Positions 1 to 64,000 of a DNA stretch of 64,000 bases are shown here, piece by piece (the first letter of the stretch is position 1; every line of letters starts with the position of its first letter). The DNA comes from Streptomyces oceani (GTDB lineage: Bacteria; Actinomycetota; Actinomycetes; Streptomycetales; Streptomycetaceae). The notes under the pieces were generated by a model. That model searched no databases and was not told where the DNA came from. It saw only the letters and a program-made list of their open reading frames with translations. The position numbers and the translations under genes were made by a program. The stretch spans positions 84,106-148,105 of the forward strand of contig NZ_LJGU01000148.1 of the NCBI RefSeq assembly GCF_001751245.1, given 5' to 3'.

Positions 1-67
1 TCGCTTGCCGGAACATCGCTTTCCGGCCGCAGCTCCGGGCGCTGGGACCCGGGACGCAGAGACAGGC
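1..67. other. left edge, non-coding
   Basis: These 67 bases follow the stop of ino1 (minus strand) and run to the window edge. They are GC-rich. I see no start codon with a ribosome site and no clear hairpin. The gene that continues to the left cannot be judged from here. Confidence 0.4.
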
Positions 68-1150
68 TCAGCGCTCGGCCGAGCCCTCGATGAACGCCTC
101 CACGCTCGCCCGCGCCTCGTCGTCGAAGTACTGCACCGGCGGCGACTTCATGAAGTAGGAGGACGCGGAGAGCACGGGCCCGCCCACGCCCCGGTCCTTG
201 GCGATCTTCGCGGCGCGCAAGGCGTCGATGATGACGCCCGCGGAGTTCGGCGAGTCCCAGACCTCCAGCTTGTACTCGAGGTTGAGCGGGACGTCGCCGA
301 ACGCCCGGCCCTCCAGCCGGACATACGCCCACTTGCGGTCGTCCAGCCAGGCGACGAAGTCGGACGGACCGATGTGCACGTTGTCCGCCCCCAGCTCCCT
401 GTCGGGGATCTGGGAGGTGACCGCCTGGGTCTTGGAGATCTTCTTGGACTCCAGGCGCTCCCGCTCGAGCATGTTCTTGAAGTCCATGTTGCCGCCGACG
501 TTCAGCTGCATCGTACGGTCCAGGATCACGCCCCGGTCCTCGAAGAGCTTGGCCATCACCCGGTGCGTGATGGTCGCCCCGACCTGGGACTTGATGTCGT
601 CGCCGACGATCGGGACGCCGGCCTCCGTGAACTTGTCGGCCCATTCCTTCGTACCGGCGATGAACACCGGCAGCGCGTTGACGAACGCGACCTTCGCGTC
701 CACAGCGACCTGGGCGTAGTACTCGACGGCCGTCTGGGAGCCGACCGGGAGATAGCACACGAGGACGTCCACCTGAGCGTCCTTCAGCGCCTTGACCATG
801 TCGACCGGCTCGTCAGCCGACTCCTCGATGGTCTCGCGGTAGTAGCGGCCCAGCCCGTCGTACGTGTGACCGCGCTGCACCCGCACCTCGGTGCGCGGCA
901 CGTCGCAGATCTTGATGGTGTTGTTCTCGCTGGCGCCGATGGCGTCCGCCAGGTCCAGGCCGACCTTCTTGGCGTCCACGTCGAAAGCGGCGACGAACTC
1001 GATGTCGCGCACGTGGTAGTCGCCGAACTGGACGTGCATCAGCCCGGGAACCCTGCTGTCCGGGTCGGCGTCCTTGTAGTACTCGACGCCCTGTACCAGC
1101 GAGGCGGCGCAGTTGCCCACGCCGACAATGGCTACGCGAACCGAACCCAT
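68..1150 (-). CDS. ino1: inositol-3-phosphate synthase
   Basis: Makes 1L-myo-inositol 1-phosphate from glucose 6-phosphate with NAD as cofactor; in actinobacteria this feeds phosphatidylinositol and mycothiol synthesis in the cytoplasm. The 360-residue product begins with [18 protein letters not shown], the glycine-rich NAD-binding loop of the family, and has the actinobacterial length. The ATG at 1150 has an AGGGAG ribosome site about seven bases upstream. It lies 47 bases downstream of the PadR-type gene on the same strand, so the two may be cotranscribed. The conserved body ([38 protein letters not shown]) leaves little doubt about the family. Confidence 0.95.
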
Positions 1151-1197
1151 TCCGGTTGCTCCCTGTGTGATCGATGAGCCTCGCCCAGTGCGAGGCC

Positions 1198-1857
1198 TCA
1201 GGTGGTCTCTTCGGACGGGTCCGGCGGGTTGCCACCCTGGTGCCGGGGCTGCCCGCCCGTCTCTTCCGACTGGCGCTCTTCCGGTGCGTCCGTGCGCCGG
1301 TCGCGCCCGGCCCGCTCGCTCTCGATCAGTTCGGTGAGCCAGCGAACCTCCCGCTCCACGGACTCCATGCCGTGGCGCTGCAGCTCGAGGGTGTAGTCAT
1401 CCAGTCGCTCACGGGTACGGGACAGCGAGGCGCGCATCTTCGCGAGCCGTTCCTCGAGGCGGCTGCGGCGCCCCTCGAGCACCCGGACCCGTACGTCCCT
1501 GGAGGTCTGACCGAAGAACGCGAAACGGATGCCGAAGTGCTCGTCCTCCCAAGCGTCCGGACCGGTCTGGGCGAGCAGCTCCTCGAAGTGTTCCTTGCCC
1601 TCGGCCGTGAGCCGGTAGACGATCCGCCCCCGGCGTCCGGAGAGAGGTACGGCGTCCTCGGACGTGTTCCCCGGTTCCTCGATCAACCGGCCCTGTTGGA
1701 CCAGTGCCTTGAGGCACGGGTAGAGCGAGCCGTAACTGAAGGCCCGGAACACGCCCAACGAGGTGTTGAGCCGTTTCCGCAGCTCGTACCCGTGCATCGG
1801 GGACTCCCTGAGCAGCCCGAGGACGGCGAACTCGAGGATGCCGGAGCGTCTGCTCAT
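1198..1857 (-). CDS. PadR-family transcriptional regulator
   Basis: A 219-residue DNA-binding protein. The N-terminal winged helix ([25 protein letters not shown], here split in description only: residues 5-29) is the PadR signature, followed by a Y-rich segment ([16 protein letters not shown]) and a C-terminal helical dimerisation region rich in Arg and Glu. I chose the ATG at 1857 because GGGAGGTG sits about nine bases upstream; an in-frame GTG at 1869 overlaps that ribosome site. It stands just upstream of ino1 and faces a penicillin-binding protein across a 421-base spacer that carries a palindrome (1944-1964) fit to be its operator. The ligand is unknown. Confidence 0.88.
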
Positions 1858-2278
1858 GCCCCGTCCCACCTCCCGACGTGCCGCGCCGGCGATTCCGGCT
1901 GCTGCTGGATGAGCGGCGAGGTTTCGAGCCGAAATAACGACTCGATGTATCGCCGCGATACATCTCGACGATAGAACGCCATGGCTCCTGCGGCAAGGCG
2001 CTGCCGGCGGGGCTCATGGTGAAGGGGGTCACATCCGCATTTCCTGGCGGCAGCTTGCACCGAATGAGGCGAATCTTCGGAAAACGAAGTTGAGTGGCTG
2101 CGTAGTCTGTCGCTGTGCAGACCAACGGCCGGGAACTGTGGGGCGCGGTTACGCGTCCTCGTCCTGGGTGCTGTGCGCTTCGAGGCAGTGGGCTGAGGAG
2201 CGTTCTCCGGGGGGACCAGAAGTCAACTGCCGCCGTCAGGCGAGCGCGTGCCGCCTGCCCGAGGAGTAGCTGTTTCCA
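1858..2278. other. intergenic region between padR-like gene and penicillin-binding protein
   Basis: A 421-base divergent spacer that should hold promoters for both flanking genes. It is less GC-rich than the genes around it. The one clear element is the palindrome at 1944-1964. I see no convincing -35/-10 pair and no small gene. The penicillin-binding protein's ribosome site (GAGGAG near 2261-2266) lies at its right end, 12 bases from the ATG. Confidence 0.6.
1944..1964. promoter_or_regulatory. candidate PadR operator (palindrome)
   Basis: Perfect 9-base inverted repeat GATGTATCG / CGATACATC around a 3-base centre. It contains the ATGT...ACAT ends typical of PadR operators, though the spacing (11 bases) is longer than the usual 8. 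It lies about 90 bases upstream of the PadR-type gene, so autoregulation, and perhaps control of ino1, is a reasonable inference. Confidence 0.5.
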
Positions 2279-4939
2279 ATGAGCGAGCACCGTCGAAAGC
2301 AGCCGCAGGGGCGTGGCCGGCGGGCGGCGCAGCCGCCATCCGGCCGCCGCGCGGCACCGCCCCGGGAAGCCACCACCAGCTCGCACGGGCCGAGTTCGGG
2401 CGGTCGCGCCGCGGCACGCCGGGCTTCGGAGCCCCAGGGCGGCGGGGGGCGACGGCGCGCGGCGAACGCCAGCGCGGCGGCCGGAGCGGCCGCGGGAGGA
2501 CGAGCGGCGGCGCGTGGCCGCGCCCAGGCGCGAGCCAAGAAGCGCTTCATCGACTACCCGCGCTCGGACCGGCACGGTGCCCGGCGCTGGTTGCCGTCCT
2601 GGAAGCAGTGGCTGGGGATGTTCGTCACCTTCGCCGGACTGATGATGGGGCTGGTCGGCATCGCGTACGCGATGGTCGACATCCCGAACCCGAACGAGGC
2701 GGCCACCTCCCAGAAGAACGTCTACTACTGGGCGAACGGCGAGCGCATGGTCACCGCGGGCGGTGGTGACCAGAACCGTCAGACGGTCCCGCTGAAGAGG
2801 ATCGACAGCTCGATGCAGGACGCCGTCATCTCCGCGGAGAACGAGTCGTTCTACGAGGACCCGGGCATCGACGTGATGGGCATCGGCCGAGCCGTGTTCA
2901 ACATGGCGACCGGCGGCGACACCCAGTCCGGCTCCACGATCACCCAGCAGTACGTCAAGAACCTCTACCTCGACCAGTCGCAGACGCTGTCCCGTAAGGC
3001 GAAGGAACTGCTCATCTCCATAAAGGTGGGCGCGAACGAGGAAAAGGACAAGATTCTCGAGGGCTACCTCAACACCGCCTACTACGGGCGCGGCGCGTAC
3101 GGCATCCAGGCCGCCGCGCAGGCGTACTACGACAAGGACGCCGCCGACCTCAGCGAAAGCCAAAGCGCCTTCCTTGCCTCCGTGTTGAACGGCCCCAACC
3201 TCTACGACCCGCACGGCGGCGAGGGTGGCGGTCCGGCGCAGCAGCCGAAGAAGAACCGCGAGCGGGCCGAGACCCGCTGGGCCTGGATCCTGGACCGCGA
3301 GGTCGAGACGGGCCGGCTGTCGAAGGCGAAGCGCGACAAGATCGACGGGTTCCCGATGCCCAACGAGCCGGAGAAGTCCACCAACCTCAAGGGACAGATC
3401 GGCTATCTGGTCAACCTCGCCAACAGTGACGTCATCAGCAACCCGGACAGCGGGATCACCGAGCGGGAGCTGAACACCGGCGGCTACCAGATCTACACCA
3501 CCTTCAACAAGAAGAAGACGATGGCCCTCGAGGACACCGTGAAGAAGGTGAAGGAGGAGAACCTCAAGCCGAAGGAGCGCGAGAAGGACAAGCACGTGCA
3601 GTTCGGCGGGGCCTCCGTGCGGCCGGGTGACGGCGCGATCGTGGCTATCTACGGCGGTGAGAGCGCGGTGACGCACTACACCAACAACGCCGACTACACC
3701 GGTGCTTCGGTCGGCTCCACCTTCAAGCCGTATGTCATGGCGGCGGCGCTGCGCGACGGCGTGCGCGACCCGGAGGGCCCGGAGGAACAGGGCCCCGACC
3801 TGCGCACCCCGGTATCGCCCAAGAGCGTCTACAACGGCGACAACAGGGTGAAGCTGCTGGAGTACGACGGCGACACCTGGCTCAACAAGGAGAACGACGA
3901 GTGGCACCAGAAGAACGAGGGTGACAAGGACTACGGGAAGATCAGCCTCCGCGAAGCCATGATCGTCTCCGCCAACACCCCGTTCATCCAGCTGGGCATG
4001 GACGTCGGCCTGGATCAGGTTCGGGACGCGACGCTGGACGCGGGAGTCAACGAGGAGAGTCTGGCGAGCCTCACGCCGACCTTCTCACTGGGTACCTCGG
4101 CTCCGAGCGCGATCCGGATGGCCACGGGATACGCCACCTTCGCGGAGAGCGGCGTGCAGGCCGAGCCGTACTCGGTCAGCAAGGTGAAGGACAACGGCAA
4201 GGTCGAGTACGCGCACGAGAAGCAGACGGAGCGCAACTTCGACGCGAACGTCGCGGACACCGTGACGAACATGCTGGAGGCCGTCGTCGAGGACGAGAAG
4301 GGGACGGGGAAGGCGGCCGGCGTGCTGCAGCGCCCCGTCGCCGGCAAGACGGGCACGACGGACGACAACAAGCACGCCTGGTTCGCCGGCTACACCCGTC
4401 AGTTGTCCACCGCCATCGGCATGTGGCGGCTGAACGACCAGATCGAGAGCCCGGAGTTCCTGTCCATGTACGGCACCGCGGGCCGGGAGAAGATCCACGG
4501 TGCCTCCTTCCCCGCCGAGGTGTGGACGGAGTACATGCAGGGAGCGACGAAGGGCGACCCGGTGAAGAGCTTCCCCGAGCCGTCTCCGATCGGTGAGAAG
4601 GTGTGCAGCCACTGTCCGGACCCCTCGCCGACGCCCACACCGACCCCGTCCGACGAGCCCTCACCGACCAAGAGTCCGTCCGACAAGCCTTCCGAGCCGA
4701 GCGATTCACCCTCCGTCCCAGATCCGTCACCGAGCGACAGCTGGCCGATCGGTGGTCCCGGCGGCGGTGAGGAGGACGGCGGCCAGAACGGCGGTCCGGG
4801 GCAACCGGACGGCGGCCAGACCGGCGGTCCAGGACAGCCGGACGGCGGCCAGACCGGCGGCCCGGGGCAACCGGACGGCGGCGGGGACGCCGACGGTGGG
4901 ATCTTCGCCGGACCCAACGCGGAAGCCAGGCGGGAATGA
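2279..4939 (+). CDS. class A penicillin-binding protein (transglycosylase/transpeptidase)
   Basis: Bifunctional peptidoglycan synthase: polymerises lipid II and cross-links stem peptides outside the membrane. Of 886 residues, 1-110 are cytoplasmic and rich in Arg, Ala and Gly, and 111-131 form the single membrane anchor. The GT51 domain follows with ENESFYEDPGID (E187) and GSTITQQ (218-224). The transpeptidase domain has the STFK serine (S480), SANT as the SxN motif and KTGTTDD (K690). The C-terminus is a Pro/Ser/Asp-rich tail ending in three near-identical 11-residue repeats (QTGGPGQPDGG type). The ATG at 2279 follows GAGGAG at 12 bases. Two hairpins follow the stop. Confidence 0.95.
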   Translation: MSEHRRKQPQGRGRRAAQPPSGRRAAPPREATTSSHGPSSGGRAAARRASEPQGGGGRRRAANASAAAGAAAGGRAAARGRAQARAKKRFIDYPRSDRHGARRWLPSWKQWLGMFVTFAGLMMGLVGIAYAMVDIPNPNEAATSQKNVYYWANGERMVTAGGGDQNRQTVPLKRIDSSMQDAVISAENESFYEDPGIDVMGIGRAVFNMATGGDTQSGSTITQQYVKNLYLDQSQTLSRKAKELLISIKVGANEEKDKILEGYLNTAYYGRGAYGIQAAAQAYYDKDAADLSESQSAFLASVLNGPNLYDPHGGEGGGPAQQPKKNRERAETRWAWILDREVETGRLSKAKRDKIDGFPMPNEPEKSTNLKGQIGYLVNLANSDVISNPDSGITERELNTGGYQIYTTFNKKKTMALEDTVKKVKEENLKPKEREKDKHVQFGGASVRPGDGAIVAIYGGESAVTHYTNNADYTGASVGSTFKPYVMAAALRDGVRDPEGPEEQGPDLRTPVSPKSVYNGDNRVKLLEYDGDTWLNKENDEWHQKNEGDKDYGKISLREAMIVSANTPFIQLGMDVGLDQVRDATLDAGVNEESLASLTPTFSLGTSAPSAIRMATGYATFAESGVQAEPYSVSKVKDNGKVEYAHEKQTERNFDANVADTVTNMLEAVVEDEKGTGKAAGVLQRPVAGKTGTTDDNKHAWFAGYTRQLSTAIGMWRLNDQIESPEFLSMYGTAGREKIHGASFPAEVWTEYMQGATKGDPVKSFPEPSPIGEKVCSHCPDPSPTPTPTPSDEPSPTKSPSDKPSEPSDSPSVPDPSPSDSWPIGGPGGGEEDGGQNGGPGQPDGGQTGGPGQPDGGQTGGPGQPDGGGDADGGIFAGPNAEARRE
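4784..4882 (+). repeat. 33-bp tandem repeat, three copies
   Basis: Three adjacent 33-base units (4784-4816, 4817-4849, 4850-4882) encode QNGGPGQPDGG once and QTGGPGQPDGG twice at the C-terminus of the penicillin-binding protein. The copies differ by a few silent or conservative changes. Such in-frame units can vary in number by slippage. Confidence 0.9.
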
Positions 4940-4944
4940 CCGCC

Positions 4945-4972
4945 GTGTCCCGCCGGACTCTCGGCGGGACAC
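4945..4972 (+). terminator. first hairpin after the penicillin-binding protein
   Basis: Perfect 11-base inverted repeat GTGTCCCGCCG / CGGCGGGACAC with a 6-base loop, six bases after the stop codon. There is no T-run, as is usual for terminators in high-GC actinomycetes. Confidence 0.7.
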
Positions 4973-4991
4973 ACGCCTGTACCCCTGGGAA

Positions 4992-5018
4992 GACCCCGCC
5001 GGCCAGACCGGCGGGGTC
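4992..5018 (+). terminator. second hairpin after the penicillin-binding protein
   Basis: Perfect 11-base inverted repeat GACCCCGCCGG / CCGGCGGGGTC with a 5-base loop, followed by CTTCGT. With the hairpin at 4945-4972 it makes a tandem terminator that should separate this gene from the glycosyltransferase downstream. Confidence 0.75.
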
Positions 5019-5041
5019 CTTCGTACGGCAGGATGTGCCCC

Positions 5042-6520
5042 ATGACGAGCGTGCGTACCGACGAGCAGGCGAGCGTGCGGCCTACCCAGGAGGATGAGGT
5101 GGCCGCCGCGGGCAGCGAGGTGATCGGCGGCCCGCACGGGCGGCGCGCCGGCAGCGCGGGCTGGTGGAACCCGCTGCGGGTGATCGTGCTGTTGGCGCTC
5201 GGGATGTTCGCGTTGGGCATGGTGCAGAAGCTGCCGTGCTACGACGGCGCGTGGTTCTCCGGCCAGACCAGCCAGTACGTCCGCGCCTGTTATTCCGACA
5301 TCCCCCATCTCTACAACGGTCGCGGCTTCGCCGACGGCATCATGCCGTACTTCGAGCGCATCCCCGATGAGGTCTCCGGTGGCATGGAGTATCTCGAGTA
5401 CCCGGTACTGACCGGCCTGTTCATGACGGTGGCCAGCTGGATGACTCCCGGTGGCGGCGACATCGTGGAGCGCGAGCAGATTTACTGGATGATCAACGCC
5501 GCCATGCTGATGATCTGCGCGGTGGTGGCGACAGTGGCGGTGAGTCGTACACACCGCTTCCGTCCCTGGGACGCGCTGTTGCTCGCGCTCGCTCCCGCCT
5601 ACGCGCTCACCGCGACCATCAACTGGGATCTGCTGGCTGTCGCCCTGACAGCGGTCGCGATGCTCATGTGGTCCCGCAGTCGGCCCCTGGCCACCGGCGT
5701 GCTGTTGGGACTCGCCACCGCGGCGAAGCTCTATCCGCTCTTCCTGTTGGGACCACTGCTGGTGCTGTGCTGGCGAGGGGGTCGCTGGCGGGCGTTCGGC
5801 ACCGCGCTGGGTGGCGCGGCACTCTCCTGGAGCTGCGTCAATGTCCCGGTCATGATCGGTGCTTGGGACGGCTGGTTGAAATTCTACTCCTTCAGTCAGG
5901 AGCGTCCCGTCGACTTCGGCTCAATCTGGCTGATCCTCTCCCAACGTACGGATCTCCCCCTGGAGAGCACCGACGTCAACAACTACGCCATGATCCTGAT
6001 GCTGCTGGGCTGTTCGGCGATCGCCGCTCTGACCCTGACCGCTCCCCGACGACCGCGCTTCCCGCAGCTCGCGTTTCTCGTCCTGGCCCTTTTCGTGCTC
6101 ACCAACAAGGTGTACTCCCCGCAGTACGTCCTCTGGCTCATCCCGCTGGCGGTCCTGGCCCGACCCAAGTGGCGTGACTTCCTCATCTGGCAGGCCTGCG
6201 AGGTCATGTACTTCGTCGGTATCTGGATGTACCTCGCCTACACGGGCAGCGGAGACAAGCATCAAGGACTACCGCCGGAGGGTTATCAGGTCATCATCCT
6301 CGTACACCTGCTCGGGACGCTGTACCTGAGCGCCGTGGTGATCCGCGACATCCTGCTGCCCGAGCACGACGTGGTGCGCAGCAGCGGCGCGGACGATCCG
6401 GCTGGCGGCCCGCTCGACGGGATCCCGGACAGGTTCGTCCTCCGCCGGCATTCCTCACTCACAGCATCGACCTCCTCGACGGAACCCAAGGTGCACTGGG
6501 GTGCGGGGCGGCCTCAATGA
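5042..6520 (+). CDS. GT87-like polytopic membrane glycosyltransferase
   Basis: A 492-residue membrane protein with about ten hydrophobic segments, an Asp/Glu-bearing first external loop and repeated aromatic-rich helices (for example YPVLTGLFMTVASW). This pattern fits the GT87/DUF2029 polyprenyl-phosphate-mannose-dependent transferases of actinobacteria that glycosylate envelope lipids or glycans; the acceptor cannot be told. I prefer the ATG at 5042, nine bases from GGCAGGA, over the in-frame ATG at 5033. Its stop overlaps the start of the MFS gene (ATGA), so the two are translationally coupled. Confidence 0.75.
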   Translation: MTSVRTDEQASVRPTQEDEVAAAGSEVIGGPHGRRAGSAGWWNPLRVIVLLALGMFALGMVQKLPCYDGAWFSGQTSQYVRACYSDIPHLYNGRGFADGIMPYFERIPDEVSGGMEYLEYPVLTGLFMTVASWMTPGGGDIVEREQIYWMINAAMLMICAVVATVAVSRTHRFRPWDALLLALAPAYALTATINWDLLAVALTAVAMLMWSRSRPLATGVLLGLATAAKLYPLFLLGPLLVLCWRGGRWRAFGTALGGAALSWSCVNVPVMIGAWDGWLKFYSFSQERPVDFGSIWLILSQRTDLPLESTDVNNYAMILMLLGCSAIAALTLTAPRRPRFPQLAFLVLALFVLTNKVYSPQYVLWLIPLAVLARPKWRDFLIWQACEVMYFVGIWMYLAYTGSGDKHQGLPPEGYQVIILVHLLGTLYLSAVVIRDILLPEHDVVRSSGADDPAGGPLDGIPDRFVLRRHSSLTASTSSTEPKVHWGAGRPQ

Positions 6521-7950
6521 GCAGCGAGGATCAATCCGTCACACACCGGACTCCGGAAAGCGCGCCCCAGGGCGCGTTTCACGTGAAACAGGCACCAGCT
6601 GAGACTGCGCGCGTGCCACTCACGGAGGTCCTCCGCACGCTCCTACGCCTTCCCAACTTCCGACGACTGCTCGCTGTACGGCTGCTCTCCCAGCACGCGG
6701 ACGGGATATACCAGGTCGCGCTCGCCACGTATGTCGTGTTCTCCCCGGAAAACGAGACCTCTCCGGGCGCCATCGCTGGCGCCATGGCCGTACTCTTGCT
6801 GCCGTACTCGCTCCTTGGCCCCTTCGCTGGCGTGCTCCTCGATCGCTGGCGACGACGTCAGGTGCTGCTGTTCGGCAACCTGTTGCGGGCCGTACTGGCA
6901 GCCGGCACTGCCCTTCTGATCATCAACGCCGTACCCACTTGGCTGTTCTACCTCTCCGCCCTCTCGGTCACCGCGGTCAATCGCTTCATCCTCGCCGGCC
7001 TCTCCGCCGCCCTACCCAGGGTCGTGGACAATGAACAACTCGTCACGGCCAACGCCCTCTCGCCCACCGCCGGCACCGTCGCCGCCTCAGCCGGTGGCGC
7101 GGTCGCCTTCGTGGTGCGTCTCCTCGCGCCTTCCAGCAGCGCCGGAGACGCCCTCATCGTGGTGGTCGGAGCCCTGGTCTACCTGCTGGCCGGCATCGCG
7201 TCCCTCCGCATGTCACGGGATCTGTTGGGCCCCGAGCCAACTCAGACCTCCCCCGCCCGCGTGCGAGCCACGCTTCTGAGCACTGTCCGTGGCCTGGCTG
7301 CCGGGCTGCGCCATCTCGCCGAACGGCCGCTCGCTGCCCGTACGCTGACAGCCATGACGCTCATGCGCTTCTGCTACGGAGCGCTGACCGTCACCGTGCT
7401 CATGCTCTGCCGCTACGCCTGGGCCGACGGCGCCGGGGGAGCCGGCGACACTGGAAGCGACCCGTCGGGCACGCCCACACCCGAAGGCGAAGACGGCGGC
7501 CTCAAGTGGCTCGGCCTCGCCCTCGCGATCTCCGCGGTCGGCTTTCTCGCCGCCGCGATCATCACGCCTTGGGTCGTCTCCAGGACGGGCCAGTTGGGCT
7601 GGATCACGATCTGTGCGGCTGCCGCCGCCATACTCGAACCCGCCCTCGGGCTGCCGTTCGCTCCTGCCCCCATGATGGTGGCCGCCTTCGTACTCGGGCT
7701 GGTCACCCAGGGGTCGAAGATCACTACCGACACCGTCGTCCAGTCCTCCGTGGACGACGACTATCGCGGCCGAGTGTTCGCGCTCTACGACATGTTGTTC
7801 AACATCGCCTTCGTAGGTGCCGCCGGCGTAGCGGCTCTGATGCTGCCCGCTGACGGGCGATCAAGCGCACTGGTGCTCACCGTCGCTGCGATCTACGCGG
7901 CAGTGGCGCTCACAATGGCTCGTTTTAGGCGGTCTTCGTCCGCAACGTGA
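6517..7950 (+). CDS. MFS transporter
   Basis: A 477-residue polytopic protein of the major facilitator superfamily, with about 12 membrane segments and the loop LLDRWRRRQVLLFGNLLRA after the second or third helix, a variant of the MFS loop 2-3 motif. A charged Asp/Gly/Ser loop (GDTGSDPSGTPTPEGEDGG) precedes the second half. The substrate is unknown. It starts inside the stop of the glycosyltransferase. Codons 20-25 contain a complete parS site (6576-6589), read as FHVK, so this segment is constrained by both protein and ParB. Confidence 0.85.
   Translation: MSSEDQSVTHRTPESAPQGAFHVKQAPAETARVPLTEVLRTLLRLPNFRRLLAVRLLSQHADGIYQVALATYVVFSPENETSPGAIAGAMAVLLLPYSLLGPFAGVLLDRWRRRQVLLFGNLLRAVLAAGTALLIINAVPTWLFYLSALSVTAVNRFILAGLSAALPRVVDNEQLVTANALSPTAGTVAASAGGAVAFVVRLLAPSSSAGDALIVVVGALVYLLAGIASLRMSRDLLGPEPTQTSPARVRATLLSTVRGLAAGLRHLAERPLAARTLTAMTLMRFCYGALTVTVLMLCRYAWADGAGGAGDTGSDPSGTPTPEGEDGGLKWLGLALAISAVGFLAAAIITPWVVSRTGQLGWITICAAAAAILEPALGLPFAPAPMMVAAFVLGLVTQGSKITTDTVVQSSVDDDYRGRVFALYDMLFNIAFVGAAGVAALMLPADGRSSALVLTVAAIYAAVALTMARFRRSSSAT
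6576..6589. other. parS: parS site (ParB-binding palindrome)
   Basis: Perfect 14-base GTTTCACGTGAAAC, the Streptomyces parS consensus, inside the 5' end of the MFS gene about 21.5 kb left of dnaA. ParB bound here would help load the segregation complex near the origin. Confidence 0.93.
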
Positions 7951-8081
7951 CTGTCCCAACTGTCACATCGCCGCCACAGCTTCTCGGTTGGGGCTCGGCA
8001 ATGTCAGAGCGACTGGGTAACTTACCCCTGTCCCCTGGAAGACAAACGATCCATGTCCCAGCACAGAAAGATCTCTCCCCG

Positions 8082-8585
8082 ATGAGTTACCCGCCTCCCC
8101 AGAACCCGTACGGCCAGCAGCCGCCTCCCGGCCAGAATCCCTACGGCCAGCCGCAGCAGCCAGGGCCGGGCCAACCGCCCTACGGGCATCAGCCGCAGGG
8201 CCAGAACCCGTACGGTGGCGGAGGCCCGATGCCTCCTCCACCGCCCCAGCGTGGCGGGGCCAGGAGCGTGTTCAAGGCGCTCACGATCATAGGCATGGTC
8301 ATCGTCCTGGGCATCGGCGCGGTAGTCACCTGGAGCGTCATCGACGGGCAAGACGATGCGGACACGGCGGCCCAGGGTGACTGCGTGATCAACAACGGTA
8401 CGGACATCCAGCCCGACGTCGAGGTGGTCGACTGCACCTCGTCCAAAGCGGAGTTCAAGGTAGCCGAGAAGCACGACGGTGACTTCCAGTGCAACCGCGA
8501 GAAGTACGCGCAGTACTCCGAAACCAAGAACGGCGACACCACGTTCACCCTCTGCCTGACGCCTCACAGGGGCAGCGGCAGCTGA
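8082..8585 (+). CDS. small membrane-anchored protein with Pro/Gln-rich N-terminus
   Basis: A 167-residue protein. Residues 1-60 are a cytoplasmic Pro/Gln/Gly/Tyr-rich stretch (MSYPPPQNPYGQQPP). One membrane segment follows (about 64-86, KALTIIGMVIVLGIGAVVTW), then an outside domain of about 80 residues with four cysteines (DC..., VDC, QC, LC) that could form two disulfides. It resembles the LppU/SCO3897-type proteins found here in Streptomyces; the function is unknown. I chose the ATG at 8082, where the compositional pattern begins, over an in-frame ATG at 7947 overlapping the MFS stop. It ends 15 bases before a 38-base palindrome. Confidence 0.75.
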   Translation: MSYPPPQNPYGQQPPPGQNPYGQPQQPGPGQPPYGHQPQGQNPYGGGGPMPPPPPQRGGARSVFKALTIIGMVIVLGIGAVVTWSVIDGQDDADTAAQGDCVINNGTDIQPDVEVVDCTSSKAEFKVAEKHDGDFQCNREKYAQYSETKNGDTTFTLCLTPHRGSGS

Positions 8586-8600
8586 CGTAACCGAGACGCG

Positions 8601-8638
8601 AAGCTGGGTGGTGTTTCACGTGAAACACCACCCAGCTT
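8601..8638. terminator. 38-bp perfect palindrome containing parS; bidirectional terminator
   Basis: Both halves match without a mismatch or loop: AAGCTGGGTGGTGTTTCAC and its exact reverse complement. It lies between two convergent genes (small membrane protein, plus; pcnA, minus) and ends in CTTTCTTC, so it can act as a terminator on either strand. Its centre is a perfect parS. Confidence 0.85.
8613..8626. other. parS: parS site inside the 38-bp palindrome
   Basis: GTTTCACGTGAAAC, perfect consensus, forming the middle 14 bases of the palindrome at 8601-8638. It is the only parS here placed at a convergent gene junction with full dyad extension. Confidence 0.95.
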
Positions 8639-8705
8639 TCTTCGCACATGCGTCACGACCCACAACCGCCGCAGCAGTCCGACACATCCACCATGCGCGG
8701 ACGTG

Positions 8706-10259
8706 TCACCCCTGCTGGTTGGCCCACCACTCCTTGAGCGCGGCCACAGCCTCGTGCCGCTCCATGGGCCCCTTCTCCAGTCGCAGTTCAAGCAACTGCC
8801 GGTAGGCCCTGCCCACAACCGGCCCCGGCGGCACACCCAGCACCTCCATGATCTCGTTGCCGTTGAGATCCGGCCGAATGGCCTCCAGTTCCTCCTGCTC
8901 CTGAAGACGCGCGATCCGCTCCTCCAGTCCGTCATACGCCCGGGACAACGCGGCGGCCTTGCGCTTGTTCCGGGTCGTGCAGTCCGAGCGTGTGAGCTTG
9001 TGCAGCCTGGGCAGCAGTTGCCCCGCATCCCGTACGTACCGGCGGACGGCTGAGTCGGTCCATTCGCCCGTGCCGTAGCCATGGAAGCGCAAATGCAGCT
9101 CGACCAGCCGAGAGACGTCCTTCACCAGCTCGTTGGAGTACTTCAGGGCTGTCATCCGCTTCCGCGCCATTTTTGCCCCCACCACTTCGTGATGGTGAAA
9201 GGAAACCCGACCGTCACTCTCGAAACGTCGCGTGCGCGGCTTGCCAATATCGTGCAGAAGCGCGGCCAGCCGCAGCGTCAGGTCCGGACCGTCCTCTTCC
9301 AGGTCGATGGCCTGCTCCAGCACGATGAGCGAGTGCTCGTAAACGTCCTTGTGCCGGTGATGCTCGTCCCGTTCCAACCGCAAGGCGGGCACCTCCGGCA
9401 CCGTCCGCTGCGCCAACCCGGTGTCGACCAGCAGTCGCAGACCCTTGCGTGGCCGCGATGCCAAGATCAACTTACTGAACTCGTCGCGGACCCTCTCCGC
9501 GGAGACGATTTCGATGCGTTCGGCCATGGCCTGCATGGCGGCGACCACGTCACCCGCGACCTCGAAGTCCAGTTGGGCGGCGAAACGAGCCGCACGCAGC
9601 ATGCGAAGCGGATCATCGGAGAACGACGCTTCGGGCGTACCAGGCGTACGGAGCACCCGCTCCGAGAGGTCGTTCAAGCCACCATGGGGGTCGATGAAGA
9701 CCTTCTCCGGAAGCGCCACCGCCATCGCGTTAACCGTGAAATCCCGCCGCACGAGATCATCCTGGATCACGGCACCGTAGGAAACCTCGGGCTTACGGGA
9801 CGTACGGTCGTACGCCTCCGAACGGTAGGTCGTGATCTCGATGTCGAAGCACTGCCTGTCAGTGCCCCCTTCCGAGCCACGGGGAACCGCGGCCTCCGGA
9901 GCCTCACTGCCCTGCTCCGGTCCCGGAACGTACTTCTTGCAGCCCACCGTGCCGAACGCGATGCCCACATCCCAGACCGCGTCCGCCCAGGGGCGTACGA
10001 GCGCCAGGATCTCCTCGGGGCGAGCGTCGGTAGTGAAGTCCAGGTCGTTGCCCAGCCGGCCCAGCAAGGCGTCCCGCACTGAGCCACCCACCAAGGCCAG
10101 GCTGTGCCCCGCCCGCTGGAACCGGCTGGCCAGGTCGTCGGCCACGGGGGACACCCGCAACAGTTCGTTCACCGCACGGTGCTGCACCTCGTTCAGCTCC
10201 TGGGCCGCGGGGGGCGGCGACTGTTCGGTCTGCTGGTGGTCATCCATGGCATTCGGCAC
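8706..10259 (-). CDS. pcnA: CCA-adding tRNA nucleotidyltransferase
   Basis: Adds or repairs the 3' CCA of tRNAs (class II nucleotidyltransferase) in the cytoplasm. The head domain shows GGSVRDALLGR and DLDFTTDA with the metal-binding Asp pair, then RRDFTVNAMA. The HD domain shows LAALLHDIGKPRTR and HHHEVVGA. At 517 residues it has the usual actinobacterial length. The start is uncertain: the GTG at 10259 (VPNAMDD) matches the family's N-terminus as I recall it, with the ATG at 10247 as an alternative; neither has a clear ribosome site. tRNA genes in this window both with and without an encoded CCA end show the need for it. Confidence 0.93.
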   Translation of the reverse strand: MPNAMDDHQQTEQSPPPAAQELNEVQHRAVNELLRVSPVADDLASRFQRAGHSLALVGGSVRDALLGRLGNDLDFTTDARPEEILALVRPWADAVWDVGIAFGTVGCKKYVPGPEQGSEAPEAAVPRGSEGGTDRQCFDIEITTYRSEAYDRTSRKPEVSYGAVIQDDLVRRDFTVNAMAVALPEKVFIDPHGGLNDLSERVLRTPGTPEASFSDDPLRMLRAARFAAQLDFEVAGDVVAAMQAMAERIEIVSAERVRDEFSKLILASRPRKGLRLLVDTGLAQRTVPEVPALRLERDEHHRHKDVYEHSLIVLEQAIDLEEDGPDLTLRLAALLHDIGKPRTRRFESDGRVSFHHHEVVGAKMARKRMTALKYSNELVKDVSRLVELHLRFHGYGTGEWTDSAVRRYVRDAGQLLPRLHKLTRSDCTTRNKRKAAALSRAYDGLEERIARLQEQEELEAIRPDLNGNEIMEVLGVPPGPVVGRAYRQLLELRLEKGPMERHEAVAALKEWWANQQG

Positions 10260-10416
10260 AGCAGCACAGGGTACGTCGAGCGCCCTCTTCGATGCCGCCG
10301 TCCCCCGTGGATCATGACAGGATGCGGAAGCCACGGCACTTCACTCGCCAAGCGATCGTTACCATCAGAGGTCCGGACGACCAGACACCCACGACTGAAC
10401 GACGGGACGGACAAGC

Positions 10417-13191
10417 GTGGCCGAAGCGGCAGAGATGCGGGGCACTCCGACCGCTCCCCTTCGCGGCACGCTGCGACGCGCGGCGGTCGCTTTGCTCACG
10501 ATCCTGCCCTTGCTGAGCATCTTGCTCGCGAGCGCCGCGCCGACGAGTCAGGCGACGGGACTCGACCCCTCGCGGTCCGCCCCGGGGAGCGCCGACCAAC
10601 CGGCCCGGGCCTCGCATGCGGCGGATTCCCCGGCGTCCGTACGGCAGGCTTCCGCGGAACGGGTTACTCCGGCGAGTCAGAGCGCGCCCACCGCCCCCTC
10701 GACCCGTTCCGCCCGTCCGGTCGACATCTCGGTCGACAATCTCGATCCGGCCGTGCCCCGGCCCGGCGACACCGTCACGATCGCCGGCTCCGCCACCAAC
10801 ACCGGCAACCGGGCGGTCTCGGACAGCCGGGTCGGCGTACAGCTGGGCCCCGCCATGAACAGCCGCAGCGCCATAGAGGAGACGAGCGGCTCGAACGGAC
10901 CACTCACCGGAGGGGGAGCGACCCCGGCCAAGGGCCAGAGCACGAAGCTCGAAAGCCTGGCTCCGGGGGTCACCCGATCCTTCACGCTCAAGATCCCCGC
11001 AGACGAACTCGCTCTCGACGAGAACGGCGTCTATCCCCTGGCCGTGACCCTCACCGGCCAGACCAGGGCCAAACCGTACGCCCACGTCCTCGGGTCCCAA
11101 CGGAGCTTCCTGCCCTGGCAAACCTCCGCGCCCCAGGAGAGGACCCAGCTGACCTACATGTGGCCGCTGATCTCCTCCTCCCACCTCACCGCCCGTACCG
11201 AGTCGAACGAGCAGCAGACCTCGGTCTTCCGGAACGACGACCTCGAGCAGGCGATCGCCCCCGGTGGCAGGTTGCAGCAGTTGGTGGCCCTGGGTGCCGA
11301 ACTGCCGATCACCTGGGTCATCGATCCGGATCTGTTGGCCAGTGTCGAGGCCATGACGCAGCCCTACGAGGTGCGTACGGAGGACGGCCGTACGGAACCG
11401 GGCAAGGCACAGGCAAACGCCAAGCAGTGGCTGAACGACCTCCAGGAGGCAGTCGACGGGGAGGAGATCGTCGCCCTGCCCTTCGCCGACCCGGATCTGG
11501 CCTCGCTCGCGCACCAGGGCAAGCAGGTGCCAGGCGCCCTCGGACGGCTGCGTCCCGCCACCGAGCTGGCCCGGAAAACCGTCCAGGCCATCCTGCACAC
11601 CAAACCCAACACGGACTTCGCCTGGCCGGTCGAGGGAGCCGTGGACCCGTCCGTGGTGGGCGTCGCCACCTCCGCCGGCGCCTCCAATGTCATCGCGCGC
11701 AGTGACAGCATGGGCGAGCGGGGCCGCATCCCGTACACCCCGACCGCCGCACGGCCCGTCGGTGGCGGTACGACCGCGGTGGTGGCCGACCACCGGCTGT
11801 CAACGGCCTTCGACGGGGACCTGACTCGCGCCGGCAAGTCCACCCAGGCCGTGCAGCGCTTCCTGGCGGAGACCCTGTCGATCACACAGCAGGTGCCCAA
11901 TAAGCAGCGCAGCATTGTCGTGGCACCACAGCGTCAGCCGACGGTCTCGCAGGCACGAGCCATGGCCGAGGCGCTGGCCGCCCTGGACACGGACGGAGGC
12001 TGGACCGTGGGCACGAGCCTCTCGGACGCCGCCAAGGCCGAACCAGACCCGTCGGCCCGACGTACGCTCCCCGGCCCCGGCGCGTATCCGGCGGCGCTGC
12101 GTGAGCACGAACTGCCGACCGAGGCGTTCGAGCAGGTGCAGAAGACGCAGCACACGCTGGACAACTTCAGCGAGATCCTCTCCCGCGAGGACCGGGTCGT
12201 CGCACCCTTCGGCAATGCCATAGAGCGCGAGGTCTCCAACTCCTGGCGGGGCGAAGCCGAGCAGGCAGCGCGGTTCCGGGAGTCGGTGCAGGACTACCTG
12301 CTCGGGCTGACCCGCGAGGTACACCTGATTCAGAAGTCCGACCTCACCCTGTCCGGACGCAGCGCCACGATTCCGGTGACGGTGCAGAACAACCTCGTGC
12401 AGGGCGTGGACGGCCTGGTCCTGCGGCTCGAGTCCAGCAGGAGCATCGGTCTGGAGGTCGGGGAGACCCAGGCGGTGGTCGTGGACGGCGGGCACAGCCA
12501 GTCCGTCAAGTTCGACACCACGGCCAAGGCCAACGGTCGCACCACGGTCACCGCTCAGCTGTACACGAAGGACGGCAAGCCGTACGGCCCGCCCATGACG
12601 TTCCAGGTGAAGGTCACGTCGATCACGTCGACAGTGCTGCTGGTAATCGCCGGTGGGGTGCTGCTCGTCGTGCTGGCCGGCGTCCGTATGTACACCCAGC
12701 GCAAGCGAAGGGGCGCGACCGTATCGGACCCGGATGGCAACGACAGTCCAGCCGGTACGTCGGGTCCGCCCGGTGCGGGTCCCTCGGGCGGTGGCGCGGA
12801 AGGGCCGGACGGAGCCGACGGTGAGGACGACGGGTCGGACGACTCCGACAGCCCGGAAGGGACGGGTACGGCGGACGTCGAAAGCCCGGAGGAGTCAGAG
12901 GCCTCTGGGCGGCGGGAAGGCCCCGCCTCTGCTGGGCGTGCGACGCATGACACAACCGAGGTGGAGCGGGAAGGGCCTCCGGATGCGTCACAGTCGGAAA
13001 GGGCGTCAGGCCCAGCCGCGACCGCGCGCCGGGGATCGGCACCGGAAGCCGAGGTGGAGGGCTCGGACTCGACAGCCCAGGTGGTAGCGGCCGATGGTTC
13101 CGGCCGCCCGGAGCAGGCGGGTGAGCGGGGCTCGGACACCGCAGCGGAAAGCAGCGGGCCGCAGGACACGGGTGAGAAAGTGGAGCGTTGA
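10417..13191 (+). CDS. DUF6049-type secreted, membrane-anchored protein
   Basis: A 924-residue envelope protein of unknown function that stands just before murJ in streptomycetes. It has a signal peptide (about residues 12-40, ending near SAAPTSQATG), a large external part with an Ig-like segment (VDISVDNLDPAVPRPGDTV...), a central domain, and a second beta-rich region (LSGRSATIPVTVQNNL). A C-terminal membrane helix lies around residues 735-757 (STVLLVIAGGVLLVVLAGV). It ends in a cytoplasmic tail of about 160 residues extremely rich in Asp, Glu, Gly and Ser. The GTG at 10417 is used; ATG 10435 is an alternative. Only 33 bases separate it from murJ, so an operon is likely. Function is not predicted. 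Confidence 0.85.
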   Translation: MAEAAEMRGTPTAPLRGTLRRAAVALLTILPLLSILLASAAPTSQATGLDPSRSAPGSADQPARASHAADSPASVRQASAERVTPASQSAPTAPSTRSARPVDISVDNLDPAVPRPGDTVTIAGSATNTGNRAVSDSRVGVQLGPAMNSRSAIEETSGSNGPLTGGGATPAKGQSTKLESLAPGVTRSFTLKIPADELALDENGVYPLAVTLTGQTRAKPYAHVLGSQRSFLPWQTSAPQERTQLTYMWPLISSSHLTARTESNEQQTSVFRNDDLEQAIAPGGRLQQLVALGAELPITWVIDPDLLASVEAMTQPYEVRTEDGRTEPGKAQANAKQWLNDLQEAVDGEEIVALPFADPDLASLAHQGKQVPGALGRLRPATELARKTVQAILHTKPNTDFAWPVEGAVDPSVVGVATSAGASNVIARSDSMGERGRIPYTPTAARPVGGGTTAVVADHRLSTAFDGDLTRAGKSTQAVQRFLAETLSITQQVPNKQRSIVVAPQRQPTVSQARAMAEALAALDTDGGWTVGTSLSDAAKAEPDPSARRTLPGPGAYPAALREHELPTEAFEQVQKTQHTLDNFSEILSREDRVVAPFGNAIEREVSNSWRGEAEQAARFRESVQDYLLGLTREVHLIQKSDLTLSGRSATIPVTVQNNLVQGVDGLVLRLESSRSIGLEVGETQAVVVDGGHSQSVKFDTTAKANGRTTVTAQLYTKDGKPYGPPMTFQVKVTSITSTVLLVIAGGVLLVVLAGVRMYTQRKRRGATVSDPDGNDSPAGTSGPPGAGPSGGGAEGPDGADGEDDGSDDSDSPEGTGTADVESPEESEASGRREGPASAGRATHDTTEVEREGPPDASQSERASGPAATARRGSAPEAEVEGSDSTAQVVAADGSGRPEQAGERGSDTAAESSGPQDTGEKVER

Positions 13192-13224
13192 GTCAGCCGG
13201 CCGAACAGGGGCAGGGGTAGGTAG

Positions 13225-15870
13225 ATGAACGCACCGTACGACGGTGATCGCAGCCACAGGCCCCATGGCGGCTCCCCGCCGCCGGAAGACACCCACGCCC
13301 ACGATCGCCGGGGGCAGGACCCGCGCGCCTCCGATCCCCGCGCCCCTGAGCAGCACCCAGACCAGTACGCACCGTATCAGCAGTACTACACGCCGCATGG
13401 TTCGGACGCCAGCCGGTACCCCCCCGATCCCTACGGGGACCAGCCAGCCGCCCAGCACGATCCGTACGCTCAGGGGGCTCACGGCCAGTACAACCAGTAC
13501 AGCCAAGACCCCTACGGGCAACACCCGCACCACCAGAGTCGTTACCCTCAGGGACCGCATTACGGGCATTCAGCACAACACCACCAGGCAGCCGCCCAGC
13601 ACGATCCGTACGCACAGGGGGCTCACGGCCAGTACAACCAGTACAGCCAAGACCCCTACGGGCAACACCCGCACCACCAGGCTCAGCAGCCGCCCAGTTC
13701 CCACGCAGCCGACCCGCGCTCCTGGGCCCCCGAGCCGATGCCGCAGCCCGAGCGCACCTCACAGTATTTCCCGTACGGTGATGATCCGGCGACTGTGCAG
13801 TTCACCGGCGTCGACGACCTGCTCACTCAGGCGCCCTGGTGGCAGCAACGGCACTCCGCGCCTGCCTCCCCGGACGTGCCGGGACCAGGCTCCGGAGCCG
13901 CGCCCTCCGGCGGCCCCCCTATGGGCTCGAAACCGGATGCGCAGGACGCCTTCGCCCACCTGTTCCGTGATCAGTATCCGCAACACGCCCAGGTTCCTCA
14001 CCCGCACCAGCAGTACTGGCAGGGCCATGCCCAGGGGCAAGTCCCCGCCGGCGGGCACCCCGGACAGCAGCAGTACGCCCATCCGCAGCAGCATTACGCG
14101 CCACAGCAAAGCCAACAGACCCAGCAGATCCGGCAGCCTGGTCACCGGTACTCCGCACCTCAGCACCCGGGACCGCCCCAACCTCCCGCGACCGGCGAAC
14201 CCGCCGACGGTCCCGCTGATCAGCAGTCCGGTGGGAAGGCATCCGGCCTGCTGAAGTCCAGCACTCTGATGGCCGCGGGCACCATGGTCTCCCGGCTCAC
14301 CGGCTTCGTACGCTCCGCCCTCGTGCTCGTCGCACTGGGTGCGACGCTCCTCGGTGACAGCTACCAGCTCGCCATCACGCTGCCAACGATGATCTATATC
14401 CTCACCGTCGGCGGCGGCCTCAACTCGGTCTTCGTCCCCCAGTTGGTCCGGGCGATGAAGGAGGACGAGGACGGCGGCGAAGCGTATGCCAACCGCCTTC
14501 TCACACTGGTCGCGGTCATCCTCGGCGGTCTCGCCGTGCTGGCGGTGGTGGCTGCGCCACTGCTGGTGCGCATGATGTCGGTAGAGATCGCGACCGACAA
14601 GGAGGCCGACGACATCGCGGTCACCTTCGTCCGCTTCTGCCTGCCCTCCATCTTCTTCATGGGCATCCATGTCGTGATGGGCCAGATCCTGAACGCCCGC
14701 GGCCGGTTCGGCGCGATGATGTGGACACCCGTCCTCAACAACATCGTGATCATCTTCACCGTGTGCCTCTTCCTCTGGGTCTACGGCACCGCGGGCACCT
14801 CCGGTCTGAACGAGGACACGGTCCCGCCCGAGGGCGTAACGCTGCTGGGAGTCGGCACCCTGCTCGGGCTGGTAACCCAGGCGCTGGCCATGGTGCCGTA
14901 CCTGCGCGCCACCGGATTCCGCGTCCGGCCCCGCTTCGACTGGCGCGGACACGGCTTGGGGAAGGCCGCCAAGCTGGCCAAGTGGACAGTGCTGTTCGTG
15001 CTCGCGAACCACGCCGGCGTCCTCGTCGTCACCCAGCTGTCCACGAAGGCCGGCTCGATCGCCATCGACGACGGCCACCTCGGCACGAACTACATCGCGT
15101 ACTCCAACGCCCAACTCATCTGGACCATGCCGCACGCCATCATCACCGTCTCCGTGATGGCCGCCCTGCTGCCCAGACTCTCGCGCTCCGCCAACGACGG
15201 CGACACCGGTTCCGTCCGCGAGGACATCTCGCAGGGCCTACGGAACGCCGGCGTCGCCATCGTGCCCATCGCCTTCGGCTTCATCGCCCTCGGCATCCCC
15301 ATGTGCACCTTCATCTACGGCTCAGGGGGCATCGGGGGTGCCGAGACCATGGGCTACATGCTGATGGCCTTCGGCCTCGGCCTGGTGCCGTACTCGGTGC
15401 AGTACATCGTGCTGCGCGCCTTCTACGCGTACGAGGACACACGCACGCCCTTCTACAACACGGTCATCGTCGCCGCCGTCAACGCCGCCGCCTCGGTGGC
15501 GTGCTACCTCATCCTGCCGGCCCGTTGGGCCGTGGTCGGCATGGCGGCCTCGTACGGCATCGCGTACGTCATCGGTGTGGGCGTGGCGTGGCGGCGACTG
15601 CGGCGGAAGCTGGACGGTGACCTGGACGGGGCCCGTGTCGTCCGCACCTACGCGCGGCTGGGCGGCGCCAGCCTGCCCGCCGCTCTCGCCTCCGGCGCCA
15701 CCGCGTACGCGGTCACCCACGCACTCGGCCAGGACATGATCGGCTCCCTCTGCGCGCTGCTGGCCGGAGGAATCGTGCTGGCGGTGGTCTTCGTATGGAC
15801 CTCCAAGCGAATGCGTATCCAGGAAATGACGGCGATGATCGGCATGGTCCGTTCTCGTCTCGGCAGGTGA
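13225..15870 (+). CDS. murJ: lipid II flippase MurJ with long repetitive N-terminal extension
   Basis: Moves the peptidoglycan precursor lipid II across the membrane. Residues about 340-881 are a 14-helix MurJ/MviN core (SSTLMAAGTMVSRLTGFVRS at its start). Residues 1-335 are a cytoplasmic His/Gln/Pro/Tyr-rich low-complexity extension with a 92-base duplication (13445-13536 and 13589-13680). Typical MurJ proteins are about 510-560 residues, so the extension is unusual in length though extensions are common in actinobacteria. The ATG at 13225 follows a purine-rich GGGGTAGGTAG stretch. It is followed by the pseudokinase gene, mirroring mycobacteria where the two domains are fused in one MviN protein. 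Confidence 0.93.
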   Translation: MNAPYDGDRSHRPHGGSPPPEDTHAHDRRGQDPRASDPRAPEQHPDQYAPYQQYYTPHGSDASRYPPDPYGDQPAAQHDPYAQGAHGQYNQYSQDPYGQHPHHQSRYPQGPHYGHSAQHHQAAAQHDPYAQGAHGQYNQYSQDPYGQHPHHQAQQPPSSHAADPRSWAPEPMPQPERTSQYFPYGDDPATVQFTGVDDLLTQAPWWQQRHSAPASPDVPGPGSGAAPSGGPPMGSKPDAQDAFAHLFRDQYPQHAQVPHPHQQYWQGHAQGQVPAGGHPGQQQYAHPQQHYAPQQSQQTQQIRQPGHRYSAPQHPGPPQPPATGEPADGPADQQSGGKASGLLKSSTLMAAGTMVSRLTGFVRSALVLVALGATLLGDSYQLAITLPTMIYILTVGGGLNSVFVPQLVRAMKEDEDGGEAYANRLLTLVAVILGGLAVLAVVAAPLLVRMMSVEIATDKEADDIAVTFVRFCLPSIFFMGIHVVMGQILNARGRFGAMMWTPVLNNIVIIFTVCLFLWVYGTAGTSGLNEDTVPPEGVTLLGVGTLLGLVTQALAMVPYLRATGFRVRPRFDWRGHGLGKAAKLAKWTVLFVLANHAGVLVVTQLSTKAGSIAIDDGHLGTNYIAYSNAQLIWTMPHAIITVSVMAALLPRLSRSANDGDTGSVREDISQGLRNAGVAIVPIAFGFIALGIPMCTFIYGSGGIGGAETMGYMLMAFGLGLVPYSVQYIVLRAFYAYEDTRTPFYNTVIVAAVNAAASVACYLILPARWAVVGMAASYGIAYVIGVGVAWRRLRRKLDGDLDGARVVRTYARLGGASLPAALASGATAYAVTHALGQDMIGSLCALLAGGIVLAVVFVWTSKRMRIQEMTAMIGMVRSRLGR
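13445..13680 (+). repeat. 92-bp direct repeat in murJ (two copies, 144 bp apart)
   Basis: Bases 13445-13536 and 13589-13680 are identical over 92 bases except one silent change (T at 13470, A at 13614). They encode QPAAQHDPYAQGAHGQYN and the following residues to HPHHQ twice. The near-perfect match at DNA level, including third positions, points to a recent duplication or to ongoing gene conversion. Confidence 0.95.
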
Positions 15871-16008
15871 CACGAGCATGAACAGCAGACGCGGAACACA
15901 ACCATCCGCCGACACTGCGTGTCGTGCATAACGGCGGCTGTAGGGACAATCGTTTCGGGCTGGTTCCGGCAATCAGCCGAACAAACGGAATGGGGAGGCA
16001 GAACGACG

Positions 16009-17787
16009 GTGGCGGAACGGAACACAGCTGCCGTCGACGTGGCCAGCACGAGCGGCGAGCACGAAGCGCAGTCCGCACAGGCGGACGAGGCCACGGCCGA
16101 CGGTGCGACCGAACAGTACGACGGTGATGGGAGCGATACGGCTGCCACCACAGAGACACCGACCTCCGAGACCGAGCACGAAACCGATACCAGCTCAACG
16201 ACCGCCACCAGAGATCTCGCCACCAACCCCCGGCCCCACTCCCCGGAGACCGTCCTCCCCGAGCCACCCGACCTGCACAGCGGACACAAACTCGCACAGC
16301 GCTACCGCCTCGAGGAGTGCATCACCCGGCGCGACGGATTCAGCAGCTGGCGGGCCGTCGACGAGATGCTGCGCCGGGCGGTGGGCGTGCACGCACTCGC
16401 CGCTCACCACCCACGAGCACGCTCCGTGCTCGCCGCCGCCCGCTCCGCCGCTCTGCTCGGTGATCCCCGGTTCGTACAGGTCCTGGACGCCGTCGAGGAG
16501 GAGGGCCTCGTCTACGTCGTCCATGAATGGCTTCCCGACGCCACCCCGTTGAGCGAGTTGCTGGCCGCCGCGCCTCTGCCCGCACACGAGGCATATCAGC
16601 TCGTGAGACAACTGGCGGAAGCCCTCACCGCGGCCCACCGGGAAGGATTGGCCCATCTGCGGATCAATCCGTCCTCCGTGCTCCGCACCGGAGCCGGCCA
16701 GTACCGCATCCGCAGCCTGGCGGTGAGTGCGGCACTTCGCGGTACCAGCAGCGATCGGCCGCAGCGCGCCGATACGGCAGCCATCGGTGCCCTGTTGTAC
16801 GCCGCGCTCACCCAGCGCTGGCCGTACGCGGACGGCGCCCACGGTCTCAGCGGAGTAGGCAACCTGAGCGGGGGCCAGCTGATCGCTCCCGAACAGGTGC
16901 GTGCCGGAGTGCATCGCGGGCTCTCACGACTGGCGATGCGGGCCCTCCGGGAGGAGAGTGCCGGTGGACAGGACGACCAGTCATGTTCCACTCCGGAGGA
17001 ACTCCGCACAGCAGTCGCCGAGCTACCACGCATCCGTCCCCCGGAGCACTCCCTCGCGTCGCCCGTCGCGCCCCAGCCAAGCCGGGCGCAGGCTGGTGGC
17101 CGGGGGATCGGCCCAACGCCACACGGGGGTTCCGACGCCGCCGCGGCATCCGAACCCACACCTCCGACGCTGCCCGGGCGTACTGGAAAGACGCTGAAGT
17201 GGGGCGTCTCGGCCTTGCTCATCATCGCGCTCGGCCTCGGCAGCTGGCAGGTCGCCGACACGCTGCTCAAGGGCGACAGCCCAGGCAACTCTCCCGGTAA
17301 TCAGACCGAGGACGAATCCGATCAAGAGCCCATCAGCAGCTCTCCCATCAAGATCGTCGATGCTCAGGACATCGACCCCCAGGGCGACGGTTCGGAGAAC
17401 CCGAAGACCGTCCGCGATGCTATTGACGACGATCCGAAAACGTCCTGGTACACACGCAACTACTACGGTCAGTCCGACTTCGGCAACCTCAAGTCCGGCG
17501 TCGGCCTGGTCCTGGACCTCGATAAGCCACAGCCGATCAACAAGGTCCAGGTGCGGTTCCAAGGACAGACATCCGCCGAGGTGCGGGCCGCGCCGAAGAA
17601 CACCACCTCCGCGCCCAGTAACCCCGGTGCTTTCCGCAAGCTCACGGAAAGCACCGGGGACAAGCTGAACTACCGCACGAAGAAGCCCGTCACCACGCGG
17701 TTTGTACTGGTCTGGCTCACGGAACTCCCGCTGGCCGAGGACGGCAACTACCGTGGCCGGATCACTGAGGTCAACGTATTCGGCTAA
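16009..17787 (+). CDS. membrane pseudokinase with extracellular discoidin-like domain
   Basis: A 592-residue protein with a Ser/Thr-kinase fold (about 98-340) that lacks catalysis. The HRDIKPAN loop reads HLRINPSS (H216; Asp to Arg, Lys to Asn), the VAIK lysine is absent (AVGVHAL) and the DFG site is RSLAVS. A membrane helix follows (397-418), then an outside beta-sandwich (about 450-592, TVRDAIDDDPKTSWYT, ITEVNVF) resembling F5/8-type carbohydrate-binding domains. In Mycobacterium the MviN pseudokinase, once phosphorylated by PknB, recruits FhaA; here pknB and fhaA lie 35-44 kb away. I chose the GTG at 16009, ten bases after GGGGAGG. sigM follows 50 bases later. Confidence 0.88.
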   Translation: MAERNTAAVDVASTSGEHEAQSAQADEATADGATEQYDGDGSDTAATTETPTSETEHETDTSSTTATRDLATNPRPHSPETVLPEPPDLHSGHKLAQRYRLEECITRRDGFSSWRAVDEMLRRAVGVHALAAHHPRARSVLAAARSAALLGDPRFVQVLDAVEEEGLVYVVHEWLPDATPLSELLAAAPLPAHEAYQLVRQLAEALTAAHREGLAHLRINPSSVLRTGAGQYRIRSLAVSAALRGTSSDRPQRADTAAIGALLYAALTQRWPYADGAHGLSGVGNLSGGQLIAPEQVRAGVHRGLSRLAMRALREESAGGQDDQSCSTPEELRTAVAELPRIRPPEHSLASPVAPQPSRAQAGGRGIGPTPHGGSDAAAASEPTPPTLPGRTGKTLKWGVSALLIIALGLGSWQVADTLLKGDSPGNSPGNQTEDESDQEPISSSPIKIVDAQDIDPQGDGSENPKTVRDAIDDDPKTSWYTRNYYGQSDFGNLKSGVGLVLDLDKPQPINKVQVRFQGQTSAEVRAAPKNTTSAPSNPGAFRKLTESTGDKLNYRTKKPVTTRFVLVWLTELPLAEDGNYRGRITEVNVFG

Positions 17788-17837
17788 GTGGGAAGCGACC
17801 AGCGAATCCCGGGATAGGCGTAGAAGGGGTGCGACCT

Positions 17838-18620
17838 GTGGCCACGGACGGAGAGCCCCCTGCCGCCGCGGGGGAGGTCACCGCAGTCAGCGACCGGGAG
17901 CTTTTGGAGCGCCATGTCGACGGCGACCCGGACGCGTTCAACGAGCTTGTCCGCCGGCACCGGGACCGCTTGTGGGCCGTGGCCGTACGGACGCTCGGCG
18001 ACCGCGATGAAGCGGCCGACGCGGTTCAGGACGCCCTCGTCTCTGCCTACCGTGCTGCCCACACCTTCCGTGGACGGTCCGCGGTCACCACCTGGCTCCA
18101 CCGGATCACCGTGAACGCCTGTCTGGATCGCGCTCGTAAGACGGCTTCACGGCGCACCACGTTCACCGATGACACGGAACGCCTTGAGCAACTGATCGAC
18201 CCGCACGAGTCGGCTGCCGCTCCGGCTGAGAGACGGGATCTCCATCGGCAGCTCGTCTCCGTGCTCGGTCAGCTCTCGGCGGACCAGCGGGCGGCCTTGG
18301 TACTGGTCGACATGCACGGATACTCGGTCTCCGAGGCCGCGGAAATGCTGGGGGTGGCTGTTGGGACCATCAAGAGCCGTTGCGCTCGTGGCCGAGCCCG
18401 GCTGCTGCCACTGCTGAGCCATCTACGACCTGAAGGCTCGGAGACTCCGGCGCGGACCCGTCGGGACACGTCACCGAGCGGCGAGGATGGCCCGGGCGCC
18501 ACACATGCCCACACCCCACGGAACCCCAGCCCGAGGACATCCGTCCCATCGACGAGACATGGGGATACGGATACGCGAAAGACAGGCACGGTCAAGGACG
18601 GAGGTGGCACCCACACATGA
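17838..18620 (+). CDS. sigM: ECF RNA polymerase sigma factor SigM
   Basis: An extracytoplasmic-function sigma factor of 260 residues. Region 2 is visible as ELVRRHRDRLWAVAVRTLGD and EAADAVQDALVSAYR, and region 4 as LSADQRAALVLVDMHGYSVSEAAEMLGV with GTIKSRCARGRARL. A C-terminal tail of about 70 residues is Pro/Arg/Thr-rich. I chose the GTG at 17838, eight bases after GAAGGGG, over GTG 17829. Its last four bases overlap the start of the anti-sigma gene (ATGA), the usual coupling of a sigma/anti-sigma pair. In Streptomyces this locus between the murJ block and trxBA is sigM-rsmA. Confidence 0.9.
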   Translation: MATDGEPPAAAGEVTAVSDRELLERHVDGDPDAFNELVRRHRDRLWAVAVRTLGDRDEAADAVQDALVSAYRAAHTFRGRSAVTTWLHRITVNACLDRARKTASRRTTFTDDTERLEQLIDPHESAAAPAERRDLHRQLVSVLGQLSADQRAALVLVDMHGYSVSEAAEMLGVAVGTIKSRCARGRARLLPLLSHLRPEGSETPARTRRDTSPSGEDGPGATHAHTPRNPSPRTSVPSTRHGDTDTRKTGTVKDGGGTHT

Positions 18621-19618
18621 CCCAATCCGCAGCGGGATTCGGCGAGCATCCTGAGGTCGACGAGATCTCGGACTACCTGGAGGATCAACTTGCCGAGAGC
18701 GGCAGGGGGGCGCTGGAAGAGCACCTCGGGGAGTGCCAGTCCTGTGCCGACGTCCTGACCTCCCTGGAGAGCGTCCGCACCCTTCTCGGCGAGGCGCCCG
18801 GACCCGGCCCCATGCCCGCTGATGTCAGCGACCGCATCTCTACCGCATTGTCGAGTGAGGCCAACATTCCGGGGCCCACGGTTCCCACGAACGGTTCCCT
18901 TGATGACCAGGCAGCAGCTGCTTCCTGGGAGGAGACCGGCTCGCTGAACAACGCCACCGTTTCACGTGAAACAGAGGCCGGACCAGACCGACAGTACGCA
19001 GCCGTCAACCTGTCTCAGGACAGCGCGTCCCCTCGTAGACAGCCACCCGACCGCCCACAGGGGCATTCGTCCGCGCCGACGGGTCCTGGCCGGCCCGGCC
19101 AACGGCGGAAACGCAGGCGAATGACGCTCTTCGCGACCGCGGGAGCAGTAGGGGCGCTCGGCCTGGGCAGTCTCCTGGTGTCAGGACTTTCCGAATCATC
19201 CGCGAACAGGACCACTGAGGCGGGGGACTCCTCAGCGGAAGGCCCCCGCCACCAGTCACAGGATCGAGCGCTCGGCGAGCGGGTCCACGAACTTCTGTCG
19301 GAGCGGCGCGGAAGAGCTGAAGACACGCAATCGCCCGGCGCCCAGCCACAGCGCAGCGCGACCGAGGACGCCCCGCTCCAGGGCGACTCTGCGACCGCGC
19401 TACCCAGCTGCGTGACCGAAGGTATCGGTCGGGACGAGGAGCCGCTCGCCGCCGACCCGAACTCCCCGTACAAGGGCCGCAACGCCTATCTCGTCGTCCT
19501 ACCGCATCCTGGGAACGCTGACGCCGTGGACGCCTACCTGGTCGATCCGCGGTGTTCCACGGGTGCGGCACAGGGTCCCGCGGAAGTGTTCACGAAACAC
19601 ACGTACCCGCGAGGCTGA
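18617..19618 (+). CDS. rsmA: anti-sigma factor, RsmA-like, membrane-spanning
   Basis: Predicted to hold SigM inactive. Of 333 residues, the N-terminal part carries the zinc-binding anti-sigma motif H36-xxx-C40-xx-C43 ([14 protein letters not shown]). A basic stretch RKRRR precedes one membrane helix (170-190), and the outside domain has two further cysteines, C265 and C313. S. coelicolor RsmA is reported to bind a [2Fe-2S] cluster; with only four cysteines, two inside and two outside, cluster and disulfide roles both need testing. Codons near residue 115 carry a perfect parS (18959-18972), read as VSRET. The gene overlaps sigM by four bases and is followed by trxBA. Confidence 0.85.
18959..18972. 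other. parS: parS site inside rsmA
   Basis: GTTTCACGTGAAAC, perfect consensus, in the frame that reads V-S-R-E-T, a different frame from the FHVK reading in the MFS gene. It lies in the low-conservation linker of the anti-sigma factor, where a fixed DNA site costs little. Confidence 0.93.
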
Positions 19619-19647
19619 ACCGGCCTCGCGTGCGTCGACACCACCTG

Positions 19648-19673
19648 GGAATGTCTGCGCTTGGGCATCCGTT
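19648..19673 (+). promoter_or_regulatory. sigma-R promoter of trxBA
   Basis: GGGAAT (19647-19652) and GTT (19671-19673) are separated by exactly 18 bases, the consensus of SigR (GGAAT-N18-GTT), the thiol-oxidative-stress sigma factor of Streptomyces. It lies 63 bases before the trxB start, and trxBA is a known SigR target in S. coelicolor. Confidence 0.85.
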
Positions 19674-19736
19674 GGAGTAGGTGAAATCCTGCGCCACGGA
19701 GATCCACACATACAGCCGACAGACAAGGAAGTTCCT

Positions 19737-20738
19737 GTGAGCGACGTCCGCAACGTGATCATTATCGGCTCAGGTCCCGCAGGCTACACAGCTGCGCTCT
19801 ACACCGCGCGCGCGTCGCTGCAGCCACTGGTCTTCGAGGGCTCCGTCACCGCTGGCGGCGCGCTCATGAACACCACGGATGTGGAGAACTATCCGGGCTA
19901 TCGAGACGGCATCCTCGGTCCTGAACTCATGGACCAGATGCGTGCCCAAGCTGAGCGCTTCGGTGCGGAACTCGTCCCTGACGATGTCGCCGCCGTGGAT
20001 CTTTCCGGTGAGATCAAGACCGTCACCGACTCAGCCGGGACAGTGCACCGCGCCCGGACGGTGATCGTCTCGACGGGCTCTCAGCACCGCACTCTGGGGC
20101 TGCCGCGTGAGGAGGAGCTTTCGGGCCGCGGCGTGTCCTACTGTGCCACGTGCGATGGGTTCTTCTTCCGTGACCAGGACATCGCCGTGGTCGGAGGTGG
20201 TGACACGGCTATGGAGGAAGCTACGTTCCTCTCTCGCTTCGCGAAGTCGGTCACCGTCGTTCATCGCCGTGACGCCCTGCGCGCGTCCAAGGCCATGCAG
20301 GAGCGTGCCTTCGCTGACCCCAAGATCCGTTTCGCCTGGGACAGCGAAGTAGCCGAGATCCATGAGGAGAACGGCAAGCTCTCGGGACTGACCCTGCGAA
20401 ACACCACTCACACCGAAGAGACGACGGAGCTTCCGGTAACCGGGCTCTTCGTCGCGATCGGCCATGATCCGCGCACGGAACTCTTTGAGGGTGTTCTTGA
20501 GTTCGACGAGGAGGGCTACCTCAAGGTCGACTCGCCTTCCACACGCACGAAGATCCCCGGTGTCTTCGCCGCAGGGGACGTGGTGGACCACACGTACAGG
20601 CAAGCCGTTACCGCTGCTGGCACGGGTTGCGCCGCAGCCCTGGACGCCGAACGTTTCCTCTCAGCGCAGGCGGACGAATCCTCTTCGGAAACCAAGCTCG
20701 AGCAGACCCCCGCACCAGCCGATGCCGCAGCGGTCTGA
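19737..20738 (+). CDS. trxB: thioredoxin reductase
   Basis: NADPH-dependent flavoenzyme that keeps thioredoxin reduced. The 333-residue product has the FAD loop [11 protein letters not shown] near the N-terminus, the redox CATC ([10 protein letters not shown]) and the NADPH loop [10 protein letters not shown], plus the FAD-binding [10 protein letters not shown] near the end. I chose the GTG at 19737, with AAGGAA six bases upstream; longer upstream readings lack a ribosome site. The C-terminal 25 residues are an Ala/Ser/Glu-rich tail. It is driven by the sigma-R promoter at 19648-19673 and is followed after 59 bases by trxA. Confidence 0.96.
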
Positions 20739-20797
20739 GTCCAATCCTCCAACCGTCACAACCACACCACAGCAGAACCACGCAGAGGAGAATGACT

Positions 20798-21127
20798 ATG
20801 GCTGGCGCCACCGTGACCGCAACTGACGCGACGTTCGACGAGGTCGTGCTCAAGAGTGACAAGCCCGTTCTCGTCGACTTCTGGGCGGAGTGGTGCGGTC
20901 CGTGCCGTCAGATCGCCCCGTCCCTTGAGGCAATCGCTAGCGAACACAGCGAGAAGCTGACCGTAGTGAAGCTGAACATCGACGAGAACCCAGCCGTTGC
21001 CGCCAAGTACGGCATCATGTCGATCCCCACCATGAACGTCTACCAGGGCGGTGAAGTGGTCAAGACGATCGTCGGCGCCAAGCCCAAGGCGGCCATCGAG
21101 CGCGATCTCTCCGACTACATCGCCTGA
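20798..21127 (+). CDS. trxA: thioredoxin
   Basis: A 109-residue disulfide reductase with the canonical WCGPC active site (VDFWAEWCGPCRQIAP) and the cis-proline segment GIMSIPTMNVY. I chose the ATG at 20798, seven bases after GAGGAG; the in-frame ATG at 20792 is too close to that site. It forms an operon with trxB and supplies reducing power for ribonucleotide reductase and oxidised proteins. A hairpin fused to a parS site follows its stop. Confidence 0.97.
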   Translation: MAGATVTATDATFDEVVLKSDKPVLVDFWAEWCGPCRQIAPSLEAIASEHSEKLTVVKLNIDENPAVAAKYGIMSIPTMNVYQGGEVVKTIVGAKPKAAIERDLSDYIA

Positions 21128-21143
21128 CCACGCAGAGATTCAC

Positions 21144-21172
21144 AACGGGGCCCGTGACGCACGGGCCCCGTT
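21144..21172 (+). terminator. trxA terminator overlapping parS
   Basis: Inverted repeat AACGGGGCCCGT / ACGGGCCCCGTT (12 bases, 5-base loop) just after trxA. The right arm's last three bases are the first three of parS at 21170-21183, so terminator and ParB site are physically fused. Confidence 0.85.
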
Positions 21173-21183
21173 TCACGTGAAAC
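21170..21183. other. parS: parS site after trxA
   Basis: GTTTCACGTGAAAC, perfect consensus, between convergent trxA (plus) and the GNAT gene (minus), directly overlapping the trxA terminator. Confidence 0.95.
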
Positions 21184-21239
21184 ACCACGTGCCCCGAGGC
21201 TCTCTACAGCGCTGCCGGGCGCCTCCGCGGGCCGTCACC

Positions 21240-21857
21240 CTACAACGGACGTAGTATCGGGTCCTTCTGCACCGCTCCAATCAGTTGCCCCCAGGCCCGT
21301 TCCACATCCTCTCTCCATGAGAGTGTCGAGCGCAGATCCAAGCGCAGCCGAGGGAGAGCGCGGTGTGAACGTACCGTCTTGAAACCCACCGCAAGCAAGT
21401 AGTCAGCAGGTAGGACACAGTTGGGCTCGCTCCAACGGAGATCCCCAAACGCCTCCACCGCTCTGAAGCCTCGGCGCATCACATCCTTCGCGACCGTCTG
21501 GATGATCACTCGGCCCAACCCCTGGGACTGGTAGTGCGGCAGCACCAAGGCTGTGATCAACTGAACCGCGTCCAGAGATACGGGACTGGTGGGAAAGCTC
21601 CTTGACCGCGGTACGTACGCCGGTGGCGCGTAGAGGACAAAGCCAACCGCCGTATTGTCCACATAGAGCACCCGACCACAAGACCCCCACTCCAGAAGCA
21701 CCGTCGAGATCCAGGCTTCCTTCTCTGTGGCTGAGTATCCGTTTCCGGCAACTGGCTCACCACCTACCGGACCGAGCTCCCAGAAGGCGCAGCGACGGCA
21801 AGGATCAGGAAGATCCGGAAGGTTGTCCAAGGTAAGCGGAACGAGCTGGCGCCCCAT
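21240..21857 (-). CDS. GNAT-family N-acetyltransferase
   Basis: A 205-residue acetyltransferase of unknown substrate. The acetyl-CoA site is visible as VLPHYQSQGLGRVIIQTV, preceded by the beta-strand VGFVLYAPPAYVPR. The N-terminus has a CRRC pair (PDPCRRCAFWELGPV), possibly metal-binding. It is a constant downstream neighbour of parB in streptomycetes. I chose the ATG at 21857 (MGRQLVPLTL), although it has no clear ribosome site and sits inside a 24-base hairpin arm (21836-21894). A perfect DnaA box (21655-21663) lies within the gene. An upstream ATG at 21905 would add 16 atypical residues read through the other hairpin arm. Confidence 0.85.
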   Translation of the reverse strand: MGRQLVPLTLDNLPDLPDPCRRCAFWELGPVGGEPVAGNGYSATEKEAWISTVLLEWGSCGRVLYVDNTAVGFVLYAPPAYVPRSRSFPTSPVSLDAVQLITALVLPHYQSQGLGRVIIQTVAKDVMRRGFRAVEAFGDLRWSEPNCVLPADYLLAVGFKTVRSHRALPRLRLDLRSTLSWREDVERAWGQLIGAVQKDPILRPL

Positions 21858-21894
21858 GGCTACATCGTATCCATGGGGCGCCAGCTCGTTCCGC
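21836..21894. promoter_or_regulatory. long perfect hairpin over the GNAT start codon
   Basis: Arms 21836-21859 and 21871-21894 are 24-base perfect reverse complements with an 11-base loop. In the minus-strand transcript the stem would begin 26 bases after the parB stop and would bury the GNAT initiation codon at 21857-21855. It could be the parAB terminator or a translation switch. No T-run follows. Confidence 0.8.
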
Positions 21895-21920
21895 AATCGG
21901 AGCACGCCGAGATGAGAGCC

Positions 21921-23099
21921 CTACCGATGGTCGTCCTCTTCCGTCGTCTGACCGCCCTCTGACTGCGCACTCGTCCCAGCCTGCAACTGTTCGAAGACGC
22001 CGTCTTCTCCCGGCGCGAGTTCTCCCAGAATTCTGTCCAGGTCCTCCATGGAAGCAAACTCGACGACGATCTTCCCCTTCTTCTGCCCCAAGTCCACCTT
22101 CACGCGCGTTTCAAAGCGATCTGACAAGCGACCAGCCAACTGATCCAGAGCTGGAGACACGCGCTTGCCAGCTCTGGGACTTTTCGCCTTCGGGGCCGCC
22201 TTGGGGTCTGAGTTGAGAAGGGTGACCAGTTCCTCCACCGCGCGGACCGAAAGACCTTCGGCCACGATTCGATGAGCGAGCCGATCCTGTTCGCCACCGT
22301 CCTCCACTGACAAGAGCGCCCGAGCATGTCCGGCCGAGAGCACACCCGAGGCCACCCGCCGCTGCACGGAGGGAGACAGACGAAGGAGACGCAGGGTGTT
22401 GGACACTTGCGGGCGAGACCGACCGATCCGGTCAGCCAATTGGTCGTGCGTGCAGTCGAAGTCCTTCAACAGCTGGTCGTACGCAGCCGCCTCTTCCAAA
22501 GGATTCAGCTGCGCGCGATGCAGGTTCTCCAACAGCGCGTCCAGCAGCAGCTTCTCGTCCTCGGTGGCGCGCACGATCGCGGGGATGGCCTCCAAGCCCG
22601 CCTCGCGACAAGCCCGCCACCGCCGCTCACCCATGATGAGTTCGTAGCGATCAGAGGACAACTGGCGAACCACCACTGGCTGCAGCAGTCCAACCTCGCT
22701 GATGGAGGTGACCAACTCGGCCAATGCGTCCTCGTCGAACACCTCACGTGGCTGCCGTGGGTTCGGCGTAATCGCATCCAGCGGTAGCTCTGCGAAGTGA
22801 GCCCCTGGCGTCTCGGCCGCATGTTCTTCCGTCATGCTTTCCTGCGACACGGTCGAACCATCCAACGCCGGCTCGCCGGACGCCGTTTCATGTGAAACGG
22901 TCGACACCGATCCGCTGTCCGGCAGACCAGCCACCTTGGCCGCGGCCACTCCTCGCTCCGGAGAAAGCACAGGCACAGCAGACGGTGAAGTAACGCCCCC
23001 CTCCTGCAAGGTGGGGCCTTCCGAATCATCGGTAGGTTTCGGAGCCGCAGGGATCAGGGCCCCGAGGCCCCGACCCAACCCCCTACGTCGATCGCTCAC
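21921..23099 (-). CDS. parB: chromosome-partitioning protein ParB
   Basis: CTP-dependent DNA clamp that loads at parS and spreads to build the segregation complex. The 392-residue product starts [13 protein letters not shown], the arginine-containing tail that contacts ParA, then carries a low-complexity linker. Next come [21 protein letters not shown], the CTP-binding GERRWRA motif, and the helix-turn-helix [22 protein letters not shown] that reads parS. A dimerisation domain ends the protein (LDRILGEL). The GTG start at 23099 overlaps the parA stop by one base. A one-mismatch parS lies in its linker (22885-22898). Confidence 0.97.
22885..22898. other. degenerate parS inside parB
   Basis: GTTTCATGTGAAAC differs from parS by one base (C to T at the sixth position), breaking the dyad at its centre. 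It sits in the variable linker of parB (reads VSHETA on the minus strand). It may be a weak or decayed site. Confidence 0.7.
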
Positions 23100-24181
23100 T
23101 ACATACCCTCCGCCATACTCTGCTGCTCCTGCTGAGCAAATGGGTCACGCAAAGCGATCTCCCGGGCTGCCTCCAGATACGACAGCGAACCGCTGGAGCC
23201 CGGATCGTACGTCAGCACTGTCTGGCCGTAACTCGGCGCTTCGGAGATACGCACCGACCTCGGGATGTTCGTCCGGAGCACCTCGTTGCCGAAGTGGCTC
23301 CGCACTTCCTCAGCCACCTGCGAGGCCAACCTGGTACGCCCGTCGTACATCGTCAGAAGGATCGTCGAGATGTGCAGGTCCCGGTTGAGATGACCACGCA
23401 CCAGATCAACGTTTCGAAGGAGTTGGCCCAAGCCCTCCAGGGCGTAGTACTCACACTGGATCGGGATGAGCACCTCGGCACCCGCCACCAACGCGTTGAC
23501 CGTCAACAGGCCGAGAGACGGGGGGCAGTCGACCAGGATGTAGTCCAGTGGCTGATCGTATGCCTCCAGCGCACGCTGCAGCCGGCTTTCCCGTGCCACG
23601 AGGGATACCAACTCGATCTCCGCGCCAGCGAGGTCAATGGTGGCCGGGGCGCAGAACAGACCCTCCACGTCCGGAACCGGCTGCACGACCTCGGACAGCG
23701 GCTTGTTCTCCACCAACACGTCGTAGATCGACGGCACTTCGGAATGATGATCAATTCCCAATGCGGTGGAGGCGTTACCCTGCGGATCGAGGTCAACCAC
23801 AAGGACCCTGGCACCATGCAGCGCCAGCGAGGCCGCGAGGTTGACCGTCGTCGTGGTCTTCCCCACGCCGCCCTTCTGGTTGGCCACCACCATCACACGC
23901 GTCTGCTCCGGCCGGAGCAGCCCTTCGCCCGCCTGATGCATGGCCTCCACCACCTGCTGGGCCGCACGGCCCACTGGCGGTACAGCTCCGCCAGATGCAG
24001 AAGGGACAGCTTCATCAGTACTCGGACTGACATCCATCGGGGGCGGCGTCTCACGTGCAGCATCCGTGGACTCAGCGCGGGGACCGGGGACCGGGTCGGC
24101 CATCGGTCCCGCGAAGTTGGCGTCGGACCGCAAGGGTTCACTCTCCTCAGCAGGACCTTGTTGAGACTCAAAGCCTGCCAT
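23099..24181 (-). CDS. parA: chromosome-partitioning ATPase ParA
   Basis: Walker-type ATPase that works with ParB to organise origins, notably in sporulating hyphae. The deviant Walker A is [18 protein letters not shown], with the signature lysine, and [16 protein letters not shown] is the Walker B region. About 100 low-complexity residues precede the ATPase domain. The start is unsure: I give the ATG at 24181 (MAGFESQQ). The frame stays open to an ATG at 24337 (MVFHVKRR), but that extension is partly the translation of a parS site and lacks a ribosome site. The stop overlaps parB by one base. rsmG lies upstream on the same strand. Confidence 0.93.
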
Positions 24182-24467
24182 GCTTCCGGGGTCATGAACC
24201 AGCGAGCCCCGATTACCTGTGGATGAATCAGACGCGGTACGTGCTTCGACATGGCCACGATCGCGTGGATTGGCAGCCGCACGCCCGCGGCTGATGATTC
24301 CGTGCAGCAGAGAGCGTCGTTTCACGTGAAACACCATGCAGCCGCACCAGTAGACGGAGTAGGCGACACTCCGCTGCGGAAGCGCACGGCGCTGCTATGG
24401 AGTAATCACGCGAACGCCGTGTATGCCCTCGTCCGCCCACGAAGCCTTTCACACATGATCTTTAAGC
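24182..24467. other. rsmG-parA intergenic region with parS
   Basis: About 286 bases between the rsmG stop and the chosen parA start. It should hold the parA promoters; in S. coelicolor one of two parA promoters is sporulation-specific. The only element I can name is the parS at 24319-24332. ParB bound there could affect parAB transcription. Confidence 0.55.
24319..24332. other. parS: parS site upstream of parA
   Basis: GTTTCACGTGAAAC, perfect consensus, about 3.7 kb left of dnaA, the parS closest to oriC in this window. It lies 138 bases before the chosen parA start. Confidence 0.95.
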
Positions 24468-25211
24468 TCAGGCCCTGCGCGACTTCCTCGCTCGCTGCCG
24501 TTGAGCCTTCGCGGCCTTCGCCCGCTTGGCCGCGAACCGGACTCCACCCGGGCTCTCTCCGACTTCCGCTCTCACTACCGTGGCCAGTGGATCGACGACT
24601 CCCGAGCCAACCTGCACCACCGATGTCTCCACAACACCCAGCTTCTGCAGGGCCGCCCGAGCGCCCTTCAGCTCTTCTTCGGCCGTATCGCCCTTGATCG
24701 CCAACATCTCGCCGTACGGCCGCAACAACGGCACTCCCCAGCCGGCCAGCCGGTCCAGCGGCGCAACCGCGCGAGCGGTCACCACCTGCACCGGCGACAA
24801 CGAGCCCAGAACCTCCTCTGCCCGGCCTCGGACCACATCCACCTGGTCGAGGCCAAGCAGCTCCACCGTCTCCTGCAAGAAGGTCGTTCGTCGCAGCAGC
24901 GGCTCCAGCAACGTGATCCTGAGATCAGGCCGAACCAGTGCGAGGGGAATCCCAGGCAGGCCAGCGCCGGAACCCACGTCGCACACGGTTACCTCGTCAG
25001 GTACGACCTCCGCCAGCACGGCGCAGTTCAGCAGGTGCCGCTCCCACAGACGTGGCACCTCACGCGGCCCGATGAGACCCCTGCGCACCCCGACGTCCGC
25101 CAACAACTCGCCATACCGCACAGCTGTCGGAAGCGCGTCACCAAAGAACTCCCGTGCCGCCTCCGGAGGCGCTGGGAGACTCTGCTCCCGCTCCGGGAGT
25201 GGTCCACTCAT
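24468..25211 (-). CDS. rsmG: 16S rRNA (guanine-N7) methyltransferase RsmG
   Basis: Methylates G527 (E. coli numbering) of 16S rRNA using S-adenosylmethionine; loss gives low-level streptomycin resistance. The 247-residue product has the SAM-binding loop VCDVGSGAGLPGIPLA and the acidic strand ITLLEPLLRRTTFL. The C-terminus is basic (RAKAAKAQRQRARKSRR), suited to rRNA. Its start overlaps the jag stop by four bases. Confidence 0.95.
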   Translation of the reverse strand: MSGPLPEREQSLPAPPEAAREFFGDALPTAVRYGELLADVGVRRGLIGPREVPRLWERHLLNCAVLAEVVPDEVTVCDVGSGAGLPGIPLALVRPDLRITLLEPLLRRTTFLQETVELLGLDQVDVVRGRAEEVLGSLSPVQVVTARAVAPLDRLAGWGVPLLRPYGEMLAIKGDTAEEELKGARAALQKLGVVETSVVQVGSGVVDPLATVVRAEVGESPGGVRFAAKRAKAAKAQRQRARKSRRA

Positions 25212-25708
25212 GGCAGCACAACCACACAGCGCTGCGGCTCCTCGCCCTCGGACTCGCTGCGCAGTCCGGCCTCCGCAACGGCGTCGTGCACCACTTTGCG
25301 TTCGAACGGCGTCATCACCCGCAACTTCACTGCCTCACCGGAGCCCTTGGCCTCCTCAGCCGCCTTCGCACCCAGCTCGGCCAGCTCCTGACGCTTGCGC
25401 GCCCGAAAACCGCCCACGTCCAGCATCAGTCGGCTCCGCTCGCCCGTCTCACGGTGCACCGCGAGACGAGTGAGCTCCTGAAGGGCCTCCAGGACCTCGC
25501 CATCCCGCCCCACCAACTTCTGCAGCGCACGCCCCGAATCGTCACCGATGATCGACACGGCGGCACGATCAGCCTCGACATCCATGTCGATATCGCCGTC
25601 CAGATCGGCGATGTCGAGAAGCCCCTCAAGATAGTCAGCCGCGACCTCACCCTCCTGTTCCAGACGGGACAAGGTGTCGGCGCCCTCCGTGGCAGTCGTC
25701 TCCGTCAC
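25208..25708 (-). CDS. jag: Jag/KhpB-type RNA-binding protein (KH-R3H)
   Basis: A 166-residue RNA-binding protein with a KH domain (IIGDDSGRALQKLVGRDGEVLEALQ, described here by its ends at about residues 53-77) and a C-terminal R3H domain (MTPFERKVVHDAVAEA). It lacks the Jag-N domain of Firmicutes, which is normal in actinobacteria. The first 30 residues are acidic. It lies between yidC and rsmG in the rpmH-to-parB chain and overlaps rsmG, so they are cotranscribed. KhpB-type proteins affect cell division and small-RNA traffic elsewhere; the role in Streptomyces is unknown. Confidence 0.9.
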   Translation of the reverse strand: MTETTATEGADTLSRLEQEGEVAADYLEGLLDIADLDGDIDMDVEADRAAVSIIGDDSGRALQKLVGRDGEVLEALQELTRLAVHRETGERSRLMLDVGGFRARKRQELAELGAKAAEEAKGSGEAVKLRVMTPFERKVVHDAVAEAGLRSESEGEEPQRCVVVLP

Positions 25709-25720
25709 TGATGGACTCCT

Positions 25721-26869
25721 TTATTTCTTCGACTTCGCGGACTGCGGCTTCTTCTTGCCCTGCTGTCCCTGCGGCTTCTTCTGCTGTGCGCCGGACTTCC
25801 CACCAGACCCCGACTTCTTTCCGGTGCCGGACTGCTTCGCCCCCGTCTTCGCTTGGCCGGAGCCCCCCTTCTGGCCCTGGCCCGCCTTCTGGGTCTGGCC
25901 CGCAGGGCGCTTCGTGGCCGGAGCCTCCCGGTCCTCCACGCCCGTCTGCCGCTGCGCCTTGGTCTGCCGCTTCGGCTGCGTACGGTTCGCGCGAGCCTCC
26001 TCGGCCAGCTGCTTGGCTTCGACCTCGGCCGGCTCCTCCTTCAGCTTGCCCTTGGCACGCAGTTTCTCCTGACGCTGTGTGTACGCGACACTGCCGGGCG
26101 TCGGGTTGCGCTTGATGATGAACATCTGCTGGCCGAGCGTCCACACGTTGGTGGTCAGCCAGTACACGAGCACACCGACCGGGAAGTTGATGCCGAAGAC
26201 GGCGAACATGACGGGGAAGACGTACATCAGCATCTTCTGCTGCTGCATGAACGGCGTCTTCACGGTGAGGTCGACGTTCTTCGTCATCAGCTGGCGCTGG
26301 GTGTAGAACTGCGACGCCGACATCATCACGATCATGATGACCGTGACCACACGTACATCCGTGAGCGTCGCTTGCAGGGCGTTGACCTTCTCCTCGCTGT
26401 CGAGGAACTTCGCCGCGATCGGCGCGCCGAAGATGTGCGCGTTACGGGCGCTGTCCACCTGCTCAGCGTCGAGTACGCCCACCGGGTTGTCGCCGGCGAT
26501 CTTGTTCAGCACCTGGTAGAGCGCGAGGAAGAACGGAGACTGAGCCAGAATCGGCAGACAACTGGAGAGCGGATTGGTGCCCGTCTCCTTGTACAGCTTC
26601 ATCATCTCTTCGGACTGACGCTGCTTGTCGCTCTTGTAACGCTCCTGGATCGCCTTCATCTTGGGCTGGAGCGCCTGCATGTTCCGCGTCGACTTGATCT
26701 GCTTCACGAAGAGCGGAATCAGGCAGATCCGGATCAGCACCACCAGTGAAACGATGGACAGACCCCAGGCCCAGCCACTGTCCTTGTCGAACACAAGGCT
26801 GTACAGCGCGTGGAACTGGACGATGATCCAGGAAACAACGGTATAGAGAGGACCGAGGATCGTGTCCAC
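25721..26869 (-). CDS. yidC: membrane protein insertase YidC
   Basis: Inserts and folds membrane proteins alone or with SecYEG. At 382 residues it shows the 60KD_IMP core: [20 protein letters not shown], with the conserved arginine in the first core helix, a cytoplasmic helical hairpin ([16 protein letters not shown] region), and helices around [10 protein letters not shown] and [20 protein letters not shown]. There is no signal peptide. From about residue 270 on, a long Lys/Gln/Gly-rich cytoplasmic tail is present, as in actinobacterial YidC, possibly ribosome-binding. It is 3 bases from yidD and 12 from jag. Confidence 0.95.
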
Positions 26870-26872
26870 GAA

Positions 26873-27160
26873 TCAGACTCCTTGGGCGTGGGACTGTGCC
26901 CGGTGCTCCCACCGGCTGCGAAGCCGCTGATGCCACACCGGGCGCTTCCGGGCAGGGACGTGATCAACTCCACCGGGCGACCACGGATTGCAGCGCAGGA
27001 TGCGCCAGGCGGTGAGCGCCGTGCCCTTGACCGCACCATGGCGATCGATAGCGCCATACCCGTAATGGGAACAGGACGGGTAATACCGGCAGACCGGCCC
27101 AAGCATCGGACTGATGGTCCACTGGTAAAGCTTGATCAACCAGAGCAACGGATATTTCAC
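26873..27160 (-). CDS. yidD: membrane protein insertion efficiency factor YidD
   Basis: A 95-residue amphipathic protein of the YidD family that aids YidC-dependent insertion at the inner membrane face. The signature is clear: [28 protein letters not shown], with the conserved cysteines, followed by [19 protein letters not shown]. The GTG start at 27160 overlaps the rnpA stop (GTGA). Confidence 0.93.
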
Positions 27161-27522
27161 GGTGCCCTCCCCAGCAACCGCTGCAACGCGGTGTCCAGGT
27201 CTCGGGCCAATGGGTCGTGACCCGCCTCACCCGCACCGGGCAGCGCCCGTACGACCACCAGGCTACCCGGCGGAAGTGAACCAAGCCGGTCACGTATGAG
27301 CTGACGCAGTCGACGCTTGACGAGGTTGCGTACGACCGCTCCCCCGACGGCCTTGCTCACGACAAAACCCGCACGCGCGGGAGGACCGAATCCCCCCGCG
27401 GCGTACGGGTCCGCGCGCTTGACCATGTGCACGACGAGTAGCGGGCGTCCCGCTCTGCGTCCTCGCCGTACGGCTGTCGCGAAGTCCTCGCGCCGCCTCA
27501 GCCGGTTCTCGGTGGGCAGCAC
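27157..27522 (-). CDS. rnpA: ribonuclease P protein component
   Basis: Protein subunit of RNase P, which trims the 5' ends of pre-tRNAs. The 121-residue product begins [20 protein letters not shown] and contains the RNR motif region [18 protein letters not shown] chose the GTG at 27522, where the family's conserved N-terminus begins; the frame stays open upstream across rpmH, but those residues are only rpmH read out of frame. It is 22 bases downstream of rpmH. Confidence 0.95.
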
Positions 27523-27544
27523 GTCATGGACCTGGTCTGAACGC

Positions 27545-27682
27545 TCAAGCCGACAGGCGCGAGCGGCCCTTCGAGCGACGGTTCGCGATGATCGCCCGGC
27601 CCGCACGGGTACGCATGCGCAGCCGGAATCCATGCGTCTTCGCACGGCGGCGGTTGTTCGGCTGGAAAGTGCGCTTGCTCAC
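27545..27682 (-). CDS. rpmH: 50S ribosomal protein L34
   Basis: Translating the minus strand from the GTG at 27682 gives 45 residues, [19 protein letters not shown] to KGRSRLSA, the canonical bL34 sequence, ending in TGA at 27545. A GGAG ribosome site lies six bases upstream. It is the first gene of the leftward chain rpmH-rnpA-yidD-yidC-jag-rsmG and is divergent from dnaA, the ancestral bacterial origin layout. Confidence 0.97.
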
Positions 27683-28060
27683 TCGGGGCTCCAGAAAGCT
27701 TGAGTCTCAACGAGACGGACTGGGGCGTCGACTGGCTGTCACCGTGCGCCCACGAGTAGCTCGTAACGCTCGAGTGTGCACCGCTTCAACTTTGCCCATC
27801 GGAGGCAGGCGGCAGCAGCCATCGACAACTCGACCTCGATACGGTACGTGCGCTCCCAGCACCGGGTCAAACACAGGTGGCTGAGGATACCCCTCCGCCA
27901 GTCGTGCACAGCCTGTGGACAACGACTTGAACCCTGCTGGTCGGCCTGACTACCGTGACTCAACTCCCGTTCCTTCCCGAGCGTCCCGAGAATCACACAT
28001 TCGCGGGATCTCGTGTCCTTCCAGAAGCGGAACCCGCCCAGCGAGTGAGAGAGCGTGCCC
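27683..28060. other. rpmH-dnaA divergent control region
   Basis: A 378-base spacer that drives rpmH leftward and dnaA rightward. It carries one perfect DnaA box (27914-27922, minus) and a two-mismatch neighbour (27902-27910, TCGTGCACA). DnaA binding here would allow dnaA autoregulation, as known for S. coelicolor. I cannot place the promoters with confidence. Confidence 0.7.
27914..27922 (-). promoter_or_regulatory. perfect DnaA box upstream of dnaA
   Basis: TTGTCCACA on the minus strand, the preferred Streptomyces DnaA box, 139 bases before the dnaA start. It is likely an autoregulatory site. Confidence 0.85.
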
Positions 28061-30091
28061 GTGGCTGACCTACCTGCCGACCTCGCTGCGGTGTGGCCAC
28101 GTGTCCGCGACCAACTCCTGGCCGACGGACAGATCGTCGAGGCCAAGGACCAACGGTGGCTCAACGACTGTCAGCCTCTCGTCCTGGTGTCCGGGACGGC
28201 GCTGCTTGGCGTACCGAACGAGTACGCCAAGGGCGTTCTCGAAGGACGGCTCGCACCGCTGATCAGCGAAGCGCTCAGTCGCGAGTGCCAACAGTCGGTA
28301 CGCCTGGCCGTGACCGTGACCGGCCCTACCGCTCCGGGGGACGAGGCGATCAGCGCTCCCTCGGACACGCGTCCCGCGCCCGAGGGCCAACCGCCCACGG
28401 GCGGTCAGCCACCACCTCCGTACGACGGACGACCGCACGACGGAGCACCGCACGACCGCGCACACGACGGACCACCGCGGGACGGCCACGACGCCCCGGA
28501 GCTGCCGAGCCCCCGCGCGGCCTATCCCGATCACCCGCAGTCCCCACGGCCGCAACCGTCCCCGGAGCACCCCGGCGCGTGGCCACCACCGGCGCACGGG
28601 CAGCCGTACTCGCCCCCCCAGCAGTACCCACACCAGCACGCCCAACAGCCAGCACCGCCGTCCTACGAGACACAGCCCCCGCAGCAGTACGAGCAGCACC
28701 CGTCGTACGACCCCCCGCACCCCGCCACGTCCCAACCGTACGAACAGCAGCCGTACGAACAGCAGCATCCGCGGCCACCACAGCAGCGTTCGTACGCGCC
28801 CTATGACGCCTACGCCCCGCAGCCCGCCCAGCACCAACAAACCCAGCACCAAGCCACACAGCACCAAGCCGCGCCGCAGCACCCCGGCGGTGCCGGGGTC
28901 GCCCCCGGCACCGCGCCCGGAGGCGCGCATCCGCCACAGCCCCGCCAGGGCGAACCTCCCGCGCGGCGTTACGACGACCCCAGCCGGCTGCCCGCCCCCT
29001 CTGGTGCCCCGGGACCGCTCGCGGCGCAACCCGCGCCAGCGACGGGGCCCGGCGAACCCACCGCCCGGCTCAACCCGAAGTACCTCTTCGACACCTTCGT
29101 GATCGGCGCCTCCAACCGCTTCGCGCACGCTGCCGCGGTCGCGGTCGCCGAAGCGCCGGCCAAGGCGTACAACCCGCTCTTCATCTACGGGGAGTCGGGG
29201 CTCGGCAAGACACACCTGCTGCACGCGATCGGGCACTACGCCCGCAGCCTCTACCCGGGCACCCGGGTCCGCTACGTCAGTTCCGAGGAGTTCACCAACG
29301 AGTTCATCAACTCGATCCGCGACGGAAAGGCGGACGCCTTCCGCAAGCGCTACCGCGACATGGACATCCTGCTCGTCGACGACATCCAGTTCCTGGCCAG
29401 CAAGGAATCCACCCAGGAGGAGTTCTTCCACACCTTCAACACGCTGCACAACGCCAACAAGCAGATCGTGTTGTCCTCCGACCGTCCGCCCAAGCAGTTG
29501 ATGACTCTTGAGGACCGGCTCCGGAACCGTTTCGAGTGGGGTCTGATCACGGATGTCCAGCCGCCCGAGCTGGAGACGCGCATCGCGATCCTGCGGAAGA
29601 AGGCCGTGCAGGAACAACTCAACGCGCCTCCGGAAGTGCTTGAGTTCATCGCCTCGCGGATCTCCCGGAACATCCGCGAACTCGAGGGCGCGCTCATCCG
29701 GGTCACCGCCTTCGCCAGTCTCAACCGGCAGCCCGTCGACCTCGGGCTCACCGAGATCGTGCTCAAGGACCTCATCCCAGGCGGCGAGGAGGCGGCGCCG
29801 GAGCTCACCGCCGCCGACATCATGGCGGCCACAGCGGACTACTTCGGGCTCTCCATCGACGATCTGTGCGGCTCGTCCCGCAGCCGGGTCCTGGTGACCG
29901 CCCGGCAGATCGCGATGTACCTGTGTCGTGAGCTGACCGATCTCTCGCTACCCAAGATCGGCGCGCAGTTCGGCGGTCGCGACCACACCACCGTCATGCA
30001 CGCGGACCGCAAGATCCGTGCGCTCATGGCGGAGCGGCGGTCCATCTACAACCAGGTCACGGAGCTGACCAACCGCATCAAGAACGGCTGA
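28061..30091 (+). CDS. dnaA: chromosomal replication initiator DnaA
   Basis: Initiator that binds DnaA boxes in oriC and melts the origin. Of 676 residues, domain I is about 1-85 ([18 protein letters not shown]). Domain II (about 90-330) is a very long Pro/Gln/His/Tyr-rich linker typical of streptomycetes. Domain III has Walker A GESGLGKT (377-384) and Walker [11 protein letters not shown]. Domain IV has the DNA-binding signature [16 protein letters not shown] chose the GTG at 28061, about seven bases from GAGAGAG; GTG 28055 is too close. oriC follows directly. Confidence 0.98.
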
Positions 30092-31024
30092 AACCGCTTC
30101 AGCGTCGCACCGCCCGACCCGCCGGCCCGCCAGCCCGTCACGTCGTCCCGTCACGTCGGCCGTACGCACGGTGCGACGGGACGGCATACGCGCGCCAGTG
30201 CGTTCGGTCGCACTCTCCGAGCGGCACGGCCTGTCACTCGCCGTCCATCACGGGCGCTGCGGCGCCCACGTCGCGCCGCAGCGCCCCCGGGCCAGCATCC
30301 AACCTGCTGCTCGCTGTTCGATTCACGCTGCCAGGAGACCAACACTCCACAGGAATGGCGTACTTCCCACGTCCACACCCTGAGGAGAACTGAGTTATCC
30401 CAACAGCCTCCACAGACAGCCCTCGCACGAAACCATAAAGCCAGGTCAGAGGCCTGGGGATTTGTGGGCGCGAGGACTCCACAAGCTGTGGACACGGGAG
30501 TCGCCAACAGGGCGCGGATGATGTTGTCCACCGCCCGCCCACAGCCCCTCGGAAGTTGTCCCCAGCTTCTCCACATGGTTGTCCACTGTTCGGCAACGCA
30601 ACGCGCCCGCTCACTGGACCGAGTGAATCAGCTCACACCGGGCCCTCCGTTTCCCTGTTGAGAAGTCGGCGAAACCTGTGGGCTTGGCTGTGGGAAAGTC
30701 AGCCGTCGCTGTGCACGGCCTGTGTACGCCGCCGTGCGATCCACAGCCACCCTGACTTGTCCACCACCGGGCCCACAGCCCGCGGTGGAAAAAACTGCCG
30801 CTCTGAGCAGGGAAAACGGAGTTATCCCCGGTTTCCACAAGCCCTACTACTACGACCACCTAGAGAGAGCCCGGGAATCCTCTTGAAGTGGGTGCTGTGC
30901 ACAACTTGGGACGGCCAGGACCCCTCCCCGAGGCGATGACTTGACTCTCCGGGCCCCGACTGTCTGCGGCGTACGTCAGACTGGACCCCGGCAAGACGCC
31001 AGCGACAGCAGGAGGCGGCTGAAG
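30092..31024. other. oriC: replication origin oriC
   Basis: A 933-base non-coding region between dnaA and dnaN, the standard Streptomyces origin position. I find seven boxes with one mismatch to TTGTCCACA: 30487-30495 (-), 30524-30532, 30556-30564, 30567-30575, 30579-30587, 30757-30765 (+) and 30896-30904 (-). Weaker ones lie at 30737-30745 and 30831-30839. Four plus-strand boxes are packed into 30524-30587. Short A-runs (GGTGGAAAAAAC near 30785; GGAAAACGGAG near 30811) are the most AT-rich spots. No perfect box is present. Confidence 0.95.
30524..30587 (+). promoter_or_regulatory. dense DnaA-box array in oriC
   Basis: Four same-strand boxes in 64 bases: TTGTCCACC (30524), TTGTCCCCA (30556), TTCTCCACA (30567) and TTGTCCACT (30579). 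The last three start 11 and 12 bases apart, about one helix turn, so DnaA protomers would line up on one face. Confidence 0.85.
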
Positions 31025-32155
31025 GTGAAGATCCGGGTAGAACGCGACGTACTCGCGGAGGCGGTGGCGTGGACTGCCAAGAGCCTCCCCGCCCGACCGC
31101 CCGTGCCCGTCCTGGCGGGACTGCTGCTCAAGGCCGAGGACGGCACACTGAGCCTGTCCGGCTTCGACTACGAGGTCTCGTCCCGGGTCTCGGTCGAGGC
31201 CGAGGTCGAGGAGGAGGACACGGTCCTGGTCTCGGGGCGGCTGCTCGCTGACATCTGCCGTTCGCTGCCGAACCGACCCGTCGAGATCTCCACAGAGGGT
31301 GTACGGGTGACGGTGGTCTGCGGTTCCTCCAGGTTCACCCTGCACACGCTGCCTGTGGAGGAGTACCCGGCCCTGCCCGAGATGCCGACGGCGACCGGCA
31401 CCGTGCCGGGCGAGGTGTTCGCCGCGGCCGTTTCCCAGGTCGCCATCGCGGCCGGCCGGGACGACACGCTTCCGGTGTTGACCGGAGTGCGTATCGAGAT
31501 CGAGGGCGACACCGTCACCCTGGCCTCCACTGACCGCTACCGTTTCGCCGTCCGCGAGTTCCTGTGGAAACCGGAGGCGCCGGACACCTCCGCCGTCGCC
31601 CTGGTGCCGGCAAAGACGCTCCTGGACACCGCCAAGTCCCTGAGCGGCGGGGAGAGCGTGTCCCTGGCCCTGTCCGGCTCGGGCACCGGAGAGGGACTGA
31701 TCGGATTCGAGGGTGCGGGGCGGCGTACGACCACCCGTCTTCTGGAAGGCGACCTGCCCAAGTACCGCACGCTCTTCCCGACCGAGTTCAACTCGGTCGC
31801 GGTGATCGAGACGGCCCCCTTCGTCGAGGCGGTCAAGCGTGTGGCACTGGTCGCCGAGCGCAACACTCCGGTGCGGCTCAGCTTCGAGCAGGGCGTACTC
31901 ACCCTGGAGGCCGGCTCGAGCGATGACGCACAGGCTGTGGAGCGGGTGGACGCCGACCTGGAGGGCGAGGACGTCTCCATCGCGTTCAACCCCGGCTTCC
32001 TGCTGGAAGGCCTCAGCGCGATCGACTCCGCGGTCGCGCAACTCTCCTTCACCAGCTCCACCAAGCCGGCGTTGCTGGGCGGCAAGCCGGCCAAGGACGT
32101 GGAGGTGGACACCGCGTACAAGTACCTCATCATGCCGGTGCGACTGAGCGGCTGA
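31025..32155 (+). CDS. dnaN: DNA polymerase III beta subunit (sliding clamp)
   Basis: Ring-shaped processivity clamp for the replicative polymerase and a docking site for repair factors. The 376-residue product begins VKIRVERDVLAEAVAW, matches family length, and ends YKYLIMPVRLSG, the conserved clamp C-terminus. I chose the GTG at 31025, nine bases after AGGAGG; an open frame further upstream runs into oriC and is not coding. gnd follows after 134 bases. Confidence 0.98.
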   Translation: MKIRVERDVLAEAVAWTAKSLPARPPVPVLAGLLLKAEDGTLSLSGFDYEVSSRVSVEAEVEEEDTVLVSGRLLADICRSLPNRPVEISTEGVRVTVVCGSSRFTLHTLPVEEYPALPEMPTATGTVPGEVFAAAVSQVAIAAGRDDTLPVLTGVRIEIEGDTVTLASTDRYRFAVREFLWKPEAPDTSAVALVPAKTLLDTAKSLSGGESVSLALSGSGTGEGLIGFEGAGRRTTTRLLEGDLPKYRTLFPTEFNSVAVIETAPFVEAVKRVALVAERNTPVRLSFEQGVLTLEAGSSDDAQAVERVDADLEGEDVSIAFNPGFLLEGLSAIDSAVAQLSFTSSTKPALLGGKPAKDVEVDTAYKYLIMPVRLSG

Positions 32156-32289
32156 GCCCACAGATGTGCAGGCGGCGGCAGGCGTAGGCTCGCTTGGTCG
32201 GGACATCCCGTCCCGTGTCGACGCCGGCTGTTCAGCGCACCGCCGGCGAGCACGCAGCAGGCGAGCAACAGGGAAAGAGGCGTTCACAG

Positions 32290-33171
32290 ATGGAGCTCGG
32301 TCTCGTCGGCCTGGGCAAGATGGGCGGCAACATGCGCGAGCGGATTCGCCGCGCGGACCACACCGTCGTCGGATACGACCGCGATCCCGAACTCGCCGAT
32401 GTCCACAGTCTCGCGGAGCTTGTGCAGACCTTGCCGGCGCCCCGCGTCGTGTGGGTGATGGTCCCCGCTGGCGCCGCCACGCAGGCGACCGTGGACGAGC
32501 TGGGCGAACTGCTGTCGCCGGGTGACGTCGTCGTGGACGGCGGCAACTCCCGCTGGAGCGACGACGAGAAGCACGCCGAGGAGCTGGCCGCGAAGGGCGT
32601 CGGTTTCGTCGACTGCGGGGTGTCCGGCGGCGTCTGGGGGCTTCGCAACGGCTACGCCCTGATGTACGGAGGCGCCGCGGAGCACGTCGCGGTGGTACAG
32701 CCGATCTTCGACGCGCTGAAACCGGAGGGCCCGTACGGCGCGGTGCACGCGGGCAAGGTGGGTGCCGGGCACTTCGCGAAGATGGTGCACAACGGCATCG
32801 AGTACGCCATGATGCAGTCGTTCGCCGAGGGCTGGGAGCTGTTGGAGGCCGCCGAGTCGGTCACCGACGTGCGCGAGATCTTCCGTTCCTGGCAAGAGGG
32901 CACCGTCATCCGGTCCTGGCTGCTCGATCTGGCGGTGAACGCGCTGGACGACGACGAGCATCTCGACGAGCTGCGCGGGTACGCCGCCGATTCCGGAGAG
33001 GGACGCTGGACGGTCGAGGCCGCCATCGACAACGCCGTGCCGCTACCCGCCATCACAGCCTCGCTGTTCGCGCGCTTCTCCTCCCGGCAGGAGGACTCGC
33101 CGCAGATGAAGATGATCGCCGCGCTGCGCCATCAGTTCGGCGGCCACGCGGTGGAGAACGCTCAGCGGTAA
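32290..33171 (+). CDS. gnd: 6-phosphogluconate dehydrogenase (decarboxylating), short form
   Basis: Oxidises 6-phosphogluconate to ribulose 5-phosphate in the pentose phosphate pathway, giving NAD(P)H. At 293 residues it belongs to the short (about 300-residue) class rather than the 470-residue E. coli form. The cofactor loop is [12 protein letters not shown]. The substrate motifs are [31 protein letters not shown] and [19 protein letters not shown], with the catalytic lysine and the HNGIEY element. The ATG at 32290 follows an AGAGG site. Its position between dnaN and recF is conserved in streptomycetes. Confidence 0.95.
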
Positions 33172-33203
33172 GCCACGCGGTCCAGGGAGGTCAGCGCAAG
33201 TTC

Positions 33204-34391
33204 GTGCATGTCAGGCATCTTTCGCTCGCCGACTTCCGCTCGTACGCCCGGGCGGAGGTCGCGCTCGAGCCTGGTGTGACGGTGTTCGTAGGTCCGAACG
33301 GGCAGGGCAAGACGAACCTCGTCGAGGCCGTCGGCTATCTCGCGACGCTGGGTAGCCACCGGGTCTCCTCGGACGCTCCGCTGGTGCGGATGGGCGCGGA
33401 GCGCGCGGTCGTACGAGCCGTGGTGCGCCAGGACCACCGGGAACAGCTGGTGGAGTTGGAGCTGAACCCCGGCCAGGCGAACCGTGCGCGGATCAACCGT
33501 TCCGCCCAGGTGCGACCGCGGGACGCCTTGGGGATTCTGCGGTCGGTGCTGTTCGCGCCGGAGGACCTGAGTCTGGTGAAGGGCGATCCTGGCGAGCGCA
33601 GACGCTTCCTGGACGAGCTGGTGACCGCGCGTGCACCGCGGATGGCGGGTGTGCGCGCGGACTACGACCGGGTCCTGAAGCAACGGAACTCGCTGCTACG
33701 GACGGCGGCGATGGCGCGTCGGCAGGGCGGCGCGCGGCGGCGTACGGCGACGAGCGGGCCGGACGCCGCGGGCGCTGGGGGGAGTGCGGGCTCGCAGCCG
33801 GAGCTGGCCACGCTGGACGTGTGGGACCAGCATCTCGCGCGTGCCGGTGCGGAACTGCTGGCACAGCGCCTGTCACTGGTCACCGCCTTGCAGCCGGTGG
33901 TGGACAAGGCGTACGAGCAGTTGGCGCCGGGAGGTGGTCCGGTGCTGTTGGAGTATCGCTCTCCGGTCGCCGGGGGCTCGTCGGCGCAGCTGTACGAGCA
34001 GTTGCTGGCCGCCCTGACGGAGGCGCGGGGGCAGGAGGTCGAGCGCGGGGTGACCCTGGTGGGCCCGCATCGGGACGATCTGCTGCTGAAGTTGGGGCAG
34101 TTGCCGGCGAAGGGCTACGCGAGTCACGGGGAGTCCTGGTCGCTGGCCCTGGCGCTGCGGCTGGCGGCGTACGAGGTACTGAAGGGGGAGGGCCCCGAGC
34201 CGGTGCTGGTGCTGGATGACGTGTTCGCCGAGCTGGACGTGCGACGCCGGGCCCGGCTGGCGGAGCTGGTGGCGGAGGGGGAACAGGTGCTGGTGACGGC
34301 CGCGGTGGAGGAGGACGTCCCGGAGGTCCTGTCGGGTGCGCGTTATCGGGTGGCGGACGGCACGCTGTTGGGGGTGCCGGGTGATGACTGA
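33204..34391 (+). CDS. recF: DNA replication/repair protein RecF
   Basis: SMC-like ATPase of recombinational gap repair that, with RecO and RecR, loads RecA. The 395-residue product has Walker [16 protein letters not shown] near the N-terminus, the signature [18 protein letters not shown] and Walker [15 protein letters not shown]. The GTG start at 33204 has AGGGAGG 13 bases upstream, a long spacing. Its stop shares one base with the ATG of the DUF721 gene, so they are coupled. Confidence 0.96.
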
Positions 34392-34987
34392 TGGGTGAGC
34401 GTACGGACATGGGTGTCGGCGGGTCGGGCGGCGGGCCGGAGGGAGGCGAGCCGGCCGACCCGCCGCCGGCATCACCCGAGACGGCTCCGGAACCGTCCGG
34501 TGTGGATCTGGCACGGGTGGCGTTGCGGGCGGCGAAGGCGCAGGCGCGGGAACGTGGCGCGGCGGCCACGGAGCGGAAGCAGGCGCGCCGGGGCGGCTTG
34601 CGTTCCGGGGCGGGCCGGGATGGTCGCGATCCGCTTCCGTTGGGGACGGCGGTGCGGCGCTTGGTCACGGAGCGGGGGTGGGAGGCTCCGGCCGCGGTGG
34701 GCGGCGTGATGGGGCGGTGGCCGGAGGTGGTGGGGCCGGAGGTCGCGCAGCACTGTGCGCCGCAGCACTACGACGAGCGGGAGCGCAGTCTGTTGGTGCG
34801 CTGTGATTCGAGCGCGTGGGCCACGCAGTTGAGGCTGTTGGCGCCCCGGTTGGTGGCGCGACTGAACGAGGTGGTGGGGCAGGGCACGGTGAAGCTGATC
34901 AAGGTGCGGGGTCCGGAGGCTCCGCATCGGTCGGCGGGTCCGTTGCGTGCTCCGGGCAGTAGTGGGCCGGGCGATACGTACGGCTGA
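34391..34987 (+). CDS. DciA-like protein (DUF721), probable helicase-loading factor
   Basis: A 198-residue protein. The first 90 residues are disordered and rich in Gly, Pro, Ala and Arg. The conserved DUF721 core follows (about 85-180; ERGWEAPAAVGGVMGRWPEVVGPEVAQH, cited by its ends) with WATQLRLLAPRLVARLNEVVG and IKVRGP. DUF721 proteins are now understood as DciA, the ancestral helper of replicative helicase DnaB in bacteria without DnaC/DnaI. Its place between recF and gyrB, one base overlapping recF, fits a replication role. The Streptomyces protein's activity is inferred from family only. Confidence 0.85.
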   Translation: MGERTDMGVGGSGGGPEGGEPADPPPASPETAPEPSGVDLARVALRAAKAQARERGAAATERKQARRGGLRSGAGRDGRDPLPLGTAVRRLVTERGWEAPAAVGGVMGRWPEVVGPEVAQHCAPQHYDERERSLLVRCDSSAWATQLRLLAPRLVARLNEVVGQGTVKLIKVRGPEAPHRSAGPLRAPGSSGPGDTYG

Positions 34988-37487
<2,500 letters not shown>

Positions 37488-37538
37488 GTCGGCCCGCCCG
37501 CAGCACAGACGCAGCACAGACAAGGACTTTGACCAGCG

Positions 37539-40178
37539 ATGGCCGACGACAACAGCCCTGACAGCCCCCTCGAGTCCGCTCCCGGGGACCTCAGTCCGCT
37601 CGCCGCGCAGGCCGGTCTCCGAGTGGAGCCGGTCAGCCTCGAGACGGAGATGCAGCGCTCGTATCTCGACTACGCGATGAGCGTGATCGTCTCGCGCGCG
37701 CTGCCCGACATCCGGGACGGTCTGAAGCCCGTGCACCGCCGGGTGTTGTACGCGATGTACGACGGCGGGTATCGGCCGGAGAAGGGCTACTACAAGTGTG
37801 CCCGGGTCGTCGGCGACGTGATGGGTACCTATCACCCACACGGTGACACCTCCATCTACGACGCCCTGGTACGCCTCGCGCAGACCTGGTCGATGCGTAT
37901 GCCACTGGTGGACTCGAACGGCAACTTCGGTTCGCCAGGCAACGACCCGGCCGCGGCGATGCGGTACACCGAGTGCCGGATGGCGCCGCTGGCCATGGAG
38001 ATGCTGCGGGAGATCGACGAGGAGACGGTCGACCTCCAGGACAACTACGACGGCCGGAACCTCGAGCCGACCGTGCTGCCCTCACGGATCCCCAACCTGT
38101 TGATCAACGGTTCGGCGGGCATCGCGGTGGGGATGGCCACCAACATCCCGCCGCACAACCTCCGCGAGGTGGCCGCCGGCGCCAAGTGGCACCTGGACCA
38201 CCCGGAGGCCAGCAACGAGGAACTGCTCGAGGCGCTGATCGAGCGGATCAAGGGGCCGGACTTTCCCTCCGGTGCGTTGGTGGTCGGCCGGCACGGCATC
38301 GAAGAGGCGTATCGCACCGGGCGCGGTTCGATCACGATGCGCTCGGTCGTGGAGGTCGAGGAGATCCAGGGGCGGCAGTGCCTGGTCGTCACGGAGCTGC
38401 CGTACCAGGTCAACCCGGACAACCTCGCCCTGAAGATCGCCGATCTGGTGAAGGAGGGACGGGTCGGCGGCATCGCGGACGTACGCGACGAGAGCTCCTC
38501 GCTCACCGGACGGCGGCTGGTGATCGTCCTCAAGCGGGACGCGGTCGCGAAGGTGGTGCTGAACAACCTCTACAAGCACACCGACCTACAGACCAACTTC
38601 GGCGCGAACATGCTGGCCCTGGTCGAGGGCGTGCCACGCACCCTCTCGCTGGACGCGTTCATCCGGCACTGGGTGAAGCACCAGATCGACGTGATCGTAC
38701 GCCGCACCCAGTACCGCCTGCGCAAGGCCGAGGAGCGCGCGCACATCCTGCGTGGACTGCTGAAGGCGCTGGACGCGATCGACGAGGTCATCGCCCTGAT
38801 CCGGCGCAGCCAGACCGTCGAGGAGGCCCGCGAGGGTCTGATGGGGCTGCTGCGGATCGACGAGATCCAGGCGAACGCCATCCTCGAGATGCAGCTGCGC
38901 CGGCTGGCCGCGCTGGAGCGGCAGAAGATCACCGCCGAGCACGACGAGCTTCAGGGGAAGATCGACGAGTACAACGCCATCCTCGCTTCGCCGGAGCGGC
39001 AGCGGGAGATCGTGGGCGAGGAGTTGACCGCGATCGTCGAGAAGTACGGCGACGACCGGCGCTCCAAACTGGTGCCCTTCGAAGGCGACATGTCCGTCGA
39101 GGACCTGATCGCGGAGGAGGACATCGTCGTCACCATCACCCGTGGCGGCTATGTGAAGCGCACCAAGACGGTCGACTACCGGGCCCAGAAGCGCGGCGGG
39201 AAGGGGGTGCGGGGCACGAAGCTGAAGGAGGACGACATCGTCGACCACTTCTTCGTCTCCACCACCCATCACTGGCTGCTGTTCTTCACCAACAAGGGTC
39301 GGGTCTACCGGGCCAAGGCGTACGAACTGCCGGACGCCGGACGGGAGGCCAGGGGCCAGCACGTCGCCAACCTGCTGGCCTTCCAGCCGGATGAGCAGAT
39401 CGCCGAGATCCTCGCCATCCGGGACTACGAGGCGGTGCCGTACCTGGTGCTCGCCACCAAGTCCGGTCTGGTCAAGAAGACGCCGCTGAAGGACTACGAC
39501 TCGCCCCGCTCCGGTGGTGTCATCGCGATCAACCTGCGGGAGATGGAGGACGGTCGCGACGACGAGTTGATCGGGGCCGAACTGGTCTCCTCCGAGGACG
39601 ATCTGCTGCTGGTCAGCAAGCATGCCCAGTCCATCCGCTTCACCGCGACGGATGACGCGTTGCGGCCCATGGGTCGGGCGACGTCCGGCGTCAAGGGGAT
39701 GAGTTTCCGGGAAGGCGACGAACTCCTCTCGATGAACGTCGTCCGAGCGGGTACGTTCGTCTTCACCGCGACCGACGGCGGTTACGCGAAACGTACTCCG
39801 GTGGACGACTACCGCGTCCAGGGACGTGGCGGTCTGGGGATCAAGGCAGCCAAGATCGTGGAGGATCGCGGTGAGCTGGTCGGCGCCCTGGTGGTGGAGG
39901 AAACCGATGAAATCCTCGCCATCACGCTCAGCGGTGGAGTGATCCGGACGCGGGTCACGGGCGTTCGGGAGACGGGCCGTGACACGATGGGCGTCCAACT
40001 GATCAACCTGGGTAAGCGAGACGCCGTGGTCGGTGTGGCCCGCAATGCCGAGGCCGGTCGTGAAGCCGAGGAAGTCGAGGCCGTCGTGGACGCGGCCGGG
40101 GAAGCACCCGAGAGCGAACCGGGTGCGGAGCCGGAATCCGGGTCCGAGTCTTCGGCCACGTCGAGCGACGAGGAGTAA
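37539..40178 (+). CDS. gyrA: DNA gyrase subunit A
   Basis: Breaks and rejoins DNA for gyrase. Of 879 residues, the N-terminal domain has [17 protein letters not shown] and [17 protein letters not shown], and the catalytic tyrosine lies in [10 protein letters not shown]. The C-terminal domain has six beta-pinwheel blades with the GyrA box in [10 protein letters not shown]. The tail of about 45 residues is acidic ([16 protein letters not shown]). The quinolone region reads GDTSIYD: threonine at the E. coli Ser83 position and aspartate at Asp87, i.e. no classical resistance change. The DUF3566 gene starts 3 bases after the stop. Confidence 0.97.
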
Positions 40179-40181
40179 GGC

Positions 40182-40865
40182 GTGAGTGGTGCCCAGCCCC
40201 AGCCGCAGGCACAGCCGCAACCTGGGGTGCAGCAGCCGCAGCCCCAACCTCAGCCGCACACCCAGGCGCAGCCACACACCCAGGCGCAGCCACACGCACA
40301 GCAGGCTCAGGCCCAGCCGCAGCCCGGGATGCAGCAGCCCCAGCCGCAGGCCGCGTCGGCGGCTGCCGGTGGCCCGCCGCCACAGCAGCCTCCGCGGGCG
40401 TACGTCTCACCGCGGCAGCAGGCGGAGGCCGGTGAGGGGCAGGGAACGAGCGAGTCCCAGCGACGCTCCCGCACCGGGGCTCGTACGATCCCGCAGACTC
40501 GTCGGGCCCGGCTCCGGGTCGCGAAGGTCGACCCGTGGTCGGTGATGAAGGTCGGTTTCCTGCTGTCCATCGCGCTGGGGCTGTGCACGATCGTGGCGGT
40601 CGCGGTGCTGTGGATGGTGATGGACGGCATGGGTGTCTTCTCGACGCTCGGCGAGACCATCAGTGAGGCGACGTCCTCGGACGACGGCGGCGGATTCGAC
40701 CTGCAGGCGTTCCTGTCGCTGCCCAGGGTGCTGCTGTTCACCGCGATCGTCGCGGTGATCGACGTGGTCCTGGCCACCGCGCTGGCCACGCTGGGCGCGT
40801 TCATCTACAACCTCTCGGCGGGCTTCGTGGGCGGTGTGGAGGTCACGCTGGCCGAGGACGAGTGA
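40182..40865 (+). CDS. DUF3566 membrane protein
   Basis: A 227-residue protein conserved next to gyrA in actinobacteria. The first 90 residues are almost pure Gln/Pro/Ala/His, including an 18-base repeated unit near 40254-40289. After a basic stretch (RRARLRVAKVDPWSVMKVGF) come two membrane segments (about 115-140 and 175-205) ending in the conserved FIYNLSAGFVGGVEVTLAEDE. It is three bases from gyrA, so cotranscribed. Function is unknown; a link to membrane or chromosome organisation has been guessed only from position. Confidence 0.88.
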   Translation: MSGAQPQPQAQPQPGVQQPQPQPQPHTQAQPHTQAQPHAQQAQAQPQPGMQQPQPQAASAAAGGPPPQQPPRAYVSPRQQAEAGEGQGTSESQRRSRTGARTIPQTRRARLRVAKVDPWSVMKVGFLLSIALGLCTIVAVAVLWMVMDGMGVFSTLGETISEATSSDDGGGFDLQAFLSLPRVLLFTAIVAVIDVVLATALATLGAFIYNLSAGFVGGVEVTLAEDE

Positions 40866-40928
40866 AGCACTTCCGGGATCCCCGCGGAGTCCCGCGGGGA
40901 TCCCGCACCGGAGTCCGGGTAACCGATT

Positions 40929-40957
40929 TTGGGACGGGGACCGGAGTGCGCTAATCT
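40929..40957 (+). promoter_or_regulatory. candidate tRNA-Ile promoter
   Basis: TTGGGA (40929-40934) and TAATCT (40952-40957) spaced by 17 bases, a fair match to the vegetative (HrdB) consensus, ending 15 bases before the tRNA. Confidence 0.6.
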
Positions 40958-40972
40958 TTCGGTGCAGCGCGC

Positions 40973-41049
40973 GGGGCTATAGCTCAGATGGTTAGAGCGC
41001 ATCCCTGATAAGGATGAGGCCACAGGTTCAAGTCCTGTTAGCCCCACCA
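40973..41049 (+). tRNA. tRNA-Ile (GAT)
   Basis: Full cloverleaf: acceptor GGGGCTA/TAGCCCC, D-arm AGCTCAGATGGTTAGAGC, anticodon stem CATCC/GGATG with loop CTGATAA (anticodon GAT at 41007-41009), T-arm CAGGTTCAAGTCCTG. The body ends at the discriminator A 41046 and the CCA end is encoded (41047-41049). Confidence 0.98.
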
Positions 41050-41051
41050 GT

Positions 41052-41084
41052 ACGACCCCCGGCCGGTTGTTCGCCGGGGGTCGT
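41052..41084 (+). terminator. terminator after tRNA-Ile
   Basis: Perfect 12-base inverted repeat ACGACCCCCGGC / GCCGGGGGTCGT with a 9-base loop, three bases after the tRNA. Confidence 0.8.
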
Positions 41085-41215
41085 CTCGTGGTCGCGCCAG
41101 GTGACTCCGTCCCGGCGCTCGACCGCCACTCGGGCCGATCGCTTTGTGTGTGCCGACCTTTGGGTATCATCGCTCTCCAGAAGGTCCCAACGTCTATGAA
41201 TGACGAGGTAGCGCG

Positions 41216-41350
41216 GTGAAGAAGCTACTCCTGGTCGCACTGGCCGCCGTCGGCGGGCTCCTCGTGTACCGCCAGATCCAGGCGGATCGCGCCGAGCAGG
41301 ATCTGTGGACGGAGGCGACCGACTCCGTGCCCGCAGGTTCGGGTGTGTGA
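41216..41350 (+). CDS. DLW-39-type small membrane protein
   Basis: A 44-residue protein: VKKLLLVALAAVGGLLVYRQ, then IQADRAEQDLWTEATDSV. One membrane helix (about 4-18) and a short polar tail with the Asp-Leu-Trp triad near residue 30 that names the family. GTG start at 41216 with a GAGG ribosome site about eight bases upstream; TGA at 41348-41350. Such peptides are conserved beside gyrA in streptomycetes; the role is unknown. A terminator hairpin follows. Confidence 0.75.
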   Translation: MKKLLLVALAAVGGLLVYRQIQADRAEQDLWTEATDSVPAGSGV

Positions 41351-41367
41351 GCCCCGCAGATTCCCGT

Positions 41368-41398
41368 AGGCCCCGATCGCGTCGCGCGGTCGGGGCCT
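41368..41398 (+). terminator. terminator after DLW-39 gene
   Basis: Inverted repeat AGGCCCCGA / TCGGGGCCT (9 perfect pairs, extended inward by GC and wobble pairs), followed by CATCTT. Confidence 0.75.
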
Positions 41399-41542
41399 CA
41401 TCTTGGTTGTGTACGGCGCTCGTTCACCGGGGGAGTTCACCGGGTTGGCGAGGAGCGGGCGTTCCGGTGACCTGTCCGTGCGCCGGGACCGCCCGTACGT
41501 ACGCGGCCGCACGGGCTTGAGGCGTCAGCGGTCCCACCCCCG

Positions 41543-42094
41543 TCAGTTCTGGTGCTCCTCGTAGTGCTTCACCGCGTCCGAGGTCCGTCCCGCGCCGTAC
41601 ACCCGTAGGAACTCCGCCAGTTCGGGATGTGTGCCCGCCAGGGTGGCGGAGGCGTCCAGGATCTCCGAGGCGTCGGAAACGGACCGCAGCAGCGCCTGGA
41701 TCTCCCGCACGACCCGCTTCACGGGCGTCTGCGTGGTGCCTGCGGCGGTGTGCTGGGCTGTGTTGTTGAGCACACTTCCCGCGGCGGTCCTTCGAATCTC
41801 GTCCATACGCTGCGTAGCGTCTCCAGCACTCACCTCGCCCCGGGCGACGTCCGCGGCGAGGTCCTGCAACGCTTGCACCCGCTGCACCACCGCGGGGTTC
41901 CCGATCTTGGCTCGTTGTCCGCTCATCAGCTGGGAGAGCATGGGCGCGGAGAGCCCCAACACCGTGGCCAGACGGGCCTGGTTGAGCCCCAGGTCGTCTA
42001 TCAGGCGGCGAAAGAGCGATCCGAGCGGCTCTCCGTACCACTGGCTCTGCAGTTCCTGCGCCTTGGCAGCGGCTTCCTGCTGTGCTGCGTCCAT
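41543..42094 (-). CDS. XRE-type helix-turn-helix DNA-binding protein
   Basis: A 183-residue protein. The N-terminal half has a Cro/C1-type helix-turn-helix (LGLNQARLATVLGLSAPMLSQLMSGQR, about residues 37-63). The middle is a helical segment, and the last 40 residues (HPELAEFLRVYGAGRTSDAVKHYEEH) look like a small helical domain. I chose the ATG at 42094, seven bases after GGGGAG; an upstream ATG at 42151 lacks a ribosome site. It lies between tRNA-Ile and tRNA-Ala on the opposite strand. Targets are unknown; it may be developmental, but nothing in the sequence proves that. Confidence 0.82.
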   Translation of the reverse strand: MDAAQQEAAAKAQELQSQWYGEPLGSLFRRLIDDLGLNQARLATVLGLSAPMLSQLMSGQRAKIGNPAVVQRVQALQDLAADVARGEVSAGDATQRMDEIRRTAAGSVLNNTAQHTAAGTTQTPVKRVVREIQALLRSVSDASEILDASATLAGTHPELAEFLRVYGAGRTSDAVKHYEEHQN

Positions 42095-42225
42095 CACGTC
42101 TCTCCCCTGGACTCGCGGGTGTCGCTTCGCTGGCGCGAACTTGTCGTGCATCCTACGGAGGGTGATGGCGGCCCGGCGATACCCGGTCGGAAATCAGCCG
42201 ACGGACCGGGTAGGCTAGGGCCAGC

Positions 42226-42298
42226 GGGGCCTTAGCTCAGTTGGTAGAGCGCCGTCTTTGCATGGCGGATGTCAGGAGTTCGACTCTCCTAGGCTCCA
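42226..42298 (+). tRNA. tRNA-Ala (TGC)
   Basis: 73-base cloverleaf: acceptor GGGGCCT/AGGCTCC (one G-T pair), D-arm TAGCTCAGTTGGTAGAGC, anticodon stem CCGTC/GGCGG with loop TTTGCAT (anticodon TGC at 42259-42261), T-arm CAGGAGTTCGACTCTCCT region. The 3' end is A then CC, so the CCA end is not fully encoded. Confidence 0.97.
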
Positions 42299-42304
42299 CC
42301 CCGA

Positions 42305-42340
42305 CGATGCCCGGGAGTTCTCGATCGCTCCCGGGCATCG
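42305..42340 (+). terminator. terminator after tRNA-Ala
   Basis: Perfect 13-base inverted repeat CGATGCCCGGGAG / CTCCCGGGCATCG with a 10-base loop, six bases after the tRNA. It also lies between this gene and the convergent DNA ligase. Confidence 0.82.
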
Positions 42341-42387
42341 TGCTGTTCGGACGGCGGGCGGGCCGGCCGTGATGCTCGCTCGCCTGG

Positions 42388-43287
42388 TCAGTCGTCCTCC
42401 CGTACGCGCACGAACCGCACCGGCCGGTGCGTCCCCGTGCTGGTCTCCCCCTCTGCCGGGAGCGGTGGATTCAACCGCCTGAACTCGCCGTGCTCCGGGT
42501 GGATTTCGGCCGGGCCGAGGTGTCCGGCCACAGCGTCGCCGACCTGCTTGCGTTGTACGGGCGACAGCTGCGGGGAACACATCACCCGCTGTCCGTCCGG
42601 TAGTTCCAGCTGTACCCAGCGCGGCCGGTCCGCCGGGCCGGCGACGGCGACAAGCTGGGCGTCCACCGTCTCGGAGTGCCGGAACTTCACCCAGCGTGCC
42701 TGGGGGTCGGACGGCCGATAGCGGGTGTTCAGCCCGCGGCACACCAGGCCCTCCACGCCCAGCGGAGCGAGCGTCGGTCCCCACCGCAGTGCCTCGGGAC
42801 GGACGTTGGTCGCCTTCACGAGCTGAAGTGGCGGTCGTACACCGCGAAGTGTCCGGGTCAGCAACTCCCAGCGCTCGCTCAACGGCCGCTCCCGGACGTC
42901 CTCGCCCGGCCCCGCCAACTGGTCGAAGGCGACGTACGACAGCGCGGCCCCGTCCCGTTCCCGAGCCGCCCGGGAACGTAGCAGCTCGCGGAAGGCCAGC
43001 GCGCCGTTCCGCCAGGCGCACAACTCGCCGTCCAGCACCACACCGGCCGGCAGCTCCGCGATCGCTTCCGCGACCGCCGGGAAGTCCGCCGAGCGGTCCC
43101 GGCCCGAGCGGGACTGCAGTACCGCGCGGCCGGCGCCGAGCGCGAAGCCCACGATGCGCAGGCCGTCCAGCTTGACGGAGTACTGCACGCCACCCGGCAG
43201 TGCGTTGGTGGCCGGCACGGTACGAGCCGCTCGTGGGCGCATCACGTCCACCGGCGGCGGCACCGTGACGGCTTGGTCACCCACCAT
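42388..43287 (-). CDS. ATP-dependent DNA ligase (LigD/LigC type)
   Basis: Seals nicks with ATP. Of 299 residues, the adenylation domain has motif I as VKLDGLRI (K39 nucleophile), motif III near VVLDGELCAW, and LEGLVCRG-type motif IV (VEGLVCRGLNTRYR). The OB-fold domain starts near VDAQLVAVAG. It stands alone, without the Pol or nuclease domains of LigD or a Ku gene nearby, so a backup repair or end-joining role is possible. The ATG at 43287 has a weak ribosome site; ATG 43242 (MRPRAARTV) is an alternative. Its start lies 15 bases from the stop of the DUF5324 gene on the same strand. Confidence 0.87.
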   Translation of the reverse strand: MVGDQAVTVPPPVDVMRPRAARTVPATNALPGGVQYSVKLDGLRIVGFALGAGRAVLQSRSGRDRSADFPAVAEAIAELPAGVVLDGELCAWRNGALAFRELLRSRAARERDGAALSYVAFDQLAGPGEDVRERPLSERWELLTRTLRGVRPPLQLVKATNVRPEALRWGPTLAPLGVEGLVCRGLNTRYRPSDPQARWVKFRHSETVDAQLVAVAGPADRPRWVQLELPDGQRVMCSPQLSPVQRKQVGDAVAGHLGPAEIHPEHGEFRRLNPPLPAEGETSTGTHRPVRFVRVREDD

Positions 43288-43301
43288 GCCGCCGCAACCA
43301 G

Positions 43302-44033
43302 TCAGCGTGGCCCCTCGGGACGTTCCGCGTCGGATTCGTCATCCCGGCTCGTCCCCTCTGGGCCGCTCGTACGGTCCTCGCCGCTCCGGGAGTGCTCCGT
43401 GCCCGGGCTGGGGCTGGGGCCGGGGCCGTCAGCCAGCTCGGTCGCCTGCGGTGGTTCGACCAGCCAGTCCGGGTTGGCCTGTCGGTCCCACCAGCGCCAG
43501 GCGGCGTACGCCCCACCGGCGAGCAGTCCGACGACGGCCAGCCGCTTCGCGAGGCGGCCCGCACGGTCGCACCGGCGCCGACGCGCCACCAACCGCTCGA
43601 CCTCGTCCGCCGACACCCGGCCGCGCAGCGCAGCCAGGGCGGCGGTACTGCGTGAACGGGCCTCGTCACGGGCGGGACCGGCCGCGGACAGAGCCGCGTC
43701 CAGCCGGGGTGCGGCGTAGTCGGTGGCCTCCCGCGCCGCCTGTCGGGTCCTGCGCGCCGCGCGGTGCGCCGTCTGGTCGACCTCCGGCGGCAGCGCGTCC
43801 CAGGCCCTACTCAGCCGGGGGGCGACATGGTTGTCGTATCCCTCGCGGGCGGAGCATCGGGTCAGCCGCGCGGCCTCCGACACCCTGGGGCCCAGCCGGG
43901 CGCCGGCCTCGTGCGCGTAGTGGGTGGCGGTCTCCTTGGCGTTCTCCGCGTAGGGTGCCGCGGCCTCCGCGGCGTGCCGCACACTCTCCCGGGCGCTGTC
44001 GGCCGCCGCGCGTGCGCTGTCGATGCGGGTCAC
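43302..44033 (-). CDS. DUF5324 membrane-anchored helical protein
   Basis: A 243-residue protein that opens with a long amphipathic helical region rich in Ala, Arg and Glu (MTRIDSARAAADSARESVRH, repeating A-x-x-A patterns to about residue 135). A basic stretch and one membrane helix (about 168-185, RLAVVGLLAGGAYAAWRWW) follow, then a Pro/Ser/Asp/Glu tail. It is found in streptomycetes beside the ligase gene; function is unknown. It faces ppiA across 241 bases that carry a spaced direct repeat (44071-44114). Confidence 0.8.
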   Translation of the reverse strand: MTRIDSARAAADSARESVRHAAEAAAPYAENAKETATHYAHEAGARLGPRVSEAARLTRCSAREGYDNHVAPRLSRAWDALPPEVDQTAHRAARRTRQAAREATDYAAPRLDAALSAAGPARDEARSRSTAALAALRGRVSADEVERLVARRRRCDRAGRLAKRLAVVGLLAGGAYAAWRWWDRQANPDWLVEPPQATELADGPGPSPSPGTEHSRSGEDRTSGPEGTSRDDESDAERPEGPR

Positions 44034-44070
44034 GGGTCCTCCTCCTCGATATGTGTCCAGTGATTCGAAG

Positions 44071-44114
44071 GGACTCCTCCGGAGAATCCTCCCGGACTGC
44101 TCCGGAGAATCTCC
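44071..44114. repeat. spaced direct repeat between DUF5324 gene and ppiA
   Basis: GGACTCCTCCGGAGAATC (from 44071) and GGACTGCTCCGGAGAATC (from 44094) recur 23 bases apart, about two helix turns, each containing the palindrome CTCCGGAG. The position in a divergent promoter region suits a tandem operator. Confidence 0.5.
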
Positions 44115-44274
44115 AGAGAAAACACAGTCTCTCGCGTTCCACCCGTTTTGCAGATCATGCCTGGCGGGTCGAACACCGGCAGGTGTACCCAGGCGTCCGA
44201 GTCACGCGCGCGCCGGGTGGCCACTGGTCCATGGGAGTATCGGTCGAGCACTGCACGCAGAGGAAAGGTAGACC

Positions 44275-44802
44275 GTGGCCGAGCAGCTTTACGCCACCCT
44301 CAAGACCAACCAAGGCGACATCCGGGTCCAGCTCTTCCCGAACCACGCTCCGAAGACGGTCAAGAACTTCGTCGAACTCGCCCAGGGGTCCCGCGAGTGG
44401 ACCCACCCGGAGACCGGGAAGAAGTCGAGCGACAGGCTCTACGACGGCACCGTCTTCCACCGGGTGATCAGCGGGTTCATGCTCCAGGGCGGTGACCCGT
44501 TGGGTAACGGCACGGGCGGCCCGGGGTACGAGTTCGCCGACGAGATCCACCCGGACCTGGTCTTCGACCGGCCGTACCTGTTGGCCATGGCCAACGCGGG
44601 ACCGGGGACGAACGGTTCGCAGTTCTTCATCACCGTCGCGCCCACGGCCTGGCTCACCGGCAAGCACACCATCTTCGGTGAGGTCACCGACGAGGCGAGC
44701 AAGAAGGTGGTCGACGCCATCGGCGCGATGGAGACCAATCCGCGCACCGACCGTCCGCTGAGCGATGTTGTGGTTGAGACGGTGACCATCGAAAACGCCT
44801 GA
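44275..44802 (+). CDS. ppiA: cyclophilin-type peptidyl-prolyl cis-trans isomerase
   Basis: Speeds proline isomerisation during folding. The 175-residue cytoplasmic protein (no signal peptide) has the cyclophilin core: [29 protein letters not shown] with the catalytic arginine, [10 protein letters not shown] and [11 protein letters not shown]. The GTG start at 44275 has a GGAAAGG ribosome site just upstream. A short hairpin follows the stop. Confidence 0.95.
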
Positions 44803-44818
44803 CCCCGACGAGTCGGGG
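44803..44818 (+). terminator. short hairpin after ppiA
   Basis: CCCCGA / TCGGGG (six to seven pairs, 2-4 base loop) directly after the stop codon. Compact but GC-only; probably the ppiA terminator. Confidence 0.55.
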
Positions 44819-45206
44819 CCCCGGCCTGCGGGACTGTCGGGCGGCGGCTTCCGGACGGACTCCGCCGCTCGTGCTCCTCGCTGGCAGGTGGAACGGCCTG
44901 CCGCGGGTGCTGGCGCCGCCCGTCGCGCGGGAGCCGGCGCATCGGTGAGGTTGCCGGAGCGGCCCGTCAGGTCGGCCGGCTGACGTGTCCGCCGCCCGCG
45001 GTAACCCGTGGCCGGACACGGGAACTGTGGCGCCCGCTCGTCCGTAGAAGAGTGGGGACGCTTTCCCGCTCCTCGACTCCGCCGAGTGGGGTAGCGGGTT
45101 CGCGGGGCAGCGAGGTTGTGACGCCGTGAGGTCGCTGTTCGTGGACCAGTGCCTCCGGAGGGTCGCCAGCAGACGTGGTCTGGCAGGTCAGACCGAAGGG
45201 AAGCCC
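44819..45206. other. ppiA-rhomboid intergenic region
   Basis: About 390 bases without a credible gene. Open frames on the minus strand here have no ribosome site and no recognisable composition. The right part should carry the rhomboid promoter; I cannot place it. Confidence 0.5.
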
Positions 45207-46079
45207 ATGGATCAACACCAGTCGGCGGTAGTGTGCTACCGGCATCCCGACCGGGAGACCGGCATCCGCTGCACGCGCTGTGAGCGGCCGATCTGCCCCG
45301 ACTGCATGATCACGGCATCCGTCGGTTTCCAGTGCCCGGAGTGCGTCCGGACCGGCTCCGGCACGGGCCATGCCCCACACGCGAACCAGCCCCGTACGCT
45401 CGCGGGAGCGCGTGTCGCCGCCGACCCCCGGCTGATCACGAAGATCCTGCTCGCGGCCAATCTCGCCCTGTTCGTCGCCGTGCAGGCTGTCGGCGACAAG
45501 CTCACCGCGGATCTGGTGATGCTCGGGCAGTGGCCCCACGACTCCTTCTACCAGCCGACCGAGGGGGTCGCCGAAGGCCAGTGGTATCGACTGCTGACCT
45601 CGGTGTTCCTGCACCAGGAGATCTGGCACATCGCGATGAACATGCTGGGTCTGTGGTTCCTCGGACCACCCCTGGAGTCCGCCCTGGGGCGGATCCGGTT
45701 CCTCGCGCTGTTCCTCCTGTCCGGGCTGGGCGGTAGTGCGTTGACATACATGATCGCCGACCCGGGACAGCCGTCGCTCGGCGCCTCCGGGGCGGTCTTC
45801 GGACTGTTCGGCGCGACTGCGGTGCTGATGCGGCGGATGCAGTACGACATGCGGCCGATCCTCGTGCTGCTGGCCGTCAACCTCGTCTTCACGTTCACCT
45901 GGTCGAACATCGCCTGGGAAGCGCACATCGGCGGTCTCGTCATCGGCGCCGCCATCGCGGCCGCGATGGTGCACGCACCGCGTGACAGACGTACGCTCGT
46001 GCAGTCTGCCGCCTGCGCCGGTGCCGTGCTCCTGATACTGGCCCTGTGCGTCATACGCACGCTGATGCTCTCCGGCTGA
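45207..46079 (+). CDS. rhomboid-family intramembrane serine protease with N-terminal zinc-finger
   Basis: Cleaves membrane helices within the bilayer. The first 45 residues form a B-box-like zinc finger with Cys/His pairs (CYRHPDRETGIRCTRCERP, ICPDC, QCPEC). Six or seven membrane helices follow, with the catalytic GASGAVFG serine (S194) and histidine H240 in EAHIGGLVIG, plus HIAMNMLGLWFLG. The ATG at 45207 follows GAAGGGAAG. Substrates are unknown. Confidence 0.92.
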   Translation: MDQHQSAVVCYRHPDRETGIRCTRCERPICPDCMITASVGFQCPECVRTGSGTGHAPHANQPRTLAGARVAADPRLITKILLAANLALFVAVQAVGDKLTADLVMLGQWPHDSFYQPTEGVAEGQWYRLLTSVFLHQEIWHIAMNMLGLWFLGPPLESALGRIRFLALFLLSGLGGSALTYMIADPGQPSLGASGAVFGLFGATAVLMRRMQYDMRPILVLLAVNLVFTFTWSNIAWEAHIGGLVIGAAIAAAMVHAPRDRRTLVQSAACAGAVLLILALCVIRTLMLSG

Positions 46080-46378
46080 ACCGCTGCCGTTGCGCGTACG
46101 GAAACCCTCGGACATCCGTCAGCCCGGACACGGAGCGCCGCACGGGAAGGCAGGGCTCGCGTCAGTTGTCCACAGGGTGATCGAGATAGTGTGCGACACA
46201 GCCCGAAGCCGGCCACGAGCCCCCTGAGGACTGCGTTTGTGCAGGAAGAACGGCAGGTGAAGGGGCCGCGCGGCGTTCGTACGAATCGCACTGGCGTCAA
46301 CGGGCGTTGAGTTATCCACAGATTTTGTGAGTTATCCAGGGCTGTGGATCGGGCTGTGGATAACTTCGAAGGGGCGTG
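46080..46378. promoter_or_regulatory. convergent intergenic region with a DnaA-box cluster
   Basis: Between the rhomboid gene (plus) and crgA (minus). Boxes: TTGTCCACA 46166-46174 (perfect Streptomyces form), TTATCCACA 46312-46320 (perfect E. coli form), TTATCCAGG 46332-46340, CGATCCACA 46343-46351 (-) and TTATCCACA 46355-46363 (-). The last and second boxes form an 11-base perfect inverted repeat (46310-46320 / 46355-46365). It is about 15 kb from oriC. Confidence 0.85.
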
Positions 46379-46636
46379 CTACTTCCACTGTGTGGAGACG
46401 ACGAAGCCGCCGGCGATGAAGCCGAAGCCCACCACGATGTTCCAGTTGCCGAACGCCTCGACCGGCAGCTCGCTCTTGGTGACGTAGAAGAGCACGATCC
46501 ACGCCAGCCCGATGCCGAAGAGCCCGAGCATCAGCGGCGCGACCCAGCGTCGACCACCGCCGCCCAGGTCCAGCTCCGTCTTCTTGGCGGGCGGGGGCGT
46601 GTAGTCGTCCTTCTTGCGGATGCGTGACTTCGGCAC
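46379..46636 (-). CDS. crgA: cell division protein CrgA
   Basis: An 85-residue septation regulator that affects FtsZ ring timing in Streptomyces and binds divisome proteins in mycobacteria. The sequence [16 protein letters not shown], then two membrane helices (about 33-52 and 62-80) and the end [14 protein letters not shown] are diagnostic. I chose the GTG at 46636, seven bases after AGGAGAG; the frame stays open upstream but lacks similarity. It is divergent from the DUF881 gene. Confidence 0.95.
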
Positions 46637-46742
46637 GAGGGGGCTCTCCTGTCGATGCGCTGCGTCACCGCGTGGGGTGAATCGTGGTTTCGGTGGTCCG
46701 ATAGCGTAGTGCGTACCCGGGGCGGAAGGAGACAAGGGTACG

Positions 46743-47480
46743 GTGTCCAAGTTTCGCATCAGACCCGCACGGCTGGCCACTGGCGGTATCTTCGCACTTG
46801 CCGGCCTCATCTTCTGGGTCAGCTTCAGCACCGCGGACGGCACGAACATCCGTACCGACGACTCCCTCCTCCGGTTGTCCGACCTTATCCGGGACCGCAG
46901 CGACAAGAACCACTCGCTCGAAGCCACGGCCGCCGACATCCGCGCACAGGTCGACGCGCTCGCCGAACGCGACGGCGAGTCCACCGAGGAGGAACGGCGC
47001 GTGCTGCGGGAGCGTAAGCGTGCCGCCGGCACCAGCGCGGTCTCCGGCTCCGGGCTGACCGTCACCCTCACCGACGCACCCGCGGACGCCACTCCTCTTG
47101 TCCCCGGAGTCCCGGACCCGGAGCCGAACGACCTGGTCATCCACCAACAGGACCTGCAGGCCGTCGTGAACGCGCTGTGGAAGGGGGGAGCCAAGGGCGT
47201 CAGGGTGATGGACCAGCGCCTGATCAGCACGAGCGCCGTCCGGTGCGTGGGAAACACCCTGATCCTGCAGGGCCGGGTCTACTCCCCGCCGTACGAGGTC
47301 ACCGCCGTCGGGGACACGGAGGAGCTGCGGCAGGCGTTGGAGAGCACCCCGGCGATCCAGAGCTACCTGCAGTACGTGGAGGCGTACGGCCTGGGCTGGG
47401 AGGTGGACACCCGCCAGGAGGTGACACTTCCCGGTTACAAGGGCACCGTGGATCTGCAGCACGCGACCCCGGCCGAGTGA
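46743..47480 (+). CDS. DUF881 family membrane-anchored protein
   Basis: A 245-residue protein with an N-terminal signal anchor (residues 8-30), a predicted coiled-coil segment ([32 protein letters not shown] region, about 42-75), and the DUF881 fold ([27 protein letters not shown]-like [41 protein letters not shown]). DUF881 proteins are found beside division genes in Gram-positive bacteria; no enzyme role is known. The GTG start at 46743 has AAGG upstream. It leads a plus-strand run with the small membrane gene, the pabA-like gene and two sortases. Confidence 0.87.
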
Positions 47481-47598
47481 CTCGTCGAGCGGACCCCGCG
47501 GACCCGCCGCGGACACGGCGTGGACAACTGCGGTGGACACGCCGCGAACACGGTCGCGAACACTGCTGTGAACTCGGTCGCGAACCCCGCACACACGC

Positions 47599-47629
47599 GC
47601 GTCAGCGGCGGTACCCCGCGCGCTGACGC
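47599..47629 (+). terminator. possible hairpin between DUF881 gene and small membrane gene
   Basis: Inverted repeat GCGTCAGCG / CGCTGACGC with a 13-base loop, in the 228-base gap. It may end DUF881 transcription, or lie in the promoter region of the next gene. Confidence 0.4.
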
Positions 47630-47708
47630 CGCTCCGCCGTGCCGCGCGGACCCCTTAGTCTGGGGGACGCGCCGCAGAGGTGTTTCGAGGAAGGGACGGC
47701 AACCGAGG

Positions 47709-47888
47709 ATGTACGGCTGGATCTGGCGGCATCTGCCGGGCAACACGTACGTGCGGTCGTTGCTCTCGGCGCTGTTGATAATGGGCGCTGTGTTCCTGCT
47801 CTTCCAGTATGTCTTTCCGTGGGCGGAGCCCCTGTTGCCGTTCAACAACGTGACCGTCGATGACGGTGGAGGGGCGGGCGGTGGCTGA
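47709..47888 (+). CDS. 59-residue single-pass membrane protein
   Basis: MYGWIWRHLPGNTYVRSLLS is followed by one membrane helix (about 17-37, LLSALLIMGAVFLLFQYVF) and a short external Asp/Gly tail (TVDDGGGAGGG). The ATG at 47709 follows GGAAGGGACGG. The stop shares one base with the pabA-like start (TGATG), so translation is coupled. I recognise it only as a conserved small protein at this locus in streptomycetes; function is unknown. Confidence 0.8.
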   Translation: MYGWIWRHLPGNTYVRSLLSALLIMGAVFLLFQYVFPWAEPLLPFNNVTVDDGGGAGGG

Positions 47889-48517
47889 TGGGCGTGCGAA
47901 TCCTGGTCGTGGACAACTACGACAGTTTCGTCTTCAACCTCGTCCAGTACCTGTACCAACTCGGTGCTGAGTGCGAGGTCATGCGCAACGACGCGGTGCG
48001 GACCGAGCAGGCGGCGGAGGGCTACGCGGGCGTGCTGCTCTCCCCCGGCCCCGGGACTCCGGAACAGGCCGGTGTGTGCGTGGACATGGTGCGGCGATGT
48101 GCCGCCGATGGTGTGCCGGTGTTCGGCGTGTGCCTGGGCATGCAGTCGATCGCCGTCGCGTACGGCGCGGTGGTCGGCAGAGCCCCCGAACTGCTGCACG
48201 GCAAGACCTCAGCGATGCACCACGAGGGTGCGGGCGTCTTCGCTGGCCTGCCGTCGCCGTTCACCGCGACGCGCTATCACTCCCTCGGCGTGCGGCCGGA
48301 CACCGTGCCGAGCGCGCTGCGGGTCACGGCTCGTACTGACTCCGGGGTGCTGATGGGTCTACGGCACCGCGAACTTCCCGTCGAGGGAGTGCAGTTCCAC
48401 CCCGAGTCCGTACTCACCGAATGGGGCCACCGGATGCTGGCGAACTGGCTGGTGGAATGCGGTGACCAGAAGGCGGTTGACCGGTCCGCGGGCCTCGCAC
48501 CGGTCGTCGGCACGTGA
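47888..48517 (+). CDS. pabA: class I glutamine amidotransferase, PabA/TrpG type
   Basis: Supplies ammonia from glutamine to an aminodeoxychorismate or anthranilate synthase. The 209-residue product shows LVVDNYDSFVFNLVQYL, the oxyanion LLSPGPGTPEQAG, the nucleophile GVCLGMQSIAVAYG and the catalytic VQFHPESVLTE. No component I partner gene lies in the window, so folate or tryptophan function cannot be decided. The start overlaps the small membrane gene and the last four bases overlap the first sortase gene (GTGA). Confidence 0.92.
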   Translation: MGVRILVVDNYDSFVFNLVQYLYQLGAECEVMRNDAVRTEQAAEGYAGVLLSPGPGTPEQAGVCVDMVRRCAADGVPVFGVCLGMQSIAVAYGAVVGRAPELLHGKTSAMHHEGAGVFAGLPSPFTATRYHSLGVRPDTVPSALRVTARTDSGVLMGLRHRELPVEGVQFHPESVLTEWGHRMLANWLVECGDQKAVDRSAGLAPVVGT

Positions 48518-50220
48518 GTCGCGGGCCCTCGGCGTACGGTGACGACCAGGGCAGCCCGTACGGTGACCCGCACGGGGCCGATCCGTACGGGGAGGACCCG
48601 TACGGGGCGAGGGCTGACGCTGGTGCGGGGACGTACGCGCCCCGGCATGCCGCCGGAGGCACCGGTTCGGGCCGGCACGCGGCCCAGCCGCGGGGGCACG
48701 ATCCGGACGGGCACACGGCGGAGCACCGAGGCGACCCGTACGGCGCTGACCCGTACGGGTCGACATACGGTGCCGAGGAGCCCGCCGGTGACTACCGGAG
48801 CCCCGCGTCCACCGGGTGGCGACCCGGGACGTACGAGGCCGCGGTGGACGCGCTGAACGATCCGCTGACCGACCCGCTGCCCGGCCGGGGCCGGCGTCGT
48901 GCGCCCGCTCCCGGGCCCGTCCCGGAGGGTGCCGACGTCCCGGAGACGCAGGGATTCCCCGGACACACCTCACCCTGGTTCCGTACGTCGCAGGGAAGCA
49001 CGCACCCGAGCGACCCGCACGGTGCCGACCCGCACGGTGCCGACCCGCACGGTGCCGACCCGCAGGGCGCTGCCGCGCAGCCGGCCGCCCAGTGGCCACG
49101 GCAGCGAACCGGTGAGCCGGCTCCAGGACAGACCTCCGGTCAGCGGCCGGACTCCGCTGCGCAGCACGGCACTTGGCAGCCCGCGGCGACGACTCACGCG
49201 GTGTATCCGGTCACCACCGCGGCCGCTGCTCCGGCTTCCTCGGGGTCACACGGCACCGGCCTGGTCTCCGCGGAGGGTCAGGACTGGACACTGCCCTTGT
49301 CCACCGCGGACGTGACGGTGGCGGCCCCGGAGGCCGACGTGCGAGCGGCCCGGCAGCCGGACGGGGACGAGGAGCGCAGTACTGTCGGCCTGCGCCGGCC
49401 GGACGCCGCGGAGTTGGGGCGGGCGGCACGGCGTAAAGCCGCCGCGCGCAGGCAGCATCGCCCGGGGCAGAGCCGGCCCGTTTCCTCGACGGGCGCCGCC
49501 GGCACGCGCCTTGAGGCGCGCCGCGCCGCGCGGGCCGCCAAGGACGGCCCGGTGGTCGTGCTCAGCCGCTTCATCGGCGAGATGTTCATCACGCTGGGCG
49601 TGTTGATGCTGCTGTTCGTGGCGTACCAGTTGTGGTGGACGAACGTACTGGCGGATCAGCAGGCGGGTAAGGCCGCCAACGACCTGACCGACCGTTGGGA
49701 CAAGACCCCGGAGCGCAAGCCGGCCAACTTCACGCCGGGTGAGGGCTTCGCGATCATGCACATCCCCGCGTTGGACGTGAAGGTGCCGATCGCCCAAGGC
49801 GTCGACAAGGAGCAGGTGCTCGACAAGGGGCTGGTGGGGCACTACGACAAGTCCTCCGGACTGAAGACCGCGATGCCATGGGACGAGAGCGGGAACTTCG
49901 CCCTGGCCGGTCACCGGAACACGCATGGCGAGCCGTTCCGCTACATCAACAAGCTGGTGGGTGACGACAAGATCATCGTGGAGACCGCTGACACGTACTA
50001 CACCTACGAGGTGTCCAGTCGGCTGCCGTCGACCTCGCCGTCCAACACCAGCGTGATCGAACCGGTGCCCCCGCAGTCCGGTTTCGAGAAGCCGGGACGG
50101 TACGTCACGTTGACCACCTGCACTCCGGAGTTCACGTCCAAGTACCGTCTCATCGTCTGGGGCAAAATGGTGGACGAACGTCCACGCGCGGAGGGCAAGC
50201 CGGACGGGCTCGTGGACTGA
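48514..50220 (+). CDS. class E sortase with long repetitive N-terminus
   Basis: A cysteine transpeptidase that anchors proteins to the cell wall. Of 568 residues, 1-350 are a cytoplasmic low-complexity region rich in Asp, Pro, Tyr, Gly and His (DPYGADPYG, DPHGADPHGA repeats). One membrane segment (about 358-378, MFITLGVLMLLFVAYQLWW) leads to the sortase domain with H467 (LAGHRNTHG), C536 (TLTTCTPEF) and the catalytic arginine in KYRLIVWG. The TLTTC motif marks class E. Typical class E sortases are 200-350 residues, so the extension is remarkable. It overlaps pabA; the second sortase follows after 24 bases. Confidence 0.92.
   Translation: MSRGPSAYGDDQGSPYGDPHGADPYGEDPYGARADAGAGTYAPRHAAGGTGSGRHAAQPRGHDPDGHTAEHRGDPYGADPYGSTYGAEEPAGDYRSPASTGWRPGTYEAAVDALNDPLTDPLPGRGRRRAPAPGPVPEGADVPETQGFPGHTSPWFRTSQGSTHPSDPHGADPHGADPHGADPQGAAAQPAAQWPRQRTGEPAPGQTSGQRPDSAAQHGTWQPAATTHAVYPVTTAAAAPASSGSHGTGLVSAEGQDWTLPLSTADVTVAAPEADVRAARQPDGDEERSTVGLRRPDAAELGRAARRKAAARRQHRPGQSRPVSSTGAAGTRLEARRAARAAKDGPVVVLSRFIGEMFITLGVLMLLFVAYQLWWTNVLADQQAGKAANDLTDRWDKTPERKPANFTPGEGFAIMHIPALDVKVPIAQGVDKEQVLDKGLVGHYDKSSGLKTAMPWDESGNFALAGHRNTHGEPFRYINKLVGDDKIIVETADTYYTYEVSSRLPSTSPSNTSVIEPVPPQSGFEKPGRYVTLTTCTPEFTSKYRLIVWGKMVDERPRAEGKPDGLVD
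49012..49056 (+). repeat. 15-bp tandem repeat in the first sortase gene
   Basis: Three exact copies of GACCCGCACGGTGCC (49012, 49027, 49042), then a decayed fourth, encode DPHGA repeats in the cytoplasmic extension. Confidence 0.9.
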
Positions 50221-50244
50221 TGCCGGAAGGGGGACGGCGGGACG

Positions 50245-51279
50245 GTGGCGGACAACTCCCGGGACGCCGAGGGGCGTTTTACGGACAGCGAGCGGCGCGC
50301 GGAGCGGGATGTTCCGGTGGATGTGGGGGTGAACGCCGTCCCGCCGGACCCGCCGGGTGCCTCGGACCCGCCAGATGCGCGGGATGTCGAGGACGCCACC
50401 GAGGAGAAGGAGCGCGACGCCGACTCGGACGAGGATGACGCCACCGGCGGTGAGGGAGCGGGCCCGCCCGACGCCGAGCAGGCGGAGATCCAGGGCTCGG
50501 AGGACCTCGCGGAGACCGGGGCCCCCGCGGAGACCGAGGACCCGGAGGGCCCTCCGGCCGTCCCGGAGGCCGGGAGTCGTACCCCGCGTCGGCCCCGCTC
50601 GCGCGGCCGAATAGGCACCGTCATCAGCGTGCTCGGCGAGTTGCTGATCACCGCCGGAGTCGTTCTCGCGCTCTTCGTCGTCTACTCGCTGTGGTGGACG
50701 AACGTCGTCGCGAACCGTGCCGCCGACCGGCAGGGCGAGAAGGTGCGGGACGGGTGGTCACGGGAGGACACCCGGGGGGAGGCCGGGGAGCGGGACATGA
50801 AGAACGGCGTCGGATTCCTGCACGTCCCGTCCATGACCGAGGACGACATACTCGTCACCGAGGGGACCAACGTCGACAAGCTCAACGACGGGGTCGCCGG
50901 CTACTACACCAAGCCGGTCAAGTCCGCGTTGCCCTGGGACCAGTCGGGGAACTTCTCGGTGGCCGCGCATCGTGACGGGCACGGCGCGAAGTTCCACGAC
51001 ATAGACAAGATCACCAAGGGCGACCCGGTCGTCTTCGAGTCCAAGAACACCTGGTATGTCTACGAGGTGTACGGCATCCTTCCGGAGACCTCCCGGTACA
51101 ACGTCGACGTGTTGGACCCGATACCCGAGGAGTCCGGCAAGGACGAAGCCGGCCGTTACATCACGCTGACGACCTGCACGCCCGTCTACACCTCCGAGTA
51201 CCGGTACGTCGTCTGGGGCGAGTTGGTCCGTACGGTGCCCGTCGACGGGGACCGCACCCCGCCGAAGGAGATCCGCTGA
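50245..51279 (+). CDS. class E sortase
   Basis: A second sortase, 344 residues. An acidic cytoplasmic region (1-110) and basic stretch (RRPRSRGR) come before one membrane helix (about 130-152, LGELLITAGVVLALFVVYSLWW). The catalytic domain has H242 (SVAAHRDGHG), C311 (TLTTCTPVY) and the arginine in SEYRYVVWGEL. The GTG start at 50245 is preceded by GGAAGGGGGACGG. In S. coelicolor two class E sortases attach long chaplins with LAXTG signals; no such substrate is in this window. With the previous gene it is a tandem duplicate that has diverged strongly. Confidence 0.93.
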   Translation: MADNSRDAEGRFTDSERRAERDVPVDVGVNAVPPDPPGASDPPDARDVEDATEEKERDADSDEDDATGGEGAGPPDAEQAEIQGSEDLAETGAPAETEDPEGPPAVPEAGSRTPRRPRSRGRIGTVISVLGELLITAGVVLALFVVYSLWWTNVVANRAADRQGEKVRDGWSREDTRGEAGERDMKNGVGFLHVPSMTEDDILVTEGTNVDKLNDGVAGYYTKPVKSALPWDQSGNFSVAAHRDGHGAKFHDIDKITKGDPVVFESKNTWYVYEVYGILPETSRYNVDVLDPIPEESGKDEAGRYITLTTCTPVYTSEYRYVVWGELVRTVPVDGDRTPPKEIR

Positions 51280-51387
51280 CGACACGTCCACACCCACGGT
51301 CGTACGTCCTGGCCGAGGCACCGGCATCCACCCGAACACCGGGGGTGGGGTGCTACGAGGTGGCAACCACGTCCAGCGGCATCAGCG
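51280..51387. other. junction between sortase and TPR gene
   Basis: A 108-base gap with no hairpin or ribosome site that I can identify. It marks the left edge of the segment (to about 52.37 kb) that seems inserted before pknB. Confidence 0.4.
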
Positions 51388-52149
51388 GTGACGGGACACG
51401 CGACCGGGCTGGCCGATCCCTGGACCAGCCAGCCCGGCGCCGCGCGCACCGCCGCGTCCGCGGCCGTTCCGTACGTGTCGTCGATTGAGAAGGCAAGGGT
51501 CGGTACTCGGGTAGGTGTTGAATACGTGGTCGGTTCTGTCCGTGTGGAAGGGGGTGGAGTTCACCGACCTACCCCGGCGCAACTCCTCGCCCAGCTCACC
51601 TTCCACTGGGACCCGCGTACCGTCCTCCCTCACACCCCGCCATGGCTCCACGCAGTGACCACCCTCATCCAAACCCGCGCCACAACGGCCACCGCGCCAT
51701 ACATTGAACACAGCGCATCAGCACGAGAACACCTGATCACTCGCAGCGACCATGCTCGTGAGGTAGGCGAGGCGGGGGAGCACGCGGAGGCTGCGCGGCT
51801 GTTCGCGGAGTTGGCCGCAGATCGGGCGCGCGCGCTGGGACCCGACCACCCTCACACCCTGAACACGCGCCGACTCCATGCCCATGTGTTGGGACGGGTG
51901 GGGGAGCACGCGGAAGCAGCCCGGCTGCTGACTGACCTGATCGCGGACGCAGCACGTGCGCTCGACGCCGACCACCCCTACGCCCTGATCACCCGCCTCA
52001 ACCATGCCCATGCGCTGGGACGGGCGGGGGAGCACGCGGAGGCTGCGCGGCTGTCCGCCGAGTTGGCCGCCGACCTGGCGCGCGTGCTGGGACCCGACCA
52101 CCCTCACACCCTCAACGCCCAGTCGCTCTCAAGCCACTGGAGCGAGTGA
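51388..52149 (+). CDS. tetratricopeptide-repeat protein, probably truncated
   Basis: An open frame of 253 residues. The first 120 are not recognised and have less GC-biased codons than the neighbours (for example around 51480-51540). Residues about 121-246 are three 42-residue TPR units of the kinesin-light-chain type, each with GEHAEAARL and LGPDHPHTLN or LDADHPYALI. The frame stops abruptly after TLNAQSLSSHWSE, where such proteins normally run on. The start is unsure. Streptomyces proteins with these repeats often carry an NTPase upstream and more TPRs downstream; neither is here. It is probably a fragment of a larger gene brought in between the sortases and pknB. Confidence 0.6.
   Translation: MTGHATGLADPWTSQPGAARTAASAAVPYVSSIEKARVGTRVGVEYVVGSVRVEGGGVHRPTPAQLLAQLTFHWDPRTVLPHTPPWLHAVTTLIQTRATTATAPYIEHSASAREHLITRSDHAREVGEAGEHAEAARLFAELAADRARALGPDHPHTLNTRRLHAHVLGRVGEHAEAARLLTDLIADAARALDADHPYALITRLNHAHALGRAGEHAEAARLSAELAADLARVLGPDHPHTLNAQSLSSHWSE
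51772..52128 (+). repeat. 126-bp tandem repeat (TPR units)
   Basis: Landmark GGGGAGCACGCGGA recurs at three positions 126 bases apart (codon frames starting 51772, 51898 and 52024). The first and third units are almost identical at DNA level, including silent sites; the middle one has diverged. Confidence 0.85.
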
Positions 52150-52373
52150 GCGTGTGGATCGCGGTGACCTTCCCCTGCGGCGAGACGGGATGCTCGACCT
52201 GCCTGCCCATCCGCCGGTTGGCGTCGTAGAGGGCCACCGCTTCTTGCCCTCGGAAGGCTGCTCGACCGTCCGGCACGAGCAACAGACCCCGGGCAAGCCG
52301 CTACGACGTGGGCAAAACCGTCCGACGTGAGAAGACGGTCATCCCCCCGAGAGTTGCAGAGCGAAGGACAAGC
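52150..52373. other. gap between TPR fragment and pknB
   Basis: 224 bases, convergent junction. No tRNA or gene is visible. A weak inverted repeat (ACCGTC...GACGGT, 52317-52338 area) may stop pknB transcription. Some of it may be decayed coding sequence from the TPR gene. Confidence 0.4.
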
Positions 52374-54359
52374 TCAGCCTCCGGCTCCGGCCAGCAGGCC
52401 GCCGTCATCCGGGGGTTCGTCTCCCGGCGGTGGCGGCTGCGGGCCGCCGGGCTTCCCCGGCCGGGCGATGATCGTGACCGTGTCGCCCTTCTTCGCCTGG
52501 GTGTTGGCCGTCGGGTTGGTGCCGACCACGGTGCTGTTGTTCTCGTCCGGTGCTCCCTGCACCTCCACGGTGAAGCCCGCTCCCTCCAACTCGGTACGAG
52601 CGTCCGCGACCAGCTTGTTGGTGACGTCCGGCACCGTCGCCGGCTCGTCCTCGGGTGCCTTGGCGACCGTCAGGGTGACCTGACTGCCCTCGGCGGCCTG
52701 CGAGCGTGCTGCCGGGCTCTGCTCGATCACCTGTTCCGCCGGAGTCTCCGGGTCCTCCTTCTCGATCTTGGCCACCGTGAAGCCGCGGCTCTCCAACTGC
52801 GCCTTGGCGTCATCGAACTTCTTGCCGACGACGCTGGGGACGGAGGTCTTGGCCTGTACGGCCACGCTCAGCGTGATGGTCGTGCCAGGCGTGGCCTTGC
52901 CGCCGCCGGCCGGGTCCTGGCTGATGACCGTGTTCGCGGGCTCCTCGGACTCGGTGTTGTTCCGCTTGACCTTGAAACCGGCTTCCTCGAGCTCCGACTC
53001 GGCGTCGTCGAACTCGTCGCCCTCGACGTCCGGGACCTCCGTCGGCGCTGGCCCCTTCGAGAGGGTCACACTGACCGTCTCGCCGCGGTCCATCCGCGTC
53101 CCCTCGCCCGGGTTGGACGAGCAGATCGTGCCCTTGTCCTGGTCGCAGTACTTCCGCTGGCCCTTCTCTATCTTGAAGCCGCCGTCCTCGGCGAGGTTCC
53201 GGGCCTCCTTCATGGTCTTGCCGGCCAGTGCGGGCACGGACACGTCGCCCTGGTCCGGATCCTGCCCGAAGAGTGCCTTGCCCATGAAGACGGCGCCGAC
53301 CAGCACCAGGACGAGCGCGATCACCAGCAGGATGGTGGAGGTACGGCCCTTCTTCGGCGGGCGCTGCCCGGGCTGGTCGTCGTAGTAGCCGCCGTCCTCG
53401 CTGCGCACCGGCGGGAGCATCGAGGTGTGCCCCTCCTGGGCCCGCAACGCGGCCGTGGGCTGGTCCGGCGGGTGGCCGCCGTAACCGACCGCGCCGAGCG
53501 CCGCGGTGGCCGCGACCGGCTGACCGTCGAGGCAGGCGTCGATGTCGGCGCGCATCTCGTCGGCGCTCTGGTAGCGGTAGTCCGGGTCCTTCGTCAGCGC
53601 GCGCAGGACTATCGCGTCCATCTCCGGAGTGATCTCCGGGTCGAAGGCGCTGGGCGGTTGAGGCTCCTCGCGTACGTGCTGGTAGGCCACGGCGACCGGG
53701 GAGTCACCGACGAACGGCGGGCGCACGGTGAGGAGTTCGTAGAGCAGGCAGCCGGTCGAGTAGAGGTCGGAACGGGCGTCGACGGACTCGCCCTTGGCCT
53801 GCTCCGGTGAGAGGTACTGCGCGGTGCCGACCACGGACGAGGTCTGGGTCATGGTCATCCCGGCCTCGCCCATGGCACGAGCGATGCCGAAGTCCATCAC
53901 CTTGACCTGGCTACCTCGGGTCAGCATCACGTTCGCGGGCTTGATGTCCCGGTGCACGATGCCGTTGCCGTGCGAGTAGCCGAGGGCCTGCAGGATCCCG
54001 ACGCACATCTCCAGTGAGCGCTCGGGCAGCAGCTTCCGGCCGGAGTGCAGTAGTTCGCGGAGCGTTGACCCGTCGACGTACTCCATCACGATGTACGGGA
54101 TGGACACCTGGTCGACGTAGTCCTCGCCGGTGTCGTAGACCGCGACGATGGCCGGATGGTTGAGCGAGGCGGCCGACTGGGCCTCGCGACGGAACCGGGC
54201 CTGGAACGACGGGTCGCGGGCCAGATCGACACGAAGGGTCTTGACGGCGACCGTGCGACCTAGGCGGGTGTCATGCGCGAGGTACACCTCGGCCATGCCA
54301 CCTCGGCCGAGCACCGAGCCCAACTCGTACCGGCCGCCTAGGCGACGCGGCTCTTCCAT
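52374..54359 (-). CDS. pknB: PASTA-domain Ser/Thr protein kinase PknB
   Basis: Transmembrane kinase that senses cell-wall fragments and controls growth and division. Of 661 residues, the kinase domain (11-278) has GRGGMAEVY, K40, HRDIKPAN (136-143), DFG (156-158) and an activation loop with TQTSSVVGT (T171, T173). A membrane helix lies at 341-363. The external part holds four PASTA repeats (from about 373, 441, 511 and 578). The ATG at 54359 opens EEPRRLGGRYELG. It is the last gene of the fhaA-fhaB-PP2C-ftsW-pbpA-pknB operon. Confidence 0.96.
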   Translation of the reverse strand: MEEPRRLGGRYELGSVLGRGGMAEVYLAHDTRLGRTVAVKTLRVDLARDPSFQARFRREAQSAASLNHPAIVAVYDTGEDYVDQVSIPYIVMEYVDGSTLRELLHSGRKLLPERSLEMCVGILQALGYSHGNGIVHRDIKPANVMLTRGSQVKVMDFGIARAMGEAGMTMTQTSSVVGTAQYLSPEQAKGESVDARSDLYSTGCLLYELLTVRPPFVGDSPVAVAYQHVREEPQPPSAFDPEITPEMDAIVLRALTKDPDYRYQSADEMRADIDACLDGQPVAATAALGAVGYGGHPPDQPTAALRAQEGHTSMLPPVRSEDGGYYDDQPGQRPPKKGRTSTILLVIALVLVLVGAVFMGKALFGQDPDQGDVSVPALAGKTMKEARNLAEDGGFKIEKGQRKYCDQDKGTICSSNPGEGTRMDRGETVSVTLSKGPAPTEVPDVEGDEFDDAESELEEAGFKVKRNNTESEEPANTVISQDPAGGGKATPGTTITLSVAVQAKTSVPSVVGKKFDDAKAQLESRGFTVAKIEKEDPETPAEQVIEQSPAARSQAAEGSQVTLTVAKAPEDEPATVPDVTNKLVADARTELEGAGFTVEVQGAPDENNSTVVGTNPTANTQAKKGDTVTIIARPGKPGGPQPPPPGDEPPDDGGLLAGAGG

Positions 54360-54501
54360 AGTCTCCAGCCCTCTCCGTTCGTCCGGGCCGCACCTGGCGT
54401 ACGGGCGCCGGCGGTGTGCTGCTCGGCATACGGTACCCGTCCGCGGCGAGGTCTCTCAGGCGGTGGCGGTGACTGAGGTCACCGACTGCACCGACGCCGG
54501 A

Positions 54502-55974
54502 TCACTGCTTGTTGTCAAGGACCGCCTTCATGACGTCAGTCGCGACGGGAGCCGCCAGCTTGCTGCCCGAGATCTCGTCCCGTTGTGTGTCCGAACTCTC
54601 GATGACGACGGCGACAGCCACGGGTGAATTGCCGTCTTCGCCCTTCGCGTACGAGATGAACCAGGCATAAGGATTCTTGCTGTTGTTCTCACCGTGCTGT
54701 GCCGTACCGGTCTTTCCGCCGACTGTGACGCCGGGAATCTGCGCGGTGGTTCCCGTGCCGTCCTGCACGACGGTCTCCATGGCCTCCTGCAGCTTCTGCG
54801 CGTTCTCCGAGGAGACGGGCTCGCTCATCTCCTGCGGGTCGGTCTGTTCGATGACGTTGAGGTTCGGCGCGACCAACTTGTCCACCATGTACGGCTTCAT
54901 CAGGGTGCCGTCGTTGGCCACCGCGGAGGCCACCATCGCCATCTGCAGCGGGGTGGCGCGGTTGCTGGCCTGGCCGATGCCGGCCATGGCGTTCTGCGGC
55001 CGGTTGTCCTCGGGGTAGACGCTCTCCGCGGCACGTACCGGGATGTCCAGCTCGTCCTCGCCGTAGCCGAACTTCTGCGCCATCTCGCGCATCTCGTCGT
55101 TGCCCAGCTTGTCGCTCATCTTGGCGAAGACCGTGTTGCAGGACCACTGCATCGCGACCCGGACGGAGGCGTTCTTGCAGGCCGGGTTGTCGCCCTCGTT
55201 GCCGAGCTTGGTGCTGGAGTCGGGCAGCAGGTACGGGTCCGGGGAGTTCGTCTTGTCGTCCAGCGTGTACTTGCCGCTCTCCAGCCCCGCGGCCGCGGTG
55301 ACCACCTTGAAGGTAGAACCGGGGGGGTAGGTCTGGCGCAGCGCCCGGTTCAGCATGGGCTCGTCCGGATTGTTCCCCTTCTGCAGCTGTGACCAGGCCT
55401 CCGAGTCCTTCTCGCCGTTACCGGCGAACGAGGAGGGGTCGTACGACGGCGTGCTGGCCAGCGCGAGTACGGCGCCGCTCTGCGGGTCGATCGCGGCGAC
55501 CGCGCCCTTCCGCTGCCCCAGGCCCTCGAACGCGGCCTTCTGCGCCTCCCGGTCCAGGGTGGTGACCACGTTGCCGCCCTGCTGCTCCTTGCCGGTGAGC
55601 ATGTCGATGGTCCGGTTGAAGAACAGCCGGTCGTCGTCACCGGTGAGGATGCCGTCGTTCAGCGCCTCGAGCTGGCTGGCGCCGAACGCCTGGGAGGCGT
55701 ATCCGGTGACCGGGGCCCACAACTCGCCGTTCTTGTACGTGCGCTTGTACTTGAAGTCGGCGCTGTCGGTCTCCGTGGAGCCGGTGATGGGCTTCCCGTC
55801 GCTGGTGAGGATGTCGCCACGGGGCTGTGCGTAACGGTCGATCGCGACCCGGCGGTTGTTCTTGTCGTTGGACAGCTCCTCGGCCTGGACGAACTGGACC
55901 CAGTTGGCGCGCAGCAGCAGGGAGAGCATGAGCAGGCCGCAGAAGATCGCGACCCGTCGAAGTGGCTTGTTCAT
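54502..55974 (-). CDS. pbpA: class B penicillin-binding protein PbpA
   Basis: Transpeptidase that works with the SEDS protein encoded just upstream. Of 490 residues, one membrane anchor lies at 7-25. A small pedestal domain carries YAQPRGDILTSDG (49-60). The catalytic motifs are S220-TFK, S278-CN and K421-TG. The ATG at 55974 overlaps the ftsW/rodA stop by four bases (ATGA). It is the PbpA type that accompanies PknB in actinobacteria. A 142-base gap before pknB could hold a second promoter. Confidence 0.95.
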   Translation of the reverse strand: MNKPLRRVAIFCGLLMLSLLLRANWVQFVQAEELSNDKNNRRVAIDRYAQPRGDILTSDGKPITGSTETDSADFKYKRTYKNGELWAPVTGYASQAFGASQLEALNDGILTGDDDRLFFNRTIDMLTGKEQQGGNVVTTLDREAQKAAFEGLGQRKGAVAAIDPQSGAVLALASTPSYDPSSFAGNGEKDSEAWSQLQKGNNPDEPMLNRALRQTYPPGSTFKVVTAAAGLESGKYTLDDKTNSPDPYLLPDSSTKLGNEGDNPACKNASVRVAMQWSCNTVFAKMSDKLGNDEMREMAQKFGYGEDELDIPVRAAESVYPEDNRPQNAMAGIGQASNRATPLQMAMVASAVANDGTLMKPYMVDKLVAPNLNVIEQTDPQEMSEPVSSENAQKLQEAMETVVQDGTGTTAQIPGVTVGGKTGTAQHGENNSKNPYAWFISYAKGEDGNSPVAVAVVIESSDTQRDEISGSKLAAPVATDVMKAVLDNKQ

Positions 55975-57383
55975 GGTCGGACCACCTGGGTCATCTCGGC
56001 GTCAGGGGATGGAGCCGGAGCTGGAGCCGGCCTGCGCGCGGTGTCGCTGATGCGTAGCAGGATGGCGACCAGTGCCCAGTTGGCGATCACCGAGGAGCCA
56101 CCCTGGGCGAGGAAGGGCATCGTCATGCCGGTCAGTGGGATGAGGCCGGTGACACCGCCGGCGACCACGAACACCTGAAGGGCGAAGGCGCCGGTGAGGC
56201 CGACGGCGAGAAGTTTGCCGAAGGGGTCACGGGCCGCCAGCGCCGTGCGCATGCCGCGCTCGACCAGCAGGCCGTAGAGCACGAGGATGGCCATCAGGCC
56301 GGTGAGGCCCAACTCCTCGCCGACCGTGGCGAGGATGTAGTCGCTCTTGGGGGCGATGCCGCCGATCAGTCGGGAGTACCCCTGTCCGAGCCCGGAGCCG
56401 AGCATGCCGCCCGAGCCGAAGGAGTACATGGCCTGTGCGGTCTCGGTGACCGCGCCGTTCTCCGTGGCGAGCGGGTTGAGCCAGTTGTCCACCCGGCTCT
56501 GCACGTGGCCGGCGAAGGAGGCCACGGCGACGGCGCCGGCGGCGCTCAGCCCGAGCCCGAACACGACCCAGCTGGTGCGCTCGGTGGCGACGTACAGCAT
56601 GATGACGAAGAGGCCGAAGAACAGCAGCGAGGTGCCCAGGTCGGTCTCGAAGATGAGGATCATCAGGCTGAGCGCCCAGATCGCCAGGATGGGCCCGAGG
56701 TCGCGGCCACGCGGCAGGTACAGGCCCATGAAGCGGCGGCTGGCCAGCGCGAGCGCGTCCCGCTTGACCATCAGGTAGCCGGCGAAGAAGACCGCGATGA
56801 TGATCTTTGCGAACTCGCCGGGCTGTAGGGACCCGACGCCCGGGATGGTGATCCAGATGCGGGCGCCGTAGCGTGCCGGGAAGAACATCGGCAGGATCAG
56901 CAGGATCAGCGCCACCACCATGGAGATGTAGGTGTAGCGCTGGAGGACCCGGTGGTCCCGGAGGAAGATCAGCACGCCGAGGGCGAGGGCGACCCCGAGC
57001 GTGGACCACATCAGCTGTCCGGGGGCCATCGCTCCGCCGAGTGCCGGTGTGGTGATGGTCGGTTCCTGGTCGAGACGCCAGATCAGCACCAGGCCGAGGC
57101 CGTTGAGGAGGGTCGCGACGGGCAGCATGAGCGGGTCCGCGTACGGTGCCCAACGGCGTACGACCAGGTGGGCGATGCCGGCCAGCACGCCCAGGCCCAG
57201 CCCGTAGCCCAGCATGCCGGCGGGGATCTCGCCGTCCTTGGCGAGACCGACGTTGGCGTACGCGAACGCCGGGATGAGCACGGCGAAGACGAGCATCGCC
57301 AGCTCGGTGTTGCGGCGGCTGGGCAGGCCACCGGGGGACACCGTGGTGTTGCTGCCGGTGTTGATGTTGACGTTACTGCTCAT
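55971..57383 (-). CDS. rodA: FtsW/RodA/SpoVE-family SEDS glycosyltransferase
   Basis: Membrane peptidoglycan polymerase of 470 residues with about 12 helices. It shows the SEDS signatures GARIWITIPGVGSLQPGEFAK (in pieces: GARIWI, SLQPGEFAKI), the Asp-bearing loop around FETDLGTSLLFFGLF, and GGIAPKSDYILATVGEELGL. Next to PbpA it forms the SEDS-bPBP pair; RodA is the usual name at this locus. The ATG at 57383 has a weak ribosome site (GGGGGCC region). The stop overlaps pbpA. Confidence 0.94.
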   Translation of the reverse strand: MSSNVNINTGSNTTVSPGGLPSRRNTELAMLVFAVLIPAFAYANVGLAKDGEIPAGMLGYGLGLGVLAGIAHLVVRRWAPYADPLMLPVATLLNGLGLVLIWRLDQEPTITTPALGGAMAPGQLMWSTLGVALALGVLIFLRDHRVLQRYTYISMVVALILLILPMFFPARYGARIWITIPGVGSLQPGEFAKIIIAVFFAGYLMVKRDALALASRRFMGLYLPRGRDLGPILAIWALSLMILIFETDLGTSLLFFGLFVIMLYVATERTSWVVFGLGLSAAGAVAVASFAGHVQSRVDNWLNPLATENGAVTETAQAMYSFGSGGMLGSGLGQGYSRLIGGIAPKSDYILATVGEELGLTGLMAILVLYGLLVERGMRTALAARDPFGKLLAVGLTGAFALQVFVVAGGVTGLIPLTGMTMPFLAQGGSSVIANWALVAILLRISDTARRPAPAPAPSPDAEMTQVVRP

Positions 57384-57398
57384 CGCTGCTGCGGCCCC

Positions 57399-58985
57399 CT
57401 ACGGTGCGGTGCACGTCTTGGCGAGCTCGCGCTCTTCCTCCGAGAGCTGAGGGCCGGGTGTCGGAGAGCTGGAACTCTTGTCGTCGCGCTGGTTCTTGTC
57501 GCGGCCGTCCTTGTCGGACTCGGTCTGGGCCCGGTCACCGGCGCCCGCGCCACCGCTGCGGCCGGCGTCGGACGACTGGTCGCCCTTGCCGCCGTCCTTC
57601 TGGTCCTTGCCGTCCTTGTTGCCGTCGGCTGGTGGCTGGTCCTGCTCCTGCTCGGCGACGATCTTGCAGACCCTCGCCTGGGTGGCGAGTGAGCGGACCT
57701 TGTCCTCGGCCTCCTCGAGGCTGCCCGCGGCGATGGTCTCCTCGACCTTGTCGCGCTGGACCATCGGCAGGTACTTGAGTTCGATCTCGCGGTGGTCCTC
57801 GTGCACCTGGCTGAGGCTGATGCCGGCCAGCTCCTGGTTGATGCCCTGGTACAGCGCGACGTGATCGTCGTCCTTCGCCCCGACGTAGTACTGCGACTGC
57901 GTCCACCGGTAGCCGCCGTACAGCGCGGCGCCGACGACGACCAGGGCGAGGGCGATGATCAGCGAGCGCTTTCCCCACTTGGCGCGCTGCTGCGGCTTGG
58001 TGAAGTCCTCGTTCGTGTAGGCGCCGAAGCTCCCCACGGGTGGTGGTGGCGCGGGGCTCGGACCGCTGCCGCTGCCGGGCGGCCCGAAGGTGCCCTCGGG
58101 TGGCGTGGCTCCGCCCGCCTGTTGTTGGGGCGGCACCTGGCGACCGAGTTCGGCGGCACGGGCGGCCGGGGTCTGGGCGTCATTGCCGAGCTGCGGCTGG
58201 TTCTCCGCGACGGCACCGACGATCACCGGGGTGTCGTTCAACTGCTCGGCGCGTGAGTCGCTGTCGACATCCAGGACATCCGCGACGAGGCAGGTGATGT
58301 TGTCGGGACCGCCGCCACGCAACGCCAACTGGATGAGTTCCTGGACCGTTTCGTGCGGGCCCTGGTAGCTGCCCAGGGTCTCCTCGAGCGTCTGGTGCGA
58401 GACGACCCCGGAAAGGCCGTCGGAGCACAGCAGATAGCGGTCGCCGGCGCGTACCTCACGGATCGACAGGTCCGGTTCCACGTGGTCGCCGCTGCCCAGC
58501 GCCCGCATCAGCAACGAGCGTTGCGGATGCGTGGTCGCCTCCTCCTCGGTGATCCGCCCCTCGTCGACCAGGCGTTGCACCCAGGTGTGGTCCTGGGTGA
58601 TCTGCTCGAGACGGCCGTCGCGCAGGAGGTACGCGCGCGAGTCGCCCACGTGCACCAGGCCGAGCCGCTGTCCCGTCCACAGGAGCGCGGTGAGCGTGGT
58701 GCCCATGCCCTCCAGCTGCTGGTCCTCCTCGACCATGAGGCGTAGTTGGTCGTTCGCCCGCTGAACGGCGTTGCCCAGCGAGGTGAGGATGTCGGACCCG
58801 GGGACGTCCTCGTCCAGCTGCACGAAGGTGGAGATCACCTCCGAGCTGGCGACCTCGCCGGCGGCCTGTCCGCCCATCCCGTCGGCGACCGCGAGCAGAC
58901 GGGGTCCGGCATAGCCGGAGTCCTCGTTGTGCTCGCGGATCATTCCGTCGTGCGATCCGGCGGCGAAGCGCAGTGACAGACTCAT
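57399..58985 (-). CDS. pstP: PP2C-family Ser/Thr protein phosphatase (PstP type)
   Basis: Removes phosphates set by PknB and related kinases. Of 528 residues, the PP2C domain (1-240) has NEDSGYAG, DGMGGQAAGEVAS, GDSRAYLLR, the DGLSGVV aspartate and GGPDNITCLVADV, with the metal-binding Asp residues. A Pro/Gln-rich linker, one membrane helix (about 320-340, KRSLIIALALVVVGAALYGGY) and an external domain with a charged Lys/Asp/Gln tail follow. I chose the ATG at 58985 (MSLSLRFAAGSHDG), five bases after GAGG; the frame extends upstream without similarity. Confidence 0.94.
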   Translation of the reverse strand: MSLSLRFAAGSHDGMIREHNEDSGYAGPRLLAVADGMGGQAAGEVASSEVISTFVQLDEDVPGSDILTSLGNAVQRANDQLRLMVEEDQQLEGMGTTLTALLWTGQRLGLVHVGDSRAYLLRDGRLEQITQDHTWVQRLVDEGRITEEEATTHPQRSLLMRALGSGDHVEPDLSIREVRAGDRYLLCSDGLSGVVSHQTLEETLGSYQGPHETVQELIQLALRGGGPDNITCLVADVLDVDSDSRAEQLNDTPVIVGAVAENQPQLGNDAQTPAARAAELGRQVPPQQQAGGATPPEGTFGPPGSGSGPSPAPPPPVGSFGAYTNEDFTKPQQRAKWGKRSLIIALALVVVGAALYGGYRWTQSQYYVGAKDDDHVALYQGINQELAGISLSQVHEDHREIELKYLPMVQRDKVEETIAAGSLEEAEDKVRSLATQARVCKIVAEQEQDQPPADGNKDGKDQKDGGKGDQSSDAGRSGGAGAGDRAQTESDKDGRDKNQRDDKSSSSPTPGPQLSEEERELAKTCTAP

Positions 58986-59057
58986 GCGCACCTCGCCCGT
59001 TGGCTCCGGGTACATCCGCACGGTGCCCACCCTCCGGTCGTCATGTCTTCGGCCTGT

Positions 59058-59570
59058 CTATTTCCGCAGCTCGATGACCGTCTTGCCGATACGGATCGGC
59101 GCGCCGGGCGGAATCGGCGTCGGCGTGGTGAGTCGGGTCCGGTCAAGGTACGTACCGTTCGTGGAACCGAGATCCTCGACGATCCACTGGCCGTCACGGT
59201 CCGGGTAGATCCTGGCATGTCTGCTGGACGCGTAGTCGTCATCCAGCACGATTGTCGAGTCATGGGCCCGGCCCAGGGAGATGGTCTGCCCCTGGAGCGC
59301 GACGGTCGTGCCCGTGAGCGACCCTTCGGAGACCACCAACTTCGTGGGTGCGCCGCGGTTGCCCCGCCCACGCCTGGCCGGCTGGGGCTGTTGCTGCTGG
59401 CGCTGTGGCGGCTGTTGCCGCTGGGCGCGCGAGTCGTTGCGCCGCGCGGCGCGCTGGGTCACCCGGGTACCGAACAGGTCGCTGCGGATGACCTGCACGG
59501 CGACGATGACGAACAGCCACAGTACGGCGAGAAAGCCCAACCGCATGACCGTGAGGGTCAGCTCTGACAT
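59058..59570 (-). CDS. fhaB: FHA-domain membrane protein FhaB
   Basis: A 170-residue phosphopeptide-binding protein. It opens with a membrane segment (about 5-27, LTVMRLGFLAVLWLFVIVAV), then a Gln/Arg/Pro linker, then a forkhead-associated domain (about 85-168) with ISLGRAHDSTIVLDD, SSRHARI and LGSTNGTYLD, the phosphothreonine-binding residues. In mycobacteria FhaB (FipA) links PknB signals to division. I chose the ATG at 59570 (MSELTLTVMRL). It lies 10 bases from fhaA. Confidence 0.93.
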   Translation of the reverse strand: MSELTLTVMRLGFLAVLWLFVIVAVQVIRSDLFGTRVTQRAARRNDSRAQRQQPPQRQQQQPQPARRGRGNRGAPTKLVVSEGSLTGTTVALQGQTISLGRAHDSTIVLDDDYASSRHARIYPDRDGQWIVEDLGSTNGTYLDRTRLTTPTPIPPGAPIRIGKTVIELRK

Positions 59571-59580
59571 TGCCCCCGCT

Positions 59581-60420
59581 TCACCCTTCGGCTTGCCGGT
59601 AAATGATGGTGGTACTGCCCACGACAATGCGCGAGCCGTCGCGGAGCGTAGCGCGAGTGGTGTGCTGTCCGTCCACCACGATGCCGTTAGTGGAGCCGAG
59701 ATCCTGGATCGAGGACGGTTCGCCGGCGCGGATCTCGCAGTGCCTGCGGGAGACTCCGGGGTCGTCGACGCGTACGTCGGCCTCCGTGCTGCGGCCCAGC
59801 ACCAGGGTGGCACGGGAGATCTGGTGACGGTTTCCGTTGATCTCGATCCAGCGGCGGGTCTCGGCCCGCGGCAGCGGACCACCGGACCCGGGGGCGTACG
59901 ACGGAGCCGCTGGTGGGGAGGAGGGCATCGGAGGCGAACCGGCGGGACGCGGTGGGAAGCCGCTCTGTCCGCCCGGGCCGGCCGGGGGCGGGCCGCCGGG
60001 CGCGCCCGCCTGGGTGGGGGCGGCACTGGCCGGGGACTGTGAGGAGCTGGAGGCCAACGTGCGGCTGCGTACCCGGTAGAGGCCGGTGTCGAGGTCCTCC
60101 GCCTTCTCCAGGTGCACCTTGATGTTGCCCATGAAGGTGTACCGCTGCTGTTTGGCGTAGTCCCGCACCATGCTGGACAGTTCGTCGCCCAACTGGCCCG
60201 AGTAGGGGCTGAGTCGGTCGTAGTCGGGGGTGCTCAGCTCGACGATGAAGTCGTTGGGGACGACGGTGCGCTCGCGATTCCAGATCGTTGCGTTGTTGTC
60301 ACACTCGCGCTGCAGGGCACCGGCGATCTCGACGGGCTGCACCTCGGATTTGAAGACCTTCGCGAAGGTGCCGTTGACCAGACCCTCGAGCCGCTGCTCG
60401 AAACGCTTCAGCACTCCCAC
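59581..60420 (-). CDS. fhaA: FHA-domain protein FhaA (DUF3662-FHA)
   Basis: A 279-residue cytoplasmic protein. The N-terminal DUF3662 domain (about 1-120, GVLKRFEQRLEGLVNGTFAK) is followed by a Pro/Gly/Ala linker and an FHA domain (about 195-275) with ATLVLGRSTEADVRVDD, VSRRHCEI and LGSTNGIVVDG. FhaA in mycobacteria binds the phosphorylated MviN pseudokinase and limits peptidoglycan synthesis. The matching pseudokinase here is at 16009-17787. The GTG start at 60420 has a strong AAGGAGGTG site. It is the first gene of the six-gene minus-strand operon. Confidence 0.95.
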   Translation of the reverse strand: MGVLKRFEQRLEGLVNGTFAKVFKSEVQPVEIAGALQRECDNNATIWNRERTVVPNDFIVELSTPDYDRLSPYSGQLGDELSSMVRDYAKQQRYTFMGNIKVHLEKAEDLDTGLYRVRSRTLASSSSQSPASAAPTQAGAPGGPPPAGPGGQSGFPPRPAGSPPMPSSPPAAPSYAPGSGGPLPRAETRRWIEINGNRHQISRATLVLGRSTEADVRVDDPGVSRRHCEIRAGEPSSIQDLGSTNGIVVDGQHTTRATLRDGSRIVVGSTTIIYRQAEG

Positions 60421-60820
60421 GGTGCACCTCCTTCCCAGATGGCCGCTGAACTAGTGCGGTGGTCTCCGCTCCAGTGTCTCCGCTCCAGTGTCTCCGAGCG
60501 CAGTCGGGCCGCGTCGCCCCAGTCTCTCCCTGCCCGGCCCCCCGTCACCGATACGGCCACATTGCCGATACGGCCCACTGATCGTATCCACGCGTGGGGA
60601 AATCGGCTGGTTCCCCGTCACGCCCCCGTCCTTGAGTGTCACCTCTCACACCCTTGCACGGAACGCGGGCGCTCGGAGCAGTCTCTTCCGGAGGAGCGCG
60701 AGGGCGGGTGAATACGGATGTGATGACACCCCGGTCAGCGTGCTAATCTTCTGGACATCGGCGGGCAACCGATCGGGGGCCTACCGAAGGACCTTCCTCA
60801 TGATGTGGGGAAGCACCCAT
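60421..60820. other. fhaA-tRNA-Leu divergent region
   Basis: 400 bases that must hold the promoter of the fhaA-to-pknB operon and that of tRNA-Leu. A 14-base unit TCTCCGCTCCAGTG is tandemly doubled (60463-60476, 60477-60490) upstream of fhaA. No gene is seen. Confidence 0.55.
60721..60749 (+). promoter_or_regulatory. candidate tRNA-Leu promoter
   Basis: TGATGA (60721-60726), 17 bases, TAATCT (60744-60749) preceded by TGC (extended -10). The same TAATCT is used before tRNA-Ile. It lies about 70 bases before the tRNA. Confidence 0.5.
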
Positions 60821-60904
60821 GCGCGAGTGGCGGAATAGGCAGACGCGCTGGATTCAGGTTCCAGTGCCCGAAAGGGCGTGGGGGTTCAACTCCCCCCTCG
60901 CGCA
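60821..60904 (+). tRNA. tRNA-Leu (CAG)
   Basis: 84-base class II tRNA: acceptor GCGCGAG/CTCGCGC, long variable arm (TGCCCGAAAGGGCGT), anticodon stem CTGGA/TCCAG with loop TTCAGGT (anticodon CAG at 60855-60857), T-loop GTTCAAC. CCA is not encoded (ACAG follows). Confidence 0.97.
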
Positions 60905-60920
60905 CAGTGCGAAAGCGCCG

Positions 60921-60964
60921 AGCGGGCCGATGTACGTGAGTGAGTTCACGTGCACCGGCCCGCT
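60921..60964 (+). terminator. long hairpin after tRNA-Leu
   Basis: Arms of 19 bases (AGCGGGCCG-A-TGTACGTGA against its complement) with one mismatch and one G-T pair, loop of six. It contains TTCACGTG, but is not a parS site. Confidence 0.75.
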
Positions 60965-61134
60965 TCAGTGTGTCCGGCTGCTCCGGCGGCACGAGGGTTG
61001 GCCGCGACTCCACCGTCCCGGCGTACGGGCCATCGGCCCCGCCGGGTTCCGGCGTCCTCAGACAGGGCCGTGGGGGACGTACCGCGAACGCCGACGGGGT
61101 CTCGGCAGCCTGGTCGGGGGCTGTTCTGGGAGGT

Positions 61135-61785
61135 TTACGAGGCCAGCTGTGTGGCCAGTGTCTTCGCCTTCGCCTCGGCGTCGGCCAGGGCCCGTGCCTG
61201 GGACTCCTCGAACTGCGGGACCAGCTCGGACATCGCGGGTGTGGAGGGGGCGAGGGTCAGCTCCGGGATGATGAACTCGGTCTCCAGGCCCAGCTTTTCC
61301 CCCAGGATCATCCGCAGGTACGGCAGCGCGTGGTCGTTTCCTTCCTGCGGCGTGCCCGGCTGGTACGAGCCGCCCCGGCTCGCGACGACCACGGCGCGCT
61401 TGCCGGCCAGTGAGGGCGGGTTGGCGGCGACGGTGCGGCCCATGGTCACGACGTGGTCGAACCATGCCTTGAGGCTGGAGGAGATCGTGTAGTTGTACAG
61501 CGGTGCACCGAGGAGTATGAGGTCGGCGGACTCGGCTTCCTCCAGCAGTTCCTCGCGGAGGGCGACCGCGGACGCCTGCTCCGGGGTGCGCTCCTCCGAG
61601 GCCACGAAACTCGCGTAGTAGGCGGGCGCCGTCATGTGCGGCAGGGGGTCGGCGGCGAGGTCGCGGTAGCGGACCGTTCCGTCGGGGTGCTCGGCCTCCC
61701 AGGTGCGGCGAAACGCGGCGGTCACGGCGCGGGAGTGTGACTTCTCTCCGTTGAGAGAGGAGTCGAGGTGCAGCAGGGTGGCCAT
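61135..61785 (-). CDS. azoR: FMN-dependent NADH:quinone oxidoreductase / azoreductase
   Basis: A 216-residue flavodoxin-fold enzyme that reduces quinones and azo compounds by two electrons. The N-terminus MATLLHLDSSLNGEKSHSR binds FMN phosphate, LLGAPLYNYTISSSLKAWFDHV is the family signature, and VVASRGGSYQPGTP follows. The ATG at 61785 has GGAG seven bases upstream. It is divergent from an HxlR-type regulator across 87 AT-richer bases, and is likely controlled by it. Confidence 0.93.
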   Translation of the reverse strand: MATLLHLDSSLNGEKSHSRAVTAAFRRTWEAEHPDGTVRYRDLAADPLPHMTAPAYYASFVASEERTPEQASAVALREELLEEAESADLILLGAPLYNYTISSSLKAWFDHVVTMGRTVAANPPSLAGKRAVVVASRGGSYQPGTPQEGNDHALPYLRMILGEKLGLETEFIIPELTLAPSTPAMSELVPQFEESQARALADAEAKAKTLATQLAS

Positions 61786-61800
61786 AAGAGGGCTCCAGTC

Positions 61801-61829
61801 AGTATGTTACTGAGGTTGAGTATGTAACT
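61801..61829. promoter_or_regulatory. candidate HxlR operator
   Basis: AGTATGTTACT (61801-61811) and AGTATGTAACT (61819-61829) are near-perfect direct repeats 18 bases apart; the cores GTTAC and GTAAC also form an inverted pair. They lie between the azoR and HxlR genes, near a TATCATA hexamer (61835-61841) that could be the -10 of either gene. Confidence 0.6.
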
Positions 61830-61872
61830 ACTTCTATCATAGGTACTTACTTTTCTGCACCTACTTGTTCGG

Positions 61873-62316
61873 ATGCAGTATCGTGAAGACATGGCAGAGC
61901 GGCGGGAAGCTATCGTCGACGACGCGTCGCGTCCCGACATGGAGCACTCCGGGACCTGCACGGAACCCAAGGCGTCGATCACCCGGGTCTTCGAGATGCT
62001 GGGCAAGCGCTGGACCGGCCTGATCATCGCGGCGTTGATAAACGGTCCCGGGTACTTCGCCGAACTGCGCCGCGCCGTACCAGGGATCAGCGAGCGCATG
62101 CTGTCCGACCGGCTCTCTGAGCTGGCGGAGATGGGCCTGGTCATGCGAAAGGTGGATCACGGTCCGCCACTGCGAGTCGGCTACGAGCTGACGCGTGCCG
62201 GTTCGGCGCTGCGCCCTGCCATGGAGGAGCTCACCAGGTGGGCCGAGGAGCACCTGCCCGCGCAGGAGTCGGCCGGCTGTCCCGACTTCTCCGGTAAGGA
62301 GTCGGCCCGAGCCTGA
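61873..62316 (+). CDS. HxlR-family regulator, YodB-like
   Basis: A 147-residue winged-helix repressor. The HxlR core is ITRVFEMLGKRWTGLIIAAL and PGISERMLSDRLSELAEMGLV. One cysteine lies shortly before the DNA-binding domain (HSGTCTEPKAS) and one near the C-terminus (ESAGCPDF). B. subtilis YodB, which represses azoR1 and senses quinones and diamide, has a cysteine in each of these places and forms an inter-subunit disulfide. The same gene pairing here supports a redox or quinone sensor. The start is uncertain (ATG 61873, 61891 or 61939); all ribosome sites are weak. Confidence 0.87.
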   Translation: MQYREDMAERREAIVDDASRPDMEHSGTCTEPKASITRVFEMLGKRWTGLIIAALINGPGYFAELRRAVPGISERMLSDRLSELAEMGLVMRKVDHGPPLRVGYELTRAGSALRPAMEELTRWAEEHLPAQESAGCPDFSGKESARA

Positions 62317-62401
62317 GCTGTCCGGGAGCCGGCCGAGGAGATCGAGCCCGGGATGAACGGCCGAACTGGGTGTGCGAGCCGGTGTTCCGTAGGCTGGCCG
62401 G

Positions 62402-63349
62402 GTGAGCGATCCGGAAGCCGAACAGGTCGAGCAGAGCGAGCAGACAGAGCAGCAGGCTGCGGCGGGCACTCAGGGCAGCTGCTCCGCGGAGTCCGGCCCG
62501 TCGGATGAACCGAGCACCGCGCGTCTCGAGAAGGCAGTGCGGGCGGCGGAGGACGCGCTGATCGAGTTCGAGATCGCGGTGGAGACCTTCCGGGTGGAGG
62601 TGGAGAACTTCTCCCGTCTCCATCACCAGCGGCTCGGTCCGATGTACGCGCGCATGGACGAGCTGGACGCACAGATCGCGGAGGCCGTGGCGGCGCGTAC
62701 GGGCGACCCTGAGGACGTCCGCAAAGCCGACGAGGCGCGGGCGATGGTGCTCCCGATGCCGGGCGTGGAGGAGCTGTTTCACGGCTGGATCGACTCGGAG
62801 GGGCTGTCCGCCGAGGGCTCGGCGATGCTCAACGACCAGCCCGTACGGCCGCCGAGCCGGGTGCGTCCGGGAGAGGAGGCCCGTAAGGCGTATCGGGAGT
62901 TGGTGCGCAAGGCCCATCCGGACCTCGCCGCCGACGACTCCGAGCGGGATCGTCGTGAGTCCTTCATGGTTCGGGTCAACATGGCTTATGCCAACGCCGA
63001 TCTGGAGGCCCTGCGGCTGCTGGCCGTCGAGTGGGAGGAGGGCCCCACGGCGGAGCGGCTGCTGAGCCGGGGCGAGGAGCTCTACGCGCGGCTGGAGTGG
63101 CTCGCGCGGCGTAAGGAGATGCTCGCCGCGGCGGTCCAGGAGATGGAGGAGAGCGCGATCGGTGCCATGCTGCGGATGGCGCCGGACGACCCGGACGCCT
63201 TGCTGGACGAGATCGCGGAACAACTGCTCGCTCAGGTGGCACAGCGCGAAGCCCGCCTGGCGGAGCTGCTGGCCTCGGACGGGGTGGTGGTGACCTCCGC
63301 GTCGGGGGCCGCCGACGCGGAGCCCCCGGGGCCGGAGCAGGAACAATGA
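62402..63349 (+). CDS. J-domain-like protein with coiled coil
   Basis: A 315-residue cytoplasmic protein. The first 40 residues are Glu/Gln-rich, then a helical coiled-coil region (about 40-105). Next comes a J-domain-like segment (about 158-200, EARKAYRELVRKAHPDLAAD) with the HPD tripeptide that stimulates DnaK, then another long helical region to the end. It lacks the Gly/Phe and zinc-finger parts of DnaJ, so it would be a type III J-protein of unknown client. The GTG start at 62402 is used. The last bases overlap the rhodanese gene (ATGA). Confidence 0.8.
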   Translation: MSDPEAEQVEQSEQTEQQAAAGTQGSCSAESGPSDEPSTARLEKAVRAAEDALIEFEIAVETFRVEVENFSRLHHQRLGPMYARMDELDAQIAEAVAARTGDPEDVRKADEARAMVLPMPGVEELFHGWIDSEGLSAEGSAMLNDQPVRPPSRVRPGEEARKAYRELVRKAHPDLAADDSERDRRESFMVRVNMAYANADLEALRLLAVEWEEGPTAERLLSRGEELYARLEWLARRKEMLAAAVQEMEESAIGAMLRMAPDDPDALLDEIAEQLLAQVAQREARLAELLASDGVVVTSASGAADAEPPGPEQEQ

Positions 63350-63729
63350 CGAACGGCGAGCAGCAGAAGAAAGGCCCAGAGATGCAGTTTGGTCAGATGC
63401 CCCAGCTGACAGTGGAGCAGGTGCCCGCCGACGGGTTCCTGCTGGACGTGCGGGAGAGCGACGAGTGGGCCGCCGGGCACGCCGAGTCGGCGCTGCACAT
63501 CCCGATGAGCGATTTCGTGCGGCGGGCGGGGGAGCTGAGCGAGCACGTCGGGGAAGGCCAGCGCGTCCATGTCGTGTGCAAGGCCGGCGGACGGTCGGCC
63601 AAGGTGACGCAGTACCTGCGTCAGCAGGGCTGGGACGCCGTGAACGTGGACGGCGGCATGCTCGCCTGGGAGCAGGCGGGTCGGCCGCTGGTGGCCGATG
63701 CCGGAGATGGTCCCGCGCAGGTGGTGTGA
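63346..63729 (+). CDS. rhodanese-like domain protein
   Basis: A 127-residue single-domain sulfurtransferase. It has LLDVRESDEWAAGHAESALHIP, the active-site cysteine in VHVVCKAGGRSAKV and VNVDGGMLAWEQAGRPL. It may carry sulfur or handle thiol stress. The start overlaps the J-domain gene, so the two are coupled. A hairpin near 63785 separates it from the convergent iron-sulfur gene. Confidence 0.9.
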   Translation: MTNGEQQKKGPEMQFGQMPQLTVEQVPADGFLLDVRESDEWAAGHAESALHIPMSDFVRRAGELSEHVGEGQRVHVVCKAGGRSAKVTQYLRQQGWDAVNVDGGMLAWEQAGRPLVADAGDGPAQVV

Positions 63730-63784
63730 GGGCGGATCGGCCGAGTCGCACGCGGCACGATCCTGCTCGACGTACGACGGAATC

Positions 63785-63813
63785 GCGGTTCGACCCACGA
63801 CGGGTCGAGCCGC
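63785..63813. terminator. bidirectional terminator between rhodanese and [2Fe-2S] genes
   Basis: GCGGTTCGACCC / GGGTCGAGCCGC, 12-base arms with one G-T pair and a 5-base loop, in a 102-base convergent gap. Confidence 0.7.
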
Positions 63814-63831
63814 TGCTCGTGATCAGTGCAC

Positions 63832-64000
63832 CTAAGCGTCGAAGTCGACCGTGACCTCAGCGGTCACCGGATGGGACTGGCAGGCGAGTATGTAGCCCGC
63901 CTTCAACTCCTCGGGCTCCAACGCGAAGTTGCGTTCCATCCGGACGTCTCCGGACAGCAATCGCGCGCGGCAGGTGCCACAGACCCCACCACGGCAGGCG
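63832..64000 (-). CDS. C-terminal [2Fe-2S] domain of an oxidoreductase (partial)
   Basis: The minus strand encodes at least 55 residues up to the TAG at 63832: CRGGVCGTCRARLLSG, then YILACQSHPVTAEVTVDFDA. The cysteine pattern C-x4-C-x2-C...C is that of plant-type ferredoxin domains, and the ILACQ...P-VT ending matches the C-terminus of PaaE-like flavin reductases that carry the cluster at their end. The flavin/NAD part, if present, lies beyond the window. Whether it is a PaaE, a general ferredoxin reductase or a lone ferredoxin cannot be settled. Confidence 0.75.
   Translation of the reverse strand, partial: ACRGGVCGTCRARLLSGDVRMERNFALEPEELKAGYILACQSHPVTAEVTVDFDA

Follow-up and report, generated by a model that had tools for sequence, protein, structure and literature searches.

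How actinobacteria limit the initiation of chromosome replication without the toolkit of Escherichia coli is, to our knowledge, poorly known. Why would a streptomycete keep, between a rhomboid gene and the cell-division gene crgA, a set of DnaA boxes that match the consensus better than those of its own oriC? The question arises from the window, that is, the whole 64,000-nucleotide stretch of Streptomyces oceani DNA analysed here, in which an initial annotation made from the letters alone singled out this gap as a place that titrates DnaA or else joins the DnaA level to crgA. This article describes the boxes, their spacing and their spread among relatives, and weighs what such a site may do.

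An array of DnaA boxes between convergent genes

The two convergent neighbours were correctly named, as Pfam assigns a known family to each (Table 1). All three perfect boxes that had been listed (one of one form, two of another) were found, at 46166, 46312 and 46355, while the remaining two of the "five boxes in 200 bases" are weak, with two mismatches each; one of these, box B, has a perfect version in some other species. The inverted repeat ascribed to a pair of boxes is present as well, around those at 46312 and 46355, but its arms are 12 bases long instead of the 11 first counted. GC content is lower at 46302-46378, at 0.53 vs 0.68 for the whole window. The convergent array and its distant box D are called the module below.

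Table 1. Features of the rhomboid-crgA gap and its surroundings, in window coordinates.
Feature	Position	Strand	Description
oriC box array, for comparison	30369-30904		0 perfect boxes, 7 with one mismatch
Rhomboid-family membrane protease gene	45207-46079	+	PF01694 (Pfam); convergent neighbour
Gap between convergent rhomboid and crgA	46080-46378		Holds 3 perfect and 2 weak DnaA boxes
DnaA box D TTGTCCACA	46166-46174	+	Perfect; distant box, its start 146 bp from that of C
C-D spacer	46175-46311		Length differs between species, mostly by whole helical turns
Candidate second-protein site TNAC-N6-GTNA	46286-46299	-	Copy TGACGCCAGTGCGA, one mismatch to pattern; family form TGACGCCGGTGTGA
Inverted repeat, boxes C and A with flanks	46310-46365		12-base arms 46310-46321 and 46354-46365, read from sequence
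DnaA box C TTATCCACA	46312-46320	+	Perfect; family consensus GTTATCCACAGATC, here GTTATCCACAGATT
Weak box E TTATCCAGG	46332-46340	+	Two mismatches; +20 from C here, consensus TTTTCCCC at +21
Weak box B CGATCCACA	46343-46351	-	Two mismatches; 12 bp in tandem with A
DnaA box A TTATCCACA	46355-46363	-	Perfect; convergent with C, the two starts 43 bp apart
crgA cell-division gene	46379-46627	-	PF06781 (Pfam); convergent neighbour

Comparison with oriC and with the rest of the assembly

The distance of the cluster from oriC, given earlier as 15 kb, measures about 15.3 kb, and oriC is indeed without a perfect box (Table 1). That the cluster is "stronger" than oriC holds genus-wide by match to the consensus, which is the sense of box quality throughout this article and is not the same thing as measured affinity. 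Among 30 Streptomyces oriC loci, drawn from 61 genomes, 22 have no perfect box (one of them, L340, covered 89 bp only), seven have one and a single locus has two; boxes with at most one mismatch average 11 per locus. Counted within 450 bp, three or four perfect boxes are present in 133 of 149 modules, two in 13, one in a single module and none in two.

The whole 6.31-Mb assembly contains 48 perfect boxes, compared to 12 occurrences of a reversed control pattern, and 12 of the 48 sit on the 186-kb oriC contig. No second place with three perfect boxes in 200 bp was found elsewhere in these 6.31 Mb. With 48 boxes, assumed to be evenly spread, about 5e-5 triplets lying within 200 bp are expected by our own arithmetic, so that the cluster exceeds chance. 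By its sequence and position the gap counts as an extra-oriC DnaA-box cluster, with several boxes grouped within a few hundred bases, outside oriC and above chance.

The top-scoring places outside oriC on the oriC contig are the crgA-rhomboid gap, the gap between the prephenate dehydratase and seryl-tRNA synthetase genes, and the region upstream of a MATE gene. The prephenate dehydratase/seryl-tRNA synthetase cluster (genome G000, contig C99:25669-25964, or L112:5669-5964) lies about 89 kb from oriC, with two perfect boxes and three that have one mismatch, and the cluster just upstream of the MATE-family gene, near rplI (G000, C99:77495-77778, L114), carries one perfect and three one-mismatch boxes. 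On the same contig, two perfect boxes stand back to back within an apparent coding sequence (C99:67279-67301). Going by cosmid names, we take the crgA-rhomboid cluster to be probably the counterpart of H69 in S. coelicolor, the prephenate dehydratase/seryl-tRNA synthetase cluster possibly that of D78, and the MATE-gene cluster possibly that of H24, three clusters attributed to Smulczyk-Krawczyszyn et al. (2006, J Bacteriol 188:6184).

Conservation in the genus and the family

CrgA was detected in 149 of 150 genomes of the genus Streptomyces, and the convergent pattern TTRTCCACA-N(18-48)-TGTGGAYAA occurs in 147 of the 150, mostly once per genome, with 0 occurrences of the reversed control throughout. 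A comparison of the gap across Streptomyces genomes had been proposed in the initial annotation. Judged on crgA loci fetched from all 149 genomes, it places the convergent pair on the 3' side of crgA, at most 1.5 kb away, in 146. The pair is also found in 76 of 80 named loci, some from genomes already counted in the genus set, and in 39 of 40 further family loci, 38 of them from other genera, the one miss being L255. Loci without it are L020, L030, L032 (one-mismatch forward boxes), L050, L061, L062, L236 and L255. The position of the cluster is conserved among relatives.

For the family, 269 loci were merged into 247 unique ones with the pair, duplicates being removed. Since the 215 loci used for base frequencies were picked for a perfect pair, and the perfect match of boxes C, A and D follows from the way loci were chosen, the information lies in the flanks, box E and the spacing. 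The flanks of box C show G at -1 and +9 (100%), A (97%), T (99%) and C (96%), and the weak box E is strongly conserved, as are the letters around C. Where D is perfect (187 loci), its third base is G (83%) or A (17%), while position -1 is G in 90% and position +9 is G in 95%. A perfect D is absent from 39 of the 247 unique family loci, in three of which a box with one mismatch points the same way, and any loop anchored there is therefore not universal. One genome (G467, L290-L292) has three copies of crgA; boxes A, B, C and D come after every copy, within 450 bp and with identical spacing.

Spacing between boxes C and D

Measured between starts, the distances from C to D form several modes, both in a first set of 96 (90 from distinct loci) and in 98 from 106 later loci, none of which duplicates the first set. 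Pooled over the 247 unique family loci, 39 of which have no perfect D and are left out of the counts, 198 of 208 distances are in phase, to a quarter turn or better, with the main mode (147.5, at a period of 10.5 bp), and those further off are 88, 113, 123, 143, 154, 155 and four at 161. The periodicity test covers distances of 60-260 bp, which omits a single distance of 267 bp in the earlier data, and where a locus offers several D distances, the first alone enters the periodicity and pair tests. The distance from the crgA stop to C serves as a control, with values under 260 kept. Relatedness confounds the pooled phasing test, and because the control distance also gives p=2e-4, the pooled values prove nothing; unique values and disjoint pairs were therefore used. 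On unique values, the C-D distance is periodic at 10.8 bp with p=4e-4, compared to p=0.51 for the control distance.

In the pair test, path-disjoint pairs were taken from a tree built on short stretches of crgA and rhomboid coding DNA, by which kinship is addressed in part. Among 63 such pairs, the C-D distance differs by 1-2 bp in 31, by 3-7 bp in 0, by 8-13 bp in 23, by 14 bp in one, by 19-23 bp in five and by 31-39 bp in three. The 104 control pairs are spread more evenly, with 19 at 1-3 bp, 10 at 4-7, 22 at 8-13, 10 at 14-18, 13 at 19-24 and 30 at 25 or more. For differences of at least 3 bp, 2 of 32 C-D pairs are out of phase vs 48 of 91 control pairs (Fisher p=1.7e-6, at a period of 10.5 bp set by the analyst).

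How do such steps arise? Alignments were made for nine of the closest pairs that differ by at least 8 bp, and mostly show one indel of 9-12 bp (once 23 bp), at places that differ from pair to pair. Short duplications may contribute to these steps of 10-12 bp, since one of the nine aligned spacer pairs resembles a local duplication, as judged by eye, and the self-match of the spacer is slightly raised at lags 9, 11 and 12 (0.29-0.31 vs 0.24-0.27 at other lags from 5 to 17). Phasing is likewise apparent between A and C (p=0.016 on unique values, with 2 of 57 pairs 4-7 bp apart), and is given little weight because it partly reflects the 12-bp register of A and B. The C-D data place box D on a constant face of the helix as seen from C in most relatives, the simplest cause being selection for two proteins on one face. 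As contact through looping is the usual reason for such selection, they also suggest a protein-bridged DNA loop between C and D.

A second palindromic site beside box C

Beyond box C, in crgA orientation, the family carries the palindrome TGACGCCGGTGTGA, with a full copy within 121 bp in 150 of 247 unique loci. Its position is narrowly set: 146 of these 150 TNAC-N6-GTNA occurrences start 12-13 bp beyond C, and the full pattern occurs in 1 shuffled locus.

Which protein might bind there? MtrA sites, known from S. venezuelae, S. coelicolor, C. glutamicum and M. tuberculosis, are given as (G/T)TnAC half-sites in direct repeat with an 11-bp period (PMC6265350). Conservation of MtrA among actinobacteria is noted in print, as is its binding to oriC, dnaA and dnaN in S. 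venezuelae (PMC5487470), and the BldD box is given as TNAC(N)5GTNA (PMC4151990). Like MtrA sites, the second motif has TnAC half-sites 11 bp apart, and the family form TTGAC..GTGAC fits the period; it differs in that a palindromic reading of the conserved motif, compared by eye, fits more positions than the direct repeat does. It shares its half-sites, inverted, with the BldD box, but its centre is N6, one base longer than N5, and the BldD assignment was rejected. MtrA sites and the BldD box thus appear to be the nearest described motifs that we met, and MtrA is the leading candidate for a second protein at the TNAC-N6-GTNA site. In the main texts of the Streptomyces MtrA papers examined, the term count for crgA is 0.

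Similar arrays beyond the Streptomycetaceae

The association of boxes with crgA extends to other families of the class. The 200 bp 3' of crgA hold a perfect box in 10 of 20 loci from these; two or more boxes with no more than one mismatch are present in 15. The average over shuffles is 0.015 loci. Perfect boxes number 3.0 per kb in these 200 bp vs 0.07 in the rest of the loci. In the family designated f4, a perfect box lies in these 200 bp 3' of crgA in 23 of 29 readable loci (of 30), at 5.2 vs 0.17 per kb; L301, which has no readable frame, is omitted from this set, and L299 and L325, whose frame was apparently misread, are counted as box misses and omitted from the palindrome count. In 15 of the 20 other-family loci and in 21 of 27 f4 loci, a palindrome, AATNACAYNNRTGTNATT, scores at least 11 of 14 in the 220 bp 3' of crgA. 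Shuffled maxima for AATNACAYNNRTGTNATT are 9 and 10, and the Streptomycetaceae themselves reach the same strictness in just 10 of 269 loci.

When the 36 palindrome-positive loci are aligned on AATNACAYNNRTGTNATT, they show mostly one compact element made of the palindrome and boxes. The palindrome is found on the crgA side of the boxes in most outside loci, whereas in Streptomyces it is on the other side of C. The outside arrays may be homologous to the Streptomyces module, or may be built of like parts without common descent. The strict convergent pattern occurs in 50 of 246 genomes across the class, made up of 22 of 22 in the genus and 28 of 224 outside it. Among the outside matches listed and compared by eye, none is at crgA, the distance being, for example, about 84 kb in G356 and 111 kb in G282. 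Since the strict pattern needs a gap of at least 18, the compact arrays outside the family escape it.

A form of the palindrome, AATCACATNNRTGTCATTC, is also present in 11 of 41 genomes of family f4 (L359-L369), upstream of an apparent CofD-type gene in the five loci inspected. In L367, Pfam places CofD on one side of it and a WhiB-family gene on the other.

Position relative to oriC and crgA

In the 51 genomes with oriC and crgA on one contig, the distance between them has a median of 21.5 kb and falls within 17-41 kb in 49, the outliers being G006 (114 kb) and G012 (6.35 Mb). In G012, crgA lies that far from oriC on one 9.03-Mb contig together with a module without D, a separation that reflects either a rearrangement or an assembly artefact. 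Two genomes, G002 and G021, have no boxes near crgA; their module (A, C, D and the palindrome) adjoins the rhomboid gene, about 19 kb from oriC and about 5 kb from crgA, and it can thus persist away from crgA. There it faces a gene similar to the one at 48514-50220 of the window, presumably a sortase. In S. indicus (L050), no box was found within 3 kb downstream of crgA.

Transcription signals and RNA structure

A scan of 45900-46700 for intrinsic terminators, defined as a GC-rich stem followed by an obligatory T run, gave 0 sites, with 0.4 on average in shuffles. Streptomyces terminators are often without a T run. In the same interval, no promoter-like site was returned by a scan for the sigma-70 consensus, the one promoter model used. 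As RNA, 46300-46378 folds at -26.4 kcal/mol (z -2.09), and 7 of 200 shuffles do as well. An RNA family was considered and rejected, the single match being at chance level and far below the family threshold.

Because RNAalifold gave no structure on 132 C-D spacers, hairpins were tested sequence by sequence. In other Streptomycetaceae, the spacer holds a stem of at least 8 in 87 of 203 loci vs 12 of 203 when shuffled. This hairpin is GC-rich and terminator-like, with 40 arm sequences, for example GCCCCCTGTC/GACAGGGGGC, and it is not evident in the window, where the longest perfect stem is 5 (L001).

A proposed datA-like sink for DnaA

The reading that we prefer, with a probability of roughly 0.6, is that the gap is a stand-alone, loop-forming, datA-like DnaA sink near oriC that acts as a brake on initiation. 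DnaA would occupy the perfect boxes of the convergent array, in which C-E faces B-A, as well as box D about 14 helical turns away. We infer that the two DnaA complexes would share one face of the DNA, touch and loop out the spacer. Since the module lies some 15-40 kb from oriC, it would be duplicated soon after initiation, and would then take up DnaA or help to inactivate it. In this way oriC, whose boxes match the consensus less well, would be kept from firing again. A further regulatory input probably comes from the candidate second-protein site, which stands 12-13 bp away from C. The titration proposed at the outset survives in part: a DnaA element that restrains initiation fits the good boxes, the single copy, the location mostly about 20 kb from oriC and the wide conservation. 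What plain titration leaves unexplained is the change of C-D spacing by whole turns, and a looped complex is more likely for that reason.

The negative sign of the effect is argued from related clusters. Deletion of D78 in S. coelicolor reportedly raised the ori/ter ratio and sped aerial growth; it is D78, and not the counterpart of H69, that is reported to have this effect, and this counts against the brake reading. DnaA-box clusters near oriC in S. coelicolor and B. subtilis repress untimely initiation, according to papers that cite such work (PMC4585315, PMC5742627, PMC10950094). The module is taken as a brake because of these reports, together with the reported effect of D78 deletion.

How does the module compare to known systems? 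In E. coli, datA forms a looped complex. Like the module, it is a non-coding cluster of DnaA boxes outside oriC; it lowers active DnaA, and its loss makes initiation more frequent. It brings distant DnaA boxes together by bending or looping, and helical phasing suggests that the module may do likewise. It uses IHF, bound at a site among its DnaA boxes that the hydrolysis of DnaA-ATP requires; the module carries another second motif. The gene context of datA is unrelated to that of the crgA-rhomboid module. We know of no phased two-part architecture in the DnaA-box clusters of Bacillus subtilis, whose likeness lies in the repression of untimely initiation in a Gram-positive bacterium (Okumura et al., 2012, as cited in the three papers above). 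The locus may already be known through H69, and its architecture perhaps is not. In the open-access literature examined on DnaA-box clusters, no mention was met of the phasing, of the second-protein site or of the wider spread. Open-access sources likewise yielded nothing relevant on crgA with a DnaA box, and no study of DnaA ChIP-seq in Streptomyces as judged by title.

Alternative explanations

An element of the DARS type, built on a core of three boxes set out in a defined way, in which a DnaA complex promotes the exchange of ADP for ATP and thereby activates DnaA, would likewise be made of few boxes in a fixed arrangement with a second protein site, and the arrangement alone gives no sign. 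We nevertheless consider it unlikely, as a place near oriC is what a brake duplicated after initiation would be expected to have, and the Streptomyces and Bacillus clusters are reported as repressive. A switch by which DnaA bound 3' of crgA (or of the rhomboid gene) alters expression and ties septation to the DnaA level would account for an array found 3' of crgA in most family loci and in about half to four fifths of the outside loci examined, and for its staying with crgA in G012, far from oriC. The conserved gene order near oriC is a simpler reason for this association, however, and the sigma-70 scan returned no promoter-like site. Moreover, crgA has no nearby boxes in G002 and G021, where the module is about 5 kb off beside the rhomboid gene, nor any within 3 kb downstream in S. 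indicus. The link between DnaA level and crgA drawn in the initial annotation consequently fares badly, all the more since the boxes are 3' of the gene, and we now hold such a switch to be quite improbable.

Little credence is likewise given to a bidirectional terminator, or DnaA roadblock, with the C-A repeat as its stem. Convergent genes do require termination, the repeat does fold, with the energy given above, and a part played by DnaA-box complexes in transcription termination is already reported. Against this, the arms read as DnaA boxes in 215 of 215 loci (partly by construction, through the selection of perfect pairs), and a box 147 bp away in helical phase is not needed for termination. 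The C-A repeat was rejected as a terminator since the T-run scan found no terminator-like site and the spacer of other species holds a separate hairpin with varied arms. Finally, the lower GC and the convergent perfect boxes would suit a DnaA-based auxiliary origin or a site that organises the chromosome; with oriC itself 15 kb off, this is very improbable. Of these rivals, only the terminator and crgA readings were weakened by the analysis.

Significance for the Actinomycetes

Whatever its sign, the module is a defined, mostly single-copy element whose spacing varies in nature and which in some genomes is naturally separated from crgA, and its second motif is a possible route to a partner protein. 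A broader reading, which we put forward tentatively and regard as rather doubtful, is that of an ancient composite of the Actinomycetes, in which DnaA and a second conserved regulator (with MtrA as the leading candidate) would meet at one oriC-linked site 3' of crgA, the site having become a helically phased loop in the Streptomycetaceae. If that composite reading is true, the site would be the actinobacterial counterpart of datA, and its second input could tie initiation to cell division.
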